Shown: piece by piece, positions 1 to 64,000 of the stretch | Layout: each line of letters starts with the position of its first letter | Position numbering within the stretch: the stretch's first letter is position 1 | NCBI GenBank assembly: GCA_001766655.1 | Contig: MJCC01000002.1 | Coordinates: 60,827-124,826, forward strand | Length of the DNA stretch: 64,000 nucleotides | DNA from: Phytomonas francai | Lineage: Eukaryota; Euglenozoa; Kinetoplastea; Trypanosomatida; Trypanosomatidae | Direction of reading: 5' to 3' | Notes under the pieces: generated by a model | What the model saw: the letters and a program-made list of their open reading frames with translations, nothing else | The model's database searches: none | What the model was told of the DNA's origin: nothing | Translations under genes and position numbers: made by a program

Positions 1-1084
1 GGGGGGGGAGTCAAACTATTCTTGGGGGCTCGCGATACGATTCGTGTATCTAGGATTAGGGTTAGCTATACTTAATGATGCTATTTTTTTACGACCTTGG
101 CTTTACCCTTTCCACAGAGTTTAGGTCCATCACATGGGTATCTATCTTGAATGCTTTTCCATTATATTGATTTTAGAACCTTACCTTAGGTGAGGTCCGT
201 GGGATTATCCACTTCCCCTTTGCGTGATAAACCCCAGAATTCGTGCGTCCCTGCATCCTTTTTTTTCTTTCTACAAATTATTAGGGCACAAAAAACAGAG
301 ATGACGCTGTGAATTTATAGCATAAAATCTTCATAAGAGTGCACCGATGGTGAAGACGAGTGGCTGGAAGACGTGTCGTCAAGCATGGAACATACTTTCA
401 GCCATTATTCACGGGATTCAAAAAAATCGTAAGAGGTTACCTTAAAAGAGCAAATGATATCAGTTCCACAGATCAAAGTCTTTATAGATGCGTTCTTCGT
501 GAATTCTTCTAAGGTAAATCAAACAGACCATTTATTGTGTATATACGGTGCATTGCTTATTAGTTTATTACCGTCATGTTGCTTCCCTAGCATATAGGAA
601 TTGCATATAGATATATACTATATTTTTTAAAATTATATATTAAAGTGAGCCAATATTATAAAAAGCTCAATAAAGCAAACAAATACAACACTCAGCGTCT
701 TTTTTGGAAACAATAACGATTAATATTAAAAAAAAACCTACTACATGCATTTAGATTCTTTCTCGTATCTTTTCCTTTCGAATTAGGTTACTATTCGTAA
801 ATATTTTAAAATTTGCTATATATTGAGACTGGTCCTGATAAATTGATGATTTTTTTCTTCAGCGCTTTTTGCATATCAAACCAATAGCGAAGTTCTCCGA
901 GGTTTCTTTGTTATTGAAAGATCTGCGTATCTTTCCTTTTTCCAGTGAGCATGCGCATATTTTATTAAAACTTAGAGGGTAAAATATAGTATTACTAATA
1001 AGGATTTATCATTATCATCTGTATCCTATTTTCCCTGATCATACCTCTTTTTTGGTTTCACACATATGTACTTGGCTGCCGCGA
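1..1084. other. Gene-free spacer downstream of the amino-acid transporter
   Basis: AT-rich sequence with stops in all frames and no ORF that resembles a protein. It should hold the 3' UTR of the transporter at 1085-2539. A short minus-strand open stretch near 350-400 ends in a stop and is too short to call. A single TTAGGG at about 57-64 is isolated and not telomeric. Confidence 0.6.
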
Positions 1085-2539
1085 TTACTCTACCATTCCG
1101 TAGATGGTGGATGTGGTGCCGAAAACAATGCCAACCACGCCGCTAATAAGCAGTATATATGTCGCGATATACATGAAGATGCCTTTGGATTTTAGAGACC
1201 AGTTTCCTGCGTACATCACAAAGAAGACTGGGAAGACGAAACCAATGAATCCACCACACAAGGCACCAGCTAGACCGAACATCATGCTAATATTAGGTAC
1301 AAAGAGACCTAATATCAGTGCTGCTGTTGCGAAAGATCCCGCGAAAATCGTGTGCTTCCAGTACGGCATCGTCTCCACATCCCAGTTCATCACCTGGAAC
1401 AGCGCCGTGCGGCACGCCATCATGTTTTGCGAGAAGGAGGCTACGAGCTTGATGACCATGCCGACGAAGCAGACGAAGAAGATGTGGTGCTCGTAGGGGC
1501 TGATGTACAGAATGATGTTGCCCTCCAGCTTCGGGCCGATGTACAAGTACCCAAAGAACCCAATGAGGAAGTACATGGTGAGACAAATGCAGCAACTGAG
1601 CGTGGTGCTAAGCGCCATGCGAGCGACCGTGCGATGATGCATTTCATAGTAAATCTTCAGGCAGTTGCACTGGCAGATGTAGGCGAAAATGAAGATGGCC
1701 AGCGCCACGACGGCCGTATTTCCGCTTCGAGCCAGTACTAGGCCCTCGGGCAGACCGTTCCTCACGCAGCTGTTGATGGAGTAGCCGGTGACGCAGAAGA
1801 CGAAGAAGATTACAAAGAACACCCCTGCGGCGGATACGTAACGCAGGGAGTTGATATACTTGGGTAGCGTCACGGGCAGCATGAGGAAAATCCACACCAA
1901 GCACTGAAGACAGCGCCGGCCACTCGGGCGCTGGAAAAACTCAGGGACGTTGCCGTGTTTCATAAAGACGTTGATAATGTCGCCAACGGCAATGATGAAG
2001 CCGGTCGCGCCACCGAAGCAGAGCAGCCACATGATGACAGCCGCGAAGATGTTGCCTCCACGGCCGAAGAGCCCTAACGCGAGCCTCTCAAAGCTGCGCA
2101 GGCCCGTCTTTTCTGAGGCCTCGACGATCAACACGACCGATAGAACGGTGAACGCCGTGAAGACGAGAAGGTATAGGGTTGCCATGATTATGCCTGCAAC
2201 GCTGAAAGCATAGGGTATAGATAATACGCCTGCCCCGAGAGTTATGCTGGCGAGATTAAGACTGCCGGAGAGGATGCCCCCGTGCGGGATCACGTAGTTG
2301 AAGGCGCGGGAGAAGACGCTTTTTGGCCTTTGGTAATATACTTTATCACATTGTGCGGGCACGCCTTCTCTTCCAAGATTGTTTTCACCATCTAGGGGGA
2401 GACTTTTTTGGTTAGAAAGTGCTGTTAAGTTGTAATCCGGAAATTCAGGTTCGAGGGCGGTGCTGTGCTCGAGATCGACTCTCATGAATTGGTTGTTATG
2501 AGGCTCTCTCGTGTTAGAGTTGTGAATGTTTTGAGACAT
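1085..2539 (-). CDS. AAAP-family amino acid transporter
   Basis: A 484-residue integral membrane protein of the amino acid/auxin permease (AAAP) family, which is expanded in trypanosomatids and imports amino acids, usually at the plasma membrane. Residues 1-75 are a hydrophilic cytosolic N-terminus. A first membrane segment with the family signature LNLASITLGAGVLSIPYAFS starts near residue 94. About ten further hydrophobic segments follow, ending in a final helix and a short C-terminus (SGVVGIVFGTTSTIYGMVE). The length is normal for the family. Substrate specificity cannot be read from sequence. A decayed relative lies upstream at 3239-3620, so this locus was once a tandem array. The start is the first ATG of the frame and precedes a typical hydrophilic tail. 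Confidence 0.93.
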   Translation of the reverse strand: MSQNIHNSNTREPHNNQFMRVDLEHSTALEPEFPDYNLTALSNQKSLPLDGENNLGREGVPAQCDKVYYQRPKSVFSRAFNYVIPHGGILSGSLNLASITLGAGVLSIPYAFSVAGIIMATLYLLVFTAFTVLSVVLIVEASEKTGLRSFERLALGLFGRGGNIFAAVIMWLLCFGGATGFIIAVGDIINVFMKHGNVPEFFQRPSGRRCLQCLVWIFLMLPVTLPKYINSLRYVSAAGVFFVIFFVFCVTGYSINSCVRNGLPEGLVLARSGNTAVVALAIFIFAYICQCNCLKIYYEMHHRTVARMALSTTLSCCICLTMYFLIGFFGYLYIGPKLEGNIILYISPYEHHIFFVCFVGMVIKLVASFSQNMMACRTALFQVMNWDVETMPYWKHTIFAGSFATAALILGLFVPNISMMFGLAGALCGGFIGFVFPVFFVMYAGNWSLKSKGIFMYIATYILLISGVVGIVFGTTSTIYGMVE

Positions 2540-3238
2540 GATTAAATTGGAATAATTTTAAGGTGATATTAATAATTCATACTAGTGGTTTAAAGCCCGA
2601 GAAAGAGAGACGAGATGATCGATTTTGATGAAACTGTACCGCATTGCATGTGTGTGATGTCGAGGAGTATCCTGCCACCCTATTTTAAGTAAATGTGTAC
2701 CTTATCAAATTAGGGGATATTTATATATCCAGAAGTATACTTACTCCCTACAAAATTGCTAACATCAGGTGTCATGTTTTTCATACGTTCCTCTTCTCTA
2801 TATATATTTTGAAATTATCGATTTCAGCACATTTCGTCATTTTTGAACTTGCCTCACAGAAAATGAAAAGCCACAGAATAACGTATTATCGAAGTGCCCA
2901 CATTCATTTATGCCAATCCAAGAGGAAAATCATTGATCCGGAATGTTAATGGGGGGAAAATATAGCAGAATTAAAAAGTGATGCACATTCATAGTGCCGC
3001 TTATTTTGTATTCATTTTTAAAACATTTTGTATATCTGAGAGCTGCGCGCACACACACACACACACACGCACATACCGATAAAAGATCTGAAGATTAGCA
3101 ACAAAAAGTATACAAGAGAAAATGGGAAAATTGATCATCTTGAAACACATTGCAAATGGAAATTTTTTTATTTCTCAATGTTTTAACTTAGAACCTGAGT
3201 CTTTTGATTGCGGAAAAGGCGCCTGGTTAGCAAGTTGT
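2540..3238. other. Spacer with a (CA)n microsatellite
   Basis: AT-rich spacer between the transporter and its pseudogene copy. It contains a CA dinucleotide run at 3049-3069. A plus-strand ORF at 2695-2949 has no recognisable content and is on the non-coding strand. Confidence 0.5.
3049..3069. repeat. (CA)n microsatellite
   Basis: Uninterrupted CA dinucleotide run in a spacer. Confidence 0.9.
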
Positions 3239-3620
3239 TTAGCTGGAGGTGTTTTCCATAGTATCATAGGCAATCGTTGCGATACCAAATAGAGCTGCCA
3301 TACAGTCAACTATCAAGAATAAATATGTTACTCCAAAGTCGCCAAATCTATTAGCTTCCTTGGGGACACACAATTGTAAATATAAAGTGCGGGTATGATT
3401 GTGCCAAGTACACTAAAATAGAAGGATCTTTACACACTCATTACATTATTGATTCTAAGGGAAAACAAACCGTGCCGAGTAACTAGTGTGAAGGGAAACA
3501 TCATTATCACGGTGATTTTTACTCATGATATCGATGCAGATCTTAAGAGCTCCACGTATGCCACCGCAGCGTGGCTTTGATCCATGCCGTCCAGATAGAA
3601 CTTATTGTTACACCATTTGG
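3239..3620 (-). pseudogene. Decayed AAAP amino acid transporter, C-terminal half
   Basis: Translation of the minus strand gives sequence that aligns without gaps to the C-terminal part of the neighbouring transporter (1085-2539). In one frame, GLF, an isoleucine seven residues from its start, and the glycine and proline of the penultimate helix (GTIIPALYIY against GFVFPVFFVM) fall at identical spacing. The K and T of the WKHT segment also align. After a frameshift near 3350-3360 the last helix continues as TYLFLI...FGIATIAYDTME against TYILLI...FGTTSTIYGMVE, then stops at 3239-3241. In-frame stops occur at 3523-3525 (TGA) and 3430-3432 (TAA). The 5' half is no longer recognisable, so the left-hand (upstream) limit is approximate. 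It is interpreted as a dead tandem duplicate. Confidence 0.75.
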
Positions 3621-4734
3621 CTTGGCACATGGGTAAAATTCCTGATACAGAGTCTAATTTTTGCAGGTAAGTCTATATGCTGAACGTACTTATCATTCAA
3701 AAGCGGCCTTTCATCAATTTTGCCTTTTTGTTATGATGTCTCTTCGTTGCTTTCTGCTTGAATTGATCCCCCAAAATTCGAGATTCTCACATGAATTATT
3801 GGGTACTCAAAGAAACCAACAGGCTAGAAAACCAGATATATTAGAAAAAATAAACACTAACAAATGACCATAGTCAATATGATTCCCCTGAAATTTTTTT
3901 ATTTGCACCAATGACGCGTAAACTATTCAATTTCGGAAGATAGGAAGACATATCCGGGCATCGAAGGATAAGAAAAGGTAAAGGAAATTTAGTACCCTAT
4001 TGGGCAATTCTTTATTCATATATGGGAGGCGCAGTAGGCAACAATAATATCCCCTAACAACCACGCCATTTCTCTTTTAAGCGACATCAGCACCATTCAA
4101 TAGAGGAAATAACACAAACACTGAGAGTCTATCCATTACTTTGATTGCCTTTGATCATCTATCAAAGCTTTGACAGCATGCACTCAGGGAACCGTGATGT
4201 TTTCCACAAGGCTACACGATACATGGAACAATCTTGCTTGCGTTGAGAGCCATTCTTGTGCGTTTTTTCCTCCTTTCAACACAACTCTCTTTTCTAGACC
4301 GCAGTTACTCTTACTAAGAACGATTACGTGAGACAGCTGAATAGAAGTGACATTTACTACCGCCCAAGAGCGGTAGATGCGGGGGTAAAAATCGAAGATA
4401 CACTGATATTTGTGTTAATCTTAGAGTAAAATCACTAACAAATGAATGCTACTACAATGCGTAGCCTTCGATAACGAGAAATGTATACATTTTCAATCCA
4501 CTCCTTCTATTTTTCTAATTTCAGCAGCTTATTTGGCATTTTCTTGATGCTTTTTCGCATTGTAATGCACGTTAGTACATGGGGAGAGAAAGCAACGACG
4601 AAAATAAAGAAAAAAATAAAAATATACAGCTCTAAGTAATAGCGTTTCAGATTTCCTGTAGTGTGTTCCACACGTTTGTGTAAATTTAATTTCTCTATAG
4701 AAGGCTGCCAAGGAAGAAGTTTCCACAGCCTTTT
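3621..4734. other. Gene-free spacer
   Basis: AT-rich with only short ORFs (plus 3661-3867, minus 4529-4726), none recognisable. The eroded 5' half of the transporter pseudogene probably lies at its left end, but I could not align it. Confidence 0.5.
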
Positions 4735-5640
4735 TTATTCATAACCAGCCCGTTCTACCCCTCCTAACGATTTGCTGGTATCTAACCTGGACAGTACGGA
4801 TGCGGAGAAAGATGAGTCACCGGACTGGAAGGGTTGTTTGAGTTTAGCGTTGTAGCCAACTGACTTCCCGCTGCTTTCATGATGCCTTCGACAAGCGTCA
4901 ACGTGGCGCTTAAGGGATTCGACAGCAAAGGTTCGCCCACAATACATGCACGGCTCCAGTGTGAGTTCATCCTTCGGTAGGGCGTCGTTGATCGCTAGGA
5001 AGCTGCTCCCTTCGTCGAGGGCAGACTTTGCTTGGATTAATTGGTTGCTCGCGTCTGAGGGAGTGAGGCTGTTCGCCTTGAACCCGCCGCCTAGCGAGCG
5101 CCGCATCGCGACGGAGGCGGGCAGCTCATCCATCGGGTTGTGTGGCGCGAGATCGCGGGTATCTTCTTTTAAAGAGGTATTCCCACTGCTGGAGGGAGCT
5201 ACCGACCTTGCGAGGGCACCTCGAGGGCCTCGCGAAAGCTGCGAGCTAAGAATGCCAAGTGGTCGAGGGTTCTCGCCCTTCGGGAAGCTGAAATTCCAAC
5301 TGCCATTGCCCAATACGGACGGGGTGGGATCCTGGAGTGGGCTTCGGGAGGTGTCCTTCAAGTTTGGCGGGAAATTTGAACTGATACTTTTGGTAGAGGG
5401 ACCACCGGCGTCGCGTCGACGCAAATGAAGCTCTCCTCCATCCCATTGCTGAGCTGTGCGTTGAAATTGATCTTGTTCTGCCGTATTTTTTTCCATAACA
5501 CTAAGTTTAAGTTTCAAAAAATAGATGTCTTTAATTTCCTCGGGTGTTGCATTCGTGAGCAGTTCCATTTGCTCTAAAAGCAGCGCATTGCCATCGAATT
5601 CAGGTTCATGATCAATATCAACAGAGAGGGAATTTACCAT
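4735..5640 (-). CDS. C2HC zinc-finger domain protein (ZC2HC1-like)
   Basis: A 301-residue protein. Near the C-terminus it has one C2HC zinc finger with ligands C231, C234, H246 and C250 (CMYCGRTF...LKRHVDAC), the spacing seen in zf-C2HC_2 / ZC2HC1 proteins. The first 65 residues form an acidic, partly helical segment. Residues 70-225 are Ser/Pro/Gly-rich and probably disordered. ZC2HC1 relatives are common in flagellated eukaryotes, but their biochemical role is poorly defined, so no function is claimed. The finger is convincing; the rest is not recognisable. Confidence 0.75.
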   Translation of the reverse strand: MVNSLSVDIDHEPEFDGNALLLEQMELLTNATPEEIKDIYFLKLKLSVMEKNTAEQDQFQRTAQQWDGGELHLRRRDAGGPSTKSISSNFPPNLKDTSRSPLQDPTPSVLGNGSWNFSFPKGENPRPLGILSSQLSRGPRGALARSVAPSSSGNTSLKEDTRDLAPHNPMDELPASVAMRRSLGGGFKANSLTPSDASNQLIQAKSALDEGSSFLAINDALPKDELTLEPCMYCGRTFAVESLKRHVDACRRHHESSGKSVGYNAKLKQPFQSGDSSFSASVLSRLDTSKSLGGVERAGYE

Positions 5641-5734
5641 GACTATCTCCTTTAAAAAGTGAGTATATAATCACAAAATATGATTCAGTGATTAGCTTCA
5701 ACTTCATTCTGAGATAGTAAAATAAAGAAAGCGA

Positions 5735-5777
5735 CAGTAATATTAGTATTAGTAGTAGTGGTGGTAGTAGTAGTAGC
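5735..5777. repeat. Imperfect (TAG/TGG)n trinucleotide repeat
   Basis: A run of TAGTAG with TGG variants in the short spacer between the C2HC and FHA genes. On the transcribed strand it reads as CTA/CCA repeats, so it could contribute pyrimidine-rich sequence to the splice region of the downstream gene. Confidence 0.6.
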
Positions 5778-5924
5778 TATGATACTACCCATATCAGGAA
5801 CGACAAACATAAAGGGGTAAAGCCTATCGCTCTGCATGGTGCATTGCGTGACCTTGATTCCTACTCGTGTTGTGTTTCCTCCCTGAAGGGTGTAAATTTA
5901 TAAATATATATGTAATGGGATTAA

Positions 5925-6806
5925 TCATTGTGTTGTTCGCATCACGACGTAGCTCCGCGTGGAAGTGCCGAACGTTATCACATCTCCTTCCAACAATGCC
6001 ATCGCTGTGTACGGGGGAAGTCTCTCACGGTTCAAGAAGGTCCCGTTGGTAGCGCCAAAGTCCATGAGCCGCAGTTCCAAAGACCATATTCCCCCGCCCT
6101 CCTCTCCGGCCGCCTCCCGTTGTTCATCCTCCAGCTCCCCCAGCCGCCGCCAAAGCTGGGTATAGACCTCTTCCAACAAATCCACATTCCCCAGGCGTGT
6201 TGAGGGGCGTTCCGAAGTGCCCCCCTCGAGAGGATGCCGAGCTAGTGTATTTGCTATATCCTCCTCGACATCAAGTGGGAGTGAAAACTGCACCGTCAAC
6301 GCGGCGTGCTGTGCAGAGCAGCTTGGATGGTCGAGAAAAGTATCGTTCAGCGTATGATCTTTTCCGAGTAGCGTGACGGCGCGGCGGGAGGCCTGTGCGA
6401 TGGTCCCCACACTCTTTCCATGCTTCACCACAACGACTGAGAGTTCTGGGGTGCAGCACCGCATCACCGCCGGGGGCGTCGACAACAACGACAGTGGGCA
6501 CTTTTCCCTTGTATTCCATCGCAGGACTCCCCGCATGAGCGCCGCCCTCTCGGAAGAATCCAGTTTCCACTTCTCCACCAAGAGTTCGACCATATACGAC
6601 AGGCGTAGGTAGCGCAGCAGGGAACTATCCACGCTGCCGCCCTGCGAGAAATGATGGAGGAGGCACTGCGGGCAGGTTAGCAGGTTGGGGTACCACTTCA
6701 GCCCCACCGCTTGCGCCCCAGCCAGGAGGCGGGGTTTATGGCTGATGGGCAGGCCATCTCTCTGCGCGTCGAGGAACCCAGTACGGCCGAAAAAGGGATG
6801 TTCCAT
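5925..6806 (-). CDS. FHA-domain protein, SNIP1-like
   Basis: A 293-residue protein whose C-terminal half is a forkhead-associated (phosphothreonine-binding) domain. Recognisable elements are VTLLGKD (144-150), LDHPSCSAQHAAL (158-170), DFGATNGTFLN (249-259) and LLEGDVITFGTSTRSYVVM (271-289). The DHPSCSxQH block and the C-terminal FGxSxRxYVxM block are typical of the SNIP1/DAWDLE branch, which is linked to RNA processing and the spliceosome. About 70 residues, including an acidic stretch, are inserted between conserved FHA strands (about 174-242). The arginine of the usual GR motif is replaced by K149. The N-terminal 120 residues have a CPQC pair (45-48) but no recognised domain. The assignment to the SNIP1 branch is by motif resemblance only. 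Confidence 0.8.
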   Translation of the reverse strand: MEHPFFGRTGFLDAQRDGLPISHKPRLLAGAQAVGLKWYPNLLTCPQCLLHHFSQGGSVDSSLLRYLRLSYMVELLVEKWKLDSSERAALMRGVLRWNTREKCPLSLLSTPPAVMRCCTPELSVVVVKHGKSVGTIAQASRRAVTLLGKDHTLNDTFLDHPSCSAQHAALTVQFSLPLDVEEDIANTLARHPLEGGTSERPSTRLGNVDLLEEVYTQLWRRLGELEDEQREAAGEEGGGIWSLELRLMDFGATNGTFLNRERLPPYTAMALLEGDVITFGTSTRSYVVMRTTQ

Positions 6807-7285
6807 TTACACCCTGTGCGAATAGGGGGGTATAGATGTGACACACACACACACACACACACTTGCGAGCCCAAGTCTCGCAAGACGGAAAGAAGGGAAA
6901 ATACCCTAGGGAAAGGTTCGCTCTACTGGTGTGCTAGTGGCCTTTTCTTTTTTGTGATGTAGACAACGAGACAGAGGAAAGGAGGAGTTACATACGCATG
7001 CATACACCAATAAGCTTCTTGTGACTTCACAACAAAATAGCATAAAGGAAATGCAGAGCAGAGCCTGAGTATGTTTTACGATGCTAAAATCATCAACAAG
7101 TACAAGTATAGAGCAGAGAGAGGAAATACAAAGACATCTATCTAATACACGGCTCACATGAAAGCGTGAAATATCGATATATTCCGGATAAAATCTGCTC
7201 TACACATCTATAATAATCTCACTTATTATATACTTTACTAGTATATATAAATATCCTTCTCTTTTCGGTATCATAAATGTATTAT
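6807..7285. other. Intergenic spacer
   Basis: Holds the (CA)n repeat near the FHA gene start and AT-rich sequence. No credible gene seen. Confidence 0.5.
6841..6862. repeat. (CA)n microsatellite
   Basis: CA dinucleotide run just upstream of the FHA gene start; on the transcribed strand it is (TG)n. Confidence 0.9.
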
Positions 7286-7651
7286 TTACTTGAAGAATTG
7301 CCCAAGCTTCGGGCGAAGAACGGTGTACACCTCAAGCGTCCAGCGAAGCCACACAAAAAGCAGAACTTCCATTGCGATTACCGCAATCCAGAAGGGGAGG
7401 TCCCTCTCGTTCCGTTCGCGCCCTCCTGCACCTTCGCAATCAGAGCGTCCAGTGAGAGTCGCGTTCACAAGCTTTATTTCATCCAAAAGCGAGCCGTTGC
7501 TGTTCGAATCTGAGAGAGAAGCCGCTTTTGTCAGATAAGTTGAATCGTTGATCTCGCCTGCAGGGGGCTCGCGATCCCGCTTTGCTTCTCTTCGATGCGG
7601 GGCAGATGAGAGGTCACGCCGTCCTGAGATCGACCTACGTGGTGAGGGCAT
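7286..7651 (-). CDS. Small protein with one C-terminal membrane segment
   Basis: A 121-residue ORF, not recognised. Residues 1-85 are hydrophilic and Arg/Ser-rich. Residues about 86-107 form one hydrophobic helix (DLPFWIAVIAMEVLLFVWLRW), followed by a short basic end (RPKLGQFFK). This layout suggests a tail-anchored protein of the ER, mitochondrial outer membrane or another organelle. Evidence that it is real: orientation with the other genes, good spacing, and composition like a protein. There is no family match, so it is annotated as hypothetical. Confidence 0.55.
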   Translation of the reverse strand: MPSPRRSISGRRDLSSAPHRREAKRDREPPAGEINDSTYLTKAASLSDSNSNGSLLDEIKLVNATLTGRSDCEGAGGRERNERDLPFWIAVIAMEVLLFVWLRWTLEVYTVLRPKLGQFFK

Positions 7652-8059
7652 CTTGGTATCGCTTTTCGAAGAAGAAACTAAAATGGTATAAAAGAGTTGG
7701 GGTAGAGTAGAAAGGACTTGATTTTTTTATCACCTCAAAGCCTTGATGTACGGTTTTAGTCGTCTGTAAGCTAGGGGAAGAGAAGGAAGAAGCCAGGTTT
7801 ACCTGAAATAAGGAATTGTCGCATATGACAGCTCAATCCTCAACAAACCTCTCTTATGGGTACTTTCCCCTTCTCTTCTGTCCTCTTCCGCAATCTAATC
7901 TTTTTTTCTTAATACCTTAGAAAGAGACACACGATGAATTACTTTCCGTAGGCGTGGACTGCGCGTGCATAGATTTTCCCTATTTTGCAATGTTCAAACA
8001 AAGCACCCCTCCCCCCCCCCTTTCCTTTGACGTTCCGCATTTCAATCGAGGAGCTTTGT
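7652..8059. other. Intergenic spacer
   Basis: No gene seen. A C/T-rich stretch occurs on the plus strand around 8005-8032; on the transcribed strand it is purine-rich and lies in the 3' UTR region of the ArfGAP gene. Confidence 0.5.
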
Positions 8060-9010
8060 TCACTCCTGAGCATCTCCCTCAACATCAGGGATTGTTGGCA
8101 CCACCTCTCGATCGATTTCAAAGGCTCGCAACACCATAGTGAGCCGGTCCAGATATTCTTCCGGACTCACATTCACCACGCCAAAGGTCCCATGAATCGT
8201 TTGGCTTTTCAGTTCCTTCTTTTGGCGAATCGTCCTGATTTTTGAGGTAAGCTCTGAGGTCGTAGCGTCGCCGTAGAGCGCGCGTACGACTTGTTCAGGA
8301 TCTACCTTTTTAGCTGTCACCGCTTTATCCAAATTTGCGCCATTCCACCCATGATCCACCGCCAAGCTCGATTTCTTTGTTTTTATCTGCTGATAACCAA
8401 CTTGCTTGTGAATTTTCCGCAGCAATTCTTCCACGTTAGCGACCGCAAACTCCTTTCTCACGTACTTGCGTTCGATAAATCGTTTAACCTCTTCATTCGA
8501 TGATTTTTTTGTGAGAAATCCATCAGAAGAAGAAGAAGGGGGATGCGCGGAGTAGAGAGATTCGCCACGGCGATTGCCAATGGCTTCCATTAATGCCACT
8601 TCTGCGCCTGTCCAACGATCCATGGTTGTGGATTTCACTTTCGAAATATGCACACCAAGAGAGCGATGTACACCAGCGCAGCGAATGCAGATAAAGACGC
8701 CGTGATTTACCGAAGCCCACTGCGTACCGCTCTCGTTGCAATCCCCACAGACGTTGTTTGGAAAGACAGAGCTCAGCAGCTCGATACAGTCATGGTTGGC
8801 TGCCCAATTTTCGACCTCTGTACTTAACACATTTTTTTTCCCAGTTACTCGGTCACTGGGCGTAGGCTCCGTAGTAATATGGTGTTGTTTCGTAGAATGC
8901 CGTTTTGAACGGTGCTCGCGTTTACTTTTTTTGTGTTTTTTGTTCGGTGATGTTGGGGGTTCGCTTGTTGCAGCTTCGGGAGGCTGGCTGTCATTCAGTA
9001 TAGTTTCCAT
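8060..9010 (-). CDS. ArfGAP-domain protein
   Basis: A 316-residue GTPase-activating protein for Arf-family small GTPases, acting in membrane traffic. The ArfGAP zinc finger is complete: C88, C91, C108 and C111 with the diagnostic C-x2-C-x16-C-x2-C spacing. The catalytic arginine finger is R116 in CAGVHRSLG, and the usual helix WTGAEVALMEAIGN follows. The domain spans roughly residues 66-192, with a short Ser-rich insertion (150-175). The first 60 residues are Lys/His/Ser-rich and basic. The C-terminal 120 residues are not recognised. The layout is closest to the simple SMAP/Age-type ArfGAPs, but the subfamily is not certain. Confidence 0.93.
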   Translation of the reverse strand: METILNDSQPPEAATSEPPTSPNKKHKKSKREHRSKRHSTKQHHITTEPTPSDRVTGKKNVLSTEVENWAANHDCIELLSSVFPNNVCGDCNESGTQWASVNHGVFICIRCAGVHRSLGVHISKVKSTTMDRWTGAEVALMEAIGNRRGESLYSAHPPSSSSDGFLTKKSSNEEVKRFIERKYVRKEFAVANVEELLRKIHKQVGYQQIKTKKSSLAVDHGWNGANLDKAVTAKKVDPEQVVRALYGDATTSELTSKIRTIRQKKELKSQTIHGTFGVVNVSPEEYLDRLTMVLRAFEIDREVVPTIPDVEGDAQE

Positions 9011-9761
9011 TTATGAAGGGGTCTAAGAGACTCTGGTCCACTGCTTTTATAGATAGGTATGTATAAGCACCTTAATTAATGGACTTATTCATTATACTTC
9101 AACTTCATGTGTGAAAGGAATAGAGGAACGTGCAGGACATCGATGGTAAGACTTCAATATAAGGGAACCCATTTCGTTCAGATTTTTTTAAATGAAGAAT
9201 GGCATAAATGCAGAGAATGATAATGTTAGCCTTAAGCTGGAATTCCAGAATATTTTACACGTAGGGAAGACATGCAGTACCACAACTATGAAAAGAAAAT
9301 AATAACATGCTTTACATCGTTCCCGTATGTGCTCAACGTATGTATCCCAGTATAAGGTAAATAAATATTCGGAAAAAGGGAAGGCATGTGACAAAAATTT
9401 ATATATTATTTGAACAGGCGGTGTTTTTCTCTCTCTTCTATAATTAAGCATCGGTAAGAGAAACTCTCACCAAACCGCAATACTACTAAAACGCAAAACA
9501 ACAATCTTATTAACTGAACAAATACATAACAAAGAAGACTTGAGATTTCGCTTTTTCATTTTTCCAACAAGAACATAGTTTTATATAAGCCCCCACGGTT
9601 CATTGAATGTGGAGGGGGAGGGCTTCCAATAGAAATACTAGTTCATTTAGCAAAAATGAATGGAGTATGCTCTCACTTTTTTTTGTGTGTGTGTGAAAAA
9701 GGAGTGGACGGAAAAAATCACCCTTCGCCTTTCCACTCTACAGAACCCCTTTCAGTGAAAA
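9011..9761. other. Intergenic spacer
   Basis: AT-rich, with only short ORFs that lack protein-like content on either strand. Contains the 3' end of the UBX mRNA and the 5' region of the ArfGAP mRNA. Confidence 0.5.
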
Positions 9762-11020
9762 TCACGATTTGTCATTACAGAGATGCACCGTCAGCATTTC
9801 CCCACTTTTCAGTCCATTCCACTCCTTCAGAGTCATTTCTTTTCCCTCCTCCTTTGACTCTGGTATCGGGACCTTTTTGGGTGGGAACCCCGCGCGAACC
9901 TCGACGGAAGGCGGCGGAGCATCATACGACGCCGTATCCTCCATGTACACGCGATATGCTAAATAGCGCACGAGCTCCCGAACCGGCGTTTCCGGTTTTA
10001 ACGAAAGTGTTAAGCTTGACTTTGGCAATCGACAACGGAGTTTAAAACAATTCACACCGGCAGCAGCTTCTTGATGCCATACATCGAGGGTGATTTCCTC
10101 CACCAGAGAACACCCGGGCGCTTTTTTCTCCCTGTCCACGGATTTTTCTCGCCATGAAGCTTCGCTGGAGTCGTCATCGACCTCCACCACATTTCCACGA
10201 TTTAACGTAGGATGCTCCTCCGTCTGCGCATTTTTATCGTCGACGCTTTCGCGAGCCTCGGAAAGCAGCCGCTGCGCGCGCTGCTTTGGCGAGCCGTTCG
10301 CATCAATAAAGAGCAAAATCTCCTCCGCCACCCGCGTTCCGTCGATGATGATTGGATGATCCCGAGTAAGCGTGATCTTCAGCTCCTTGTGCAAGGTCTG
10401 CGGATCGACGAGAAACAGCTCCGGCAAATCCCCTTCCGCGACGCGGTAGCTCTTCGCGAGCTCGAGCCCGTACTCACTCCTAACATCCACCTCACAGAAC
10501 TCCAGCGACCTGGTCAAGGTCTCCATGACCGGCAGATTCCAGACGTCCCGGGCGAGGCAGGCGCTCGCGAAGTTGCCGTCGCGCACCGCGACGAGCACCC
10601 ACTTGTCCTCCCGCGCGGCGCCCTGGCAGATATCCTGCAGCGTCCGCCCGAGCGTCACAAAGGGCGGTATCCTGAAGATCCGGCGGAGCATCTCGTTCCC
10701 GGCGTCGTCGAGGTCGTTGCCGAGGTGGGAGGGGGCCGGCGCGCCGAGCCCCCCCGCGCGCTGTGACAGCTCCGCGCCCGCGGCGAGGCCCCCCCCGATG
10801 ATGGGGCCGGCGGGGACGGCGAACGGGGAGGCCGTCCGCGGGGGGGGNNNNNNNNNNGGGGGGCGGGGTGCGACGGCGCCGACGCGGGGCCCGCGGCCCG
10901 CGCCAGGAAGACGTTCGCGGCGGCCGCCACGTCGAAGTCGGCCGCCGCGAGGAGCTGGACGGCGGTCGCCTCGTCGTCGCACATCGTGATGGCGATGAAG
11001 TCCGCCACAGGATCCCCCAT
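9762..11020 (-). CDS. UBA-UAS-UBX domain protein (UBXN7/Ubx5-like), interrupted by an assembly gap
   Basis: A predicted p97/CDC48 adaptor. The N-terminus (MGDPVADFIAITMCDDEATAV onward) is a UBA-like helical ubiquitin-binding segment. After the gap, a thioredoxin-like UAS domain follows (IFRIPPFVTLGRTLQDICQ... WVLVAVRD... EFCEVDV ... ELFLVDPQT). A C-terminal UBX fold ends near ...LKSGEMLTVHL; its p97-contact loop reads GFPPKKVP instead of the usual FPR. UBA+UAS+UBX is the UBXN7/FAF architecture that links ubiquitinated clients to p97. The N run at 10848-10857 lies between UBA and UAS, and the two sides are in different frames, so the gap length is arbitrary. The start at 11020 was chosen because the UBA begins there; an in-frame ATG at 11077 would add 19 non-conserved residues. 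Confidence 0.85.
10848..10857. other. Assembly gap (10 N) in the UBX gene
   Basis: Ten Ns in a very G/C-rich stretch. The reading frame differs on the two sides, so the real missing length is not 10. Confidence 0.99.
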
Positions 11021-12458
11021 CGCGCGCGCCGAGGACGCACTAAGGCAAGGGAAAGGACACGGAAGAGGAAGGCGCACGGCCTTTGCTTTCGGATTTTTTT
11101 TTTCGTGCTTTATTTAAAATAATAATAATAATAATCAAAGAAGACCCTTCACCACGTTCAAGAAAAAGGAGGAGGAAAGAAGGATTGCGCTTTGTAAACG
11201 GTACGTAGAAAAGGGGGGTGGGGATGATCACGATGGTTGTAATGAAAGGGAAACCTGCAGTGGAAGGAAAGTTAAGGCCTTCGAACCTGTTAACCGGATG
11301 CGATCGTGGAGATGTGAACAATGTATTGAGAGGGTGGTTGAAAAAGCGAGAAAAAGAAAGAATGAGGTACTCGGTTTAGTGATATATTCTGCATCCAGAA
11401 TAGGCTTAGCTGCCACTTTTAAAAAAAAGTGTGAGAGTGATAAAATGAATCTAACTCTCTGGGGTAAAATAACAGTAACAAGAGGACAAAAATCCTTAGT
11501 TCGGAAAGAAAGAAAGAAAGATTAATATGTATGTGAGTGAAGAATCAGAGGGGAAATAAGGACATTTGGGCTTTAAAATTCTGAAAGAATTTCAAAATAA
11601 ATGTTTTGAGAAAGTGACATAAGTTATTGATTCTTTTTTTTTTTGACATTGTTCTTGCTTTGACAGGTCATTGAGAAATCCATAGAATGACCCCTCGAAT
11701 GCAGAGATTTTGAAAGGCCTTTTTCCCTTCTCTCTTGCAAGAAATCAACAATTACATCACATCAAACATACAGGTTAGCAAAAGGGAATATACACAAAAG
11801 AAGAATAGCAGCATATACATCGTTGTTCGAAAACGGTATCGAACCGGAAAAATAATCAACGACATTCCCAGAAGGGTGATAAAACATGTACAACTAGGGT
11901 GTAAAAGACAAGCATTCAAACTCGGCAAAATAATTGAGCTCGATTGAATCTATTTTCAACCTTATTGCACGTTAATAAGAATTTACATGGCCTTTTTCTA
12001 AAAAAAATAATATCCAATGCAAACGGCAAGAACAAACACGGAAGTTTGGAAAAAGTAATCAGACCTCATCACTTTTTTTTGTGTTGGATAGATGTGCATT
12101 ACCGAAAAGTAGGGGTTCGAGATCAAGGAAAGAAGATCGTGTGGAGGTGATAAAGCATACGGGAGCACGACTAAGAACTTCAAGAATCTCTTGTCACTTC
12201 ATATTCTTCCTTTTCGCTACTATTTTAAGCAGCCTAGATAATGGCTTCTTTCGTGATTTCCCCTCTTTTCCCTAGAGACCACATAATCACGTAATTACCA
12301 TTGGATTTTCTTTCATAGCTCCAAATCGGTTATTATCCTTCAGCAATCGCCTACGGGTTGTAGATGAGATTGTCATTCTTTTCAAACAGTACCACCCGTG
12401 AAAACTCCTCTGCGGTGCCTACCTCCAGCCGCGTTTTATGCTCTTCCGTTAAACAACG
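11021..12458. other. Long intergenic spacer
   Basis: About 1.4 kb without a credible gene. It holds an (AAT)n run at 11117-11135 close to the UBX start. Small ORFs occur on both strands (plus 11298-11525, plus 11735-11947) but none has recognisable content. Confidence 0.5.
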
Positions 12459-14639
12459 CTACGTCCCCCGCTGTACAACCTTTCTTATGAACTCATGAAA
12501 CTCCCACGCTATCAGCGCAAAACTCACCCTCTCCTGTGTAAGCAAAGCCGCGCGAAGGTTGTGATCCTCCAGAAGCAATGCGGACTGAAGACGAGCGTAG
12601 TGGTTGGCAACTTCTTTCTCAATTAGCATGCGTTCGCGATTGAGCTTCGCGCGGTAGGCATTCATCGATTCTCGCCCGAGCGCGATACGCTTCGCATCGC
12701 GCTGTTTACGAATTTCTCGCCCGATCTCGCGATTGGAAAAGCGCCAGTGAAGTTGCCCACGCAACGAACGACGAACAGCGCGTTGTAAGATCACTAACGC
12801 GCGGTATTTTGAAGGATCGATGGAGACCGCATATAGGCATTTCAGCATTTTCAAATGCGGCTCCACGACGAGGCGAATCCATTCCGAATAGCAAAGATGA
12901 ATCCACATGCGATCGATTCTTTCATTTTCGACGATTAAATCCGATAACCCAAGAAGGGATTCTTTATAAATTTCTTCTAAGAATTTGCTGTGTGCCTTCA
13001 CAAGTTCGGTTGCGTAATACGATTGATATAGTTTATCGCGTTCGGATCTAAGCAGGCCACGGGAGGCCTTCTCCTCTTCAACAATCTCGCTTCGCGAGAT
13101 TTTTTCAGCGTTTCCGCACCGTCGTAGCTGAGTTTCCACTGCGGGATCAATATTTTTTGCTCGAAGTTTATCAACTACCTTTTCGACCGCATTTTTTAGA
13201 TCCTCCTTAAGCGTAAGATCGCGCTGCTCTCGCCAGAAAAAAAGTCGCTCGAGGTGCATTCGTTTATGCGCCCATCTCACCACCCCCTCGGCCTCTTCAC
13301 GCGCCATTTTTATTAAATCACGACGTTCTTCTTGCTCCGCGCGAACGATGGCGCGGTACTCAACTGCGCTTTCATCAATCAGCGGCGCAAACTCGGCGAT
13401 CCCGATCACCTTTCGTCCATTTCCTCTAAACGAGTAGTTTATAAAAGGCACCGTCATCACGGAGGAGCCCCGGGGGCCTTCCGGGAACTGCGGAAGACGG
13501 AGGTAGGCGAGCGCCTTGCTCGGGTTCACCCCCTCCCCAAAGAAAGAACCCAGGGGGGTCGCGGAGCAGTCCACACACGAAGGATGGCGCGTATCTCCAC
13601 CACTACATCCACCTTCTTTCTCGTCTACTTGACCGGGTTTCGCGTTTAAATAGAGCTGGACGATACGCCGGGCGTCATTGACGGGGGCTTTTGGCGAGCC
13701 CGCGGAGTCTTCCTTGTTTGCGCGGGGCTGAGTGCGAATACCATCCCCATGATGAATAGACATAATCCCATTAATTTGCACCTCCCGCGCCCTACGCCGT
13801 GCCTCGAGCCTCGCCATTTTTATCGTCCGCGCGCGATGCGCTCGCACCCCTTCGTTAATAGCGCACGCCAGCGGGGTTTCATAAAGCAGTCCATTCCACG
13901 CCTTTTCCTCCTCGTAAAGAATGCTTCCGCGGGAGGTTCGCTCGGCCTCCGTCAAGTCATCGATTTCCGGCTTTAAGACGAAATTGATATACTCCAAGGC
14001 CATCATTTCCAACATGGCATGCCGCTCACACACCTCCATCCTAACAAGGTGGCTCCGCATGGCAGTCTCTAAATCGACAAGCCAAATACGCGCATCGCCC
14101 TCGCCGTCTTTGGCGGAATCCGGTTTGCGTGAAATGGACAGTTTATTCTCCTCCCTGGTGGTGGTATAGCGCTCCACACGGGCGATCTCGGCATCCGTGG
14201 GGATTCTGCTATCGAAGGCGCGAAGGGCGAAGTTTCTCAAGTCCGCGGTGCTCGCCGTGGTCGCGAGGCGGGTTTCGGGAGGTGTGGGTTTGCTCGCGCG
14301 GGGGCCCGAAAGGGCCTGCGCGATCGCGCGTACGCCCGACGGCCGGAATTCGTGTTTGAAGGTGGAGGGGCGGCGAAAGGAGTCGAGGATATCGCCCACG
14401 CTCTGCGCGCGCGGCTGCTCGGGGCGGAGGCTGGAGGGCAAAATCGGGGGCAAAACCACCGGCTGGTAGGACGCGCTCGGGCAGAGAAACTCGCCGCGAA
14501 GGCGGGAGACCAGCCCGCCGTACGAGTCCCTCTCCGTAAGGCCCGCGCGAATCGTATAGCAGCGAGAGACGCCCGGTTTCCGCTTCCCTACCCCATCTCT
14601 GTACAGGAGCGGGGGGTCGGAGTAGTGATTCAGGTTCAT
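12459..14639 (-). CDS. Conserved-looking charged protein with an IQ-like motif
   Basis: A 726-residue hydrophilic protein rich in Arg and Glu, not recognised as a family. Residues 1-150 are Pro/Arg/Ser-rich. The rest is mostly long charged helices, probably coiled coil in parts. An IQ-like motif (VILQRAVRRSLRGQLHWRF) lies near residue 620 and could bind calmodulin or a related light chain. Such IQ/helical proteins are common in the trypanosomatid flagellum and cytoskeleton, but that location is only an inference. It starts at the first ATG (14639), just after the (TAA)n run. Confidence 0.75.
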   Translation of the reverse strand: MNLNHYSDPPLLYRDGVGKRKPGVSRCYTIRAGLTERDSYGGLVSRLRGEFLCPSASYQPVVLPPILPSSLRPEQPRAQSVGDILDSFRRPSTFKHEFRPSGVRAIAQALSGPRASKPTPPETRLATTASTADLRNFALRAFDSRIPTDAEIARVERYTTTREENKLSISRKPDSAKDGEGDARIWLVDLETAMRSHLVRMEVCERHAMLEMMALEYINFVLKPEIDDLTEAERTSRGSILYEEEKAWNGLLYETPLACAINEGVRAHRARTIKMARLEARRRAREVQINGIMSIHHGDGIRTQPRANKEDSAGSPKAPVNDARRIVQLYLNAKPGQVDEKEGGCSGGDTRHPSCVDCSATPLGSFFGEGVNPSKALAYLRLPQFPEGPRGSSVMTVPFINYSFRGNGRKVIGIAEFAPLIDESAVEYRAIVRAEQEERRDLIKMAREEAEGVVRWAHKRMHLERLFFWREQRDLTLKEDLKNAVEKVVDKLRAKNIDPAVETQLRRCGNAEKISRSEIVEEEKASRGLLRSERDKLYQSYYATELVKAHSKFLEEIYKESLLGLSDLIVENERIDRMWIHLCYSEWIRLVVEPHLKMLKCLYAVSIDPSKYRALVILQRAVRRSLRGQLHWRFSNREIGREIRKQRDAKRIALGRESMNAYRAKLNRERMLIEKEVANHYARLQSALLLEDHNLRAALLTQERVSFALIAWEFHEFIRKVVQRGT

Positions 14640-14662
14640 GCTTTGCTCAAGCTAACGGGGTT

Positions 14663-14696
<34 letters not shown>

Positions 14697-14970
14697 GTAA
14701 TCACAAAAGAAGGAAAATGGGAGTAAATTATGAAGGTGACAGAGGGAAACCCAAAAGAAGAAAGGAGAATATGACGTATCCCTCGATTTAAAAGTGTTTC
14801 GATTTTGTCACCATTCAACGAGAGGGATCCACCGCCCTTCCCAAGCACACCTCACTGTACACGCCGTCCTATTTACGACAACACTCACTTTCCCCTAAGA
14901 ATATACGCACGTGCAGATATTTCTTGACAAGAGAGAGAGAGCAAGCAAAATAAAAAAAGGACTGTGGAGC
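14640..14970. other. Intergenic spacer
   Basis: Short spacer with the (TAA)n run and no gene. Confidence 0.5.
14664..14696. repeat. (TAA)n microsatellite
   Basis: TAA trinucleotide run about 25 bases upstream of the start codon at 14639, so it probably lies in the 5' UTR or at the splice region. Confidence 0.9.
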
Positions 14971-15495
14971 TCACCACTTCGGGGATGATGGCCAGCGCTG
15001 ATCCCGTGGTTCCACAATTTCCTCCTTTGCTTTCGGATACTGCAAAAAGCGATGCCATGATGGTGTTTCGACCATTTTTGCCTGTCTAAATACACGGGAC
15101 GCCTCTTCCACGCTGCAGCCCATCTCTTTAGCCTTCTCAGGAAGAATTTTAGTCTTAAACCATTCCCAATTTTTCTCATCTTCTTTCAAGTAAGACGGCT
15201 CGCCGGTCTCTTTCCACCAGTTCATCGTCTCGACCCAACGTACGCGGTTTTGATGGAGTTCGCTATCCTTGTGGGATTCGTAATCCTGTTTATATCGAAA
15301 GCGGACGTGGCAGAGCGCACAGCTCGGCTGATCGCCAAAATTCCAGACATCTTTTCCGTTATTCGCGACTCGGGTACTGCGGCGATCAATCCACTTCGAC
15401 TTTTTCCGAATTCGGATCAACCGTCCGGCGGCAGACGCGACCCCACCTTTCACCGTGGTAGCCTCCGCCCGCGCTATGCACGAGGTACGGAGCAT
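14971..15495 (-). CDS. Single C2H2 zinc-finger protein with a mitochondrial-type N-terminus
   Basis: A 174-residue protein with one C2H2 finger: C59, C62, H75 and H81 (CALCHVRFRYKQDYESHKDSELH). The first 32 residues are free of acidic residues apart from one Glu and are rich in Arg, Ala and Ser, like a mitochondrial presequence. The C-terminal part is basic and Trp-rich (NWEWFKTKILPEKAKEMG...). Small C2H2 proteins of this type occur in kinetoplastid mitochondrial ribosomes and RNA-processing complexes. A mitochondrial RNP role is a reasonable inference but is not shown by the sequence. Confidence 0.72.
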   Translation of the reverse strand: MLRTSCIARAEATTVKGGVASAAGRLIRIRKKSKWIDRRSTRVANNGKDVWNFGDQPSCALCHVRFRYKQDYESHKDSELHQNRVRWVETMNWWKETGEPSYLKEDEKNWEWFKTKILPEKAKEMGCSVEEASRVFRQAKMVETPSWHRFLQYPKAKEEIVEPRDQRWPSSPKW

Positions 15496-16112
15496 TTCTT
15501 GGGTTTATTCTCCCGAAGAAGCAAAAGGACGCTCCCGGAGAATACTAGTGAAGTGAGAAACCGAAAAAAGACCGACTAGAGAGGGGATCCAGCCTCAATT
15601 CTTGACGTCTACTTCACGTTGTCGAAGCGGTAGAAAACTACTAAACTCCTTCCAAACATAAAATGTCGCTGAGGTTGTGGCTTCAAAGAAAAGATAGCTG
15701 TAGAGAAGAAGAGGGCATAAAAATTACGTGCATGCTCCCATAAATACTCTTTCCTATTCGGAAAGGGTTAGGATTGGTTTATTTGAAAGTCAATCATAAC
15801 TAAAGAGAGACTAAGGGTATCCATCGATTTATAGGATACTACGCAACATACGCGTCAAAATTAAGAAGAAAGGGAGGGAGGAAATTACCAAACAACGGTA
15901 GAATAGTTTTTTCGTAATCTGGCTAAGCATGAATCTACTCTTCTCCCCCCTTCGCAAATATCTACAAACGGTAATATGTGTAAGTAAATAAAATGTTCCG
16001 CAACTATCTAATTGGCGATAGTCGAGTTTTATCTATTTGTTAGGCGAAAGTGGTCCTCGATAATGCAAATTTTCTCTTCTGCCTTCTCAAAGCACAACCC
16101 ATCCATTCCTCC
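15496..16112. other. Intergenic spacer
   Basis: AT-rich, no gene seen. Confidence 0.5.
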
Positions 16113-18872
16113 TTATGGACCTGTGATCCATGAAATGCCAAAGCTGAGAGTTCCCTGTGGGTGCAGAGTGGCCGTCTCGCGGATAAACGCGGTTGGGGAG
16201 GCGAGCAATGGATGTAGCGAGACTTCAACGACGCCAAGATTCTCACGCACGTCGTTAGCGCGCTCGTTAAATACAACAAACACGATCGATCCGTGGGCCA
16301 CGAAATGAACGAGCTCTCGATCCACGACGACGCGGTGATCGACGGGCATGGCATCGAAGACGGGATCCGTCGTGAAGGCGTTCCCAGCCGCCCGCACCAC
16401 GGTATCCCGTACGAAGCTGATCCCGCCGTTGGGCGAGTGCGCGGTGTAGAAAACGTACGGCTGCGGCACCGTCGACCCATCCGCGCACGCGAGCCCCTCC
16501 GCGCGAAAGACGTGCACGCGTAGAAACCGCAGTGGGCGAAGCGCGATCAGCGCCGCGCGCATTTCCGCCGCGGAGAGCAGCGCGCCGTCCGCGAGGGGTT
16601 GGCCGAGGAGCACCGGCAGCATCAGCTGCGAGCAGCCCATCTCGACCAGAGCCCACCCCACCCTCTCCCCCGTCCCGTCGATGAGGTCGAATCGCTCCTC
16701 GACGGCGAACTCGCGCGCGGTGAGGAGGGTGACGCCCGGGATCTCGCGCACCGCCACCACGCGGCTCCCGAGCTCCGTGACCTGGTGGAGCTGCAGGCTG
16801 AAGACGGTCTGCCGGATCTGCGCGAGGGTGACCGTGTCCTTGGCGAGCCCGTCGTACACAAATCGAACGTCCATCGGCTCGTCGAGGCAGTGCAGGGTGG
16901 GGGACAGCATCGTGTCGTAGCCCGCAAGGCCGTCGAGGGAGAAGAACACGGAGAAGGGCTCCTTCATGGTCTCGATCCCCAGCGCCCGCGGAAGACCCGC
17001 CTCGGCCGCAAAGTCCCGGATGCAGAACTGAATGAGACCCCTTTTGGCGTCGGCCTCCTCCCCCTCCCTTCCGGGCTTCGCCGCGGCGGCGGCGCGGTAG
17101 GCCTGAAGCTGCTGTTTGGCGAACACCGTCTGCACGTGCGAGACGCGTCGTCGGAGTTCGATGTTCTCCTCGAGCAGGACATCCCGCTCGGACGCGATGC
17201 GCTCGAGCTGGGCGCGATTCCGCTCGGCCTGCTCCGCCATCTGATTGCAGCGCGTCTCGGCAAGCTCCAGATCGAGCGCGGCGGCCGCCAGCGCCTCGCG
17301 GAGCTGCCCCTGCTCCCACGTTTCATCCCAGTTGAGCGCATCGTAGAGCTCGAGCGTCTCGGCCGCGGCGGCCTTATCCTGCTCGCCCGCGGCGCCGGCC
17401 TCTGGCGGCCGCCCACCCGTCCGATCGGCCCGCCGCTTTCGCATCGCGGCGACCGCGAGCGCCCGGTGGATCTCCTCGTCGTCGAGCTCCTTCGCCGTAT
17501 GCCCCGCGAAGGCCGCCTGCGCGGCGAGCTGCGTCGTTTCTTTTTGCATCACCTCCAGCCGTCCACGGTACATCGCGACCTCCTCCTGCAGGCCGGCCCT
17601 CAGGCGATTCGCGTCCGCCAAGTCGTGTTGGCAGGCGAGCAGGGCGCGCTCCTTCTCGCGGCGTACGGCGTCGGCCTGGTCGCGCATCGCCTCGAGCTCC
17701 GCGATCCGCGCGTTGAGCTCGCGCCGCACGGCCTGCTCCGTCTCCGCGTTGAAGTTGCGGAGGGAGTCGGTCAGCTTCAGGAGCTCCTGCTCGAGCTCAA
17801 GCACCTCCGCGCTCCGCCGCGTCAGCGCGAGCTCGACCTCCTCGAGACGCGCGCACTTCGCCTGCAGGCCGGACTTCTCGTACTCGGCCCGGAGCACCTC
17901 CTTTTTGCTCTCCGCAAGGTCCGTGTGGAACTGCTGCAGCTGCGCGACGAGTCGCTTGCACTCGACGTTGAGGGCCTCGACCTGGCCTTGCGCGTACTGA
18001 AGACGGCTGCCGAGGACCGTGATCTGGTTCGACTTCTCCCGAACCTCACTCTGGAGCTGGAGGAGGCCCATCGGGTCGGGCTCGTTGGCCTCCTTCGTTT
18101 GCTCCTCCGCGAGCAGCCTCAGCCGGACGGCGAGCGCGTCCTTTTCCTGGTGCGCCCGGTCCAGGGCCTGGCGGAGGAGGAGCTCGGACTGCCTACGGGC
18201 CTCCTCGCTGGTCTCCAGCCGCCGTGTGAGCGTCTCGAGCTCGTGGGCGTGGGCGCGCCGCTGGGTTTGCTCGACGCCGCCGATCGCGTTTTGGGCTTCT
18301 ATGAGCTGCTGTCGTAGTGTGAAGATCTCCTGCCGCTGCCGCGCGCACTCGAGGAGCTGTTGGTGAAGAACGGCGTTGGGCTCCGTCTGGGGAGGCGTGG
18401 GCGTGGGGGCGCTCTCCGCTAAGCCGTGCAGCCGTTTGATCTCCTCGTTTGCCTCGGCCAGGTAGGTACGGCAGACGAGCAGCTCTTCGATAAGACCCTT
18501 GTCTGGGGAGCTGGGCTGCAGTCCATCGCCCGCGCTACGCCCGCTCGCCGTGGAGGGCTGCGCGATGGAAGGCAATTGCGTCGATTGCACGGATTCTTTG
18601 ACGTTGGGGAGCGACGGCGCCCTACGGCACACGTTCGGAGTGATGGGCTGAAGCACGCTGCTGGCGGTGGAGGAGCGCGTCCGTGTTGGACCCCCCACCG
18701 ACCGTTTCCAGTCGGCGGCGAGGCGCTGGAATTGCGTCTGGACGCGTCTGAGCTTCTCATCTTTTTCCTTCAATTCTCTCTTGAGCCGAGTGTTCTCCTC
18801 CAGCGTGCGCTCAAGGCGGTCCTCTACATTACGGCTGTCGGCCGTCGCTCTAAGCAGCTTTTGACGTATCAT
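16113..18872 (-). CDS. RPGRIP1L/MKS5-like transition-zone protein
   Basis: A 919-residue protein. Residues 1 to about 590 are almost continuous coiled coil (Leu/Glu/Arg/Gln heptads). Two C2-type beta domains follow: about 610-770 (EPFSVFFSLDGLAGYDTMLSP... QTVFSLQLHQV... VGWALVEM) and about 775-915 (LRFLRVHVFRAEGLA... TDPVFDAMPVDHRV... GSIVFVVFNE). Coiled coil plus C2-C2 is the architecture of RPGRIP1/RPGRIP1L (MKS5/NPHP8). This scaffold organises the Y-links of the ciliary transition zone at the base of the flagellum. The first C2 resembles the specialised RPGRIP1 first-C2 family in order and spacing. The RPGR-binding C-terminal domain of animal proteins is absent. The C2 assignment is by pattern and needs a profile search. 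Confidence 0.75.
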   Translation of the reverse strand: MIRQKLLRATADSRNVEDRLERTLEENTRLKRELKEKDEKLRRVQTQFQRLAADWKRSVGGPTRTRSSTASSVLQPITPNVCRRAPSLPNVKESVQSTQLPSIAQPSTASGRSAGDGLQPSSPDKGLIEELLVCRTYLAEANEEIKRLHGLAESAPTPTPPQTEPNAVLHQQLLECARQRQEIFTLRQQLIEAQNAIGGVEQTQRRAHAHELETLTRRLETSEEARRQSELLLRQALDRAHQEKDALAVRLRLLAEEQTKEANEPDPMGLLQLQSEVREKSNQITVLGSRLQYAQGQVEALNVECKRLVAQLQQFHTDLAESKKEVLRAEYEKSGLQAKCARLEEVELALTRRSAEVLELEQELLKLTDSLRNFNAETEQAVRRELNARIAELEAMRDQADAVRREKERALLACQHDLADANRLRAGLQEEVAMYRGRLEVMQKETTQLAAQAAFAGHTAKELDDEEIHRALAVAAMRKRRADRTGGRPPEAGAAGEQDKAAAAETLELYDALNWDETWEQGQLREALAAAALDLELAETRCNQMAEQAERNRAQLERIASERDVLLEENIELRRRVSHVQTVFAKQQLQAYRAAAAAKPGREGEEADAKRGLIQFCIRDFAAEAGLPRALGIETMKEPFSVFFSLDGLAGYDTMLSPTLHCLDEPMDVRFVYDGLAKDTVTLAQIRQTVFSLQLHQVTELGSRVVAVREIPGVTLLTAREFAVEERFDLIDGTGERVGWALVEMGCSQLMLPVLLGQPLADGALLSAAEMRAALIALRPLRFLRVHVFRAEGLACADGSTVPQPYVFYTAHSPNGGISFVRDTVVRAAGNAFTTDPVFDAMPVDHRVVVDRELVHFVAHGSIVFVVFNERANDVRENLGVVEVSLHPLLASPTAFIRETATLHPQGTLSFGISWITGP

Positions 18873-19303
18873 GGTTCTAGATTACTGTATATTATAGACG
18901 TGTGGAAAATTATTACAAAGGTAAACACAAACTTTCCCCCTTTCACCTTCCTAGAGGCGTAGGACGATCTATTTTGTACGTAGGGGATAGCGTTGGAAAC
19001 TCTTGAATAAGGTTGTCAATGACCCCCCAAGAAGTGATTCCTGTGAAGCTTGGCTTTGTATGGTATGCCCTTTCTCGCGGCCACCCTCTTCGCACTTAGA
19101 AGAGTTGACAAATAAATAATCAAGAAGAAACTCTACCTAAGTGCACTTGATACCTTTCAACAAGAAGAAACGTTTTGGGGGGAAATAAGGGAAAAATAAT
19201 ATTTCAAGTTTAACAATGAGATTTAATGCAGACCACAAATGAAAAGCATCTCCTCTTTCCGCATGGCACATTTTTTTAAAACCTTTTTTTTTTTTCAAAA
19301 CGC
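18873..19303. other. Intergenic spacer
   Basis: No gene. Pyrimidine-rich patches on the transcribed strand upstream of 18872 probably include the trans-splice acceptor. Confidence 0.45.
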
Positions 19304-20068
19304 TTAGCGATGCGCGTAAACGTTTATATCGTCTGCCCACGCAGTATTCTGAGCTCTTGCCTGGTGCGCCTTTTTTTTAATCTCTGCTGCATCCTGAGAA
19401 AGTTTCTTCAGATACTTCTGCTCTTCAGTCCTAATGAGCTCCGCGTTCGCGCGCTCCTCTGGTGTCCCGTGAAGGCGTCTACTGCCATCTGACATCTCGG
19501 CATACTGCACGCTGATAATGCGATCTCGGAAAACTCGTTGGTCCATCTCTGCAATAACTTTATCACTAGCTTCAAAGGTCTTGTACGACAAAATCACGGT
19601 ACCGCGAAAGTTCCCTACAGTGTCCCGCATCATGCGCGGAGGGGCCGCGAAGGGTCCGAACTGTTCGAAAAAGGACGTAATATCGAACTCCAACGCGTTC
19701 GGATCGACGTTGCGCACCACTACCAGGGCACCCACCTCGTGCAGGCCGTGCACCCACCTTCGCCCACCCGTCTCGCTCTTCGTGAGTGTCGTGCTCGCAT
19801 GACTGACTTTAATTTCCTTATTGTATAGCTTTATTCGAGAGAGGTCGAGGGCTTCGTAGCAATACTTCGCGTCCTCGGGACACCTAAAATCGGCAAAGCA
19901 GTGGCTCTGCCGTTGTGGCATACCGTTCATGGTTCGCACTGTCGGCCACGTAATGTTTATAATGGGCCCGAACTGAACGCAGAGCTCGTGAATAATACCC
20001 TCGTCGCACTGTTCGGAGAGACCACTGAAGACAACTCGACGTAGGTCCTCTCGCTTGTAAGTCGCCAT
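19304..20068 (-). CDS. SF3B4: SF3B4-like (SAP49) two-RRM splicing factor
   Basis: A 254-residue protein with two RNA-recognition motifs: RRM1 about residues 11-90 (RNP2 VVFSGL, RNP1 SHCFADF) and RRM2 about 113-190 (RNP2 LVVVRN, RNP1 RGTVILSY). The segment after RRM2, LHGTPEERANAE, matches the HGSAAERLLA-type segment that follows RRM2 in SF3B4. IKLYNKEIKVSHAS also mirrors the SF3B4 RRM1 end (IKLYGKPIRVNKAS). SF3B4 is a subunit of the U2 snRNP SF3b complex; in trypanosomatids it serves mainly trans-splicing. The Pro-rich C-terminus of animal SF3B4 is replaced by a short charged helix. Confidence 0.85.
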   Translation of the reverse strand: MATYKREDLRRVVFSGLSEQCDEGIIHELCVQFGPIINITWPTVRTMNGMPQRQSHCFADFRCPEDAKYCYEALDLSRIKLYNKEIKVSHASTTLTKSETGGRRWVHGLHEVGALVVVRNVDPNALEFDITSFFEQFGPFAAPPRMMRDTVGNFRGTVILSYKTFEASDKVIAEMDQRVFRDRIISVQYAEMSDGSRRLHGTPEERANAELIRTEEQKYLKKLSQDAAEIKKKAHQARAQNTAWADDINVYAHR

Positions 20069-20385
20069 CTGTGCCTGTTCGTTGGGTTGCCTACAATCCT
20101 TTTAATGTGGTATTTTCGTAGTACTCCTCCTTAGCGAGTTGCATAATGGCAATGAGAATCATAAAAAAATGAAAACCAACGGTTAACGAGTAAAGAACGA
20201 GTAGTTGTAAGCATTTTAAAGGTGAAGGGAGGGGGGGGGGGGGAAGGAACATTTCAACTTTTAATGAGTTTCTGGCTTCTTTTTTTTTTTTTTTGTTAAC
20301 CACCACCGTCTGTGGCTAAATATACCCATCCTTCTCCTTTTATAAGTAATTTAAGCCTCATTTTACACTGGGAAGGGACTCATCC
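20069..20385. other. Intergenic spacer
   Basis: Contains the poly-C tract and a separate A-run on the transcribed strand (20280-20294, near the RPB4 end). No gene. Confidence 0.5.
20231..20243 (-). promoter_or_regulatory. Poly-C polypyrimidine tract upstream of the SF3B4-like gene
   Basis: On the transcribed strand a run of 13 C sits within a C/T-rich segment about 165 bases upstream of the start codon at 20068. This is the position expected for the polypyrimidine tract that directs spliced-leader addition. The acceptor AG actually used cannot be determined. Confidence 0.45.
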
Positions 20386-20859
20386 CTACTGCTCCAGTAG
20401 TACAATGGACCCCCGTAGATCCTCTTCATCGTAGCGAGAGAGTGATGGAATGAGCACCAGAGCCTCCTCCACACTTTTGGGCATTAACGTTGTAAGCGCA
20501 ACGACTTCAAATTCCTTTAAGCGAACCTTTGACGTGCCGCTTGCGTCCGTGGCGGTACGATGGCTATTATAGCCATCCAAAGTCGCCGGAATGCCTGCGT
20601 TATTGACGACCTCGTCCTCATCACGGCGGGTGCGAAACCGGAGTTGGCTCAGCTCATTCACAACGTACTCGTTCGCGCAGGACTCCTGCAGCATGTTAAC
20701 CTGCTGATAACAGCTATCAATGAGGTCCTTGGCCTTATCGTCCTCGTCCATGTCCTCCAGCCGCTTGCGGAGGTACTGGGCGACGACGGGGTAAGTCAAC
20801 GGGGTCGCGTTGCTGAAGACCAGACCAAGCTCACCAGCTACGTAATTTTCTTCGGCCAT
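20386..20859 (-). CDS. RPB4: RNA polymerase subunit of the RPB4 family
   Basis: A 157-residue protein. The C-terminal block LKEFEVVALTTLMPKSVEEALVLIPSL followed by an acidic RYDEEDLR segment matches the HRDC-like core of RPB4 ([24 protein letters not shown]...DEEL). The N-terminal half (LGLVFSNATPLTYPVVAQYLR) fits the tip-associated region. RPB4 pairs with RPB7 in the stalk of RNA polymerase II, which transcribes the spliced leader and the polycistrons. The Pol III counterpart RPC17 has the same fold. RPB4 is preferred because of the IPSL block, but RPC17 is not excluded. Confidence 0.78.
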   Translation of the reverse strand: MAEENYVAGELGLVFSNATPLTYPVVAQYLRKRLEDMDEDDKAKDLIDSCYQQVNMLQESCANEYVVNELSQLRFRTRRDEDEVVNNAGIPATLDGYNSHRTATDASGTSKVRLKEFEVVALTTLMPKSVEEALVLIPSLSRYDEEDLRGSIVLLEQ

Positions 20860-21316
20860 TGGGGGTGAAAAAAGAAGGAAAAGCTAAGCAAAGAGAAACT
20901 CGCGCGAACGAGTGGTAGTGGGGCTTAACCCAATCTCAGAAGGAGAGGAAGATGAAATGGAGGAAAGGGGAGTAGGTTCAACTGCAAGTAGTCGAGAATG
21001 CCTTAGCCATAATAAAAAAAGAACCTGCCTCCCTTTTAGAGGACAACTACAACAAAATAGGTATTTTGTTTTAAAAGAGGGTAGAGCAAATCTATTTTGA
21101 TTAATTTGTAAAAAGCAAATTTGGTAACACGCTTCGCACAGAGAAAAGGAATGTATAACGGTACCAATACTTTTTCATGGATATTATATAAGAACCATTC
21201 CTAGCTCTTTTTACTCTATTTTCCGTTAAAACGGATAAACAACAACAATCCTACCTGCGTAAAACATATGCAGACAGATACATTATATATGCGACAAGGA
21301 GTACCTTATGAAAAGT
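20860..21316. other. Intergenic spacer
   Basis: AT-rich, no gene seen. Confidence 0.5.
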
Positions 21317-22747
21317 TTAATTATGCCGATAACTTTTACGCACAACTTCGCGAGGGGGCATATATACTTGTGTTCCGACGATCTTAAGGTCATCCCATGG
21401 GTTCGATGCCAAAATACCACTTTTGATCGCCTTTATTACCTTCACCCCTGGAGGGTTAAAGGCTACAGGGTGAGGAATTTTCGCCTTATTCTTCAAGGAC
21501 GGTTTTGAACCGCCCAGTGGCACCGATGTGGACCTCAGTGTTGGCAACTTCTCGCCTGGATGAAGGTAAGAGCTGGTGTAGTAATCCAACAATGGGGTCC
21601 GCAGCGGGGGCTCCGATTCACATACATGCGCGGTATCGCACACCAAGGGCGCGGGCATGGACAACAACGAGAACCCGCAGGGACGTGCCCAGGGTCGCGA
21701 ACTTGCCCCGCCATTCACGTCGCCCCGCGGCATCTCGCGATGCTCGACGGAAATTTCCCGCGGGCCCGCCTGCCCCCACACGCCCATGTCCCCCTCCCGT
21801 GAGGAGAGGCGCCGGGGGAGGGGCGGGACGCACCCCACGGCCCGCGGCAGCGCGGACGAAACCAACGCCGGGGCCGGGGAGGGGCCTCCTCCGACGACAT
21901 GAGGCCGCCAGACGAGGGTCGAGGGCTTTTGGCGGAGGAACGTGACCGGGGCCCCGGCCGCGCGCCCCGGACGCTTCCGCTCCGGCCCTCCTCTTCCGCG
22001 TCCTCCCTGCGTGAGGGGCGGGGCCGCGATTCGGGGAAGGGCCGCGTGGGGGGAGGTGGCCGCGGTTTGCGCCGCCGGGGCCTTCTTGGGGGAGGTGGGG
22101 TTCCCCACGGGCCCCTCCGCCGGACCCAGTGGGGGTTCCCCGCCCCCCTTCCTGTCCTCGGAAGTGAACAGCGCGGCAAGCTGCCCCAACGTGGGGAGCT
22201 CGTGGGAAGAGAGGGTGCTCCCGCAGGAAATAAGAAAGCCCAGCATGGAGGGTGCCACTTGCTTAATAGGGCACGCACTCATGAAGGGGGGAGAGGGGGA
22301 GAGGGAATTCGACATTCGCTCCCCACTCGCCGATGACGGCGGTTCTTTGTGCACGCCCTTTTGTGGTGATGCTTTGGTGTCCATCTCGACAGCATCCACA
22401 ACCACAGTGGGGGCTGACGGCGGGGGTCGTATCTGTGCTTCGTCGCTCTTGGCATCATCACGATGAAGATCCTCCAGGCGTCGAAGCGTGGGGAAGTTTT
22501 CCTCTGGTTCACCGCAATGGTGAACTAGATATTCTATTGCCCCCTTACCTGTGTAAGGGTTGATGGAGTGCTGGTCCAACACATTCGGTGGTACTACCAA
22601 AGGGATTGCTTTTCCCCATTTTTCCTTTTGAGAGTCAATGCCAGCCGACGATAGTCTGACTTCTGACAAGACTAATTCGGATAGCTTCTTCAGTGTCGCT
22701 AGATCACCATCCTTTGCGCCAACACCGTCTAAAATAAACCGAAGCAT
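21317..22747 (-). CDS. Unknown protein with a disordered centre
   Basis: A 476-residue ORF, not recognised. Residues 1-90 look folded (LKKLSELVLSEVRLSSAG... GKGAIEYLVHHCGEPEENFPTLRRLEDL). The C-terminal 90 residues (LDYYTSSYLHPGEKLPTL... NPWDDLKIVGTQVYMPP) also have mixed, protein-like composition. Residues about 160-360 are Pro/Arg/Gly/Ala-rich and coincide with a strongly GC-rich island, so probably disordered. Orientation and an uninterrupted frame across both low-GC ends and the high-GC centre support a real gene. Confidence 0.7.
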   Translation of the reverse strand: MLRFILDGVGAKDGDLATLKKLSELVLSEVRLSSAGIDSQKEKWGKAIPLVVPPNVLDQHSINPYTGKGAIEYLVHHCGEPEENFPTLRRLEDLHRDDAKSDEAQIRPPPSAPTVVVDAVEMDTKASPQKGVHKEPPSSASGERMSNSLSPSPPFMSACPIKQVAPSMLGFLISCGSTLSSHELPTLGQLAALFTSEDRKGGGEPPLGPAEGPVGNPTSPKKAPAAQTAATSPHAALPRIAAPPLTQGGRGRGGPERKRPGRAAGAPVTFLRQKPSTLVWRPHVVGGGPSPAPALVSSALPRAVGCVPPLPRRLSSREGDMGVWGQAGPREISVEHREMPRGDVNGGASSRPWARPCGFSLLSMPAPLVCDTAHVCESEPPLRTPLLDYYTSSYLHPGEKLPTLRSTSVPLGGSKPSLKNKAKIPHPVAFNPPGVKVIKAIKSGILASNPWDDLKIVGTQVYMPPREVVRKSYRHN

Positions 22748-23236
22748 AATTAATCAAGTTTTGAGAAACGATTTAGTAGATTCGTAAATCATCCTTATTC
22801 TAAGTGTTACGCACTTGAAAAGGCTATTTTATTTGGAGCCTTGTGGTGTAGCTTATAACTATTAGAGCTCAAATAAACAAAATCTATGATAAAGCAGTTA
22901 TGGGATCAAGACAACGCGGCTCTACCTTTTCCCATTTCTTACTCATGAACAAAATTTAAGCCAGAAAAAGTGATGCCAAAGCGTAAATTACTGATACTTA
23001 ATAGACATCAAATACTCTGAAGCTTTCATCTAAAAGAAAAGTATTTCCAACGAAGCAATCATAAATAGGTAAGATATAAAGCAGCTTCATTTGTGCATTT
23101 AAACTATCTCTTTCCCTTAAAGAGAAAAAATATTTTACATACTTAGGCCGATTTCCTCCAGATTGGGGACTTGGGACTCATACCGAGGAGTTCGCTTGCA
23201 CCATCAAAAGCATGGGTTTTTCCCGCATCCCCTTTT
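22748..23236. other. Intergenic spacer
   Basis: AT-rich, no gene seen. Confidence 0.5.
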
Positions 23237-24673
23237 CTATTCATCACTTATCAGCAAAGACATTAGGTTCTCGATCGTATCGTTGCTTGACACCTGCGGT
23301 TGTGGATTGAAGAACGGGGGAGACATGACGGCGGGGGGATAGGTCCCCCACCTGCCGCGGCGCGTCGCCTTCTCCGGGACGGCGAAGAAGCCCTCCGCGG
23401 CGTGCGAAAGCGACGACGCATTCGTGTGCATCGCGTTGCCCCCCCCCGCGGACGACGCCCCGAACCGCAGCAGGGGCTCGGGGCCGTGGTTCTCGTTCGA
23501 CACCGTCGTGACCTCCATCGGGGACAGGTCGCACTCGCTATCCTCGTCACTGCCGATGAGCTCCCGCATCAGCTTGCTCTGGACTGCGGCGGAGGAGACG
23601 GACTCGGCGGGCGGGAGGGGGCCGTGCCGCGACGCGTGGGCGTCGAGGGCCTCCCGGAGGCCCTCGAGGGTGGGCCGGGCGTGGGTAGGCGCCGGGGAGG
23701 CCATCGAACGCCAGGGGTGGGTGGTGTAGAGGCTCCCGCTACTGCTGAGCCCATCGCACGCGACCGATTCCGGCGGGGGGGCCCGCTGCGTGGTCGGAGG
23801 CAGGTGGGCGGGCCAACTGAAGGGGGTGGTGGGGCCCGTGTGCGACGGCGCCAGGCTTTTCATCCGCGACTCCGACTGCGCGGCCTCGTGCAGCGGGGGC
23901 TGGGGTGGGGTTCTAGTATCGGAAAAGAGCGGCATCCGGCCGTCCTCGTCAGGGTTGGTCAGTTGATCGTGCGCGTTAGCAGGCACGTTCGATTGTTCGT
24001 CTAGGCTGCACATGATTGACTCTAGGTCCACAAATTTGTTAGAGAACGAGGTTTCATTGCGTTCAATTCCACCCCACACTGACTGCGGTGGGTGCTGGCG
24101 TGCTATGGTCTTGCTATCGCTTGAACTCGGCAGAGTAGAGGCCTCACTAACTTTCTTACTCTCATGCATTACGATTAAACGCTGAAGTGAGATCTCGGTG
24201 CTTTCCATACTTGCAGCGACATTGAAACTTTGGGTTCTATTAACTTTGTCTACCTCTAAACGTGATGAGGCTATTTGCGAATTGAAGCCTTTGGTGTACA
24301 CCCGAAACTCGTTCTCACGGGAGCATAATTTGGATGCGGCGTTGTTGTTATCGGTGTTCTGGCTGCCATATATAACGGTCGAAGGGGTTCCCTCATTTAA
24401 ATAGCTATTAACGTGCGCATCCATCCATCCAGACAAGTTATGGGACCCCTCTTGGCGCCAGCTCTTGCATACATCTACAAATGAGCCGGACTCACGCCTA
24501 TCACAGCAGGTGAGGACGCCTTGCGTACTCTCCGCAGACTTGAGATCCTCCTTCTTGGGGTCGATAAATTTCTCTGGTACTGCCTTGACCGAAATAGTAT
24601 TCACCTTTTCAGAGGCTTGAAGAAGGGGTATAGTGATGTCTGCCCTTCTAGTTTTCGTCTTCCTACGCTTCAT
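23237..24673 (-). CDS. Unknown, largely disordered protein
   Basis: A 478-residue ORF with no recognised domain. The first 12 residues are very basic (MKRRKTKTRRAD), resembling a nuclear signal. Most of the protein is Ser/Thr/Pro/Asn-rich. The end has short conserved-looking motifs (RGRWGTYPPAVMSPPFF and TIENLMSLLISDE) that could be linear binding motifs. The 3' half (23300-23900) is GC-rich and the 5' half is not. It is called a gene from its length, strand and spacing. Confidence 0.65.
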   Translation of the reverse strand: MKRRKTKTRRADITIPLLQASEKVNTISVKAVPEKFIDPKKEDLKSAESTQGVLTCCDRRESGSFVDVCKSWRQEGSHNLSGWMDAHVNSYLNEGTPSTVIYGSQNTDNNNAASKLCSRENEFRVYTKGFNSQIASSRLEVDKVNRTQSFNVAASMESTEISLQRLIVMHESKKVSEASTLPSSSDSKTIARQHPPQSVWGGIERNETSFSNKFVDLESIMCSLDEQSNVPANAHDQLTNPDEDGRMPLFSDTRTPPQPPLHEAAQSESRMKSLAPSHTGPTTPFSWPAHLPPTTQRAPPPESVACDGLSSSGSLYTTHPWRSMASPAPTHARPTLEGLREALDAHASRHGPLPPAESVSSAAVQSKLMRELIGSDEDSECDLSPMEVTTVSNENHGPEPLLRFGASSAGGGNAMHTNASSLSHAAEGFFAVPEKATRRGRWGTYPPAVMSPPFFNPQPQVSSNDTIENLMSLLISDE

Positions 24674-25212
24674 ATTTCACCCACCTTTGGTTTAAGAAGG
24701 ATCAATAAATATAAATCTTGTCGTCTAAATGCCAAGCGCAGGGGTTGATCTCACTCCTTGCTTTGAACGGGAAGGTAATTAAATCTAATTTTTTTTATTT
24801 TTAAAATCAAAGAGGTCTAAACCGAGATATAGTGGCCTATGGTTTTCCCTTTCGTGACCTTTTTTTCTCCTTGTTGCACTACACAGGTAAACAAAGTGAG
24901 GCTTAAATAAACTAGTGCGTATTGTTGATTCTACTTTTACAGTGCATAGAAAATAAAATGAAACGATATACATAAATAAAACGTATAAAAAGTAGCGTAT
25001 GCCCATACAAAACATACGACCCCAACAAAAGTGAAAAATATAAAAGAAGTTGGAGACATAACCTATCGATAGATTGATAAATGCTGAGGATTCACAACGT
25101 GAGTAGGGCCCTTCTTATCTTCATATGGCTCCCCCCTCCACAGACACACAGTCCGAAGGGCTTCACTTCGACCCCTCCACCGTTCTATATCGCCCTCTAT
25201 CCCCCCCTCTTT
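24674..25212. other. Intergenic spacer
   Basis: AT-rich; small ORFs on both strands without recognisable content. Confidence 0.5.
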
Positions 25213-27006
25213 CTACTTCGCCTTCCGGAGGAGGGAGCCTTCATTTCGATGCGTGGCCGCGTTCTCCACCCGATGCCGCAGCCGCCGACCACTGCTCAGG
25301 GACTTCCGAACCAACGCCGCGTCCCGCTCCATCACCTCTTTTCTATTCACGTACTCCTCGTCGAGGTGTCGGCGGATCCCAATCCGCGCGACGTCGGGGT
25401 GGGTAATCCCGTACAGTTGATCATAACGCGTCTGCTGGACCTGCGTGAACCACGTCGGGCTCCGCTCGTGCACGCTGCGGACGCGGTCCTCGTAGATATC
25501 CCCGCTGCGCACATCCCCCGTCCGCTCCGCCTCCTCGCGGACAAAGAGGACATCCTCCAGCGGCGGCCGCTCCCACGAAAAGCGCTCCGTGAAGAAGCCC
25601 GGGAGCTCGGCGGTGGCGGCCGGGGCCATCGTGGCCTCGGGGCGCGTGGGGTCCCGCACCGGCGGGGCGTGCCGCGTCGTCCGCTTCATCAGGTGCAGGT
25701 CGTACAGCCAGCCATGGCGGCGGCGGAACTCGATAAAGTCGAACTGCTTCACGGCGCGCCCCCACTCGTAGAAGCGGTTTTTGTAGAGCGAGAACTTCCG
25801 CAGCGCGTCCTCGACCTCGTCGAGGAGGGGCCGCGAGAGGTGCGTGCGCGGGATGCCAAGCGCGTCGAGCTGCACCAACACCATCGGAATCTTCTTCTTC
25901 TCCACCACGTTGAGGGCGCCGAAGCGCTGGAGAGGCTCACTGACCGGGGTGTACGCGTGGTCGACGATGCTGCGGAGGTAGATCTCCGCCGTCAGGGCGT
26001 TCGCGCGCGGCCAGCGGCGGTCCACCAGCTCCTGCCATACCTCATTGCACCGGTCAAACGCGCGGGCCTCGCGGTGGCCGAGCAGGAGCGCGTTGTAGAT
26101 CCCAATCGTCATGTGATCGCTGTGTTGATGGCGAATAAACCGCAAAATATCCTCCGCCTCAACGTTGCGGCCCTGCAGGGCGAGGGAAAGCACCACAAGC
26201 TCATAGGTGCTCATCGTCGGGTGGATGCCCTGGGCCCCCATCTGATCGTATAACGAATTCACCACCGCAACGACGTGCGAATACCCACAGGTAAGCGAAA
26301 CGCGCATTAAAGCGTTCATGAGCTGGGAGGCCGCAGCAGTTTTCCGCGCCTGGGGATAGCCCCCTCCTCCCCTTTGCCCATGGTAGCCCTCGCGGAGTAC
26401 ATCCATGCCCCATTCATACCACCGGTATGCCTCCCTCGCGCGCCCCTCGCCGGCCTCGTCGCCCATCAACTTAAACGTCAACGCCGGATCGCACATCGCG
26501 TCGGTGTGAAGGACCCGCTCCTGCATAATATCTGCCGCGAGGCTATCGAGGAGCCGCACGTACTGCTCAACGGTGAGCTGGCGGGAGAAGTGGAGAGACT
26601 CCACGCATTGCGCGGCCTCGAGGTACATGCCATGGCGCGCGAGCTCACACGCCAACGAGAAGGCTTCTCGCGCACTCGGCGTCGTGGTTTCCCCTTCTTT
26701 CGGCAGAAACAGCTGCTGATGGTCGGCCTGGGTTTGAAAGATCCACGGCCTTCCCGCCAATTTCTCCGAGAGCAAGGCGCGGGATTGGTTGAAGCGCTGC
26801 ATGTACGCCTTTTGCATGCGCTTACGCTGGAGAAGGATAACGTGTTGTTGTCTTTTGGTGGTCCCACTAAAATAGTAGACCCCCTCCCATTGATTGAGCG
26901 GCTTCCGTTGTGGGAGGTTGGTTCGGATCATGTAGTACGACGGCACCGTCGACTTGGCGACATTTTGACTTAACATTTTTCTTTTCCTCCTCTCTACACC
27001 CGACAC
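25213..27006 (-). CDS. Pentatricopeptide-repeat (PPR) protein, probably mitochondrial
   Basis: A 597-residue protein with helical-pair repeats in the middle. A clear PPR-like run spans about residues 225-340 (VVAVVNSLYDQMGAQGIHPTMSTYELVVLSLALQGRNVEAEDILRFI... IYNALLLGHREARAFDRCNEVWQELVDRRWP). Such repeats bind RNA. The N-terminus is basic and lacks acidic residues over about 10-60 after E5, compatible with mitochondrial import; an internal ATG at residue 11 could be the true start. The C-terminal 150 residues are Arg-rich (YEDRVRSVHERSPTWFTQVQQTRYDQLYGI...), a style seen in kinetoplastid mitoribosome-associated PPR proteins. The specific partner is unknown. Confidence 0.82.
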   Translation of the reverse strand: MSGVERRKRKMLSQNVAKSTVPSYYMIRTNLPQRKPLNQWEGVYYFSGTTKRQQHVILLQRKRMQKAYMQRFNQSRALLSEKLAGRPWIFQTQADHQQLFLPKEGETTTPSAREAFSLACELARHGMYLEAAQCVESLHFSRQLTVEQYVRLLDSLAADIMQERVLHTDAMCDPALTFKLMGDEAGEGRAREAYRWYEWGMDVLREGYHGQRGGGGYPQARKTAAASQLMNALMRVSLTCGYSHVVAVVNSLYDQMGAQGIHPTMSTYELVVLSLALQGRNVEAEDILRFIRHQHSDHMTIGIYNALLLGHREARAFDRCNEVWQELVDRRWPRANALTAEIYLRSIVDHAYTPVSEPLQRFGALNVVEKKKIPMVLVQLDALGIPRTHLSRPLLDEVEDALRKFSLYKNRFYEWGRAVKQFDFIEFRRRHGWLYDLHLMKRTTRHAPPVRDPTRPEATMAPAATAELPGFFTERFSWERPPLEDVLFVREEAERTGDVRSGDIYEDRVRSVHERSPTWFTQVQQTRYDQLYGITHPDVARIGIRRHLDEEYVNRKEVMERDAALVRKSLSSGRRLRHRVENAATHRNEGSLLRKAK

Positions 27007-27659
27007 GGTAAAAGACTATAAATGACAATAAGACAATAGGTAAGGGGAGAGGGAGGAGGGATATAATAGAACCAGTGGTTGGATTGAGGAAAAGGAAAAT
27101 GATCAACATCAGTTCAAGAAAAAGAAAAGATTGCCCGAATAGGCAAAAAAGCAAAAACATTCCAATCCCTGTAGCAGCAGCATGTGCTTTCATTGAAGTT
27201 CGCCGCCATTTGCCCTTGACTCCAGATAGCCACATGCTTGGAGTTTCTAAAGAGGAAGGGGCCCACAATTGCTGGTTGAGAAAGAAGAATTGTATTTTCG
27301 GAATAAGCGCGACTTGTCTGTCCCTTCCTGGGGTAAGAGAAGAAATCGGCTTGATTTTCTTGATAAGGAGAGGCGGATGTCGTTTGACACTTTGAAGAGC
27401 GCTTCACACCTATTTCGCTCTTTTTCCCCGTTTGGTGGGGTACCCCACCTTTGAATCTATAAATTAAGCAGTAATACACAGTGAAGAGGCGGCACATAAA
27501 AGGGCGAGCATCCCCGCACGATGCCAGAGCTCTCGCTCTAACCTCGATTTCCATCTTTAGATCAATACACGGGTTGTAAAGCCTCCCTCCAGCTGAAGCG
27601 GGGCGAGGGCAAACCCGTTATGTATCTATATGACGGAGGAGGTACGACCATTAGAGGTG
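27007..27659. other. Intergenic spacer
   Basis: Contains overlapping minus-strand ORFs of 133 and 146 codons, but these are Cys/Phe/Ser-rich translations without domain content. No gene called. Confidence 0.45.
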
Positions 27660-28958
27660 TTATTCGCTCGCTTCAATGCCGTGTTCGGTGATTTTAAACC
27701 CCACGCGAGCGGGCGGGACGATCGGACTTGAGATCAGCGTAAAAAACCGCGTCGCGTTCGAATAGGACGTTTCCTTCTCCTCTTCGCTAGCGTGGCCGCG
27801 CTTTTCGAGGACCACGCGGACGTGTGGGGTGACCATCCATCGAATCCCTAGGGCAGGAACCCACGCCTCCCCTCCTCTTCGCACGTCTTCCGCGAAGGGG
27901 GGAGCGCATCGCGGTCGTTTGGGGGGCTGCAACCTCGCCGGGAGGGCCGCCGCGCGGGCCGCCGTCGGGACTGCGCGCACCTGATTGGTCGTCAACACCA
28001 CCCACTGATGGCGGGCCGCCTGCTGCTGGAGCTCGGCCCCCACCCGCGCAAGCAGCACCTGCCAGCCCCCCTTCTCTCGCCCTTTGCTCGGGCCGCCCTC
28101 CGACGGGGATCCCGCGGGGTCCTCAAAGGGTCCCAGGCGGCTTGCCGCGACGGCCGCCGCGATGGAGTCCAAGATAAGGACCCCCCCTTCCCCCCCCAAC
28201 GCGGCTGCGAGCAGCCCCGAGCGCAGCAGCCCGTCCACCGCCTCCAATCCGGAGACCCGGCGGATTTTCAGGCCGTTCAAAACCGCGCGGACGGTGAGCT
28301 CGTCGCGCAGGGACTCCGCGACGGCCCGCCAGACGGCCTCGCCGCGGCGGCTGCAGTGCCGCTCGCAGCGCTGCCGGACGCGCTCGATGGCGCCCGCGGC
28401 GAGGNNNNNNNNNNNNNNNNNNNNNNNNNNNNNNNNNNNNNNNNNNNNNNNNNNNNNNNNNNNNNNNNNNNNNNNNNNNNNNNNNNNNNNNNNNNNNNNN
28501 NNNNNNNNNNNNNNTCCGCGCAGGAGGCGCGCGGCAAGGCCCGCCGCGAGGGCCTGCAGGGCGCCCTGCAGCGCGACCTGGGTCTTGCCGCTGCCGGCCT
28601 CCCCGGCGAGGTCGTGCACCCACCCCCGCCGCCAGCCCCCGCCCAGGCAGGCCTCCATCGCCGCGCAGCCCACGGGGGAGACCCCCCCTCCGCTCCCTCC
28701 CGTCGGTTTCGACGGTTGGCCCACGCGCGCGGCGCGCACGCAGGCGCGCAGGACCCCGCCGAGGGCCGCGTCCCCCCCCGCCCGCCGCCGCGCGTACGCG
28801 AGGTTGGCCGCCAGGAAGAGGAAAAGATCCCGCGCACGGGCGAGGCGGTGCTCCCGGCAGAGCGCGCGAAGCCCGTCGAGGCCCCGCGCGGACCCCCCCC
28901 CCGTCACACCGCCCTCGGCAAGGACGCGCGCGAGAAAGGCCTCCGCCGGGAGGTCCAT
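27660..28958 (-). CDS. RAD51 paralog, XRCC3-like, interrupted by an assembly gap
   Basis: A RecA-fold recombination protein. Walker A is GEAGSGKT at residues 119-126 (K125, T126), preceded by the family context LGGGWRRGWVHDLAGEAG. After the gap, Walker B is GGVLILDSIAAAV, followed by the LTTNQV strand and PALGIRWMVTPHVRVVL, which mirrors the PALGxxWxxxxxxRxxL block of XRCC3. RAD51 paralogs assist RAD51 filament assembly in homologous recombination, which in trypanosomatids also serves DNA repair and gene rearrangement. The start at 28958 (MDLPAEAF) resembles the XRCC3 N-terminus; an upstream in-frame ATG at 29039 would add 27 residues. The 110-N run hides the segment between Walker A and about 80-100 residues before Walker B. 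Confidence 0.82.
   Translation of the reverse strand: MDLPAEAFLARVLAEGGVTGGGSARGLDGLRALCREHRLARARDLFLFLAANLAYARRRAGGDAALGGVLRACVRAARVGQPSKPTGGSGGGVSPVGCAAMEACLGGGWRRGWVHDLAGEAGSGKTQVALQGALQALAAGLAARLLRGXXXXXXXXXXXXXXXXXXXXXXXXXXXXXXXXXXXXXLAAGAIERVRQRCERHCSRRGEAVWRAVAESLRDELTVRAVLNGLKIRRVSGLEAVDGLLRSGLLAAALGGEGGVLILDSIAAAVAASRLGPFEDPAGSPSEGGPSKGREKGGWQVLLARVGAELQQQAARHQWVVLTTNQVRAVPTAARAAALPARLQPPKRPRCAPPFAEDVRRGGEAWVPALGIRWMVTPHVRVVLEKRGHASEEEKETSYSNATRFFTLISSPIVPPARVGFKITEHGIEASE
28405..28514. other. Assembly gap (110 N) in the RAD51-paralog gene
   Basis: Run of N in a very GC-rich region. The frame is the same on both sides, so the estimated length is consistent with an intact ORF, though not proof of it. 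Confidence 0.99.
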
Positions 28959-30960
28959 CCGCCGTGTCGCTGTCACAGTTTTAACGAAACCAACCCGCGT
29001 GTTTCGATGGGCCCAATTGCCTTCCTGCGTGTGTGACAAAAGCCACCACGTTTTTCCCTTTTATGGTTTTCGTTTCCCCTATAAGCCTACGAAGGCAGTC
29101 GAAACGATGAAGGCAGAGAGTCCCGGTTGATGGGGCAGAGGCATCGATTTCGATACGCACACAGATGCGTCCGCATCGAATTAATAGCAAGTACCAGCGC
29201 TCGTGCGCGAGTAAGGTACCTAATTTATTTTAATAGGGATGACTTACGTCTATTTGGCATATGTCGCAGATTCATTTCACATGCATATGCCCAGAAGGGG
29301 GAAAAAAGACATCCAAATTATTTTGATGAGGAAGGATGGAGGACCCAAGAAGTACTAGGTCTAACAAGAGAATATTAAGTCGCAATTTTAAAATTAAGTC
29401 ACGCATAAAATTCTTATCGAATTATTTTAGATCAGGAAATTTAAACAGATTCAAGAGATATATTGAAGTTGGGTATATTCCTGAACCTTCTTGATGGGAT
29501 CAAGTAGCATTGAAAACAAATGAATAAGAGGTGAAATCAGACCTTCCTTTCATTTTTCCCGTCATAATAGCCGTCGTCCTCGTAAACTAGTTGAATGGGT
29601 ATAAGGTGTATAGGTAAAGAGTTGCTCGTTTATATATATATATATATATATATATACTTTGCGATTCTACCTTCCCCACTGCTTCACCATTGGAAAAAGT
29701 CCATCCTAGTAGAGATTACTTATTGACCTGGTCTTATACCGTGTCATTAGGGAGATTCCCTTCCCAGACCTTTCTTTTTTGAAGGTTCACAGATCTCTTT
29801 CAACACGACTCGCGCAGAGCTCACGATCTCTTTGTGTGGGAAAGGGAGGATTTCTACTTTGCTTATTATGGGAAAGATTTTCAGCCATCGTTGCATACAT
29901 TCGTGAAGATAAAAAATGAATAGATATTTACCTATTTACCGCCCTTTCAAACTATAAATAAAGATAGGAAGGTGACATGCTTGATTTAAGAAAAAAATCA
30001 GTGTTCGTGTTGTTATCAAAACACAATGACTAGACAGCTTACTCCTTGATTTTTGTAAACCGGTTCCAAGCAAGACGCAAATTAGATAAGACGGCAAAAT
30101 GCCTCATAAGAGTTAAAAGAAAGCAATAAAAGAATTTAGATAATAAACATACGTGAACATCTATATTCTGGGAAGAAAAGGGAAAAACAGCAAGAAAAAA
30201 AACGTTGTTGTTGTTTCTTTTTTTTTTTGGGGGGGGGGGGGTTGTGAGAGATTCAAAGTCTCACCTTCCGTATACTACTTGAACTCTTTGAAAATATATG
30301 TAGAAAATAGTGTATAATCTCTTAAGTTCTCTCAACACACACAAGTTGTTGTGAAACTTAAAATAGTTTTCGCATTACAGTGTGCTTACCTATAGGCGCG
30401 CACTTTTTGTTCTGTTTTAATTCAGAGTTTTGGGTTTAGGTGTACTCGAGGTATACAATTTGATAGTACTCTTGATGGGAAAAAGAGATTTTCCCGCTAA
30501 AAAAGTGCTCTATAGGGGATATTCGGTGGGGGTATTACTATTGGTTTCCTAGCATTTTGACTGAGACTGGAGCGTGCATGCACCAGACCATTTCTTTTTC
30601 GGCGAGTCTAAATTCAAAAGCAGACTCGAAGTAGTTTATTATTGGAAAGAGTTGTAAAAATGTAAAAAATGCATGTAATATTCATAAAAAAAAACATTCC
30701 ATGCGCATTTGGATATACTGGAAGGAGACCCGCAAGCGTATAAATCCTTTTGACATGTTTAAAGAGTATATAGGGGGAAAGAATGTCCTCCTAAAAGCAA
30801 AGGGAATAAGACCAAACCTTGGGAAAAATGACGGAAACAAGATAAAGTTGGCGATTCCTTTGAAAACCCATCGTTTTCTTTTTTTTTTTTCAAGTTATCC
30901 TGAACTATGAAAACCCTCTCACATGGGTTCTTCCTACCACACACACTCCCTCGATTCTTT
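28959..30960. other. Long gene-free spacer (about 2 kb)
   Basis: AT-rich with a (TA)n run at 29631-29656 and a poly-C tract on the transcribed strand at 30229-30241. The ORFs are short and featureless. The poly-C tract suggests a splice site that serves the RAD51-paralog gene from a distance or an unrecognised transcript. Confidence 0.5.
29631..29656. repeat. (TA)n microsatellite
   Basis: Perfect TA run in the long spacer. Confidence 0.9.
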
Positions 30961-31902
30961 CTATTGTTTCACCAAAAAGACGAAAACCAGCTCGTTCTCA
31001 TCGCATGTGTCAATTCGTTTGCTTACATCTTCCCAGTCCCACACCTCACCAAAGTCTTCTAGTTTTCCCGCGAAGGCGATGCGGGATGAGGCATGCATGC
31101 CGAAAGGAAAGCCGCCGGCGATGGGGTTCGCTTGTTCGCCTTCTTTCGCTTCTGAGAGATCCCCGGGAGGCGATACCGCATTCGGACGAGGTCGTAGAAC
31201 CTGACCGCTATCCTCCGCGCCCCCCTCCCCGTCGATGGTGCTTGCACGGTTGGCGGGCTCATCCGTCCTCGTCGCTTCCTCCTCCTCCTCCTCCGCGCTG
31301 TCGAGGCTGGAGGAGGAGAGCCCCGCGGGGTCTATGCCGCCGCGGGAGAGCTTGACAAAGCCCCCGCGGCTGTCCCGCATGCGGAGTGCGGGGGTAGCGG
31401 CGAGTTCCTTTTCTCGCCGCGCCTGCACGCGGTCGGGGGCGTGCGGGCCGCGCAGCGCCCCCGGCAGCAACCCGAGCGCCGTCCCGACGGCCCCCCCGAC
31501 GCTCGCGCCGACGACCTCCCCCACCCCCTCGTACGCGAGCGTCACCAGGGCGTAGCGGTACGCCGCGAACGAGAGCCGCCCGCGCAGGAGCCGGCAGCTC
31601 ACGACCCCCGCGCCGACCGCGGCGCTTGCGAGGGCCGAGGCGAGCGGCCCCCACCCCCCCACGAGCGCCGCCCCCGTGAGGAACCCCCGCGCGCGCGCCA
31701 CCCCCCGCACGCGCACGAGGACGACCCAAAGGCCCCCCTCCCCGCACCCGCCGAGGGCCGCCCGCGCGGCCGCGCCGCCGACGCACGTCGCGAGGAGCCG
31801 CAGCCCGCCGCGCCCGACAGCCAACCCCCATCTCCACCATCGCGCCCGCGCACGAACGCGCCGCGAACGCCCTATGCGGGGGAGCGCACACGACACACCC
31901 AT
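30961..31902 (-). CDS. Glycine/alanine-rich membrane protein, unknown
   Basis: A 313-residue ORF, not recognised. The first 155 residues are Gly/Ala/Leu/Val-rich with several hydrophobic stretches and a glycine-zipper-like helix (GVGEVVGASVGGAVGTALGLLPG, about 124-146). An Arg-rich start (RSRRVRARARWWRW) precedes them and could act as a mitochondrial import signal. The second half is acidic and Ser-rich with a poly-Glu run (EEEEEE near residue 205). The C-terminal 45 residues look folded (KLEDFGEVWDWEDVSKRIDTCDENELVFVFLV). An organellar inner-membrane location is inferred only. Confidence 0.6.
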   Translation of the reverse strand: MGVSCALPRIGRSRRVRARARWWRWGLAVGRGGLRLLATCVGGAAARAALGGCGEGGLWVVLVRVRGVARARGFLTGAALVGGWGPLASALASAAVGAGVVSCRLLRGRLSFAAYRYALVTLAYEGVGEVVGASVGGAVGTALGLLPGALRGPHAPDRVQARREKELAATPALRMRDSRGGFVKLSRGGIDPAGLSSSSLDSAEEEEEEATRTDEPANRASTIDGEGGAEDSGQVLRPRPNAVSPPGDLSEAKEGEQANPIAGGFPFGMHASSRIAFAGKLEDFGEVWDWEDVSKRIDTCDENELVFVFLVKQ

Positions 31903-32485
31903 AAAGACGTCAAAAAAGACAAAAAATGGGAAAAAAGAAGATTAGGGCAAAAAATCTACACCGGAGGATATCAAGCGAGAAGAGAGAAGGGGGGGAGGGG
32001 GGAGGTGGATTGAGACTGGGAAACAAAAGCATCACATATATGTAGAAGAGGCTCACCCATCCTTCCGCGTAACGTCACACACCACGCACACACTAGGCTT
32101 TTTGAGGGACCCGTATTCTTATTTTTTTTTTGAATAATTAATACAGACCAGTGCAGTCTATCAGGGGGAAAAAAATAAAAATAACACGGAGACTAAAAGG
32201 AAAAGCGAGACAGGCATCATCAAATCGTCTAAGCACAAATCATCACCCGATCCACGGACCAATTAATAGTCGCCCTCTCACTGAGCGAACCCGAGCTCAG
32301 TTAATCAACCCTCTCCCACTACCACCTCCTCCTCCCAGGCTTCAACAGTATCCGTTAAATAGCGGTAAGGCTTGGTTTGTGTTGAGGGTATCTGTCCCCC
32401 CTTCGTTTGTTTGCGTTTCTCTTCCCTCTCCGCCGTGTAGTCTATATTCTCGAGGTCCAGACACGTCTGGTCGATCGCGCGCCTT
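31903..32485. other. Intergenic spacer
   Basis: No gene seen; a plus-strand ORF (32151-32564) overlaps the next gene and is on the silent strand. Confidence 0.5.
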
Positions 32486-33160
32486 TCAAAGCCTCCACCT
32501 CTCTCCTATTACTGCCATCTTGGTGGGCTTCCCGGGGCCCGCCTTCGCTTTCCCGGGGTTGTAGAACTCCCCGCGCATAATCCGGTTCATCACAGGCTCC
32601 CCGCGGAGGAGCTCCTGATGGTGTGGGTTGTCGAGGGCCCAGCGCCCGCCAAAGCGCGCCGCGAGCCTCGCCGCCGTGTAGTCGTTTAGCCGCGTGAGCG
32701 AGAGCCCGAGCTGGGCCTCGGTGAGGTCGATATACCGATCCACCGCGCGCCGCCGCGCGAGGCTGCCCTCTTGGCGGAGGATCGCAGCCCGCCGCCGGCG
32801 CGCCGCCTGCGCGGCAATGGTGTTGTTCACGGGGGAAAGAACGGGCCCCGGGCCGCCCTCGCGGAGGGGAAGGTTGTGGACCATCTTTTGCATTTGCATG
32901 GCGCGGCAGGAGCGGTGGGGGTCGGTCTCGAGGAGGGGGGTGCCGCACCCGCCGACCGGCGCCTGGCTCCTCCCGCCTGACGCGCTCACCCTCCACTCCG
33001 CACGCCCCCCGTCGATATCCCCCTCGCCATTGCGCGGATGGCCGCGCGACGACGCGCTCGCGGCCGCGGAGGGGGGGCCGCACTTCTGGGCGAAAAGACG
33101 CTCGACCGCGGCGCGATTGCGCCGGCGCGCGTCCGAGAGGTCATCCGCACTCAACGACAT
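32486..33160 (-). CDS. Unknown basic protein
   Basis: A 224-residue Arg/Ala-rich ORF, no family recognised. Residues 115-175 form charged helices (AARRRRAAILRQEGSLARRR... DLTEAQLGLSLTRLNDYTAARL). The C-terminal segment RFGGRWALDNPHHQELL...GEPVMNRIMRGEFYNPGK has the look of a conserved motif. A clear trans-splice context directly upstream (C-run then TCACAG) and a nearby ATG support the start at 33160. Confidence 0.65.
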   Translation of the reverse strand: MSLSADDLSDARRRNRAAVERLFAQKCGPPSAAASASSRGHPRNGEGDIDGGRAEWRVSASGGRSQAPVGGCGTPLLETDPHRSCRAMQMQKMVHNLPLREGGPGPVLSPVNNTIAAQAARRRRAAILRQEGSLARRRAVDRYIDLTEAQLGLSLTRLNDYTAARLAARFGGRWALDNPHHQELLRGEPVMNRIMRGEFYNPGKAKAGPGKPTKMAVIGERWRL

Positions 33161-33174
33161 GTCTTACCGGGATT

Positions 33175-33199
33175 CCTGTGACAGGGGGGGGGGGGGGGG
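33175..33199 (-). promoter_or_regulatory. Trans-splice acceptor with poly-C tract
   Basis: On the transcribed strand, about 16 C residues (33184-33199) are followed by TGTCACAG (AG at 33176-33177) and then, after 15 bases, the ATG at 33160. This is the textbook layout of a kinetoplastid spliced-leader acceptor, giving a very short 5' UTR. It is the clearest such site in the window. Confidence 0.7.
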
Positions 33200-33501
33200 A
33201 ATCTATCTCAAAAAAAAAACAAGATAAACACTAATAAAGGGAAACGGTAACTTCTATGTAATCTAGTTGATTGGTTTTGCCCTTTGGAAAAGCGAACTTG
33301 GGAAAGCTAAAGGGGGGAGGGAGGAGAAACGAGAAGTTACATGGATACTTGAAAAGCGAATAAGATGCCCGCGTAAACAACCCGATATGGGTATAATCTA
33401 TACGTTACCGTAGGGATCAAGGGTTAATCTTTTTCACTAGTATTTTGAATCGACCCCGATCGTTTGGACAGATGTTTTGCACATACACATATGCATATAT
33501 A

Positions 33502-33522
33502 CATATATATATATATATATAT
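33502..33522. repeat. (TA)n microsatellite
   Basis: TA run inside a longer ACATATATGC-type repeat-rich block. Confidence 0.85.
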
Positions 33523-34447
33523 CCATATATGTATATGCAAGAATGGACTACCGCTTTTGCATTGTGGTTTAAATGAATGGGTACACAGACGCAAATGCCT
33601 TCTTTGCCCAGATGAGGGTAAAAAAAACACTGAAGCAACTTTAAACCAATGCCTACTAACAATTTTGGGAAAAGAGTGGGAAATGAGAGAAAAAACTCCG
33701 CTTTTATTTTCAATATCCACCTTTCGGAGTGTGTCCTTTTTGTTACTAAGACGCACGGTAAAAAGGACACCATCGCATTCATTGCTAAAGGAAATACTAT
33801 ATATATCCCGTACATCGTAAACGTAGAAAGAAGTAATGTTATTCCGAAATATGAAACCGCACCACAAGACCAAAAAGAAGATGAGTTCCTTTAAAAATCA
33901 AAGTTAGTCATAGAGGAGAGTCATATTTCATCTCTTTTCGCTTTTCTTCACTCGGATAAAGTTTCCGTTTTTGACAACGTACAATAACAATAATAAAGAA
34001 TCACATTGAGTAAAAAAAGTAAAGCAGTAGTAAAAGGGAAAAAAAAGAAAAGCAGAGGGGCAATTCAAATGGATTCTTTCCTTTTTGCCTAACTTCAACT
34101 CTCTCTGTTATTTGAAAAAAGTATACAGGGGGAGGAGTCGAGTGGGGGAGGTAAGGGAATATCGGTTTGGATGCGGGGCTTATGATTACCGTGCCACATC
34201 CCCCCATCCACTCACATAATTATATCTCTCCGGTAGTATGTGTAATCCCCCCCCTTCCCCTCCCCACATTCCGATTCTCTACGGTTTGTTTCATCCTCTT
34301 CTTCTGTTGTTCGTCCTTCATCATGTAGATCAGGCTGTTTTATTTTCCAAAAGCGTTCCGCATTCCTTTCGTTCATAGCTCTCACCTTTTCCTTTTCCCT
34401 CCCTCTTTTCTTCCTTGGCCTGGATAGCCGCCTCTCGCTTGCCAGAC

Positions 34448-35521
34448 TCAATCTTGTGCCCCACTACACATCTTGGCGTTCATCACATCCGGCAGCTCCC
34501 ACAGGTCATTTTTCACCTTAAACGGCCTCGCCAGAAAGTTCTGCGGGGCCTTTTGCCAGTTAAAGTACGGGTTCGGCAGCTTCTTTCCGGTCCTCCAGAG
34601 CGGCAGGTTCTCGTGGGTTGCGTTCTCCCAGATCGTGTCTTGCAGGTGGCCGGAGGTGAGGCGGAGGTAGCGGAACTGCGCGGCGCTTCGGTTCCGATTC
34701 GTATCCGGGTCGACGCGGTGTTGGAGGTCGGGCGCGAGGGAGCCCCACGCGGCCTGCCTCTGGAGCTCCTTATCGGCCAGAAAGCTATAAAAGAGCCTCG
34801 TCCCCGAGGCGATGTTCTGCCGCGTGTACTCGTAGTACATCCCCACCGCGGTCGTGAAGGTGAACCAGAAGAGGGACTTCTTCCATCGCCCCATGTAGAA
34901 GGCGTAGCCGAGCGCCGGCCAGACCCCCGCGGCGGCCCGCGCGAGGTAGCACCCCTGGCCCTCCCCCCAGGCCCGCCGCCAGCTGTTCGGGGCGGGGTCT
35001 CGGATGCGGAAGGGCCAGGGCCCGTGGGTGTAGAGGTACTCGTAGGTGTAGAAGTAGCCCCCGGCCCCGATCAGCCCCGCCACGTTCACCCGTGCCAGCC
35101 CCATCGCCAGCACAAGCGCCCACGCGAAGCGCGTGCGGGGGTGCCCCGTCGGCGCGAAGCTGTTCTGCGCCCGCGCGTAGAAGAGGTTCACGTGCCACAC
35201 GTTCAGCCCGAGCAGCCACAGTCGCACGATCTCGCTCGTGTGGTGCGTCTCGGTGTAGGGCACCTCCTCCTGCGTCCCGACGAACTCGTTCAGGGAGAGG
35301 TGGCCGAAGCCGACCTTTTGCGTGCCGAAGCGCCGCGCCTGGTGCGTCTCGTCGAGCGCGTTGAAGGGCGACGAGACGTCGACGAGCGGCCGCGGCGAGG
35401 CGCCGTGGGCGGGGTCGACGTAGTCCCACCACCACGTCATCCGGTGCGGCCCCGCCGCCCCGCCCGCGCGGTCCAGCCCCTCGCTCTCGAGGATGCTCTC
35501 GTTGATCTTCCTAGAAAACAT
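34448..35521 (-). CDS. Predicted multi-pass membrane protein, possibly mitochondrial
   Basis: A 357-residue protein, family not recognised. It has about four candidate membrane segments: IVRLWLLGLNVWHVNLFY near 98-115, FAWALVLAMGLARVNVAGLIGAG near 132-154, a Gly/Ala/Tyr-rich segment near 200-215 and SLFWFTFTTAVGMYYEY near 221-237. The ends are hydrophilic with many aromatic residues. The C-terminus (NPYFNWQKAPQNFLARPFKVKNDLWELPD) looks conserved. The Trp/Tyr richness and helix pattern resemble accessory subunits of respiratory complexes, but this is a guess. Much of the CDS (34900-35480) is GC-rich. Confidence 0.7.
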   Translation of the reverse strand: MFSRKINESILESEGLDRAGGAAGPHRMTWWWDYVDPAHGASPRPLVDVSSPFNALDETHQARRFGTQKVGFGHLSLNEFVGTQEEVPYTETHHTSEIVRLWLLGLNVWHVNLFYARAQNSFAPTGHPRTRFAWALVLAMGLARVNVAGLIGAGGYFYTYEYLYTHGPWPFRIRDPAPNSWRRAWGEGQGCYLARAAAGVWPALGYAFYMGRWKKSLFWFTFTTAVGMYYEYTRQNIASGTRLFYSFLADKELQRQAAWGSLAPDLQHRVDPDTNRNRSAAQFRYLRLTSGHLQDTIWENATHENLPLWRTGKKLPNPYFNWQKAPQNFLARPFKVKNDLWELPDVMNAKMCSGAQD

Positions 35522-36491
35522 CGCGCACAGAAGGGAGGAGGAGAAGGGGGGAGGGGGAGGGGACGGATTCGCCGCTCTGGGTTCCCTCGGGGGTTCAATG
35601 GGCGGGGGGAAAACGCGTCGGTGCTACTCGGGACGACGCCTTGGGGAATAGTACGCGAATGAAACGATGCTTCTACCTGTCTTCACTATGAAGATAAATG
35701 GGAAATACGCTTCTTTTCTGTTCTACTTCTTGTTTGACTGACTGTTTTATGTATATATATATTTATATATTTATATATTTATATATATATCTAGACTATT
35801 ATAGTATTGCTTGACAGCTCAACAATATAATGGTAATGGTGGCTAATAATAATGAAACTCAAGGAAGCGTTTTCCTTTTCCTATTGTATACGTATATACG
35901 GTACGGAAATGTATGCTAGAAAAATAAGTTTCCTCGGGAAAATATACCTAATACGGGAAAAAACAGACTCACAAAAAGCAGATTAATATAAGTAACACTA
36001 AGTGACGACCCAATGTAAGCGCGACCTTTTGAAAAATTCCCTTTGCGGTTGTTTCGCTCTTTATTCTTTCCTTGTTGCCGGTTTGTAGAGGGGGTGGAAA
36101 TGAGGTGAGATGCTTTTTTCCCCTGCCCCTAAAGAAACAGGTTTTATGAAGGGAAACGATTTTGTGTGCTACGTATATTTTAATATCTACTTCTTTGTTT
36201 ACTTTACCTTCTTCTTTGGCTATTAAATGCGTGACCTAGTTTAAAATAATTAAAATTAAAATTCTATCGATTCAAACGGGGGAAAATATTCCTTTTCTAA
36301 AAGGGAAAATTTTCCTCCGTTATAAACGAGAAATACGTCTTCTGAGAGAGCTTTCCTACTTTTTAGATGTTTTCAAATTTTTCATAGAGGAGTAAATATG
36401 CCTACCTTGAATAAATATTCCTCCTAACTACGATATACTGATAATTAGGATTAATTGAGAAAGATTATATTGTAGAAAGAAGTATATTTGG
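35522..36491. other. AT-rich spacer
   Basis: Contains TATATTTATATA repeats at 35748-35792. No gene seen. Confidence 0.5.
35748..35792. repeat. (TATATTTA)n-type AT repeat
   Basis: Tandem copies of TTTATATA with variations. Confidence 0.8.
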
Positions 36492-36737
36492 TTAATTTCC
36501 ATCTAGACTAACCGATAGTTGACATATCATCGCATCCACAACCACTCTAAGGAAATGTTCACATTTAGAGATGGATCGAATATCTCCAAAATCCCCCCTA
36601 ATACGATTGCTTAGATACTTCCTAGACACATTCAAACAGAAATTAGATTTCAGCCATGTTGTAGATAACACTTTAATTTGCATATAAAACTCACTTTTAA
36701 ACGTAATAAGAAAATATCCATCATATAATAACATCAT
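36492..36737 (-). CDS. Candidate small protein, doubtful
   Basis: An 81-codon ORF with mixed, protein-like composition (hydrophobic start, then Lys/Arg/Asp/Ser-rich). No family is recognised. In its favour, it lies on the coding strand, and a poly-C tract at 37035-37047 lies about 300 bases upstream with no other gene between. Against it: short, AT-rich, and no homology visible. It may be chance or the remnant of a longer gene. Confidence 0.25.
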   Translation of the reverse strand: MMLLYDGYFLITFKSEFYMQIKVLSTTWLKSNFCLNVSRKYLSNRIRGDFGDIRSISKCEHFLRVVVDAMICQLSVSLDGN

Positions 36738-37218
36738 ATTTTTATTCTTCCCACATGCTATAGTTTTCCATACAGTATTTAAGCACTAAAAATGACAACT
36801 TCAGTGTATTCTCGCTCTTTATGAATATAATCTATTCCACACAATTTATACATGATAGGGATGTAATTCTAAACCATGTACACAATTCTAAGTTTTGCTA
36901 TATGTGAAAATCTACTCCGTTTTTCTTCATTATCGTTCCACGACCGTGAATATATACATAAATATTTATATAGAAATATACAAATATACACCCTGTTTCA
37001 CTTTCTCGATAAATAATTATTCAGAGAGAGGAATGGGGGGGGGGGGGAATCATCCCAGGATTTCTTTTCCTTTTTCAGTCCTTCGATTACACAATAGATA
37101 TAATTTTTTTTACAAGCTCTATTCCTTCCAAAAGTGTATTCTTCTCCCTCTACATTTTGATCAGCATAAAGGATGTTGGAAGGTTGAGAGTATGAGGTTT
37201 GCATAGTTAATGTTTCCA
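36738..37218. other. AT-rich spacer with a poly-C tract
   Basis: Holds a 13-base C-run on the transcribed strand (37035-37047) followed by TTCCTCTCTCT, a strong polypyrimidine tract. Otherwise nothing recognisable. Confidence 0.5.
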
Positions 37219-37641
37219 CTAGCGCATCAGAGAACTGTGAGTTTCAATGTAGCGTACCATCTCTGAACTTTCAAGTCCAGCGGCATCATTAATCTGAACC
37301 CGCATAAACCCTTTAGATATGTATGCAAATGCTTCAGTGCTGGAGCTGTACAACATCCTGGCACGCGGCTTCGCGGTGTCGGAAATCCACAAAATCAAAA
37401 TTAGCTTGCTCTTTAAGGACCTATTAACGAACTCAAAATCAAAAGCTATATAGCAAGGTTTATCTATATCCATTTCCTTAAGAAACTCATCATACGTGCT
37501 CTGACGTCGTCCCACTTTAACGGTCACGATTTTCGCTTCATCGTTTTCAATAGAAAAAACCGCGTAGCGGTAGTTCTTCATGCGGATGCCGTACATGACA
37601 TCGCGAACATGGGAATCAAGAGTGACTCCAGATGCGAGCAT
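37219..37641 (-). CDS. ADF/cofilin
   Basis: A 140-residue actin-depolymerising factor, the usual length for the family (about 140). It starts MLASGVTLDSHVRDV, like the conserved N-terminus whose serine is often a phospho-regulatory site (here S4). It continues through the core YRYAVFSIENDEAKIVTV, the DKPCYIAFDFEF strand, and the LILILWISDTAKPRARMLYSSS segment. This last segment corresponds to the actin-binding long-helix region (WCPDxAxxKxKMxYxSS in other cofilins). The protein severs and depolymerises actin filaments; in Leishmania-type flagellates it affects flagellar assembly and motility. It sits alone in an AT-rich stretch. Confidence 0.92.
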   Translation of the reverse strand: MLASGVTLDSHVRDVMYGIRMKNYRYAVFSIENDEAKIVTVKVGRRQSTYDEFLKEMDIDKPCYIAFDFEFVNRSLKSKLILILWISDTAKPRARMLYSSSTEAFAYISKGFMRVQINDAAGLESSEMVRYIETHSSLMR

Positions 37642-38044
37642 TTGTTCTTAATGGAATCATGACTTCGGTAATTTTGATAAGACGGTAATAGAATTCAGAA
37701 GACTAAATAAGATCCCCTTTGGTGGTTTTCTGCGGGTAAGAATAATCAAAACGATAGTAGTGCAACTTGTTCGCGTATCGGTGATATAGGAATGAATGAT
37801 ATATATATATATATATACAAATTAGTAAAAAAATGGAATAATAATATATACTATTAAAAGACGAATCTAGATTGACGGAAAATTTCCCAAATTCTGTGCC
37901 CTTACTTTTTTTTTTTCAGGTATCGTCCTTCAAAAGTTACACAGACAAGAAAGATAACGGCGCATTTACGGAGCAGTCATGCCGAGCAAGCTGAATTCCA
38001 TTTCGTTTTACTATAAAAGCATATCTTTGTACCTTCTCGCGCTT
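37642..38044. other. Intergenic spacer
   Basis: Includes a (TA)n run at 37799-37818; no gene seen. Confidence 0.5.
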
Positions 38045-39340
38045 TTACAACCCCAACACCCCGCGTGTAAACGAGTCGTCTTCGTTAAAGGGTAAAACCA
38101 ACCCTTCATACGGTTGGGTAAGCTCAGTAGAAGCTGCGCCGGCAGCGAATTCCTTACCCATGACCTCCTCACGGTGGGCGGCCGCGCGCGAGGGATCAAC
38201 TGAAGCCCCCAAAGTAGTGTCCCCCATACTACTGACATCAGTCACCCTAACAGGGTAGACCATTCCTTCCAAGGTGATGTAAAGGACCGCCACCAAAGCC
38301 TGGGGACTTTGGCACACGCGGGGTGGCCCCGAACGCGAGGGTCGACTCTCTGCGGACCTTTTGAGAAGAGCGTCGGGCTGACGCCAGAGCCCCCGACGCT
38401 CAACCCCCTCCCCTTCCTCCTCTTCTTCCTCAAAAATCCTTCGAGCGATCGCGGAAGCGTTCACGCTCGCGCGGAGCTCCGCTGGTACGCGGCGCAGGTA
38501 CCGCTTCCGCACACTCGGCCAACTCCCTAGGACTGTGGTAGCGTGTTCACCACTCTCCGCCACGTTAGCGGGTTCGTCTTCGTCCTTTTCATTCCACGCC
38601 AAGCCCGACGCGCCGTCGTCGACCGCCTCGGCGAGAGGCTGCAGGCCGAGGGGCGCGTACGCGGCAAGCGCCCCGCGCGGCCGATCGCCCGCCCTGACCA
38701 CCCGCCAGAAGGCGATGGCGCTCTCCAGCGTCTGGTCCGCCGCGGCGACGGCCATCAGGCGACCCTCCAGCTCCCGCTGGCGCCGCTCGACGCGCAGGAG
38801 CTCGCCCCGCCTGCGGATCGCCACCGCCGCGGCGATCCGCAGGCCCCTCTCTCCGCCCTCCCCGGCGAGGCCCCGCGAGGAGGGCCAGAGCTGGACGTGG
38901 ACGTCGTAGCCCTCGCCGCGGGCCCCGTCCTCGCCGCGGAGAAAGCGCCGCACGACGGCCCCACCGGCGACGCGCACGACGGCCTCGAGATGCGCGCGCG
39001 GGCGCCGCACCCAGTCCCGGTGGAGCCCCGACCCCACGCCGACCCCGAGGACCGCCTCAAGGCCCCGCAGGATGCCCCCTGGCCCCCCCTCGCCGCCGCG
39101 AAGATGACTCTGATGCGCGCCATCCCGCGGCGGATCCCCAGGGCCGCCGGGCGTTTCGCCCCACCCCTCGGCGGCCGCCACGGCGTCGAGGAGGGTGCGG
39201 AGGGGGTGGGCCCGCTCGCCCTTCCCGGGCCGCGGCGGCCGCTGGCTGAGCAGGTCCACGTACGCCTGCGCCCGTCGCAGGGCAGGCGCGGGCAGGAGAT
39301 CCCCGACATCGAACGGCACACCGGGCACCGAGAAGTGCAT
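38045..39340 (-). CDS. Unknown protein
   Basis: A 431-residue ORF, no family recognised. Residues 1-240 are Ala/Gly/Arg/Leu-rich with alternating strands and helices (LEAVVRVAGGAVVRRFLRG, YDVHVQLWPSS, LRIAAAVAIRRRGELLRVERRQRELEG) and look folded. A poly-Glu patch lies near 305-312. The C-terminal 90 residues (ALVAVLYITLEGMVYPVRVTDVS... PYEGLVLPFNEDDSF) also look structured. The first half is in a GC-rich island. No localisation signal is evident. Confidence 0.65.
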   Translation of the reverse strand: MHFSVPGVPFDVGDLLPAPALRRAQAYVDLLSQRPPRPGKGERAHPLRTLLDAVAAAEGWGETPGGPGDPPRDGAHQSHLRGGEGGPGGILRGLEAVLGVGVGSGLHRDWVRRPRAHLEAVVRVAGGAVVRRFLRGEDGARGEGYDVHVQLWPSSRGLAGEGGERGLRIAAAVAIRRRGELLRVERRQRELEGRLMAVAAADQTLESAIAFWRVVRAGDRPRGALAAYAPLGLQPLAEAVDDGASGLAWNEKDEDEPANVAESGEHATTVLGSWPSVRKRYLRRVPAELRASVNASAIARRIFEEEEEEGEGVERRGLWRQPDALLKRSAESRPSRSGPPRVCQSPQALVAVLYITLEGMVYPVRVTDVSSMGDTTLGASVDPSRAAAHREEVMGKEFAAGAASTELTQPYEGLVLPFNEDDSFTRGVLGL

Positions 39341-39792
39341 GTGACAACCCCTTCTTGTGGGAGCCCAAAAGTGTATATATATATATATATATATATATAG
39401 GAGATAAAGAAGAACAAGGAAATCATAGTAATAATAATAGTAACACTAGTAAAGCAAGGGTCTCACCTCGCCGGTGTAGGAAATACGCAGCGTCCAGGCA
39501 TGCAATCTTTGGGTTAGATCGGTCCATTAATTTGTTGTTTTAACCGTTGCTGGTTATATCTTTTACATTCCCGTGTATGGGTAGTGGAGAGTAGGATCTA
39601 AATTAAGTTGCAATACGAAGAATATAGGTTGATGGTAGAGGAGGGGGAAGGGGGAAGGAAAATTAAGGATAAAATAGAGCTGTGGGCTGTCTGTGAACTA
39701 TCGCCTCGCGTGTGCTCTCTTTCTATATGTGTATTCATCCTTTTTTTTCCTTGCTCTATATAAATATATACACCAGTTTCTAATTTCTTTCA
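39341..39792. other. Intergenic spacer
   Basis: (TA)n run at 39373-39399 just upstream of the start at 39340. No gene. Confidence 0.5.
39373..39399. repeat. (TA)n microsatellite
   Basis: TA run about 30 bases upstream of a start codon, so probably in or next to the 5' UTR. Confidence 0.9.
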
Positions 39793-42700
39793 TCAAATCG
39801 ATAAGACCTCCAGGCTTTTTTGACGCCGATGGAGATTATCTAGGGCAGCAAGTCCATCACTCAGCGTCTTCATGTAAAACACCCACTGCTGGCTATCCCG
39901 TCGTTCAGGGGGTTTATGCGATAGAAGCTCCTTCATATGGTGCCGTAACCGGTGCTCCCGACGGCGCAAACGGTTTATGGCAGCGACAGACTTTGACGTC
40001 CTTTGTATTTCGCTCTGAGTTTCGACCGAGTTATCGGAATCACGCACATCACGGGTTGTGTCTACACCATCATAGGACAATCTAATAGGGCTCTGTTGGG
40101 ATCGTTTGGTATCTCTGCTATTTTTTTTATCCTCCCGGACCCCCGCGGGAAGCGTTTTTGGCCATATAGACGGGGAGGGCCGTGGGGTGCTCGAGCCTCC
40201 TCTCTTGCCATGGGGTGGATCCGCGATCTCGCCCCAGCGCGGCGGCTCGGAGTACACCCTCCGACAGCGGAGCCGAACAGGGACAAAGCTTCCGGTGATC
40301 CACGTCGAGCCGCGGTCGCTCGATCGTCCTGCCCTGTCCGGGGCGTGGACGGACGGACGAGGGGGCAGGAGCCCAGGTCCACCGAACACGTATCCGTTAT
40401 GGCAGTGGCAGTCGCCAAAGAGGTCATTCAGCTCATGCTCGCGCGAGCGGGGCCAACGAAGGGGCTGGCGGTCGGCGTCCACAAGGATGCGGTTGTACTG
40501 GGCCCGGCAGACAGCGCAGTAGGGATTCAGCCGCCCACAACTCAGCGCCCGCCGTCCTCGTGTGAGCCGCAGATCCCGACCCCACGGCGGGGCCGAGGCC
40601 CCCCGTCCACATCCACGTCCACGTCCACTATCTGCATGGGAGGCCCCTCCTACGAAAAGCTGCCGTGGGAGAAGCCCATGAGAGTCGGTGGAGGGGAGTG
40701 GTGGGGTAGGAAGGGGCCGATCGCGATGGCTGGCATCCGAGGCCGCAGTGGGTGGGGGGGCCTGGCTCGCTTTAGGGCCGCTCTCGCCGCCAGAGTTCGC
40801 TAACGGGGAATGGTTCTGACCATTCCGACCGCCAGAACCGGACAGCGGGGATTTCCCGTCGTTCGCCCCTTCGCCGTTGGGCGATCGTGTGTGGGCGACG
40901 GTAGCCGAGCCCCTTGGACTCGCCCCTTGATCGATTTCGACTCGATCACCCTGCGTCTTGGATTCGGCTGGTAAGGGCGGGGGCGCGCCATATTGTCTGA
41001 GTGGAGGGCTTTCACGCGTGTCGGACTGCAAGAGGCGTAGAAACTTGTAAAGCATCTCCAGCGCCACCGTGGTCGCCGGAAATGTTTCGGCTGAGGACTT
41101 CCTTGAGCGGCCACTGGGATTCTCAAGGTGGTTCTTCCCCTTCCTTGACATTGAGCGCGCAGAGTTCTCCTTAGAATTGAACCGGACCCCTGACTTCGCA
41201 AGCCCGCATTTTGTTTTAGCCAAGTTTCGACTATGGCGGCGACGCTCCTTCGCATCCCGATAAGAACTCGACCTGCCCAAACCACTTCCCGCGTCGGGTG
41301 GCAGACGCTCACCGGAGTAATGTGCACCACTTCTACCAATAGCTGATCGCTTCATGTGTTCCTGCTCCGCTTCACTATCGCGATTGCATGAGGAGGAGGA
41401 GGGGCTTGAGTAACCTGCTTTTCTTCCCTTCTGATGCAGACTTCGATGCCGTGCGCTAGCAGAAGGGCGTTTCCGGCCTCGAGAGGTGGCATGACGTCCC
41501 CGCGACGACGAGGAGGAGGTCGAGTGGCTTTTCGAATGAGTTGTTGATGTGGTATTAGACGACAGCGTCGAACGAACCGATGAGGAGCGCGGGCTGCGGT
41601 TCGAGCGACTCTGGTGTCTGCGCGAGGCATAGTGACGCCTATGCGAGGATGATTTTCTCCCTTTTTCCAAAAGGCGTGTGGCACTATCCTTTTTTGATAG
41701 ATGCCTATCCCGATACTTTTCTGCAGGCATTGCAAAATCGGTTTCCGGAGCTTCGTCCTCTTCCGAGTATGCGCGTTCATAGGCCCTACTACCACAACAG
41801 GAATGACCCCGAGAAGCGTATTTATAAGTATCCTTACGCGAGTTACTTCTTGATCGTCTTCTATGGGAGCTAGTTCCGTGGCGTGCAGGCGCCACTTCAA
41901 TTGACCGTATTTCTTTCCGACGACTCGATTCACGTCGCGGGAGGGGCGCACGATGTTTGCCCTTTTTGTGTCGCTCAAACCCTTCCTCAGTTTCTCCTGT
42001 GTTTCGATTTCCCGTAAGAAGCCAATTTACGCGAACATCCTGTACCTCTAGTTCTTGACTACTGCTCCGATTGTGTAACCTCACAGTGCTGGCATTCCTA
42101 TCCTCGTCATCTGAACCTTTGCGATAAGAACCACGACGGTTGTGGTCGATCGGATCTACCAAGTGTACCTTTTCATACGCTTTCTGGTTCGTGGAGACAA
42201 GAGATCGGCGGTGTTTGTTGTGCACTTCTCGATCGGCAACTCTCTCCGAACGAGGATCGTCACCCCGACTTCGACCACGACCGCTGGATGGCTTTGCAGC
42301 CCGCGTTGGGTGGCCCCCACGGCGACGCATCGGTTCTTCCCCTTGGCCTTGGCCCCCGCTGCTCGAGGTCCCCGCCCCCCCATCCCTGCGCTCCCTCGCC
42401 GCGCCCTGGAGGCCCGCACGGGCGCCGCCGAAGACCCGTCGGAACATCGCCTGGTACCAGCGCAGAAGGGAGGCCCGCAGGCAGGCCGTCTCCGTCCGCG
42501 CCTGGAAGGCCTCGATCTCCCGCGCCTCGCGGGGGCCCGTCGGTCTCGCGGGGACGTCGGGCGGGGCCCCGCGCGCGGGCCTCGGGGGGGGCCGCGGCGG
42601 CCCCCCCCCCCTCGTCCCCCAGGCCGCGCTCTCGACCTCCGCCCCGCCCGTCTGCGCGGGCTTCGGCAGGCTGGCCTCGTAGTCCGCGCTCCGCGAGCCC

Positions 42701-42936
42701 GCGTCGGGGGTCGAGGGGCGGTGCACGTGAAAGCGCGGCAGCGGCATCGTCCGGAGGGCGGAGCCCGCGGCCTGGCTCCCCTCCAGCGACGCGAGCGACG
42801 CGCCCCACGGGGTCTCCTCCGCCCGCCGCGCGGCGCCGCCTTTCGTCGGGAAGACGTACGCGGGCTCGACAGGCGGGCCCGCCGCGTGATCCCGCGCGGC
42901 AACGCCCGCCACGCCGCCTTCCGGATGTTCCATCAT
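39793..42936 (-). CDS. Large Arg/Ser-rich disordered protein
   Basis: A 1047-residue ORF dominated by Arg, Ser, His and Gly. RS/SR/RR-type dipeptides are frequent over about 190-620, like the low-complexity domains of RNA-processing proteins. A Cys/His group near 800-845 (YCAVC... GDCHCHNGYVFGG) could bind a metal but fits no known finger. The last 50 residues form a charged helix (RLRRREHRLRHHMKELLSHKPP... LAALDNLHRRQKSLEVL). The N-terminal 180 residues are in a sharply GC-rich island (42300-42900). Function unknown; nuclear RNA binding is only suggested by composition. Confidence 0.65.
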   Translation of the reverse strand: MMEHPEGGVAGVAARDHAAGPPVEPAYVFPTKGGAARRAEETPWGASLASLEGSQAAGSALRTMPLPRFHVHRPSTPDAGSRSADYEASLPKPAQTGGAEVESAAWGTRGGGPPRPPPRPARGAPPDVPARPTGPREAREIEAFQARTETACLRASLLRWYQAMFRRVFGGARAGLQGAARERRDGGAGTSSSGGQGQGEEPMRRRGGHPTRAAKPSSGRGRSRGDDPRSERVADREVHNKHRRSLVSTNQKAYEKVHLVDPIDHNRRGSYRKGSDDEDRNASTVRLHNRSSSQELEVQDVRVNWLLTGNRNTGETEEGFERHKKGKHRAPLPRRESSRRKEIRSIEVAPARHGTSSHRRRSRSNSRKDTYKYASRGHSCCGSRAYERAYSEEDEAPETDFAMPAEKYRDRHLSKKDSATRLLEKGRKSSSHRRHYASRRHQSRSNRSPRSSSVRSTLSSNTTSTTHSKSHSTSSSSSRGRHATSRGRKRPSASARHRSLHQKGRKAGYSSPSSSSCNRDSEAEQEHMKRSAIGRSGAHYSGERLPPDAGSGLGRSSSYRDAKERRRHSRNLAKTKCGLAKSGVRFNSKENSARSMSRKGKNHLENPSGRSRKSSAETFPATTVALEMLYKFLRLLQSDTRESPPLRQYGAPPPLPAESKTQGDRVEIDQGASPRGSATVAHTRSPNGEGANDGKSPLSGSGGRNGQNHSPLANSGGESGPKASQAPPPTAASDASHRDRPLPTPPLPSTDSHGLLPRQLFVGGASHADSGRGRGCGRGASAPPWGRDLRLTRGRRALSCGRLNPYCAVCRAQYNRILVDADRQPLRWPRSREHELNDLFGDCHCHNGYVFGGPGLLPPRPSVHAPDRAGRSSDRGSTWITGSFVPVRLRCRRVYSEPPRWGEIADPPHGKRGGSSTPRPSPSIWPKTLPAGVREDKKNSRDTKRSQQSPIRLSYDGVDTTRDVRDSDNSVETQSEIQRTSKSVAAINRLRRREHRLRHHMKELLSHKPPERRDSQQWVFYMKTLSDGLAALDNLHRRQKSLEVLSI

Positions 42937-44366
42937 CTCTATTTCTCTCCCTCTTTCTCTCTATAGAAAGCGCAGGTGGTAAACAATGCCAGGAGTGGTG
43001 TCGCCGCTATGACCTGTCCGTCTCTACCGTATCGCCTTTCCTTGTTACTGGCGTTTAGAGCCTCTATTGTTGGAAAGCCGCCGGTGGGCCTTTTCTACGT
43101 CAAAGGGTGCTTCTAAAGCTAAGTTATAGAGTATTTCACTGTTTTAGATGTATCCAAAAAAGAAAAGGAAAGGTTCGTGGGCTCACCGTGGGTATTATGG
43201 CTTCCTTTTCGTCCGTCTATTCAAAGCCGTGATGTTGTATTTTTATACTTGCCCTATAAGCCACACGCTAACGCAATTCAAATGGACAAAAATAATAAGG
43301 AAGAGATGCAAATATGCACAGAATCAAATATAGCATGAGTCACTTATCCATAACGATCATCGGTGTTTAAGGTCACTGGAAGAAAATACACAGAAAGATG
43401 AAAGGCTGAACAACGTGAACCCACAGGCGGAACACAGAGCCCGAAAAAGTGTCTCCATGGTATTTCCCCAGAAAAGACAACGGATCCAAAGCCAGTTTTG
43501 AGGTGTGGAGAGGCGAAGATGAATGGATGAATGGACACTAGCACGAATGCCATCCAGGTTGGAATCTTTCAAAACACCTCTACCAGAACTTTGTAAGATT
43601 TTCAGAACAGCGAGTGATTTTAAAAAAAATATGCTAGCCATGTGAAAGATTTTGTTTCGGGCCTCATCTGAAGGAGGGTAATAAGGTAGTAAGACTCAGC
43701 ACCTAATAAACGGCTCTGTCGTCATTTATTTACCACAAGTAAAAAACTGAGGATAATATAACTTCTACTGTTATTCATAGGAAAAGCGAAGCTACTAATA
43801 CAATGACATATATGTAAATATAAGGATACGAGGGTTTCAAACTAAACGTAGGCAATTTTGAGCATCCCCCCTCTACCCCATACACTCACCACCACTATAA
43901 TTGGATGTAGGTCTACAAAACAGAAAGACAAACGTCTGTGATATTTTCAAAGTGGATTTTTTTTTGTAAGGTGTGCGCGAGAATAAGCTAAAAAGTATAT
44001 GCATGACCCCAATGGAAAAGCACGTGACACTTGGCTTAACAAATTCTGAAGTGGGATGTATGGAGCTGAAAGAGACCCCACCGCGATAATAGAAAATTCA
44101 CTGGAGGCACGAATTCACTTTTGCACTTGTAGAGGTTGGCACACACAAGGGATTCCACACACACGGTTTAGACCAGCAACACAATGGGAAAAGGAGTGAA
44201 AATGCTCTGCGCAACCGCATCTCAGAAAAGTGAGATTGACGGAAAATGCTCCGCTCGGACACTTTTCAAAACCATGTTCAGGGCTACCTCTACCGTCCTC
44301 CCATCTCTTCTAATCTGCAACGCAGTTGAGCGTTCTTTACTCATTTAGCCATACTATGTTTCATCG
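42937..44366. other. Long intergenic spacer
   Basis: About 1.4 kb. A minus-strand ORF of 94 codons (43357-43641) exists but has no domain content. Nothing else is recognised. Confidence 0.5.
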
Positions 44367-45569
44367 CTAATTGCGCCGACGGCGGGCGTTTTTCCCTTTA
44401 GATGTCCGATTATTAGGATTATTACTATTCTGGTCATTTGATGTCCTCCCCACAGTGAGCCTTTTTTCCGCCTTGAACTCCTCCTCCTGGAGTAATTCTC
44501 GGGCAAGCGGGGTATACTTGGGCCCATTTCGGGCGTACTTGATCAGGTTCACATGGCTTATACAGTGCCCGCGCGCAAGAAGCTCCGCCAGCACGCGTGC
44601 GATGTTCTGCGCATCATCGATGCCGCTATGCGGGTGCCCCACAAAGTGCATCCCCAGCCGCTTCAGCATATTCGTGAGCTTCGTCTGCCGGGTTTTCAAG
44701 AATCGCTCAAAGCACTGCCGGACGTTGATATAGCGATAACACACCGGCGGGAAGTCGACCCCGTCGCGCAGGACGCTGCACTCGTGCATAAACCGCCGCA
44801 TATCCCACGGCCCGTCGGTCGCGAAGCAGACCATCCGCTCCTCCCCCACGCACGCCCTCGACTCGGCGGTGCGGTCGTCGAGGGAAAAGCGCTTCTGCTC
44901 GGACGCGAGGTTCCGCGAGAGGGCCTGGGCGCCATAACGCGCCCGCCACTCCACGCAGAGCGGGAAGACGACCGTGCGAAGCCAGGCGTTGAAGCGCTCC
45001 ACGACGCGCGGGAGGGGGTCCGCGGCGTCGACCATGGCCTGCGTGATGCCCGTGAGCCCCGTGCAGAAGCTCGTGAGCTTCGCGTTCTTGACGGGGCGGA
45101 CGTAGGCGTGGAACTCGGCCACCCGGCGCAGCGTCGCCGTGTCCAGGACGACGACGGGGAACTCGATAATCTCGTGCGGGTAGCCCACGCTCCCGCTCTC
45201 GCACGTGGCCTCGAAATCGCAGACGAGAATGTGTGAGAAGGGCTGCGGTCGGAGTCGTTTGTACGGCGGCTTGGTGTGGAACTCGAGCGGGGCGGAGGCC
45301 CCGGGCGCCGCCGTGGGGTTGGTTTCCGGTTTCGAAGCCAGACCCTTCGGATGCCTATTGGCGGCGGTAGACGACCTCACTTGTGAAAACGCCTCATTTC
45401 CCTTCATCAGGACGTCAAAACGGCTCCCTGTAAGGAGTTTCGGCGAGGGCCCTGACGCCGCCTCAGAGTTTTCAGACACAGTGCGGGAGAAAGACGAGGA
45501 TCGCTCCGAGCTGGGTATGCTGCATAGTCGCGTTCCTGAGGAAGACTCATTTTCATCCGCGTTATTCAT
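44367..45569 (-). CDS. ERI1-like DEDDh 3'-5' exonuclease, paralog 1
   Basis: A 400-residue RNase of the DEDDh superfamily, ERI1/3'hExo branch. ERI1 enzymes trim 3' ends of histone mRNA, 5.8S rRNA and small RNAs. Catalytic residues are all present: D118 and E120 (ILVCDFEATCE), D256 (FATDGPWDMRRF), and H314 and D319 (GHPHSGIDDAQNIARV). The first 105 residues are Ser/Pro-rich, and no SAP domain is seen. A 30-residue insertion (about 210-245) interrupts the core before the second motif. The tail is very basic (GKNARRRRN), possibly nuclear. The start at 45569 was chosen over an in-frame ATG at 45683 because the extra segment is AT-rich and unlike the protein, and an AG directly precedes this ATG. 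Confidence 0.9.
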   Translation of the reverse strand: MNNADENESSSGTRLCSIPSSERSSSFSRTVSENSEAASGPSPKLLTGSRFDVLMKGNEAFSQVRSSTAANRHPKGLASKPETNPTAAPGASAPLEFHTKPPYKRLRPQPFSHILVCDFEATCESGSVGYPHEIIEFPVVVLDTATLRRVAEFHAYVRPVKNAKLTSFCTGLTGITQAMVDAADPLPRVVERFNAWLRTVVFPLCVEWRARYGAQALSRNLASEQKRFSLDDRTAESRACVGEERMVCFATDGPWDMRRFMHECSVLRDGVDFPPVCYRYINVRQCFERFLKTRQTKLTNMLKRLGMHFVGHPHSGIDDAQNIARVLAELLARGHCISHVNLIKYARNGPKYTPLARELLQEEEFKAEKRLTVGRTSNDQNSNNPNNRTSKGKNARRRRN

Positions 45570-45921
45570 CTGATATTCCGTATTAAGTATGCTATTTATT
45601 ATTGTAACTCCCCAATTAAACGACAGAATATTCTTCCTCTTTCCCTTCACACAAAAAGTGTTCCTTGAATACTTTAATACCAACGTTTATGACACAAAAA
45701 GAAAAGGAATGAAGAAGTCAGAAACCTACTTATTTGCTCCTCCACGAACTGGGCCTAACAAAAGTTTAGAGGGAAATCATGTCTAAATAGTTTTCATTTT
45801 CTAATGTCATTTGTATTTCTGTTTATGGAAGTTTTTCGATTCATCAAGGAATCTTTGTATGCACGACTGCATCGAAAAGGTTGACCATCTAACCACACAG
45901 TAGAAGAATAGGTGCAATCTC

Positions 45922-45957
<36 letters not shown>

Positions 45958-46808
45958 CACTTTTCTGGTAGCATAGAAAAAAAAAAGAAAGCAATAATAT
46001 ACAAGGAATCTCTGACTACGTGAGGACCATCCTTTCGAAAGTGTTGCCCGCATTGTGATTTTGTCCCCTCTATGTACACAAATGCACGCCCTTCATCTTT
46101 CGTTCAAACATCATTACTATAAAAGCAAGGGAAAAAATAGGATCACTATAAAAATACCGAAAGCATTCTCTTTACATATAACGAGCATAGCAAGCCTGGA
46201 ATAGAAAATATCGCAAACAACAAAATTTTAAATAAAAGAATCCTACATATTTAAGCAGAAATGACCATTTTATTTCAACTTGGTCTTCTGAGATTTTTTT
46301 AAACCTTTTCAACACTTATTTCACTTCACACCAATTTTGATTAAAAATGGATGCAGTGCTGCCTCTCAAATAGGATAGAACCGTACCGAGACTATCACCA
46401 TTTTTTGCTGGCTCATTTTTTCCGACCCCATTTTTTAGCGAAGATAAATTTGTCCCTGTATATATTCAACAGAAAAGACCAAAAGAAGGGCTTGCGTGCT
46501 AGGTGTGTATTTCTATCAGAAACGAGTGCCATTGAGCACATCAATTTCCTCTGTTCGCCGCGAACATTCTTTCCTTTTCAATCCTTGTAGCTTCTCTTTA
46601 GTTTAAGCATCTGTTTGATTCCCACACGTACATAAACGCCACCAACTAAATAAAGCGCGGTCTAAAAAAAGAAAGCAATTACAGAAGGACCAACACAAGA
46701 AAAAGCAAACGAAGAAAGCACATGAAGGGGGTTAGGGAGTAGGGGTAGCAGCGAACAAGGACGCAATCCCTTTTTTTTTTTTTATCCTGTGCAGGTTTTG
46801 TCTAGTTT
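45570..46808. other. Long intergenic spacer
   Basis: About 1.2 kb, AT-rich, with a (TA)n run at 45926-45954. Short ORFs on both strands are not credible. Confidence 0.5.
45926..45954. repeat. (TA)n microsatellite
   Basis: TA run in the spacer between exonuclease paralogs 1 and 2. Confidence 0.9.
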
Positions 46809-49800
46809 TTAGCTCACGCTGTCGTCGTTCTCGATGGAGTACGGGGGCTCTGAGTTTGGATGCGCAAAAGAGCTATTACCGTTGCTGCTCGAGGTCGCGG
46901 CGGCTGCAAGGGAGACGGCCGACGGCGGGAGGAAAAGGCAGCCGCCCGGGATCTCCAGAGCACCACCACCGCGGGAGCTGGGTGCACCCGGTGAAAGGCG
47001 GCTTAGCGGGACCTCGCAGAAGGTGCAGCCTCGCTGCAGGAGACCAATCACAATATTCGCCAAATTCCTGGCGTCGTCTAGCCCATTGTGCAGTCTACCT
47101 TTAAAGGGCATGTGGAGGGCGTCCAGCATCGCCTGGATCTTTCCCTGTTGACAGTTGAAAAAGGCCGCGAAGGATTTTTTGATGTCGACCCACTGATAGA
47201 ACATCGCGGGAAAGCGAATCCCCTGCCGCGCGACGCTGTGGTTGTACATGAACTCTCGAAAGTCCGCCGGGCCGTCGGTCGCGAAGATCGCGCGCGCGTT
47301 GGCCGGGATCGTCTGCCGGTACCACCGCTCGAACTGCGCGACCACCACCTCCAGCGTCTCCGCCGCGTCGACGTCGTCCTGGCGGATGCCGGTGAGGGCG
47401 CGGCAGAAGGCGCTGAGCCGCGGTTTGTGCCGGGGCCGCACGAAGCGGTGAAACTCCGCCATCACCCGTTGCAGCCGCGTGTCGACCAGGACGACGGGGA
47501 ACTCGAGGATCTCGTGGAGGTAGCCCGGCGGGGCGTGCTCCTCGCAGGTGGCCTCGAAGTCGAGCACCAGCAGGTAGTCGTACGGGCACTGCGGCAGCAG
47601 CGCGGGCGAGGTGAAGGCGAGGAGGGGGGAGACGGGGTGGCTCCGCGGGGGGCCGGCCCTCCCGGGGGTCAGCAGCCCCCCCCCGCCGTTGCGGTTGCTG
47701 TTGCCGCTGCTGGGTTTGGTGTCGCTGCCGGGGTCGAGGGGGCTCGACTCCGCGTGGCCCTTCGGTAAGGGGGGGGGCCCCACGGCGCTGAAGAGGGGCG
47801 ACGCGACGGAGGTCGTGCTGTAGTAGGCGGCGCCCCCGCGGTGGGGAGGGAGGGCGGCCGAGAAAAAGGCGTGCGGGGCGGCACTCCGCCGCCGCATCAT
47901 GTCCTCCCGGGATTCCAGGCAAAACGTGATCGGCGGCGAGGACACGGAGCTGCTCGACGGGCCGCTCTTGCTCGTCTGGATGGCAGGGCTCGTCGTACTA
48001 TGGGGGTTCTTCGCGCTGCTATGGAGTGCGGCGGGTTTCGACGGCTTTGCGCTCTGCTGCCTTGCGTCTTTCCCCGATTCCTTCTCGGAGAAAGTCGTGG
48101 GGGATGCATCGGATAGGAGACCACTGGACTGATCGGGATAGCCCACGAGAAACCTCTTGGGGTCGCCGCAGCCGTCGTACGGTGCTGTCCCCGGCGGCAT
48201 GCTGAGCTCTGATGGGAAGGAGGCTACCTGCCGCGACGGGGAATAGTACGTGCTGCTCTCCGTCAGGGCGAAGGAGGTGCGAGAATGGAACGCGGGTGCG
48301 TTATGGTTCAGCGGGCTGTGTGTTTTCAATATCCCAGAAGCATCGCCAACCGCATCCGCGGCATCGCCCTGGAGGTCGTTTGCTGCTATGATCCCGTCCA
48401 TGTGGGTTGCACTACGATGTGTGTTTGTATGCACGGCAACTGTGTTTGGTGTGCTCTGGGCGGACGCAGCTACCAGGGAAGTCGCTTCCGAGCCCATCCC
48501 TTTCGCATCTCCATCCTCCTGCGTCGTCCCTCCGTCCAAATCGGCCACCCAAGAGGGTTCTGGGCGCCAATCAACCCCTAAAGCTGAATCCAGCGTCTTG
48601 ACAAGTTCCTCATCATTGAGCACGAGGCGACGGACGGTGGCGAAGTGACTTCGCACGGCATTCCATTGTTCTTCATGGACATCTGTATCAACCTTCGCGC
48701 CGGGCTCGGTTGAGCAGGAGCTCATTGCAGGGCTCGGCGGAGGCGAACGACGACGCTGGCCACCCTTGCCGCATCTCTGCCCCTCAAAAGTGCCTTTGTT
48801 CCCTTCCACCTGACCACTGGAGCCGTTGATAGGTTTCGCAAACAGCTCAAGCGAGGCGCAGCTCAGCGCAATCTCGCGCAGTGCGTTTAGTAATGGGGGA
48901 ATGCTGCTGACGTCGCTCGGGACCAGATCCAACTCATCGTAAGTAAATGGACTTGCACCCACCTGACCGGGGTGCTTTTCGCTTTCCTTTGTCGACACCG
49001 CATCGGTGCAGAAAGAATTGGCATGACTCCCACCACCGCCTTTCTGATTTCTGTAGCGCATGCTATGCCCACTGCTCCCGGTGCTGGTAAGGGAAGAGGG
49101 CGCCGTTGAATTCATGGCGCTGTCGAATGACCGAGACATGCCAGACTTCCGACTAAGATCCGAGGAGAGCACGCCATTCGCGGGGTCAGAATGGGCGCCA
49201 TCTCTGGAGTTGCTTATCGGCTTCGCCGGGGTGGACGCTGTCGGTTTGCCGCCATCCGAGAAGGCGCCGCTTGGCCCCCTGCACGCCCTGTAGGATTCAA
49301 TGCGCGTCGACGTGGGCGGGCTCTGCGTTAGAGACGACATCCACCGCACCGCGATCTGGCGGGCTACACGGCAGCGATCCCGCGTAAGGCGCCGTGCGAT
49401 CCGCAGGGGCGTGCTTCCGCCCGTCGGCTTCGCGCCAACGTGGGAGAGGGGAGGGATTTCCTCGCCGGTGGAATTCACGGGGCGGTCCTGTGTGGGGACG
49501 ACATCCTGCCCATCATTCCCTTCCCTTGTCGTCCGCGTCTTCGGCGTTCCCTGATGAGAAGCCCCCGATGCGCAGCCCCCGCGGGCATCGCCCGCTTTCG
49601 GTTCATTTGCAAACCCATGCGACGACGAGCCGCGCGTTGGGATCGTATTCGATGGAGGCTGCTGTTGGATCCAGTACTTCGGGTAAAACTCATCGGATGA
49701 CTCAAACAGGTTGTTGAGCGATAAATGAGTTATCCGATCCGTGTTACCATCCGCATCGCTGCTAGACCGTATGGTCTCTTTGGTGAGATTTAGAGCTTCA

Positions 49801-49994
49801 GAGATGTCGCCGTTGGCGAGCTTAGCACCTTCAGTAAAGCTGCCATCTCCGTTTTGTGTGTAGGTCTGCAATAACTCGACGTTTGTGTAAGAAGACCCTA
49901 TGCTACAATGTACCTTTGAGTGGTGCTCCATAGAAAGCGCGCCGGTTGTCGTCTTCCGTAATAGTGATTCTTGAATGGAGGATTCAATATCCAT
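46809..49994 (-). CDS. ERI1-like DEDDh 3'-5' exonuclease, paralog 2, with a giant N-terminal extension
   Basis: A 1061-residue protein. The exonuclease core occupies only about residues 800-1005. Catalytic residues: D812 and E814 (LLVLDFEATCEE), D911 (FATDGPADFREF), and H969 and D974 (RLHNGLDDARNLANI). The tryptophan usual in the second motif (GxWD) is alanine here. The first 790 residues are Ser/Pro/Gly/Thr-rich, apparently disordered, and not alignable to the other paralogs. They could carry localisation or partner-binding motifs. The C-terminal 50 residues are again low complexity. The core is adjacent in family and in the genome to paralogs 1 and 3, indicating local duplication. Confidence 0.88.
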   Translation of the reverse strand: MDIESSIQESLLRKTTTGALSMEHHSKVHCSIGSSYTNVELLQTYTQNGDGSFTEGAKLANGDISEALNLTKETIRSSSDADGNTDRITHLSLNNLFESSDEFYPKYWIQQQPPSNTIPTRGSSSHGFANEPKAGDARGGCASGASHQGTPKTRTTREGNDGQDVVPTQDRPVNSTGEEIPPLSHVGAKPTGGSTPLRIARRLTRDRCRVARQIAVRWMSSLTQSPPTSTRIESYRACRGPSGAFSDGGKPTASTPAKPISNSRDGAHSDPANGVLSSDLSRKSGMSRSFDSAMNSTAPSSLTSTGSSGHSMRYRNQKGGGGSHANSFCTDAVSTKESEKHPGQVGASPFTYDELDLVPSDVSSIPPLLNALREIALSCASLELFAKPINGSSGQVEGNKGTFEGQRCGKGGQRRRSPPPSPAMSSCSTEPGAKVDTDVHEEQWNAVRSHFATVRRLVLNDEELVKTLDSALGVDWRPEPSWVADLDGGTTQEDGDAKGMGSEATSLVAASAQSTPNTVAVHTNTHRSATHMDGIIAANDLQGDAADAVGDASGILKTHSPLNHNAPAFHSRTSFALTESSTYYSPSRQVASFPSELSMPPGTAPYDGCGDPKRFLVGYPDQSSGLLSDASPTTFSEKESGKDARQQSAKPSKPAALHSSAKNPHSTTSPAIQTSKSGPSSSSVSSPPITFCLESREDMMRRRSAAPHAFFSAALPPHRGGAAYYSTTSVASPLFSAVGPPPLPKGHAESSPLDPGSDTKPSSGNSNRNGGGGLLTPGRAGPPRSHPVSPLLAFTSPALLPQCPYDYLLVLDFEATCEEHAPPGYLHEILEFPVVLVDTRLQRVMAEFHRFVRPRHKPRLSAFCRALTGIRQDDVDAAETLEVVVAQFERWYRQTIPANARAIFATDGPADFREFMYNHSVARQGIRFPAMFYQWVDIKKSFAAFFNCQQGKIQAMLDALHMPFKGRLHNGLDDARNLANIVIGLLQRGCTFCEVPLSRLSPGAPSSRGGGALEIPGGCLFLPPSAVSLAAAATSSSNGNSSFAHPNSEPPYSIENDDSVS

Positions 49995-50896
49995 GTTGGA
50001 ATTAAAAAATGTCGAAGTGCTCTTTTCCTTCTGCCCAATTTGTTTCCCTTATCGGAATGACAGCCGATATTCAAGAGGCTACGATCTCGAACGAACCCCA
50101 AAAGAGTAAAATAAATGCACTGAAAATTACTCTAAATACCCACTCAATTCACAGGGCAAAGAGGATAGGGTGCTCACTCAGATAGTTTGAAGAAGGATAA
50201 AGCTAAAAGTAAATATACCCTTCTGTGCGCTTTTTTTAAGAAGTTTTGACTCACGCTAAAGGTACCCTTTTATTTTCGAAATCACCAAACGATAAGTAAA
50301 TAGATAAAAACAAAAACAAACACCTTGGAAGGGGGGGGGGGGAATAGGGTTCATTATACCTCCATAATCCCGAAGGAGATGAAAAATGAACAGGTGAAAC
50401 CAACAACAACAAAAGGTATGATTATGGGGGTATTTTAGCAGAAATGTGTCACACCGTGTTACTTCATAGCATAAAAAAGAAACTAAAATTAAGTTCATTT
50501 TCATAATCATGATGAACAACAGAGAAAAAGTTTCCACTATGTGTTGGGGTTCAAAGATAATTATAAGTTGGATACCAACACCCTTCTTTCATTTTGAAAC
50601 CAACACATGTTTTTAATATATTTTAGTTATTATTTACCCGTTTAGGTGCTCGAAGCGGAGTATTAAGAACTCGAAGCGGGATACTATCGATTTGTTCCAA
50701 GTACACAAAAAATGTCGTCTAGCTACCTACACGCACAGGGAAGTAAAAATACCCCTAACACCACACAGTAATAAATGGATTCCAAACGCACCGAAACGAA
50801 TCCAAATAATTTTGCACGTGCACGCAGATGGAATTGTCGTTTTATACTTCACTTTTCCTTCCGAGATAATCTCGGCAAAGAAGGAAGAAAATGAGA
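49995..50896. other. Intergenic spacer with a poly-C tract
   Basis: A 12-base C-run on the transcribed strand at 50331-50342 lies about 340 bases upstream of paralog 2. A plus-strand ORF at 50692-50940 is on the silent strand and not recognised. Confidence 0.5.
50331..50342 (-). promoter_or_regulatory. Poly-C polypyrimidine tract upstream of exonuclease paralog 2
   Basis: Twelve C in a row on the transcribed strand, a candidate polypyrimidine tract for trans-splicing of the downstream mRNA. The acceptor AG was not determined. Confidence 0.4.
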
Positions 50897-52078
50897 TCAA
50901 TTGGAAATACCGTGTCTATGTGCGGGAAAATACCATCTAAGTACTAGAATCTGAAGACCAAAAAGAAATACTATACTACACACTACCTTAATCCACCACC
51001 ACCACCACCGTTGTGAGGCACGCATTGCGCGCCGGTGGAGCAGAACAGCTTTATTGTTCTTGAAAGAGCTCGGGTGCTTCGCACGGTATTCCATGATTTC
51101 TGCGCGGTGTGTCTTTCCAAAGGTAAAGTAGAGCTGTCCAAAGCACTTTTTCGCAATATCATCCACAACATCGCGGTCGACTTGACCACTCCCTTCTTGG
51201 CGCCTGTAGAGTGGGTATCCCTCGAGGTGGTAATGAAGCTTGTCCTCCAAGGGAAGAGCTACGAGAAAGTCAAATACACACCCCGCCTTCATCATCGCAA
51301 TGGCCAGCCGTGCGATATTGTAGGCGTCGTCAAAACCGCAGTGCGGACGCCCTTCAAACCTCAGTCCCATACGGGACAGCATTGCGTCTAGTTTCATGGG
51401 GGTCCCATGATTAAAGAACCTAGAAAAGGTAGTACGAATGTCCAGGTACTCAAAAAAAATACTAGGGAGACTGACATGATCACGCAGCACGTGGTACTCG
51501 TAGAAGAACTTCTTGAAATCCCACGGGCCATCCGCGGCGAAGATCACCTTCGCCCCTCGCGGGATCGTCGCCAGGTACCACTTCTCGAAGCGTTTAATTG
51601 CCTCCGTGATGTCCGGTGCGCCGTCGACGTCCTCCTGGCGGATACCCGTCAGATTCTTGCAAAACTCTGTCAGGATGGGGTTCCGCCATGGCTTGATATA
51701 GGTCTGGAAGGAGCGTTTTTTGTCGACAAGCCCACGCCGAACGTCAATGAGCACCGCGGGCAGTTCAATCACCTCATGCGGGTAGCTCTGGTGGTTATCC
51801 TCGCAGGTCGCCTCCACATCGACGACGATGAGGTAGTCAAACAACTGCTGGTCAAAGGGGTCCTCGCCGTCGAAGGTGTGCTGTGCGGGGCGGTTCTGAC
51901 GTTCGTTGCCGCGCGAGGACAGGTACGACGGATCGCGGTCTTTTCCACTACGCGGATGTTTGCTGGCCCCTTTGGAGTGCCCGAGGTAGCCATTGCGTGA
52001 TTTATTCGTGAAAATGTTCGCACGCTTTTCTTTATTGGCGGCTTTTTGGGCCTTTCCTCTTTTGTTATGACTGGACAT
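50897..52078 (-). CDS. ERI1-like DEDDh 3'-5' exonuclease, paralog 3, membrane-anchored
   Basis: A 393-residue protein. Catalytic residues: D87 and E89 (LIVVDVEATCED), D187 (FAADGPWDFKKF), and H246 and D251 (RPHCGFDDAYNIARL). The first 70 residues are basic and hydrophilic. After the nuclease core (about 80-280) and an 80-residue linker, the C-terminus has five Trp in a row (358-362) and then one hydrophobic helix (IKVVCSIVFLFGLQILVLRWYF, about 363-384) ending in a short basic tail. This is a tail-anchor layout that would place the nuclease on the cytosolic face of an organelle or the ER. The Trp run is encoded by a CCA trinucleotide repeat (plus strand, 50995-51009). Confidence 0.9.
   Translation of the reverse strand: MSSHNKRGKAQKAANKEKRANIFTNKSRNGYLGHSKGASKHPRSGKDRDPSYLSSRGNERQNRPAQHTFDGEDPFDQQLFDYLIVVDVEATCEDNHQSYPHEVIELPAVLIDVRRGLVDKKRSFQTYIKPWRNPILTEFCKNLTGIRQEDVDGAPDITEAIKRFEKWYLATIPRGAKVIFAADGPWDFKKFFYEYHVLRDHVSLPSIFFEYLDIRTTFSRFFNHGTPMKLDAMLSRMGLRFEGRPHCGFDDAYNIARLAIAMMKAGCVFDFLVALPLEDKLHYHLEGYPLYRRQEGSGQVDRDVVDDIAKKCFGQLYFTFGKTHRAEIMEYRAKHPSSFKNNKAVLLHRRAMRASQRWWWWWIKVVCSIVFLFGLQILVLRWYFPAHRHGISN
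50995..51009. repeat. (CCA)n repeat encoding a Trp run
   Basis: Five CCA units (TGG on the coding strand) inside exonuclease paralog 3, immediately before its hydrophobic anchor. Confidence 0.85.
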
Positions 52079-52387
52079 CTGGGGTACACCAGACTCAGAT
52101 TTGATTTTTTGCTAAGACGAGAGAAAAGGAAGAAGGAACGCACGAATGCTTTGGGACTATTTTCTCAGAATTTTTTCTATTGGTATCTTCACGTTTAAGT
52201 CGGTAGGACAGGTGTATGTATGCAACGAGCTGCTCTCATTGCACTACTTACTCATTATGTACACAATTGAACAAGGTTGACGATATAAAAGCACGAGAGG
52301 TGATGTCATGTGAGACGCACACCTGAAATAATGCTGAAAAAAAATCACATAGTCAAATGGAAAAAATAAAAATGCTCCCTATAAGCA
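52079..52387. other. Short intergenic spacer
   Basis: No gene seen. Confidence 0.5.
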
Positions 52388-55030
52388 TCAAAACTCTGAA
52401 GAAATAGGCATCGTACCGACATCTTTCTTCTCGCCGAACGCGTTCCGCACGGAGAGTAAAAAACAACGATCATACAACGCCCGCAGCGTCATACGCATTT
52501 GCAGAGGATGGGCACGACACGTTCTGTCGTGATTTTGAATTATACGTGATAGAGACGATATCTCATTTTCAGTATGGATTTCCAGCGCTCCCTCACCGAT
52601 AGGCAGATGTCTCAGCACGAGCTGTGCGTCTGATGAATCCCAGTCCGAGGAGGAATGGGGTTCATCGACATGCACGACCGATGCTTCTGTACCTTGGAGC
52701 CCGCCTTCTCTGGTTGGGGTACTTTCATAACCCTCCTCCCGCGCGAGCATGATTCGCTTCAGAACGCGGACTGCGAGGTACACCAGATCGTACGCGCGGA
52801 CGGTGGTGAGAACCGCGGCCACGACGCTGGGGAGGGGAATCGCGTCGGCGAGCCGCCGGATATCACTCCCGCGCGGCAAAAACCAGTTCGCGCCGAGCGC
52901 GAGGAAAAGCGGGACGGTCGTCGGGGACGCCTGGAGCGTCGGACAGCGCTCGAGCAGAAACCGCACGGACCCGGCGTAGCCATTCGCGATGGCGTAGTAG
53001 AGCGCGGTGCACTCGGCGTCGTCGGCGTAGTGCGGGTCGGCGCCCGCGTCGAGCAGCATCCGGACGACCTCGACCGGGTCCGCGTTCGGCGTGTTCACCG
53101 CGCACAAAAGGGGGGTCCAGCAGAAGCCGGGGCTCACGGCGGGCTCGACCATCGCGCAGTTCACGATCGTCGCCGCGCCGCGCCGGAGCAGCATCCGGAC
53201 GCAGCGCGCGTTGCCGTGGTAGCAGGCGTGGTGCAGGGTGAGGTCGTCGATGGAGGCCGAGGGCGGGGGCAGCGCCGTGGAAGACCCCCCCGCCTCGCCC
53301 AAAGACGACCCCGCGCCCCGCCTCCCCCCCCCGCAGGCCCGGCGAAAGAGGATCGGGAAGGCCCCGCAGGCGTCGGCGATGGCGTTGAACATATTGCGCG
53401 CCATCCCAACGATCACCCACAGCCCCGTCTCCTGGGATAGGGGGTAGCTCGCGAGATGGAAGTCGGAGGGCGCGCCCTCCGGCAAATTCGCCCCCCTCTC
53501 GAGATTCGCGATCGAGGGGGCTCTGCTGAACGGCCTCGAGCCATCGCGCGCCCGTTGGACTGAGCCCCGGGCGGATGGCGGGGGGTTCAGCACCAGAACG
53601 TACACCTCCCCAGGGGTTTCCGTCAGGGCGACGAGGTAATCGCCCGCGGTGGCGTCCGGCCGACGTGCGAACATCCACCGCCAGTACTCGAACGGCTTGG
53701 TCAGGCATAAGAACCCCCCACGGACGCACTGCCCGAGGTTCTCTTCCAGCACGACGAGCGGCCCCCACACCTTAAGGAGCTTGTTCAGAGAGAAGATGGA
53801 GACCACCCCACAGTTTTGGTAGTTGACCACCTCGATGACCGGATCCCATAGCCATTCCTGCACGAGCTTCGGTAGCAGGGCCTCTTTAAAGAGCTCCGCC
53901 TCGCACGCCGGTTCGATCCCGACCACAGCTGACCACATTCGCTGAATCGAGATATCGTTTAACTTAGTCATGCCCCCGTCGGATGGTCCATCGGTTTGCG
54001 TAGTACCATCTTCGTTTGAGCTCCTTGACTTGGCGTCAAGATACCAGCGTATGTGGGCAAAGTGGACCTGTAAATCCGCATGCACGCCGCACAGGGCCGC
54101 CGCCAGGTCGTACGGCATGTCATCGAAGAGGGGTTTGCACGCGAGTGCATCGGAAATTATTTCCTGCAATATAGCCTCCGTACTCGGCTCCGGAGCCACA
54201 GTTCCCACGACGTTGGAGCCTCTTTTCGATCGTCTTCGATTCTTGTCGCCAGTAGCTGCCTTGGACTTGCAGCTGTCAATAGTGGCAGTACCGTTCGCTT
54301 CGGTTTTGGAGGCATCCAATGACTTATTTGCATCTGCCCGGGCAGATACCACATGACATTGGTAAGCCTTCAGGGCGACTAGGCCTTTTTCGAGGAGTTC
54401 AGATAAAAAGGACATGAGAGTATGGAGTATGCGGTTGCGACTAACCTCCGCAAGAAAATCATATTCGGCTTCCGAAGAGACTATTTCCATAAAGAAGCAG
54501 TGAATTTTCTTCAGGATTGGGAAAATCTGTATCGACAACACTCCACACTCAGTGCACAGATGATCGAGTTGGGTAGTCAAATTGAGTGTCTGCCCAAGAA
54601 GGGTCCCCGAGATCCTCTCAAGATCTGAGACCATTGGTAATAGCAGCTCTCGGTTCGCCACATACTCCCGTAAAAGAAGAACGAACTCCTGGGGGTCTAA
54701 AGGAACCCCATCTAGAATTTCGGTAGTAATACAGTGCAGTTCTTCAGCAATCTGTTTTGCCTGTTGAGCATCGTGAGCCGCAGAAGCTAAATTAGAGACC
54801 AGAGCATAAAGCTTGGGATGGCTCGCCTTATCCGCACTACACACTGCACGGGCAATAGCACGGATATGTGGTGGAACGAACTGCTCTTTTTTATATGAAA
54901 ACGATTGGGTTTCATCCGGTAAGTCATCGGAAGGGCCGTTAGGCATAGTGCTCATGTGAGGCTCCTTTTCTTTACTTCCTTTTTGAGTACCCCCTGCGGT
55001 AAGGCCGGTTCTACTATGTTCCACTACCAA
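52388..55030 (-). CDS. Ankyrin-repeat protein
   Basis: An 880-residue protein. Three or so ankyrin repeats lie at about 590-715 (LTLHHACYHGNARCVRMLLRRGA, TPLLCAVNTP..DPVEVVRMLLDAGADPHYAD, TALYYAIANGYAGSVRFLLERCP), a protein-binding surface. The N-terminal 250 residues are helical (HIRAIARAVCSADKASHPKLYALVSNLASAAHDAQQAKQIAEEL... REYVANRELLLPMVSDL). A Lys/Arg-rich patch (KNRRRSKRGS, near 265) may be a nuclear signal. The region 370-500 looks folded but is not recognised. The repeats sit in a GC-rich island. No enzymatic domain was found. Confidence 0.8.
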   Translation of the reverse strand: MVVEHSRTGLTAGGTQKGSKEKEPHMSTMPNGPSDDLPDETQSFSYKKEQFVPPHIRAIARAVCSADKASHPKLYALVSNLASAAHDAQQAKQIAEELHCITTEILDGVPLDPQEFVLLLREYVANRELLLPMVSDLERISGTLLGQTLNLTTQLDHLCTECGVLSIQIFPILKKIHCFFMEIVSSEAEYDFLAEVSRNRILHTLMSFLSELLEKGLVALKAYQCHVVSARADANKSLDASKTEANGTATIDSCKSKAATGDKNRRRSKRGSNVVGTVAPEPSTEAILQEIISDALACKPLFDDMPYDLAAALCGVHADLQVHFAHIRWYLDAKSRSSNEDGTTQTDGPSDGGMTKLNDISIQRMWSAVVGIEPACEAELFKEALLPKLVQEWLWDPVIEVVNYQNCGVVSIFSLNKLLKVWGPLVVLEENLGQCVRGGFLCLTKPFEYWRWMFARRPDATAGDYLVALTETPGEVYVLVLNPPPSARGSVQRARDGSRPFSRAPSIANLERGANLPEGAPSDFHLASYPLSQETGLWVIVGMARNMFNAIADACGAFPILFRRACGGGRRGAGSSLGEAGGSSTALPPPSASIDDLTLHHACYHGNARCVRMLLRRGAATIVNCAMVEPAVSPGFCWTPLLCAVNTPNADPVEVVRMLLDAGADPHYADDAECTALYYAIANGYAGSVRFLLERCPTLQASPTTVPLFLALGANWFLPRGSDIRRLADAIPLPSVVAAVLTTVRAYDLVYLAVRVLKRIMLAREEGYESTPTREGGLQGTEASVVHVDEPHSSSDWDSSDAQLVLRHLPIGEGALEIHTENEISSLSRIIQNHDRTCRAHPLQMRMTLRALYDRCFLLSVRNAFGEKKDVGTMPISSEF

Positions 55031-55448
55031 CGCACCTAATTTCTGGTATTTACTAAAGCGAAGAGGGATGGGAAGTAGGTAAAAAAAAAGGGTGGGAAGA
55101 CATCATCTCAACATGAAAACATAGATTGGTGCAAGGAGGAGGGGGGAGGGGATAAAATCTGGAGCGTAATGCCTTGCCTGTTTTCATTGCATTGAGAACC
55201 AAACGTCGTTCTCATTTCACTTCTTTACATTACCCATACCCGCAAAGGGAGGGGAGGAGGGGGGGGGAGGGGGAGAGAATGGTTTTATACAGGTACATAT
55301 TCCACAAAATAGCTAACCATTATTACGAATATTGTACACGTTTTTGAGGCAGCCGTGATCCGCATTAAAAAGGAGTGAAGGAAGAATGAAACCGCGTCAC
55401 GGAGACCTGGCACAACACTATGGCGGAATTCTTTCGTCATAGCTCCCT
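55031..55448. other. Intergenic spacer with a C/T tract
   Basis: On the transcribed strand 55246-55276 is an almost pure C/T tract, a likely polypyrimidine signal for the ankyrin gene about 220 bases downstream. No gene. Confidence 0.5.
55246..55276 (-). promoter_or_regulatory. Long polypyrimidine tract upstream of the ankyrin gene
   Basis: Uninterrupted C/T run on the transcribed strand; expected position for a trans-splicing signal. Confidence 0.5.
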
Positions 55449-56684
55449 CTATTCTTTTGGTAAACACTTGCTCTGCTTCCAATGGTGCTCGGAATAGGGC
55501 TTCCGTTTGATGGTTTTGCTGTTTACACTATCCCACACTAAGCGCCTTCCAGCAGGCTGGGCCGCCTCTACACGGCGCTGCAGGAGGCAGATAGGCGGCA
55601 GCGGGTCGAGCTTAACCCCACCCCCACTTCGCCTCTCCGACGCCATCCCGAGCGGCGCGAGCTGCGTCCTGAAAACAGCAGGCCCCGAAGTGGCGGGGAA
55701 AGACTCCCCCGGTGAAGTGCCTGTATTTCTAATTGCGCGGCGCCTCCTTGCTTTTGGCGGCGTTTGGGATGAGGTTATGTACATCGCGTCGTAGCCGAGC
55801 TCACGCCACTGCGCTAGCATATCCTCCGATGGCTGGGACAGCGCGTGCGAGGAGGATGTGGATAGAGCTGCCCGCGATGAGGTGAGCCCAGCGGGGTTGT
55901 CGGATTTACTGTCCTCGTGTACCACATCCTCGTTGTTGCGAGAAGAAGAAAAGGGCTCGACCGGCGGCCCGGGATCCGCCATGACTTCTGTAATTTCGTT
56001 GGTCTCTGTGAGGAAAACCATCGCATTAGCCGTTTCGGGTGGCCATACGGTTCGCTGTTTTACCGAGGATGACGCGACCACCAGCGACGGACTCTCTAGA
56101 TCCGACGGCTGGAGGTCGTGAGAGGATCCCTTTTGCATGTAGTCTACCATCTCCTTGAGTTGTCCCTTAATTAGTGCTGCGGGGATGTATTGCAGCATAT
56201 TGTGGCCGATCAAGCGATCCGCGGGCGGGTCTGCGGCAATCCGTCGCATCGCCTTCAGCCGACAGGCCACCGCCCTCTGAAAGAGCTCTTCAACCAAATC
56301 AAACTTACGCTTTGATGTTTCCCGCTTTTCGGCACACCTCTGCAGCTTTTCACGGCGCTTTTGAATCTCCGAGTGCTTGTTTGTGGATCTTCTCCTTCGC
56401 AGAGCGGTGCCGCCATTATCTTGTCCATCAATTTGTTTCACATTCAAAAAATTTTCTTCAGTCATCCATTCCAGAATCTGATTACTGTAAGACGTGTATG
56501 TTTTTTTCAGATCACCGTCTTGATAATCGTAACCAAATTCTTTGAGGTTCTGCTTTCCATCCACAGAGGTTTCCTGCGACTTGTCCGACATATCATCGTC
56601 GATACAAATTGCAGCTTGCTCGCGTCGGGCACTGACTGGATTTTCCACAGTTGCTCCATCATGGCTTTCACTCCCTTCCATCAA
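55449..56684 (-). CDS. Unknown charged protein
   Basis: A 411-residue ORF, no family recognised. A helical, very basic segment spans about 95-150 (LRRRRSTNKHSEIQKRREKLQRCAEKRETSKRKFDLVEELFQRAVACRLKAMRRI), probably coiled coil. An amphipathic segment follows (LIGHNMLQYIPAALIKGQLKEMVDYM). The rest is Ser/Pro-rich. A motif-like stretch near 290-305 (DMLAQWRELGYDAMYITS) may be conserved. The gene lies between the XPB helicase and the ankyrin gene and is oriented like them. Confidence 0.65.
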   Translation of the reverse strand: MMEGSESHDGATVENPVSARREQAAICIDDDMSDKSQETSVDGKQNLKEFGYDYQDGDLKKTYTSYSNQILEWMTEENFLNVKQIDGQDNGGTALRRRRSTNKHSEIQKRREKLQRCAEKRETSKRKFDLVEELFQRAVACRLKAMRRIAADPPADRLIGHNMLQYIPAALIKGQLKEMVDYMQKGSSHDLQPSDLESPSLVVASSSVKQRTVWPPETANAMVFLTETNEITEVMADPGPPVEPFSSSRNNEDVVHEDSKSDNPAGLTSSRAALSTSSSHALSQPSEDMLAQWRELGYDAMYITSSQTPPKARRRRAIRNTGTSPGESFPATSGPAVFRTQLAPLGMASERRSGGGVKLDPLPPICLLQRRVEAAQPAGRRLVWDSVNSKTIKRKPYSEHHWKQSKCLPKE

Positions 56685-56913
56685 CTAGTTTTCCCTTCAA
56701 TGTATAGACTAAAAAATAAGCCTAAACTAACTCCTTCTCCCAGGGATGGGAGGGGGAGAGAGAGAGAGAGAGAAAGGTTGAAAATGTTTAAAGAACATCC
56801 ACACAGCATATCCTACTTCATTTGGCGGTTTCCTAAATGATAAAGGACGTGAAAGTTGAAATTCGTTTTTAAAATTCAGTCTCCTCGCTGGATGTACCGA
56901 TCACCCCAATTCT

Positions 56914-59900
56914 TTATTCTTCTCTCTCTACGGTTTCCGACTCATCGGCGCAGCCCTCCCATTCTTCTCGCGTTGGGTAGCGTACTCCATTTCTAAGTTG
57001 TTCAAGCGCAAAGGCTTCACAAGGCCCACCTAAGCAGGTATGGGGCTGCCGAAGCTGCTGGAAGGTAATGCGGCGCACCGCCTCCGGAATTTCGTCGCAA
57101 CCTTCGCCGATGGTAACGGTTCCGAAAGAAATGGGGGCATCCGCGCTGCTAAACTGGACATGCCAGCTCTCCGAAACTCGCACCGTGCGGCCGCCGAGCA
57201 TCCCCGGCGGCGGCGGCCGCGGCGCCTCGCTGCCGAGCACGTCCGCGCCGTCCAGGCGGCACCCGTCCTGTCCGCGGTCGAAGGCGTACTGGATGCGGCG
57301 CGAGGCCGCGGGGGCGAAGGGGGTCCACCAATGCCCCGCATACGCGACCGGCCCTTCCTCCGCGGCCGGGATCTGGGCCTCCTCGGGCGGCGGCACCTGG
57401 TACCACCACCGCGGCGCCCCCACGCAGCACCGCCGCCCGCCCACCCGCTCGAACGCGCGCAGGACGGCCGCGCCGCGCAGGACGCGGTAGGCGAAGCCCT
57501 GGTCACGCAGCCAGCTCTGCCGCCCGTAGCTGACCCGCACCTCGTGCGTGTCCTGCGAGACGAGGGTGTAGAAGTAGGCGCAGGTGTTGTCCAGGGAGGG
57601 GGGCTTCGGGCGCAGGATGCGGCCGAGCCGCTGCGCCTCCTGCCGCCGTGAGGCCCCGAGGCCGGAGATCTGGATGATCACCGAGGCACAGGGCAGGTCG
57701 AGCGCGACGTCGCCGACCCGGGTCAGAATGATCGCGTTCACCTGGTCCGAGTGCTGAAAGTACTGGAGCAGGTTCTCCCGCTCGGACTCGCTCGTCTCAC
57801 GGTCCATGAAGGGGAGGTGGAGGTGGTGGGCGTAGTAGCGGACGTCGGCGAGGTAGTCGCAGAAGATGATGATTTTATCGGGCGGCGAGCGGTTCCGGTG
57901 GAACTCGAGCAATGCTTGCGTGCACCACAGCTTATAGGGGTTGCTAATCGCGATGCTGCGCACCAAGGCGTGTAGGCTGCTACCGCTCGCATGCTGACGA
58001 CGTCTTTTTCGATGAGCCCTGCCATTCGCCTCCCCTAGCTCGTCCTCGTCGTCCAAGTCAGCGTCTATTTCGTTGGTATCGGAACCTTTGGGCTTGTTCG
58101 AGGTAGCCATCGTGGCGTGAACATACTCTGTGAAAAACGAGGCCGGCATGGGGCACTGCACCTCCGCACACTCCATCTTTGCCAGAAAACCAGCCCGTGT
58201 AAGCTCCAGCCAGTTTGCTTCATAAAGTTTGGGTCCGACGAGGTGGCGCAGGTTCGCGATCTTGTCGTCCTCGCGCAAGAGGGTGGCGCTTAATCCCAAG
58301 ACACATTTGTACCGAATCTTATTGAGCACTTCTTGAAAGTGACGCGCGAGGGCTGTGTGGACCTCGTCCAGCAGCAGCAATCCCCAGGTGTTGTTCTCCA
58401 CCATGCTGATGATCATCTCGGACTCTTTTGCCGTCAGCCCGGTTGAAAGCCCACGCTTGGCAATCAACATGCTGTAGGTCGTGATGAAGACCGCCCCGGG
58501 CTTCTGTTTTAATTTCGCGGTGCATACCGTGACATCCTCCTCGCGAAGATTCGTCCAGCGCAGGAACTCGCGCTGCCACTGAAAAACGGACATGTTGTTG
58601 ATGCACAACACGATGGTGCGCTTCTTCATGGTAACTGCCGCGCCGATCCCCGTCAAAGTCTTACCTGCGCCACAGGGCAGCACTATAACACCCTGGTGCG
58701 CCTTGTTCCCACGGCGGAACCGCTCCAGGCTTGCCACCTGATACGCGCGCAGGCGAACCTGGCTTGTAAAGGTCAGGTCTTCTACGTGCAGCGTCGTGTC
58801 CTGCAGGTAATCATAAAAACAATCCGCACGCACGCCAAAATAGACAAACAATCGCTCTTTTAGCTCTCTTAGCTTACCGTGCTTCACTTGGCTCTTGTAC
58901 ACAAGACGGGTTGGGCGGGGGCGAGGACCATTACGCCTTAAATCTTTTTCCGGTGTTCTTGAAGAGTCACCCGCATAGGGTGGGATAGAGGCAAAGAGTC
59001 GCCGAAGCGCGGCTGGTCGTCCAGCCTCGGGTAAATTTGCCTCCTCGACACTCCGATCCACATCCGAGAGTACCCACCGCGTCGTACTGTGTAATGCAAT
59101 GGGCTCCAGGTACTCTTTCAACTCCCCCACGACCATCTCCAGGTGCTGCCGATTGGTTGATACAAGGAAGTAGAAGAGCGCTTCCTCATCTCTTCCGGTG
59201 TCCTCGGGGCCAATGTGTGCGCCGGCGGTCGAAATAGCTTGGGATGGCGCGCCCCTAAAGCGTCTCAGCCGTGGCTGCAGCACAATCTGCATTTTTGATG
59301 AGTTTTCTTCCTCAACAAGCATATCTGTAATAAGGGAGGGTAGCGGGCGCGGCGTCCACCTCGCAGGCTCTTTCAATGCAAGGGCTACTAAAGGTGTTGT
59401 AGTATAGAAGATACTTGGCAACTGTTGCCCATTCGAGTCCTTGGCACAGAGACCCTTCTCACAGTCAGGTTTACTTACCTTTAGCGAAAGAACACGGGGG
59501 CGGTGCCCAGCGACCGGAGCGTCAGCTGATGAGGAGACCTTTGCCGTATCCACACAATTTTTCTCACCCACGCGATCACGGTCGGAAGGCTGCACAGACT
59601 CTGCCAGCGACCTTTGTCGTGGATCCCCAGCACCTGGAAGCTGAGGCTTACGTTCATTCGCTGCGTTCAGACACGACGGGAATTGCCTCCAGTAGGCTAT
59701 TCTTAGATCCTCCGCCTCCACCGCATCCACGCTTCTGCTGTCGTTCTTTTCCATCTCACCGTCAGGCCCATCGCGTCGCGAGAAGGTGGGTGAATTGACC
59801 CATGCTTCGAGATCCGACAGCTTGTGGAGGTCGAGTGGGAACTCACCTGTATCGTCAATACGGCAATAGTGTAGAACGTTGCGAATCATATCACAGGTGT

Positions 59901-60069
59901 AGGTTCCCTCTGCGTTCGCCGCAGAAATGGAGGAGCTGTCGATGCGGTACTGCTCGATGTTGTGGGTACGACTGACGGGCTCACAACATGAAATGAGAAA
60001 ATCAGCAACATGTGGGTATGCTGGGTGTCCGGTCTCAATGTACAGATTGCCCGACTCGGCAACTAGCAT
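56914..60069 (-). CDS. XPB: XPB/ERCC3 DNA helicase with a C-terminal extension
   Basis: A 1051-residue SF2 helicase of TFIIH and nucleotide-excision repair. The N-terminus (LVAESGNLYIETGHPAY... FLISCCEPVSRTHNIEQYRI) matches the XPB N-terminal domain. Motif I is GAGKT at 467-471, the DEVH box is at 568-571, and the XPB-specific RED motif is R599-E600-D601 (LLREDDKI). Further signatures are GPKLYEANWLEL, the second RecA domain (KIIIFCDYLADVRYYAHHL) and SRRQEAQRLGRILRPK. The protein exceeds human XPB (about 780) mainly through an insertion between the N-terminal and helicase domains and about 200 extra residues after the helicase core. Kinetoplastids often carry two XPB-type genes (XPB and XPB-R); which one this is cannot be settled here. 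Confidence 0.93.
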   Translation of the reverse strand: MLVAESGNLYIETGHPAYPHVADFLISCCEPVSRTHNIEQYRIDSSSISAANAEGTYTCDMIRNVLHYCRIDDTGEFPLDLHKLSDLEAWVNSPTFSRRDGPDGEMEKNDSRSVDAVEAEDLRIAYWRQFPSCLNAANERKPQLPGAGDPRQRSLAESVQPSDRDRVGEKNCVDTAKVSSSADAPVAGHRPRVLSLKVSKPDCEKGLCAKDSNGQQLPSIFYTTTPLVALALKEPARWTPRPLPSLITDMLVEEENSSKMQIVLQPRLRRFRGAPSQAISTAGAHIGPEDTGRDEEALFYFLVSTNRQHLEMVVGELKEYLEPIALHSTTRWVLSDVDRSVEEANLPEAGRPAALRRLFASIPPYAGDSSRTPEKDLRRNGPRPRPTRLVYKSQVKHGKLRELKERLFVYFGVRADCFYDYLQDTTLHVEDLTFTSQVRLRAYQVASLERFRRGNKAHQGVIVLPCGAGKTLTGIGAAVTMKKRTIVLCINNMSVFQWQREFLRWTNLREEDVTVCTAKLKQKPGAVFITTYSMLIAKRGLSTGLTAKESEMIISMVENNTWGLLLLDEVHTALARHFQEVLNKIRYKCVLGLSATLLREDDKIANLRHLVGPKLYEANWLELTRAGFLAKMECAEVQCPMPASFFTEYVHATMATSNKPKGSDTNEIDADLDDEDELGEANGRAHRKRRRQHASGSSLHALVRSIAISNPYKLWCTQALLEFHRNRSPPDKIIIFCDYLADVRYYAHHLHLPFMDRETSESERENLLQYFQHSDQVNAIILTRVGDVALDLPCASVIIQISGLGASRRQEAQRLGRILRPKPPSLDNTCAYFYTLVSQDTHEVRVSYGRQSWLRDQGFAYRVLRGAAVLRAFERVGGRRCCVGAPRWWYQVPPPEEAQIPAAEEGPVAYAGHWWTPFAPAASRRIQYAFDRGQDGCRLDGADVLGSEAPRPPPPGMLGGRTVRVSESWHVQFSSADAPISFGTVTIGEGCDEIPEAVRRITFQQLRQPHTCLGGPCEAFALEQLRNGVRYPTREEWEGCADESETVEREE

Positions 60070-60697
60070 ATGACCATCCGATCTTTTGCTACTAGGATGT
60101 ATATTAAACCTTTAGTCTCAAAAAGTTGCAGGACTAAATTTGCTATATGGGTTCGTCGACGTGGGTGTAAGAAAGGGGGCCGTATGTGAGACCACACACG
60201 CAGTTACACAGAGGCAACGGTAAAGAGAAAAAAGAAAACTACTAGGAGTAGTAAAAAGGATGCAAGATTGGCACAACTTATGATATCGAAATCATAACTT
60301 CATAGTAAAGAACCGTATTAGGCAGCGATAGACTTCATTTCACACATATTACCAAAGCTGTTACTAAATAATATTCGTCTAAATTTTTAATCATTATTGA
60401 TGACCTTTCTTTAGATTTCGTTACAAGTACTGAAAATACTGAAAACGATGCCCATCACTCAGCGGTACCTTTCAGCCATTTCTAAATATAATCAGCAGAA
60501 TGTTTTTTATTAAGAATTGAGAAATTCAATGGATATGAGTACTCGATTCCGATTATCTAATACTGAATTACGGTAAAATAAAAAAAATACACGAAAAACA
60601 TCAGCCAAGCGGTATTAAAAAGCTAGATTTTTTTGGTTCGTATTCACATCCTTGTAGATTTTTCTTAGTGCCCCCAAACTGCTAATGGCTAGGATGC
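60070..60697. other. Intergenic spacer with a polypyrimidine tract
   Basis: AT-rich. On the transcribed strand 60222-60238 is a T/C tract about 155 bases upstream of the XPB start, a candidate trans-splice signal. No gene. Confidence 0.5.
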
Positions 60698-62326
60698 TCA
60701 CTTCGATATTTTCTTTAAGACACTCGATAAGGTCGGAAAATGTGCGGTGCAGTCATGTTTACAATTCCCCCCGTGACAAGTCAGGTTGCACATCTTGCCA
60801 CAGCAGAGCAGGACCTTTCCACAGCGTTTGCCGCACGAAATGTTTGTCAAGAAGCACTTCGTCGGGTATGGCAATGGATTCCCGTGCGAGGCGCAGGTCT
60901 TCTCGACCAGAACCACACACTCCGGGCACTCAGGCTCAATATGGCAGGAATGATTCGCCGGGTGACCGCAGGGTCGAGGAATAGAACAGGGATGGTTGCA
61001 AGGTGGGGGTTTGGTCCCACATGGCACCGGTGGCTCAATGAATGTTCGTTTGCAACGACAATAAAGGCGCTGAAAGGATGTATTCTCGCAAGGTTTACAA
61101 GACCCAGTATGGCAAAGACTACCACACTGATGCTGACCACAGGAAAGCTTCTTAAGGCAAATTGCAGTGCAGATGTGCTCTATGTCTGAACAGCAGACAG
61201 AATTGCACGTGTGTTTTTTACAAGAGAGCATCTTTCGACACACTTTTTTGCAGCGCAGCGGGTAGCTGGGCGGGAGCTCTTTGATTGGAATGCCTATCAC
61301 CCTGGCGGCCTCAGCCCACTGATCTTTCGGCAGTCTAGTGCAAAAACAGGGAAAGGTGTACTCCTTTCTACGACAGGCACAGTACTCCCTGACCATCTCT
61401 CTGCACGGTGCACATGGTGAGTCATCATGGCAGGAATACCAGCACAAGTGGCCGCACTGAAGAGGGATTTCGCAAGGCTTTCCACACGAGGGAATAGGGT
61501 CTGTGCAGGAGGTGCGCGGTATCGTGATTTCAGTTTTTCCACAGGGACAAAAATGTTGGCACCACGGCAGCCGGGGGCATAGACTACAACTACCGGCATG
61601 ACAGGTCACACCACATTCGTGTTTTCCACAATTCCGAAGCTTCGTGCACCTTTTTTGGCATGAGAATCCAGATTCCTTCCCACAGCGCCGTCTTCTGCTG
61701 GTGGCGCCGCAGTAGCACCGTTCATTCACTAGCACCTTACAGATAGGGCATATACTGTCATGGCATTTCACTTCGCAGCGGTGTTGGCCGCAGTCAAGCA
61801 ATCTTCCGCAGGGCTTGCCGCACTCGAAGCCGTCGACCATGCTGGAGCAACTGCCTATCTTGCTTTCCTTACCGCAATAACAGGTCTGTTCGCAGGTGTA
61901 CCGACAAGGCATGCACGGGCCCGGGTGGCACTGCAATGGGCAGCGGTGTGGACATTTCGGGCCCGCAAGGCGCCGCTCACAGGTCTGCCCGCAGCTGCCC
62001 GGCACCAGCATCGGATCAACCTTTGGGTTTTCCACCTTTCCGCAATAGCAGCGGTAGGTGCTGCAGCTGGACTCATCGACTAGTGACCCACACGTTGGGC
62101 AAGAAAACTTGTCTTTCCGATCGGAACTCGTGTACAGCTTCTCACGCTTCTCTAAGCACGAGGCGAGCCACTTTTTGGTGCATATCAGGTGGAGAACGGC
62201 ATAACAGCAGGGGCATGACCACAGGAGGTTGCCCCGTTTAATTGTTTCGAAGCAAATAGTGCATTTTTCTTCATTATTAATGAGGTTATCAACAAGTTTT
62301 TGAACAAGTTCAGGGATATCTTCCAT
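60698..62326 (-). CDS. NFX1-type zinc-finger protein with an N-terminal RING
   Basis: A 542-residue, extremely Cys-rich protein. The N-terminus is a C4HC3-type RING/PHD-like finger: C22, C25, C38, C41, H46, C49, C76 and C79 (CTICFETIKRGNLLWSCPCCYAVLHLICTKKW...CPTC), as in NFX1 proteins. It suggests E3 ubiquitin-ligase activity. About eight NF-X1-type zinc fingers follow, with the typical CGxxC..L.CG.H.C...CH.G.C..C pattern (for example CGKPCGRLLDCGQHRCEVKC). NFX1/NFXL1 proteins bind nucleic acid and act in transcription or RNA control. The protein ends soon after the last finger; the R3H domain of animal NFX1 is absent. Confidence 0.92.
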   Translation of the reverse strand: MEDIPELVQKLVDNLINNEEKCTICFETIKRGNLLWSCPCCYAVLHLICTKKWLASCLEKREKLYTSSDRKDKFSCPTCGSLVDESSCSTYRCYCGKVENPKVDPMLVPGSCGQTCERRLAGPKCPHRCPLQCHPGPCMPCRYTCEQTCYCGKESKIGSCSSMVDGFECGKPCGRLLDCGQHRCEVKCHDSICPICKVLVNERCYCGATSRRRRCGKESGFSCQKRCTKLRNCGKHECGVTCHAGSCSLCPRLPWCQHFCPCGKTEITIPRTSCTDPIPSCGKPCEIPLQCGHLCWYSCHDDSPCAPCREMVREYCACRRKEYTFPCFCTRLPKDQWAEAARVIGIPIKELPPSYPLRCKKVCRKMLSCKKHTCNSVCCSDIEHICTAICLKKLSCGQHQCGSLCHTGSCKPCENTSFQRLYCRCKRTFIEPPVPCGTKPPPCNHPCSIPRPCGHPANHSCHIEPECPECVVLVEKTCASHGNPLPYPTKCFLTNISCGKRCGKVLLCCGKMCNLTCHGGNCKHDCTAHFPTLSSVLKKISK

Positions 62327-62597
62327 TTATATGGGATCTTTTTCTTTACAAAGGAATCGTTGAATGACCTTGTGGTAGTAGTGCTTGACAGAAAGAAAAG
62401 GGGAAAAACGTGGTCTTTCTAATACAAGAGAAATACGTGATGTATGCGGGACGAAAAAGCAAATGGTACCATGTTTTTGAAAAGGGAAAATAATGATGCA
62501 TGTTTATAATATTTGCCTAGATTTATCGTTTGTATCAATTCAAGATAGTCGTTGCTGATTGTGTTAATTCTTTAATTGTGCAGATACCTCCATAAAA

Positions 62598-63959
62598 TTA
62601 ACCAAAAAAATCTCGAGCAACGAAGAAGCGAATTGCTTGAAGTAGCAGCCCCTTTTCATTTAGTCGATCTTCCTCGGTGAGACGCTCATAGAGTGTCGGC
62701 TTTTTGGATATCGTGGGCGCTCTCAAGGCATTTTGCTTACCTCTACCTTTGCATTCCCTGTCTCGTATTCGTGCCTGTAAGAGCTTTTTGGCTGCTACGG
62801 GTGAAAGCATTCGGCTGATTTCCTTGGTGGGTGCAATATTGCCACAGGCACCAGATTCCCCGACCTCTTTCGATTGAAAGGGTTCTGATGGTGCCGGCGC
62901 AGCCCGTGCCGTGACCTGAGGCGGTGGGAGGGCATCATGCTGATCGCTACCTTCGTGATTTTCATTTCTATTTTTAGAAGAGTCTTCATGAGGTACTAGG
63001 TTTTCATCAAGAGAGATATCAGGCCGCACGCAATGCCCGTCATCAGCTGTATGCGCATCGGCTTTTTTTTCCTCCACTTTTCCCCCTATTTGGTGTTTTT
63101 GAGCTGGGGAGTAACCTTCTCCTTGTTGTTCTCCACCATTCCCTTTACCAATGCTGTTTGAATCATCAAAGGTTGATATGGTGTCGGCTTCCAATCTTAC
63201 TCGCTTTGGTTCCCCCCAGACCATGTGGCGATTGTAAAGTGGGTCCCCTTTGGTGGGGCAGTTGCTCAGCCAATGACTTCCCTTTGTTCCACAGCGATTA
63301 CAAACGTAGTACCGCGGAACCTGCCCCTCACGCCGCTGCTGTTCAACCCGCTGCGCAAGTTTTGGCTGGCGATGCAAGAGGGGTGCTTGGAATGGGCAAG
63401 GCGTCTTCCCATCAACATCATCGCCGAGCGGCAATTTAGATGGCTTCTGCTCCGTGGGTTTGATTTCTCCCGCCCGTCGCGAGAACCCCGAGGAGGACCC
63501 GCTGGAGCAATCCGGAGACGACAAGGTACGGCAGGGCGTCTGGGGGCTCACGGATCGACTTGCACCCGTGCTTTGGGCGGGGGGGCGGATGGGTGGGGCC
63601 GGCTCAGGCTCCTTCTCCTCCACAAAAACCCGCCCCTCCCCCACCTCCGCGTTGTCGTGTCCCTCGCTGTGTTGCCGTTGCTGCTCCTCTGGCATACCGC
63701 TAGAGGGCTTGCCGTGGACGATGTAGCTTTGCTCGGAGCGAAACCGCTTGCTAATGCGCACGCCGTGCTGCCGCATCCAGCGCCGGCGCTCATCCGGTAG
63801 GACCGCGCCGCGCGCAGCTTTGTAGTACAGCTCCTCTACTTTCTGTTTGACAGCATCTTGGGTGGGGAAACGCGCGCGGCGTTGGCTTAGATAGCGACTG
63901 ATATCCACAAGATCCGGGGCATTCGGGCGATTGTGCAGCGTGTTGACGTGTTCATCCAT
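62598..63959 (-). CDS. NUFIP1-like box C/D snoRNP assembly factor with a CCHC zinc knuckle
   Basis: A 453-residue protein. Residues about 17-40 (DISRYLSQRRARFPTQDAVKQK) resemble the NUFIP1/Rsa1 core motif, which binds SNU13/15.5K during box C/D snoRNP assembly. The C-terminus (PTLYERLTEEDRLNEKGLLLQAIRFFVARDFFG) matches the C-terminal block of NUFIP1 proteins (LLxxLLxxDIRxExxxxLQCxRYxxxxDFFG). In the middle is a zinc knuckle with C220, C223, H229 and C234 (CNRCGTKGSHWLSNC), one residue longer than the usual CCHC and similar to RBBP6-type knuckles. Human NUFIP1 has a C2H2 finger instead. The linker regions are charged and disordered. The NUFIP1 assignment rests on two short blocks. Confidence 0.7.
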   Translation of the reverse strand: MDEHVNTLHNRPNAPDLVDISRYLSQRRARFPTQDAVKQKVEELYYKAARGAVLPDERRRWMRQHGVRISKRFRSEQSYIVHGKPSSGMPEEQQRQHSEGHDNAEVGEGRVFVEEKEPEPAPPIRPPAQSTGASRSVSPQTPCRTLSSPDCSSGSSSGFSRRAGEIKPTEQKPSKLPLGDDVDGKTPCPFQAPLLHRQPKLAQRVEQQRREGQVPRYYVCNRCGTKGSHWLSNCPTKGDPLYNRHMVWGEPKRVRLEADTISTFDDSNSIGKGNGGEQQGEGYSPAQKHQIGGKVEEKKADAHTADDGHCVRPDISLDENLVPHEDSSKNRNENHEGSDQHDALPPPQVTARAAPAPSEPFQSKEVGESGACGNIAPTKEISRMLSPVAAKKLLQARIRDRECKGRGKQNALRAPTISKKPTLYERLTEEDRLNEKGLLLQAIRFFVARDFFG

Positions 63960-64000
63960 TTTCCACCCACGGTCTTTACGACAGGTGAAGCCGCACCCTG

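What the first reader, a model, noticed from the sequence alone, without database searches (positions are those of the whole stretch)
44367..52078. Cluster of three ERI1-like DEDDh exonuclease paralogs
Three consecutive minus-strand genes (44367-45569, 46809-49994, 50897-52078) encode ERI1/3'hExo-type nucleases with all five catalytic residues intact. Only the core is shared; N- and C-terminal regions differ completely. This suggests local duplication followed by specialisation to different cellular sites or RNA substrates. ERI1 enzymes process 3' ends of histone mRNA, 5.8S rRNA and small RNAs, so a diversified set in a kinetoplastid could define a dedicated RNA 3'-trimming system.
Basis: partly seen in the sequence, partly recalled or inferred. 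Interest (0 to 1): 0.75.

Follow-up and report, generated by a model that had tools for sequence, protein, structure and literature searches.

The report
Three ERI1-like nucleases with different addresses
A plant-parasite relative of trypanosomes carries three neighbouring genes for likely RNA-trimming enzymes that share one cutting core but carry different attachments (a membrane anchor, a likely docking site for poly(A)-binding protein, and an insert in the core), and the set is old and widely kept in this parasite family.

Summary
In detail: three intact minus-strand ORFs, each with one RNase_T domain, closest solved relative human ERI1, catalytic DEDDh residues present. The genome looks like Phytomonas. 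The array is not local: orthologues of each gene occur in Leishmania, Leptomonas, Porcisia, Novymonas and Trypanosoma, with neighbouring locus tags or equal contig lengths. In a tree the three types fall in one group (100/96) whose named rows are kinetoplastid, apart from animal and fungal ERI1; the duplication is ancient (cores 40-45% identical). New is that each type has its own conserved module. Gene 3: a C-terminal transmembrane stretch in 47 of 47 rows. Gene 2: a PAM2-like poly(A)-binding-protein docking motif in 31 of 38 rows (2.05 expected by shuffling), in disorder. Gene 1: an insert in the nuclease domain in 39 of 39 rows measured. Best reading: one 3'-5' exonuclease core sent to three addresses (membrane, PABP-bound mRNA, perhaps nucleus). 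Addresses and substrates are inferred, not shown. Ten paper searches listed no study of the set; a published kinetoplastid 3'-end polishing nuclease, SNIP, might be one of them and could not be checked.

The parts
50897..52078 (-). gene 3: ERI1-like DEDDh exonuclease with C-terminal membrane anchor, 393 aa
51254..51850 (-). gene 3 exonuclease core (residues 77-275)
   Evidence: HMM envelope; pLDDT mostly over 90; Foldseek best hits human ERI1
51077..51253 (-). gene 3-specific conserved, ordered extension (residues 276-334)
   Evidence: invariant G298 and G314 and several near-invariant residues in 35 rows; pLDDT blocks 88-98
50939..50992 (-). gene 3 predicted transmembrane anchor (best 18-residue window, residues 363-380)
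   Evidence: Kyte-Doolittle mean 2.50, 13 residues after it; a stretch over threshold in 47 of 47 gene 3 rows
52007..52063 (-). gene 3 basic N-terminal helix (residues 6-24), conserved in most rows
   Evidence: consensus HNKRGKA..A..KERRA (several shorter rows lack it); helix in model
46809..49994 (-). gene 2: ERI1-like exonuclease with long, largely disordered N-terminal part, 1061 aa
47004..47594 (-). gene 2 exonuclease core (residues 801-997)
   Evidence: mean column conservation 0.79 against 0.30 for residues 1-790 (26 rows)
48270..48320 (-). gene 2 PAM2-like motif, HSPLNHNAPAFHSRTSF (residues 559-575)
   Evidence: pLDDT blocks 30-34 (disordered)
47856..47942 (-). gene 2 conserved stretch around FCLESREDMMRRRSAAPHAFF (residues 685-713), partner unknown
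   Evidence: most conserved island found before the core, 0.88; helix 696-709
48564..49385 (-). gene 2 conserved helical segments of unknown fold (within residues 204-477, with disordered loops)
   Evidence: islands; pLDDT blocks mostly 82-97 in the helices; no Pfam match there
44367..45569 (-). gene 1: ERI1-like exonuclease with an insert in the core and a basic C-terminal tail, 400 aa
44547..45251 (-). gene 1 exonuclease core including insert (residues 107-341)
44832..44975 (-). gene 1 insert inside the core (about residues 199-246)
   Evidence: phmmer splits here; motif I to motif II spacing 133 against 94-95 in genes 2 and 3

Best explanation
The three genes are an ancient kinetoplastid set of ERI1-type DEDDh 3'-5' exonucleases that arose by tandem duplication and kept one catalytic core while each gained a different address. 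Gene 3 is a tail-anchored protein: its core faces the cytosol on a membrane (endoplasmic reticulum or mitochondrial outer membrane), where it would trim RNA 3' ends brought there, for example on membrane-bound ribosomes. Gene 2 carries a PAM2-like motif in a disordered region, which would dock on the MLLE domain of poly(A)-binding protein and bring the nuclease to the 3' end of mRNA. Gene 1 is soluble, with an insert in the core that may change substrate choice, and sometimes a basic tail; it would act on small or ribosomal RNA 3' ends, perhaps in the nucleus. Shown here: ORFs, catalytic residues, grouping in the tree, conservation of the modules, presence of MLLE domains in the genome. Inferred: activity, membrane, PABP binding, nuclear site, all substrates.
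For: Catalytic residues intact. One group holding three types. Counts with every core row assigned to a type by distance in a tree: C-terminal hydrophobic stretch in 47 of 47 gene 3 rows, 1 of 38 gene 2, 1 of 40 gene 1, 2 of 79 other rows; PAM2-like motif outside the core in 31 of 38 gene 2 rows (2.05 expected from shuffles), 1 of 47 gene 3 (0.92), 0 of 40 gene 1 (0.42), 3 of 79 other rows (0.94). First counts on lists taken from the hit tables gave 46 of 47 and 31 of 35, 1.77 expected. The anchor helix and an ordered extension before it are modelled with good confidence. The motif is an island of conservation. The same pattern finds MNPNADEFVP in an eIF4E-family gene of this genome, like the MNPNATEFMP of Leishmania eIF4E4 whose complex with PABP1 was solved (PMC6379680, passages). 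The genome has three MLLE-domain matches. Gene 1: spacing of catalytic motifs I and II is 128-223 in 32 of 32 rows measured, against 94 in 34 of 35 gene 2 rows and 95 in 42 of 45 gene 3 rows; with a looser pattern 39 of 39 measured gene 1 rows are at 125 or more.
Against: Seven of 38 gene 2 rows lack the motif (P0103, P0105, P0113, P0200, P0202, P0204, P0206; P0206 has a looser form), among them the deepest rows, so it may not be ancestral. One of them, P0113, has a C-terminal hydrophobic stretch instead. The base of the gene 2 type is weakly supported (88/79; 0.51). I looked for the motif after seeing the sequences, and the rows are related, so 31 are not independent cases. The loose pattern also occurs in 3 of the other 24 window ORFs, and in this genome the final proline of PAM2 is missing. 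NLS-like tails occur in only 14 of 34 gene 1 rows, so the nuclear site is weak. Which membrane gene 3 sits in cannot be told. No activity or binding data exist here.
Confidence: 0.6

Rival explanations
1. Ordinary ERI1-family housekeeping enzymes: redundant or substrate-specialised nucleases (5.8S rRNA, snRNA, spliced-leader RNA 3' polishing), in which the extra modules matter little. One of them, most likely gene 1, would be the already published SL RNA polishing nuclease SNIP.
For: ERI1 enzymes trim 5.8S and other small RNAs elsewhere (established knowledge, recalled). A kinetoplastid 3'-5' exonuclease SNIP that polishes SL RNA and has other small RNA substrates is in print (Zeiner et al. 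2004; I saw only the title, in the reference list of PMC6597758). Gene 1 rows lack a C-terminal membrane stretch (39 of 40) and some have basic tails.
Against: Modules kept in 47 of 47 gene 3 rows and 31 of 38 gene 2 rows are hard to call unimportant. Whether SNIP is any of the three could not be tested: the paper is not held, and the only held paper found to cite it gives the title alone.
Confidence: 0.3
2. Some of the three act on DNA or as RNA interference suppressors (ERI-1 role in worms, CRN-4-like role) rather than RNA maturation.
For: CRN-4 (cell death-related nuclease 4) is among the solved relatives (E 6.3e-21 to 2.5e-19).
Against: Human ERI1 scores far better. RNAi is thought to be absent from many Leishmania species that have the array (recalled, not tested).
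Confidence: 0.1

Closest known systems
ERI1 / 3'hExo (animals, fungi)
   Same: DEDDh nuclease core, catalytic residues, 35-42% identical to human ERI1, best sequence matches and, for gene 3, best fold matches
   Different: No SAP domain (the SAP model does match an animal ERI1 used as control, P0104); separate group in the tree; a membrane anchor or PAM2-like motif in an ERI1 protein is not known to me (recalled, not searched beyond the ten searches)
ERI3 and the fourth ERI-type gene of this genome (L004)
   Same: Same superfamily; the three cores are 30-37% identical to human ERI3
   Different: L004 stands among ERI3-like rows, not in the array group, shares with human ERI3 a C in place of one of the two D of motif II and is fused to a Tpt1/KptA domain
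PAN2-PAN3 and other PABP-recruited deadenylases
   Same: A DEDD nuclease brought to poly(A) through a PAM2 motif (that of PAN3; recalled) is what gene 2 would work like
   Different: Gene 2 would carry nuclease and PAM2-like motif in one chain, and its core is ERI1-type; a PAN2-like gene of this genome is separate (L005, named by eye from its translation)
SNIP, kinetoplastid 3'-5' exonuclease (Zeiner et al. 2004)
   Same: Possible substrates of gene 1
   Different: Sequence not available to me; identity untested

Membership tests
ERI1 / 3'hExo-type DEDDh exonucleases | RNase_T domain with D, E, D, H, D active site | tested here: met
   (three of three genes)
ERI1 / 3'hExo-type DEDDh exonucleases | Closest solved relatives are ERI1 | tested here: met
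   by sequence, three of three genes; by fold for gene 3 only
ERI1 / 3'hExo-type DEDDh exonucleases | SAP domain before the core (animal ERI1) | tested here: not met
   no SAP match in 3 of 3 window proteins; so ERI1-like, not animal-type ERI1
ERI1 / 3'hExo-type DEDDh exonucleases | Branching with animal ERI1 | tested here: not met
   separate group; tree with human ERI1 inside the set rejected, p-AU 0.003
ERI1 / 3'hExo-type DEDDh exonucleases | 3'-5' exoribonuclease activity | not testable with these tools
   needs purified protein
Tail-anchored membrane proteins (gene 3) | Hydrophobic stretch close to the C-terminus | tested here: met
   47 of 47 rows; 1 to 45 residues after the best window in the 46 rows printed
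Tail-anchored membrane proteins (gene 3) | No N-terminal signal sequence | not tested
   no predictor was run
Tail-anchored membrane proteins (gene 3) | Membrane location | not testable with these tools
   needs tagging
PAM2 proteins (gene 2) | Conserved motif of PAM2 type in a disordered region | tested here: met
   31 of 38 rows, island in alignment, low pLDDT; last proline absent in this genome
PAM2 proteins (gene 2) | Binding to an MLLE domain | not testable with these tools
   three MLLE matches exist in the genome
SNIP | Sequence identity with one of the three | not testable with these tools
   paper not held

The most novel reading that the evidence does not exclude
Kinetoplastids run a three-address 3'-end trimming system built on one ERI1-type core: a PABP-docked ERI1 enzyme that trims poly(A) or the 3' end of mRNA (a deadenylase class not described before, as far as my searches show), a tail-anchored ERI1 enzyme on a membrane, and a soluble one with an altered core, kept together as one array since before trypanosomatids split from bodonids.
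Probability: 0.28. Interest if true: 0.75.

Novelty: new variant of a known kind. Interest (0 to 1): 0.5.

Why it matters
Trypanosomatids control genes mostly after transcription, and a 2019 review says it is unknown how poly(A) tail lengths are set or how deadenylases are targeted to individual mRNAs (PMC6597758, passages; the term ERI1 does not occur in it). A PABP-docking ERI1 nuclease would be a new, directly testable candidate, and a membrane-anchored ERI1 would point to 3'-end trimming at a membrane. The array gives three natural versions of one enzyme that differ mainly outside the catalytic core.

Tried and rejected
Recent local duplication: rejected, since the cores are only 39.7-44.6% identical to each other and orthologues of each type are found across the family. 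Inactive copy: no sign of it, the catalytic residues are kept. The fourth ERI-type gene as part of the set: not supported by the tree; the AU test of that grouping did not finish. Finding T. brucei gene numbers through the neighbouring XPB gene (its number recalled): the searches gave only other genes (Tb927.3.5050 is ribosomal protein L4; Tb927.3.5070 has no recognised domain; one search calls it a likely contaminant), so no T. brucei number is claimed. Viral relatives of gene 3: none found. NCBIfam: only bacterial DnaQ-type models far under their cut-offs. Papers: ten searches; no title or abstract start listed was a study of these genes. T. brucei and T. vivax gene 2 were not among the hits, which lists only proteins of 0.55 to 1.75 times the query length; their absence is not shown. 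One search listed 120 of 160 hits, so the gene 1 rows are incomplete.
Full report
Observation. The three ORFs stand at the stated coordinates on the minus strand without stops. Each has one RNase_T domain, and human ERI1 is the closest solved relative of all three. The active-site residues agree with human ERI1 in all three. Pairwise core identity is 44.6% (genes 1-2), 39.7% (1-3) and 42.6% (2-3); to human ERI1 it is 41.7, 39.0 and 35.3% for genes 1, 2 and 3.

Organism. Gene 3 is 80% identical to a Phytomonas sp. EM1 protein and 78% to one of Phytomonas sp. Hart1; gene 1 is 66% identical to EM1 and residues 780-1061 of gene 2 are 81% identical to both. I infer a Phytomonas species. The genome held has 17.4 Mb in 37 contigs.

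How widespread. Orthologues of each type come from Leishmania, Leptomonas, Porcisia, Novymonas and Trypanosoma (for Porcisia only genes 1 and 3 were listed). Eight pairs of locus tags printed there are next to each other or two numbers apart: Leptomonas pyrrhocoris ABB37_04611 (gene 1) and 04612 (gene 2); Leishmania sp. GH5_03620 (1) and 03621 (2); L. martiniquensis LSCM1_04341 (1) and 04342 (2); Leptomonas seymouri ABL78_2145 (1) and 2147 (3); Porcisia JKF63_00621 (3) and 00623 (1); T. conorhini Tco025E_03710 (2) and 03711 (3); T. grayi DQ04_00261180 (2) and 00261190 (3; numbered by tens); T. cruzi TCSYLVIO_010684 (3) and 010686 (1). Names are cut in the listing, so no species shows all three tags, but all eight pairs fit the order gene 3, gene 2, gene 1 of the window. 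For five organisms the three types list a longest contig of equal length: Phytomonas EM1 (1675870), Novymonas (193656), L. pyrrhocoris (1053738), T. conorhini (32002) and T. grayi (51607). Equal lengths hint at linkage in unnamed rows too: P0046 (gene 3 type) and P0206 (gene 2 type) both list 34380, P0087 (gene 1) and P0200 (gene 2) both 6876. Equal length is a hint, not proof of the same contig.

Tree. Core domains of the listed hits, four proteins of this genome and three human sequences were aligned (231 rows). In a quick tree of 109 rows the three types fall in one 41-row group (SH-aLRT 98). In a careful tree of 76 rows that group has 100/96 (bootstrap/SH-aLRT); inside it gene 1 type has 15 rows (91/98), gene 2 type 11 rows (88/79; 10 of them at 100/88), gene 3 type 9 rows (90/93), and six further unnamed rows are unresolved. 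The named rows in the group are kinetoplastid; others carry no name. Its neighbours are eukprot rows that I take, from their labels and by recall, for diplonemids. Holding exactly the 35 rows of the three types together costs 1.05 log units, p-AU 0.468; adding human ERI1 is rejected (p-AU 0.003), and so is grouping types 2 and 3 with animal ERI1 (p-AU 0.006). The groups were named after seeing the tree, which weakens these tests. The fourth ERI-type gene (L004) stands among ERI3-like rows.

Counts. For a fair count I assigned all rows of the core alignment to a type by distance to the rows of the careful tree in a FastTree tree: 40 gene 1 rows, 38 gene 2, 47 gene 3, 7 unresolved, 79 other. In that tree the gene 3 type is a clean clade (support 0.965); the clades around types 1 and 2 take in three and one of the unresolved rows, and the gene 2 base has support 0.51.

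Gene 3. A Kyte-Doolittle scan behind the core (18-residue window, threshold 1.6) is passed by 47 of 47 gene 3 rows, 1 of 40 gene 1 (P0207), 1 of 38 gene 2 (P0113), 0 of 7 unresolved and 2 of 79 other rows. The first count, on a list, was 46 of 47, the miss being P0045, which is another type. AlphaFold2 on 35 sequences gives mean pLDDT 85.1, a confident core, an ordered extension with conserved residues and a C-terminal helix 342-392 that includes the anchor. Foldseek finds ERI1, ERI2, ERI3 and CRN-4 first.

Gene 2. AlphaFold2 gives 712 of 1061 residues under pLDDT 50. Helices within residues 204-238, 362-383 and 434-472 are mostly confident and lie in conserved islands but have no Pfam match. 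The pattern [LM][NSD]..A..[FY] outside the core is found in 31 of 38 gene 2 rows, 2.05 expected from shuffles of each row's own letters; gene 3 has 1 of 47 (0.92), gene 1 0 of 40 (0.42), other rows 3 of 79 (0.94) (first count 31 of 35, 1.77 expected). The seven rows without it include the deepest ones. The motif is an island of conservation (0.64 against a mean of 0.30 for residues 1-790, 26 rows). Phytomonas EM1 reads MNPHATSFHS there; Leishmania and Leptomonas rows have another match such as LSEAAAPYQP. As positive control the pattern finds MNPNADEFVP and others in 2 of 6 eIF4E-family genes of this genome, like the Leishmania eIF4E4 motif MNPNATEFMP shown to bind PABP1 (PMC6379680, passages). 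As negative control it also occurs in 3 of 24 other window ORFs, so the pattern alone is weak and the case rests on conservation. Three MLLE matches exist in the genome.

Gene 1. The distance between catalytic motifs I and II is 128-223 residues in 32 of 32 rows measured (34 given), against 94 in 34 of 35 and 95 in 42 of 45 measured rows (46 given) of the other two types. With a looser pattern it is 125 or more in 39 of 39 measured gene 1 rows of 40, and in 1 of 38 gene 2 and 1 of 46 measured gene 3 rows (the looser pattern can start too early, so its upper values are unsure). The insert lies at about residues 199-246 here. An NLS-like basic tail is seen in 14 of 34 rows.

Literature. A 2019 review of trypanosomatid gene expression names CAF1, PAN2 and three PARNs in its section on poly(A) removal, says it is unknown how tail lengths are set, and holds no occurrence of ERI1 (PMC6597758, passages). 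Its reference list cites SNIP, a 3'-5' exonuclease that polishes SL RNA; I could not see that paper, so whether SNIP is one of these genes is open. The ten searches named in Tried and rejected listed no study of the array.

Verdict. Real, ancient and conserved; membership in the ERI1-like family is sound, but not in animal-type ERI1. New here are the distinct conserved modules, which turn the idea of specialisation into testable addresses.

Noticed in passing
L004 (G000:C37:178418-181969), locus bases 1429-3123: A fourth ERI-type (ERI3-like) exonuclease domain fused to a C-terminal Tpt1/KptA RNA 2'-phosphotransferase domain (E 2e-52); the only PF01885 match found in the genome; the same fusion in Leptomonas pyrrhocoris P0211.
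   Followed up: partly
window 47856-47942 (-): A 29-residue stretch of gene 2 holding FCLESREDMMRRRSAAPHAFF is the most conserved island found before the core (0.88) and partly a predicted short helix in disorder: a likely binding motif for an unknown partner.
   Followed up: no
P0045, P0075, P0077, P0089, P0090, P0102, P0212: Proteins with two or three ERI1-type domains in tandem; some core rows in the alignment lack catalytic residues.
   Followed up: no
P0113: An unnamed deep row of the gene 2 type that has a C-terminal hydrophobic stretch and no PAM2-like motif, so the modules may have been swapped or mis-assigned near the base.
   Followed up: no
window 37219-37641 (-): A 140-aa ORF in the AT-rich stretch 36001-38000 (GC 0.35) that looks by eye like cofilin/ADF; not searched.
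   Followed up: no
L019 and L020 (eIF4E-family genes of the same genome): The long open frame of each holds two PAM2-like matches.
   Followed up: partly
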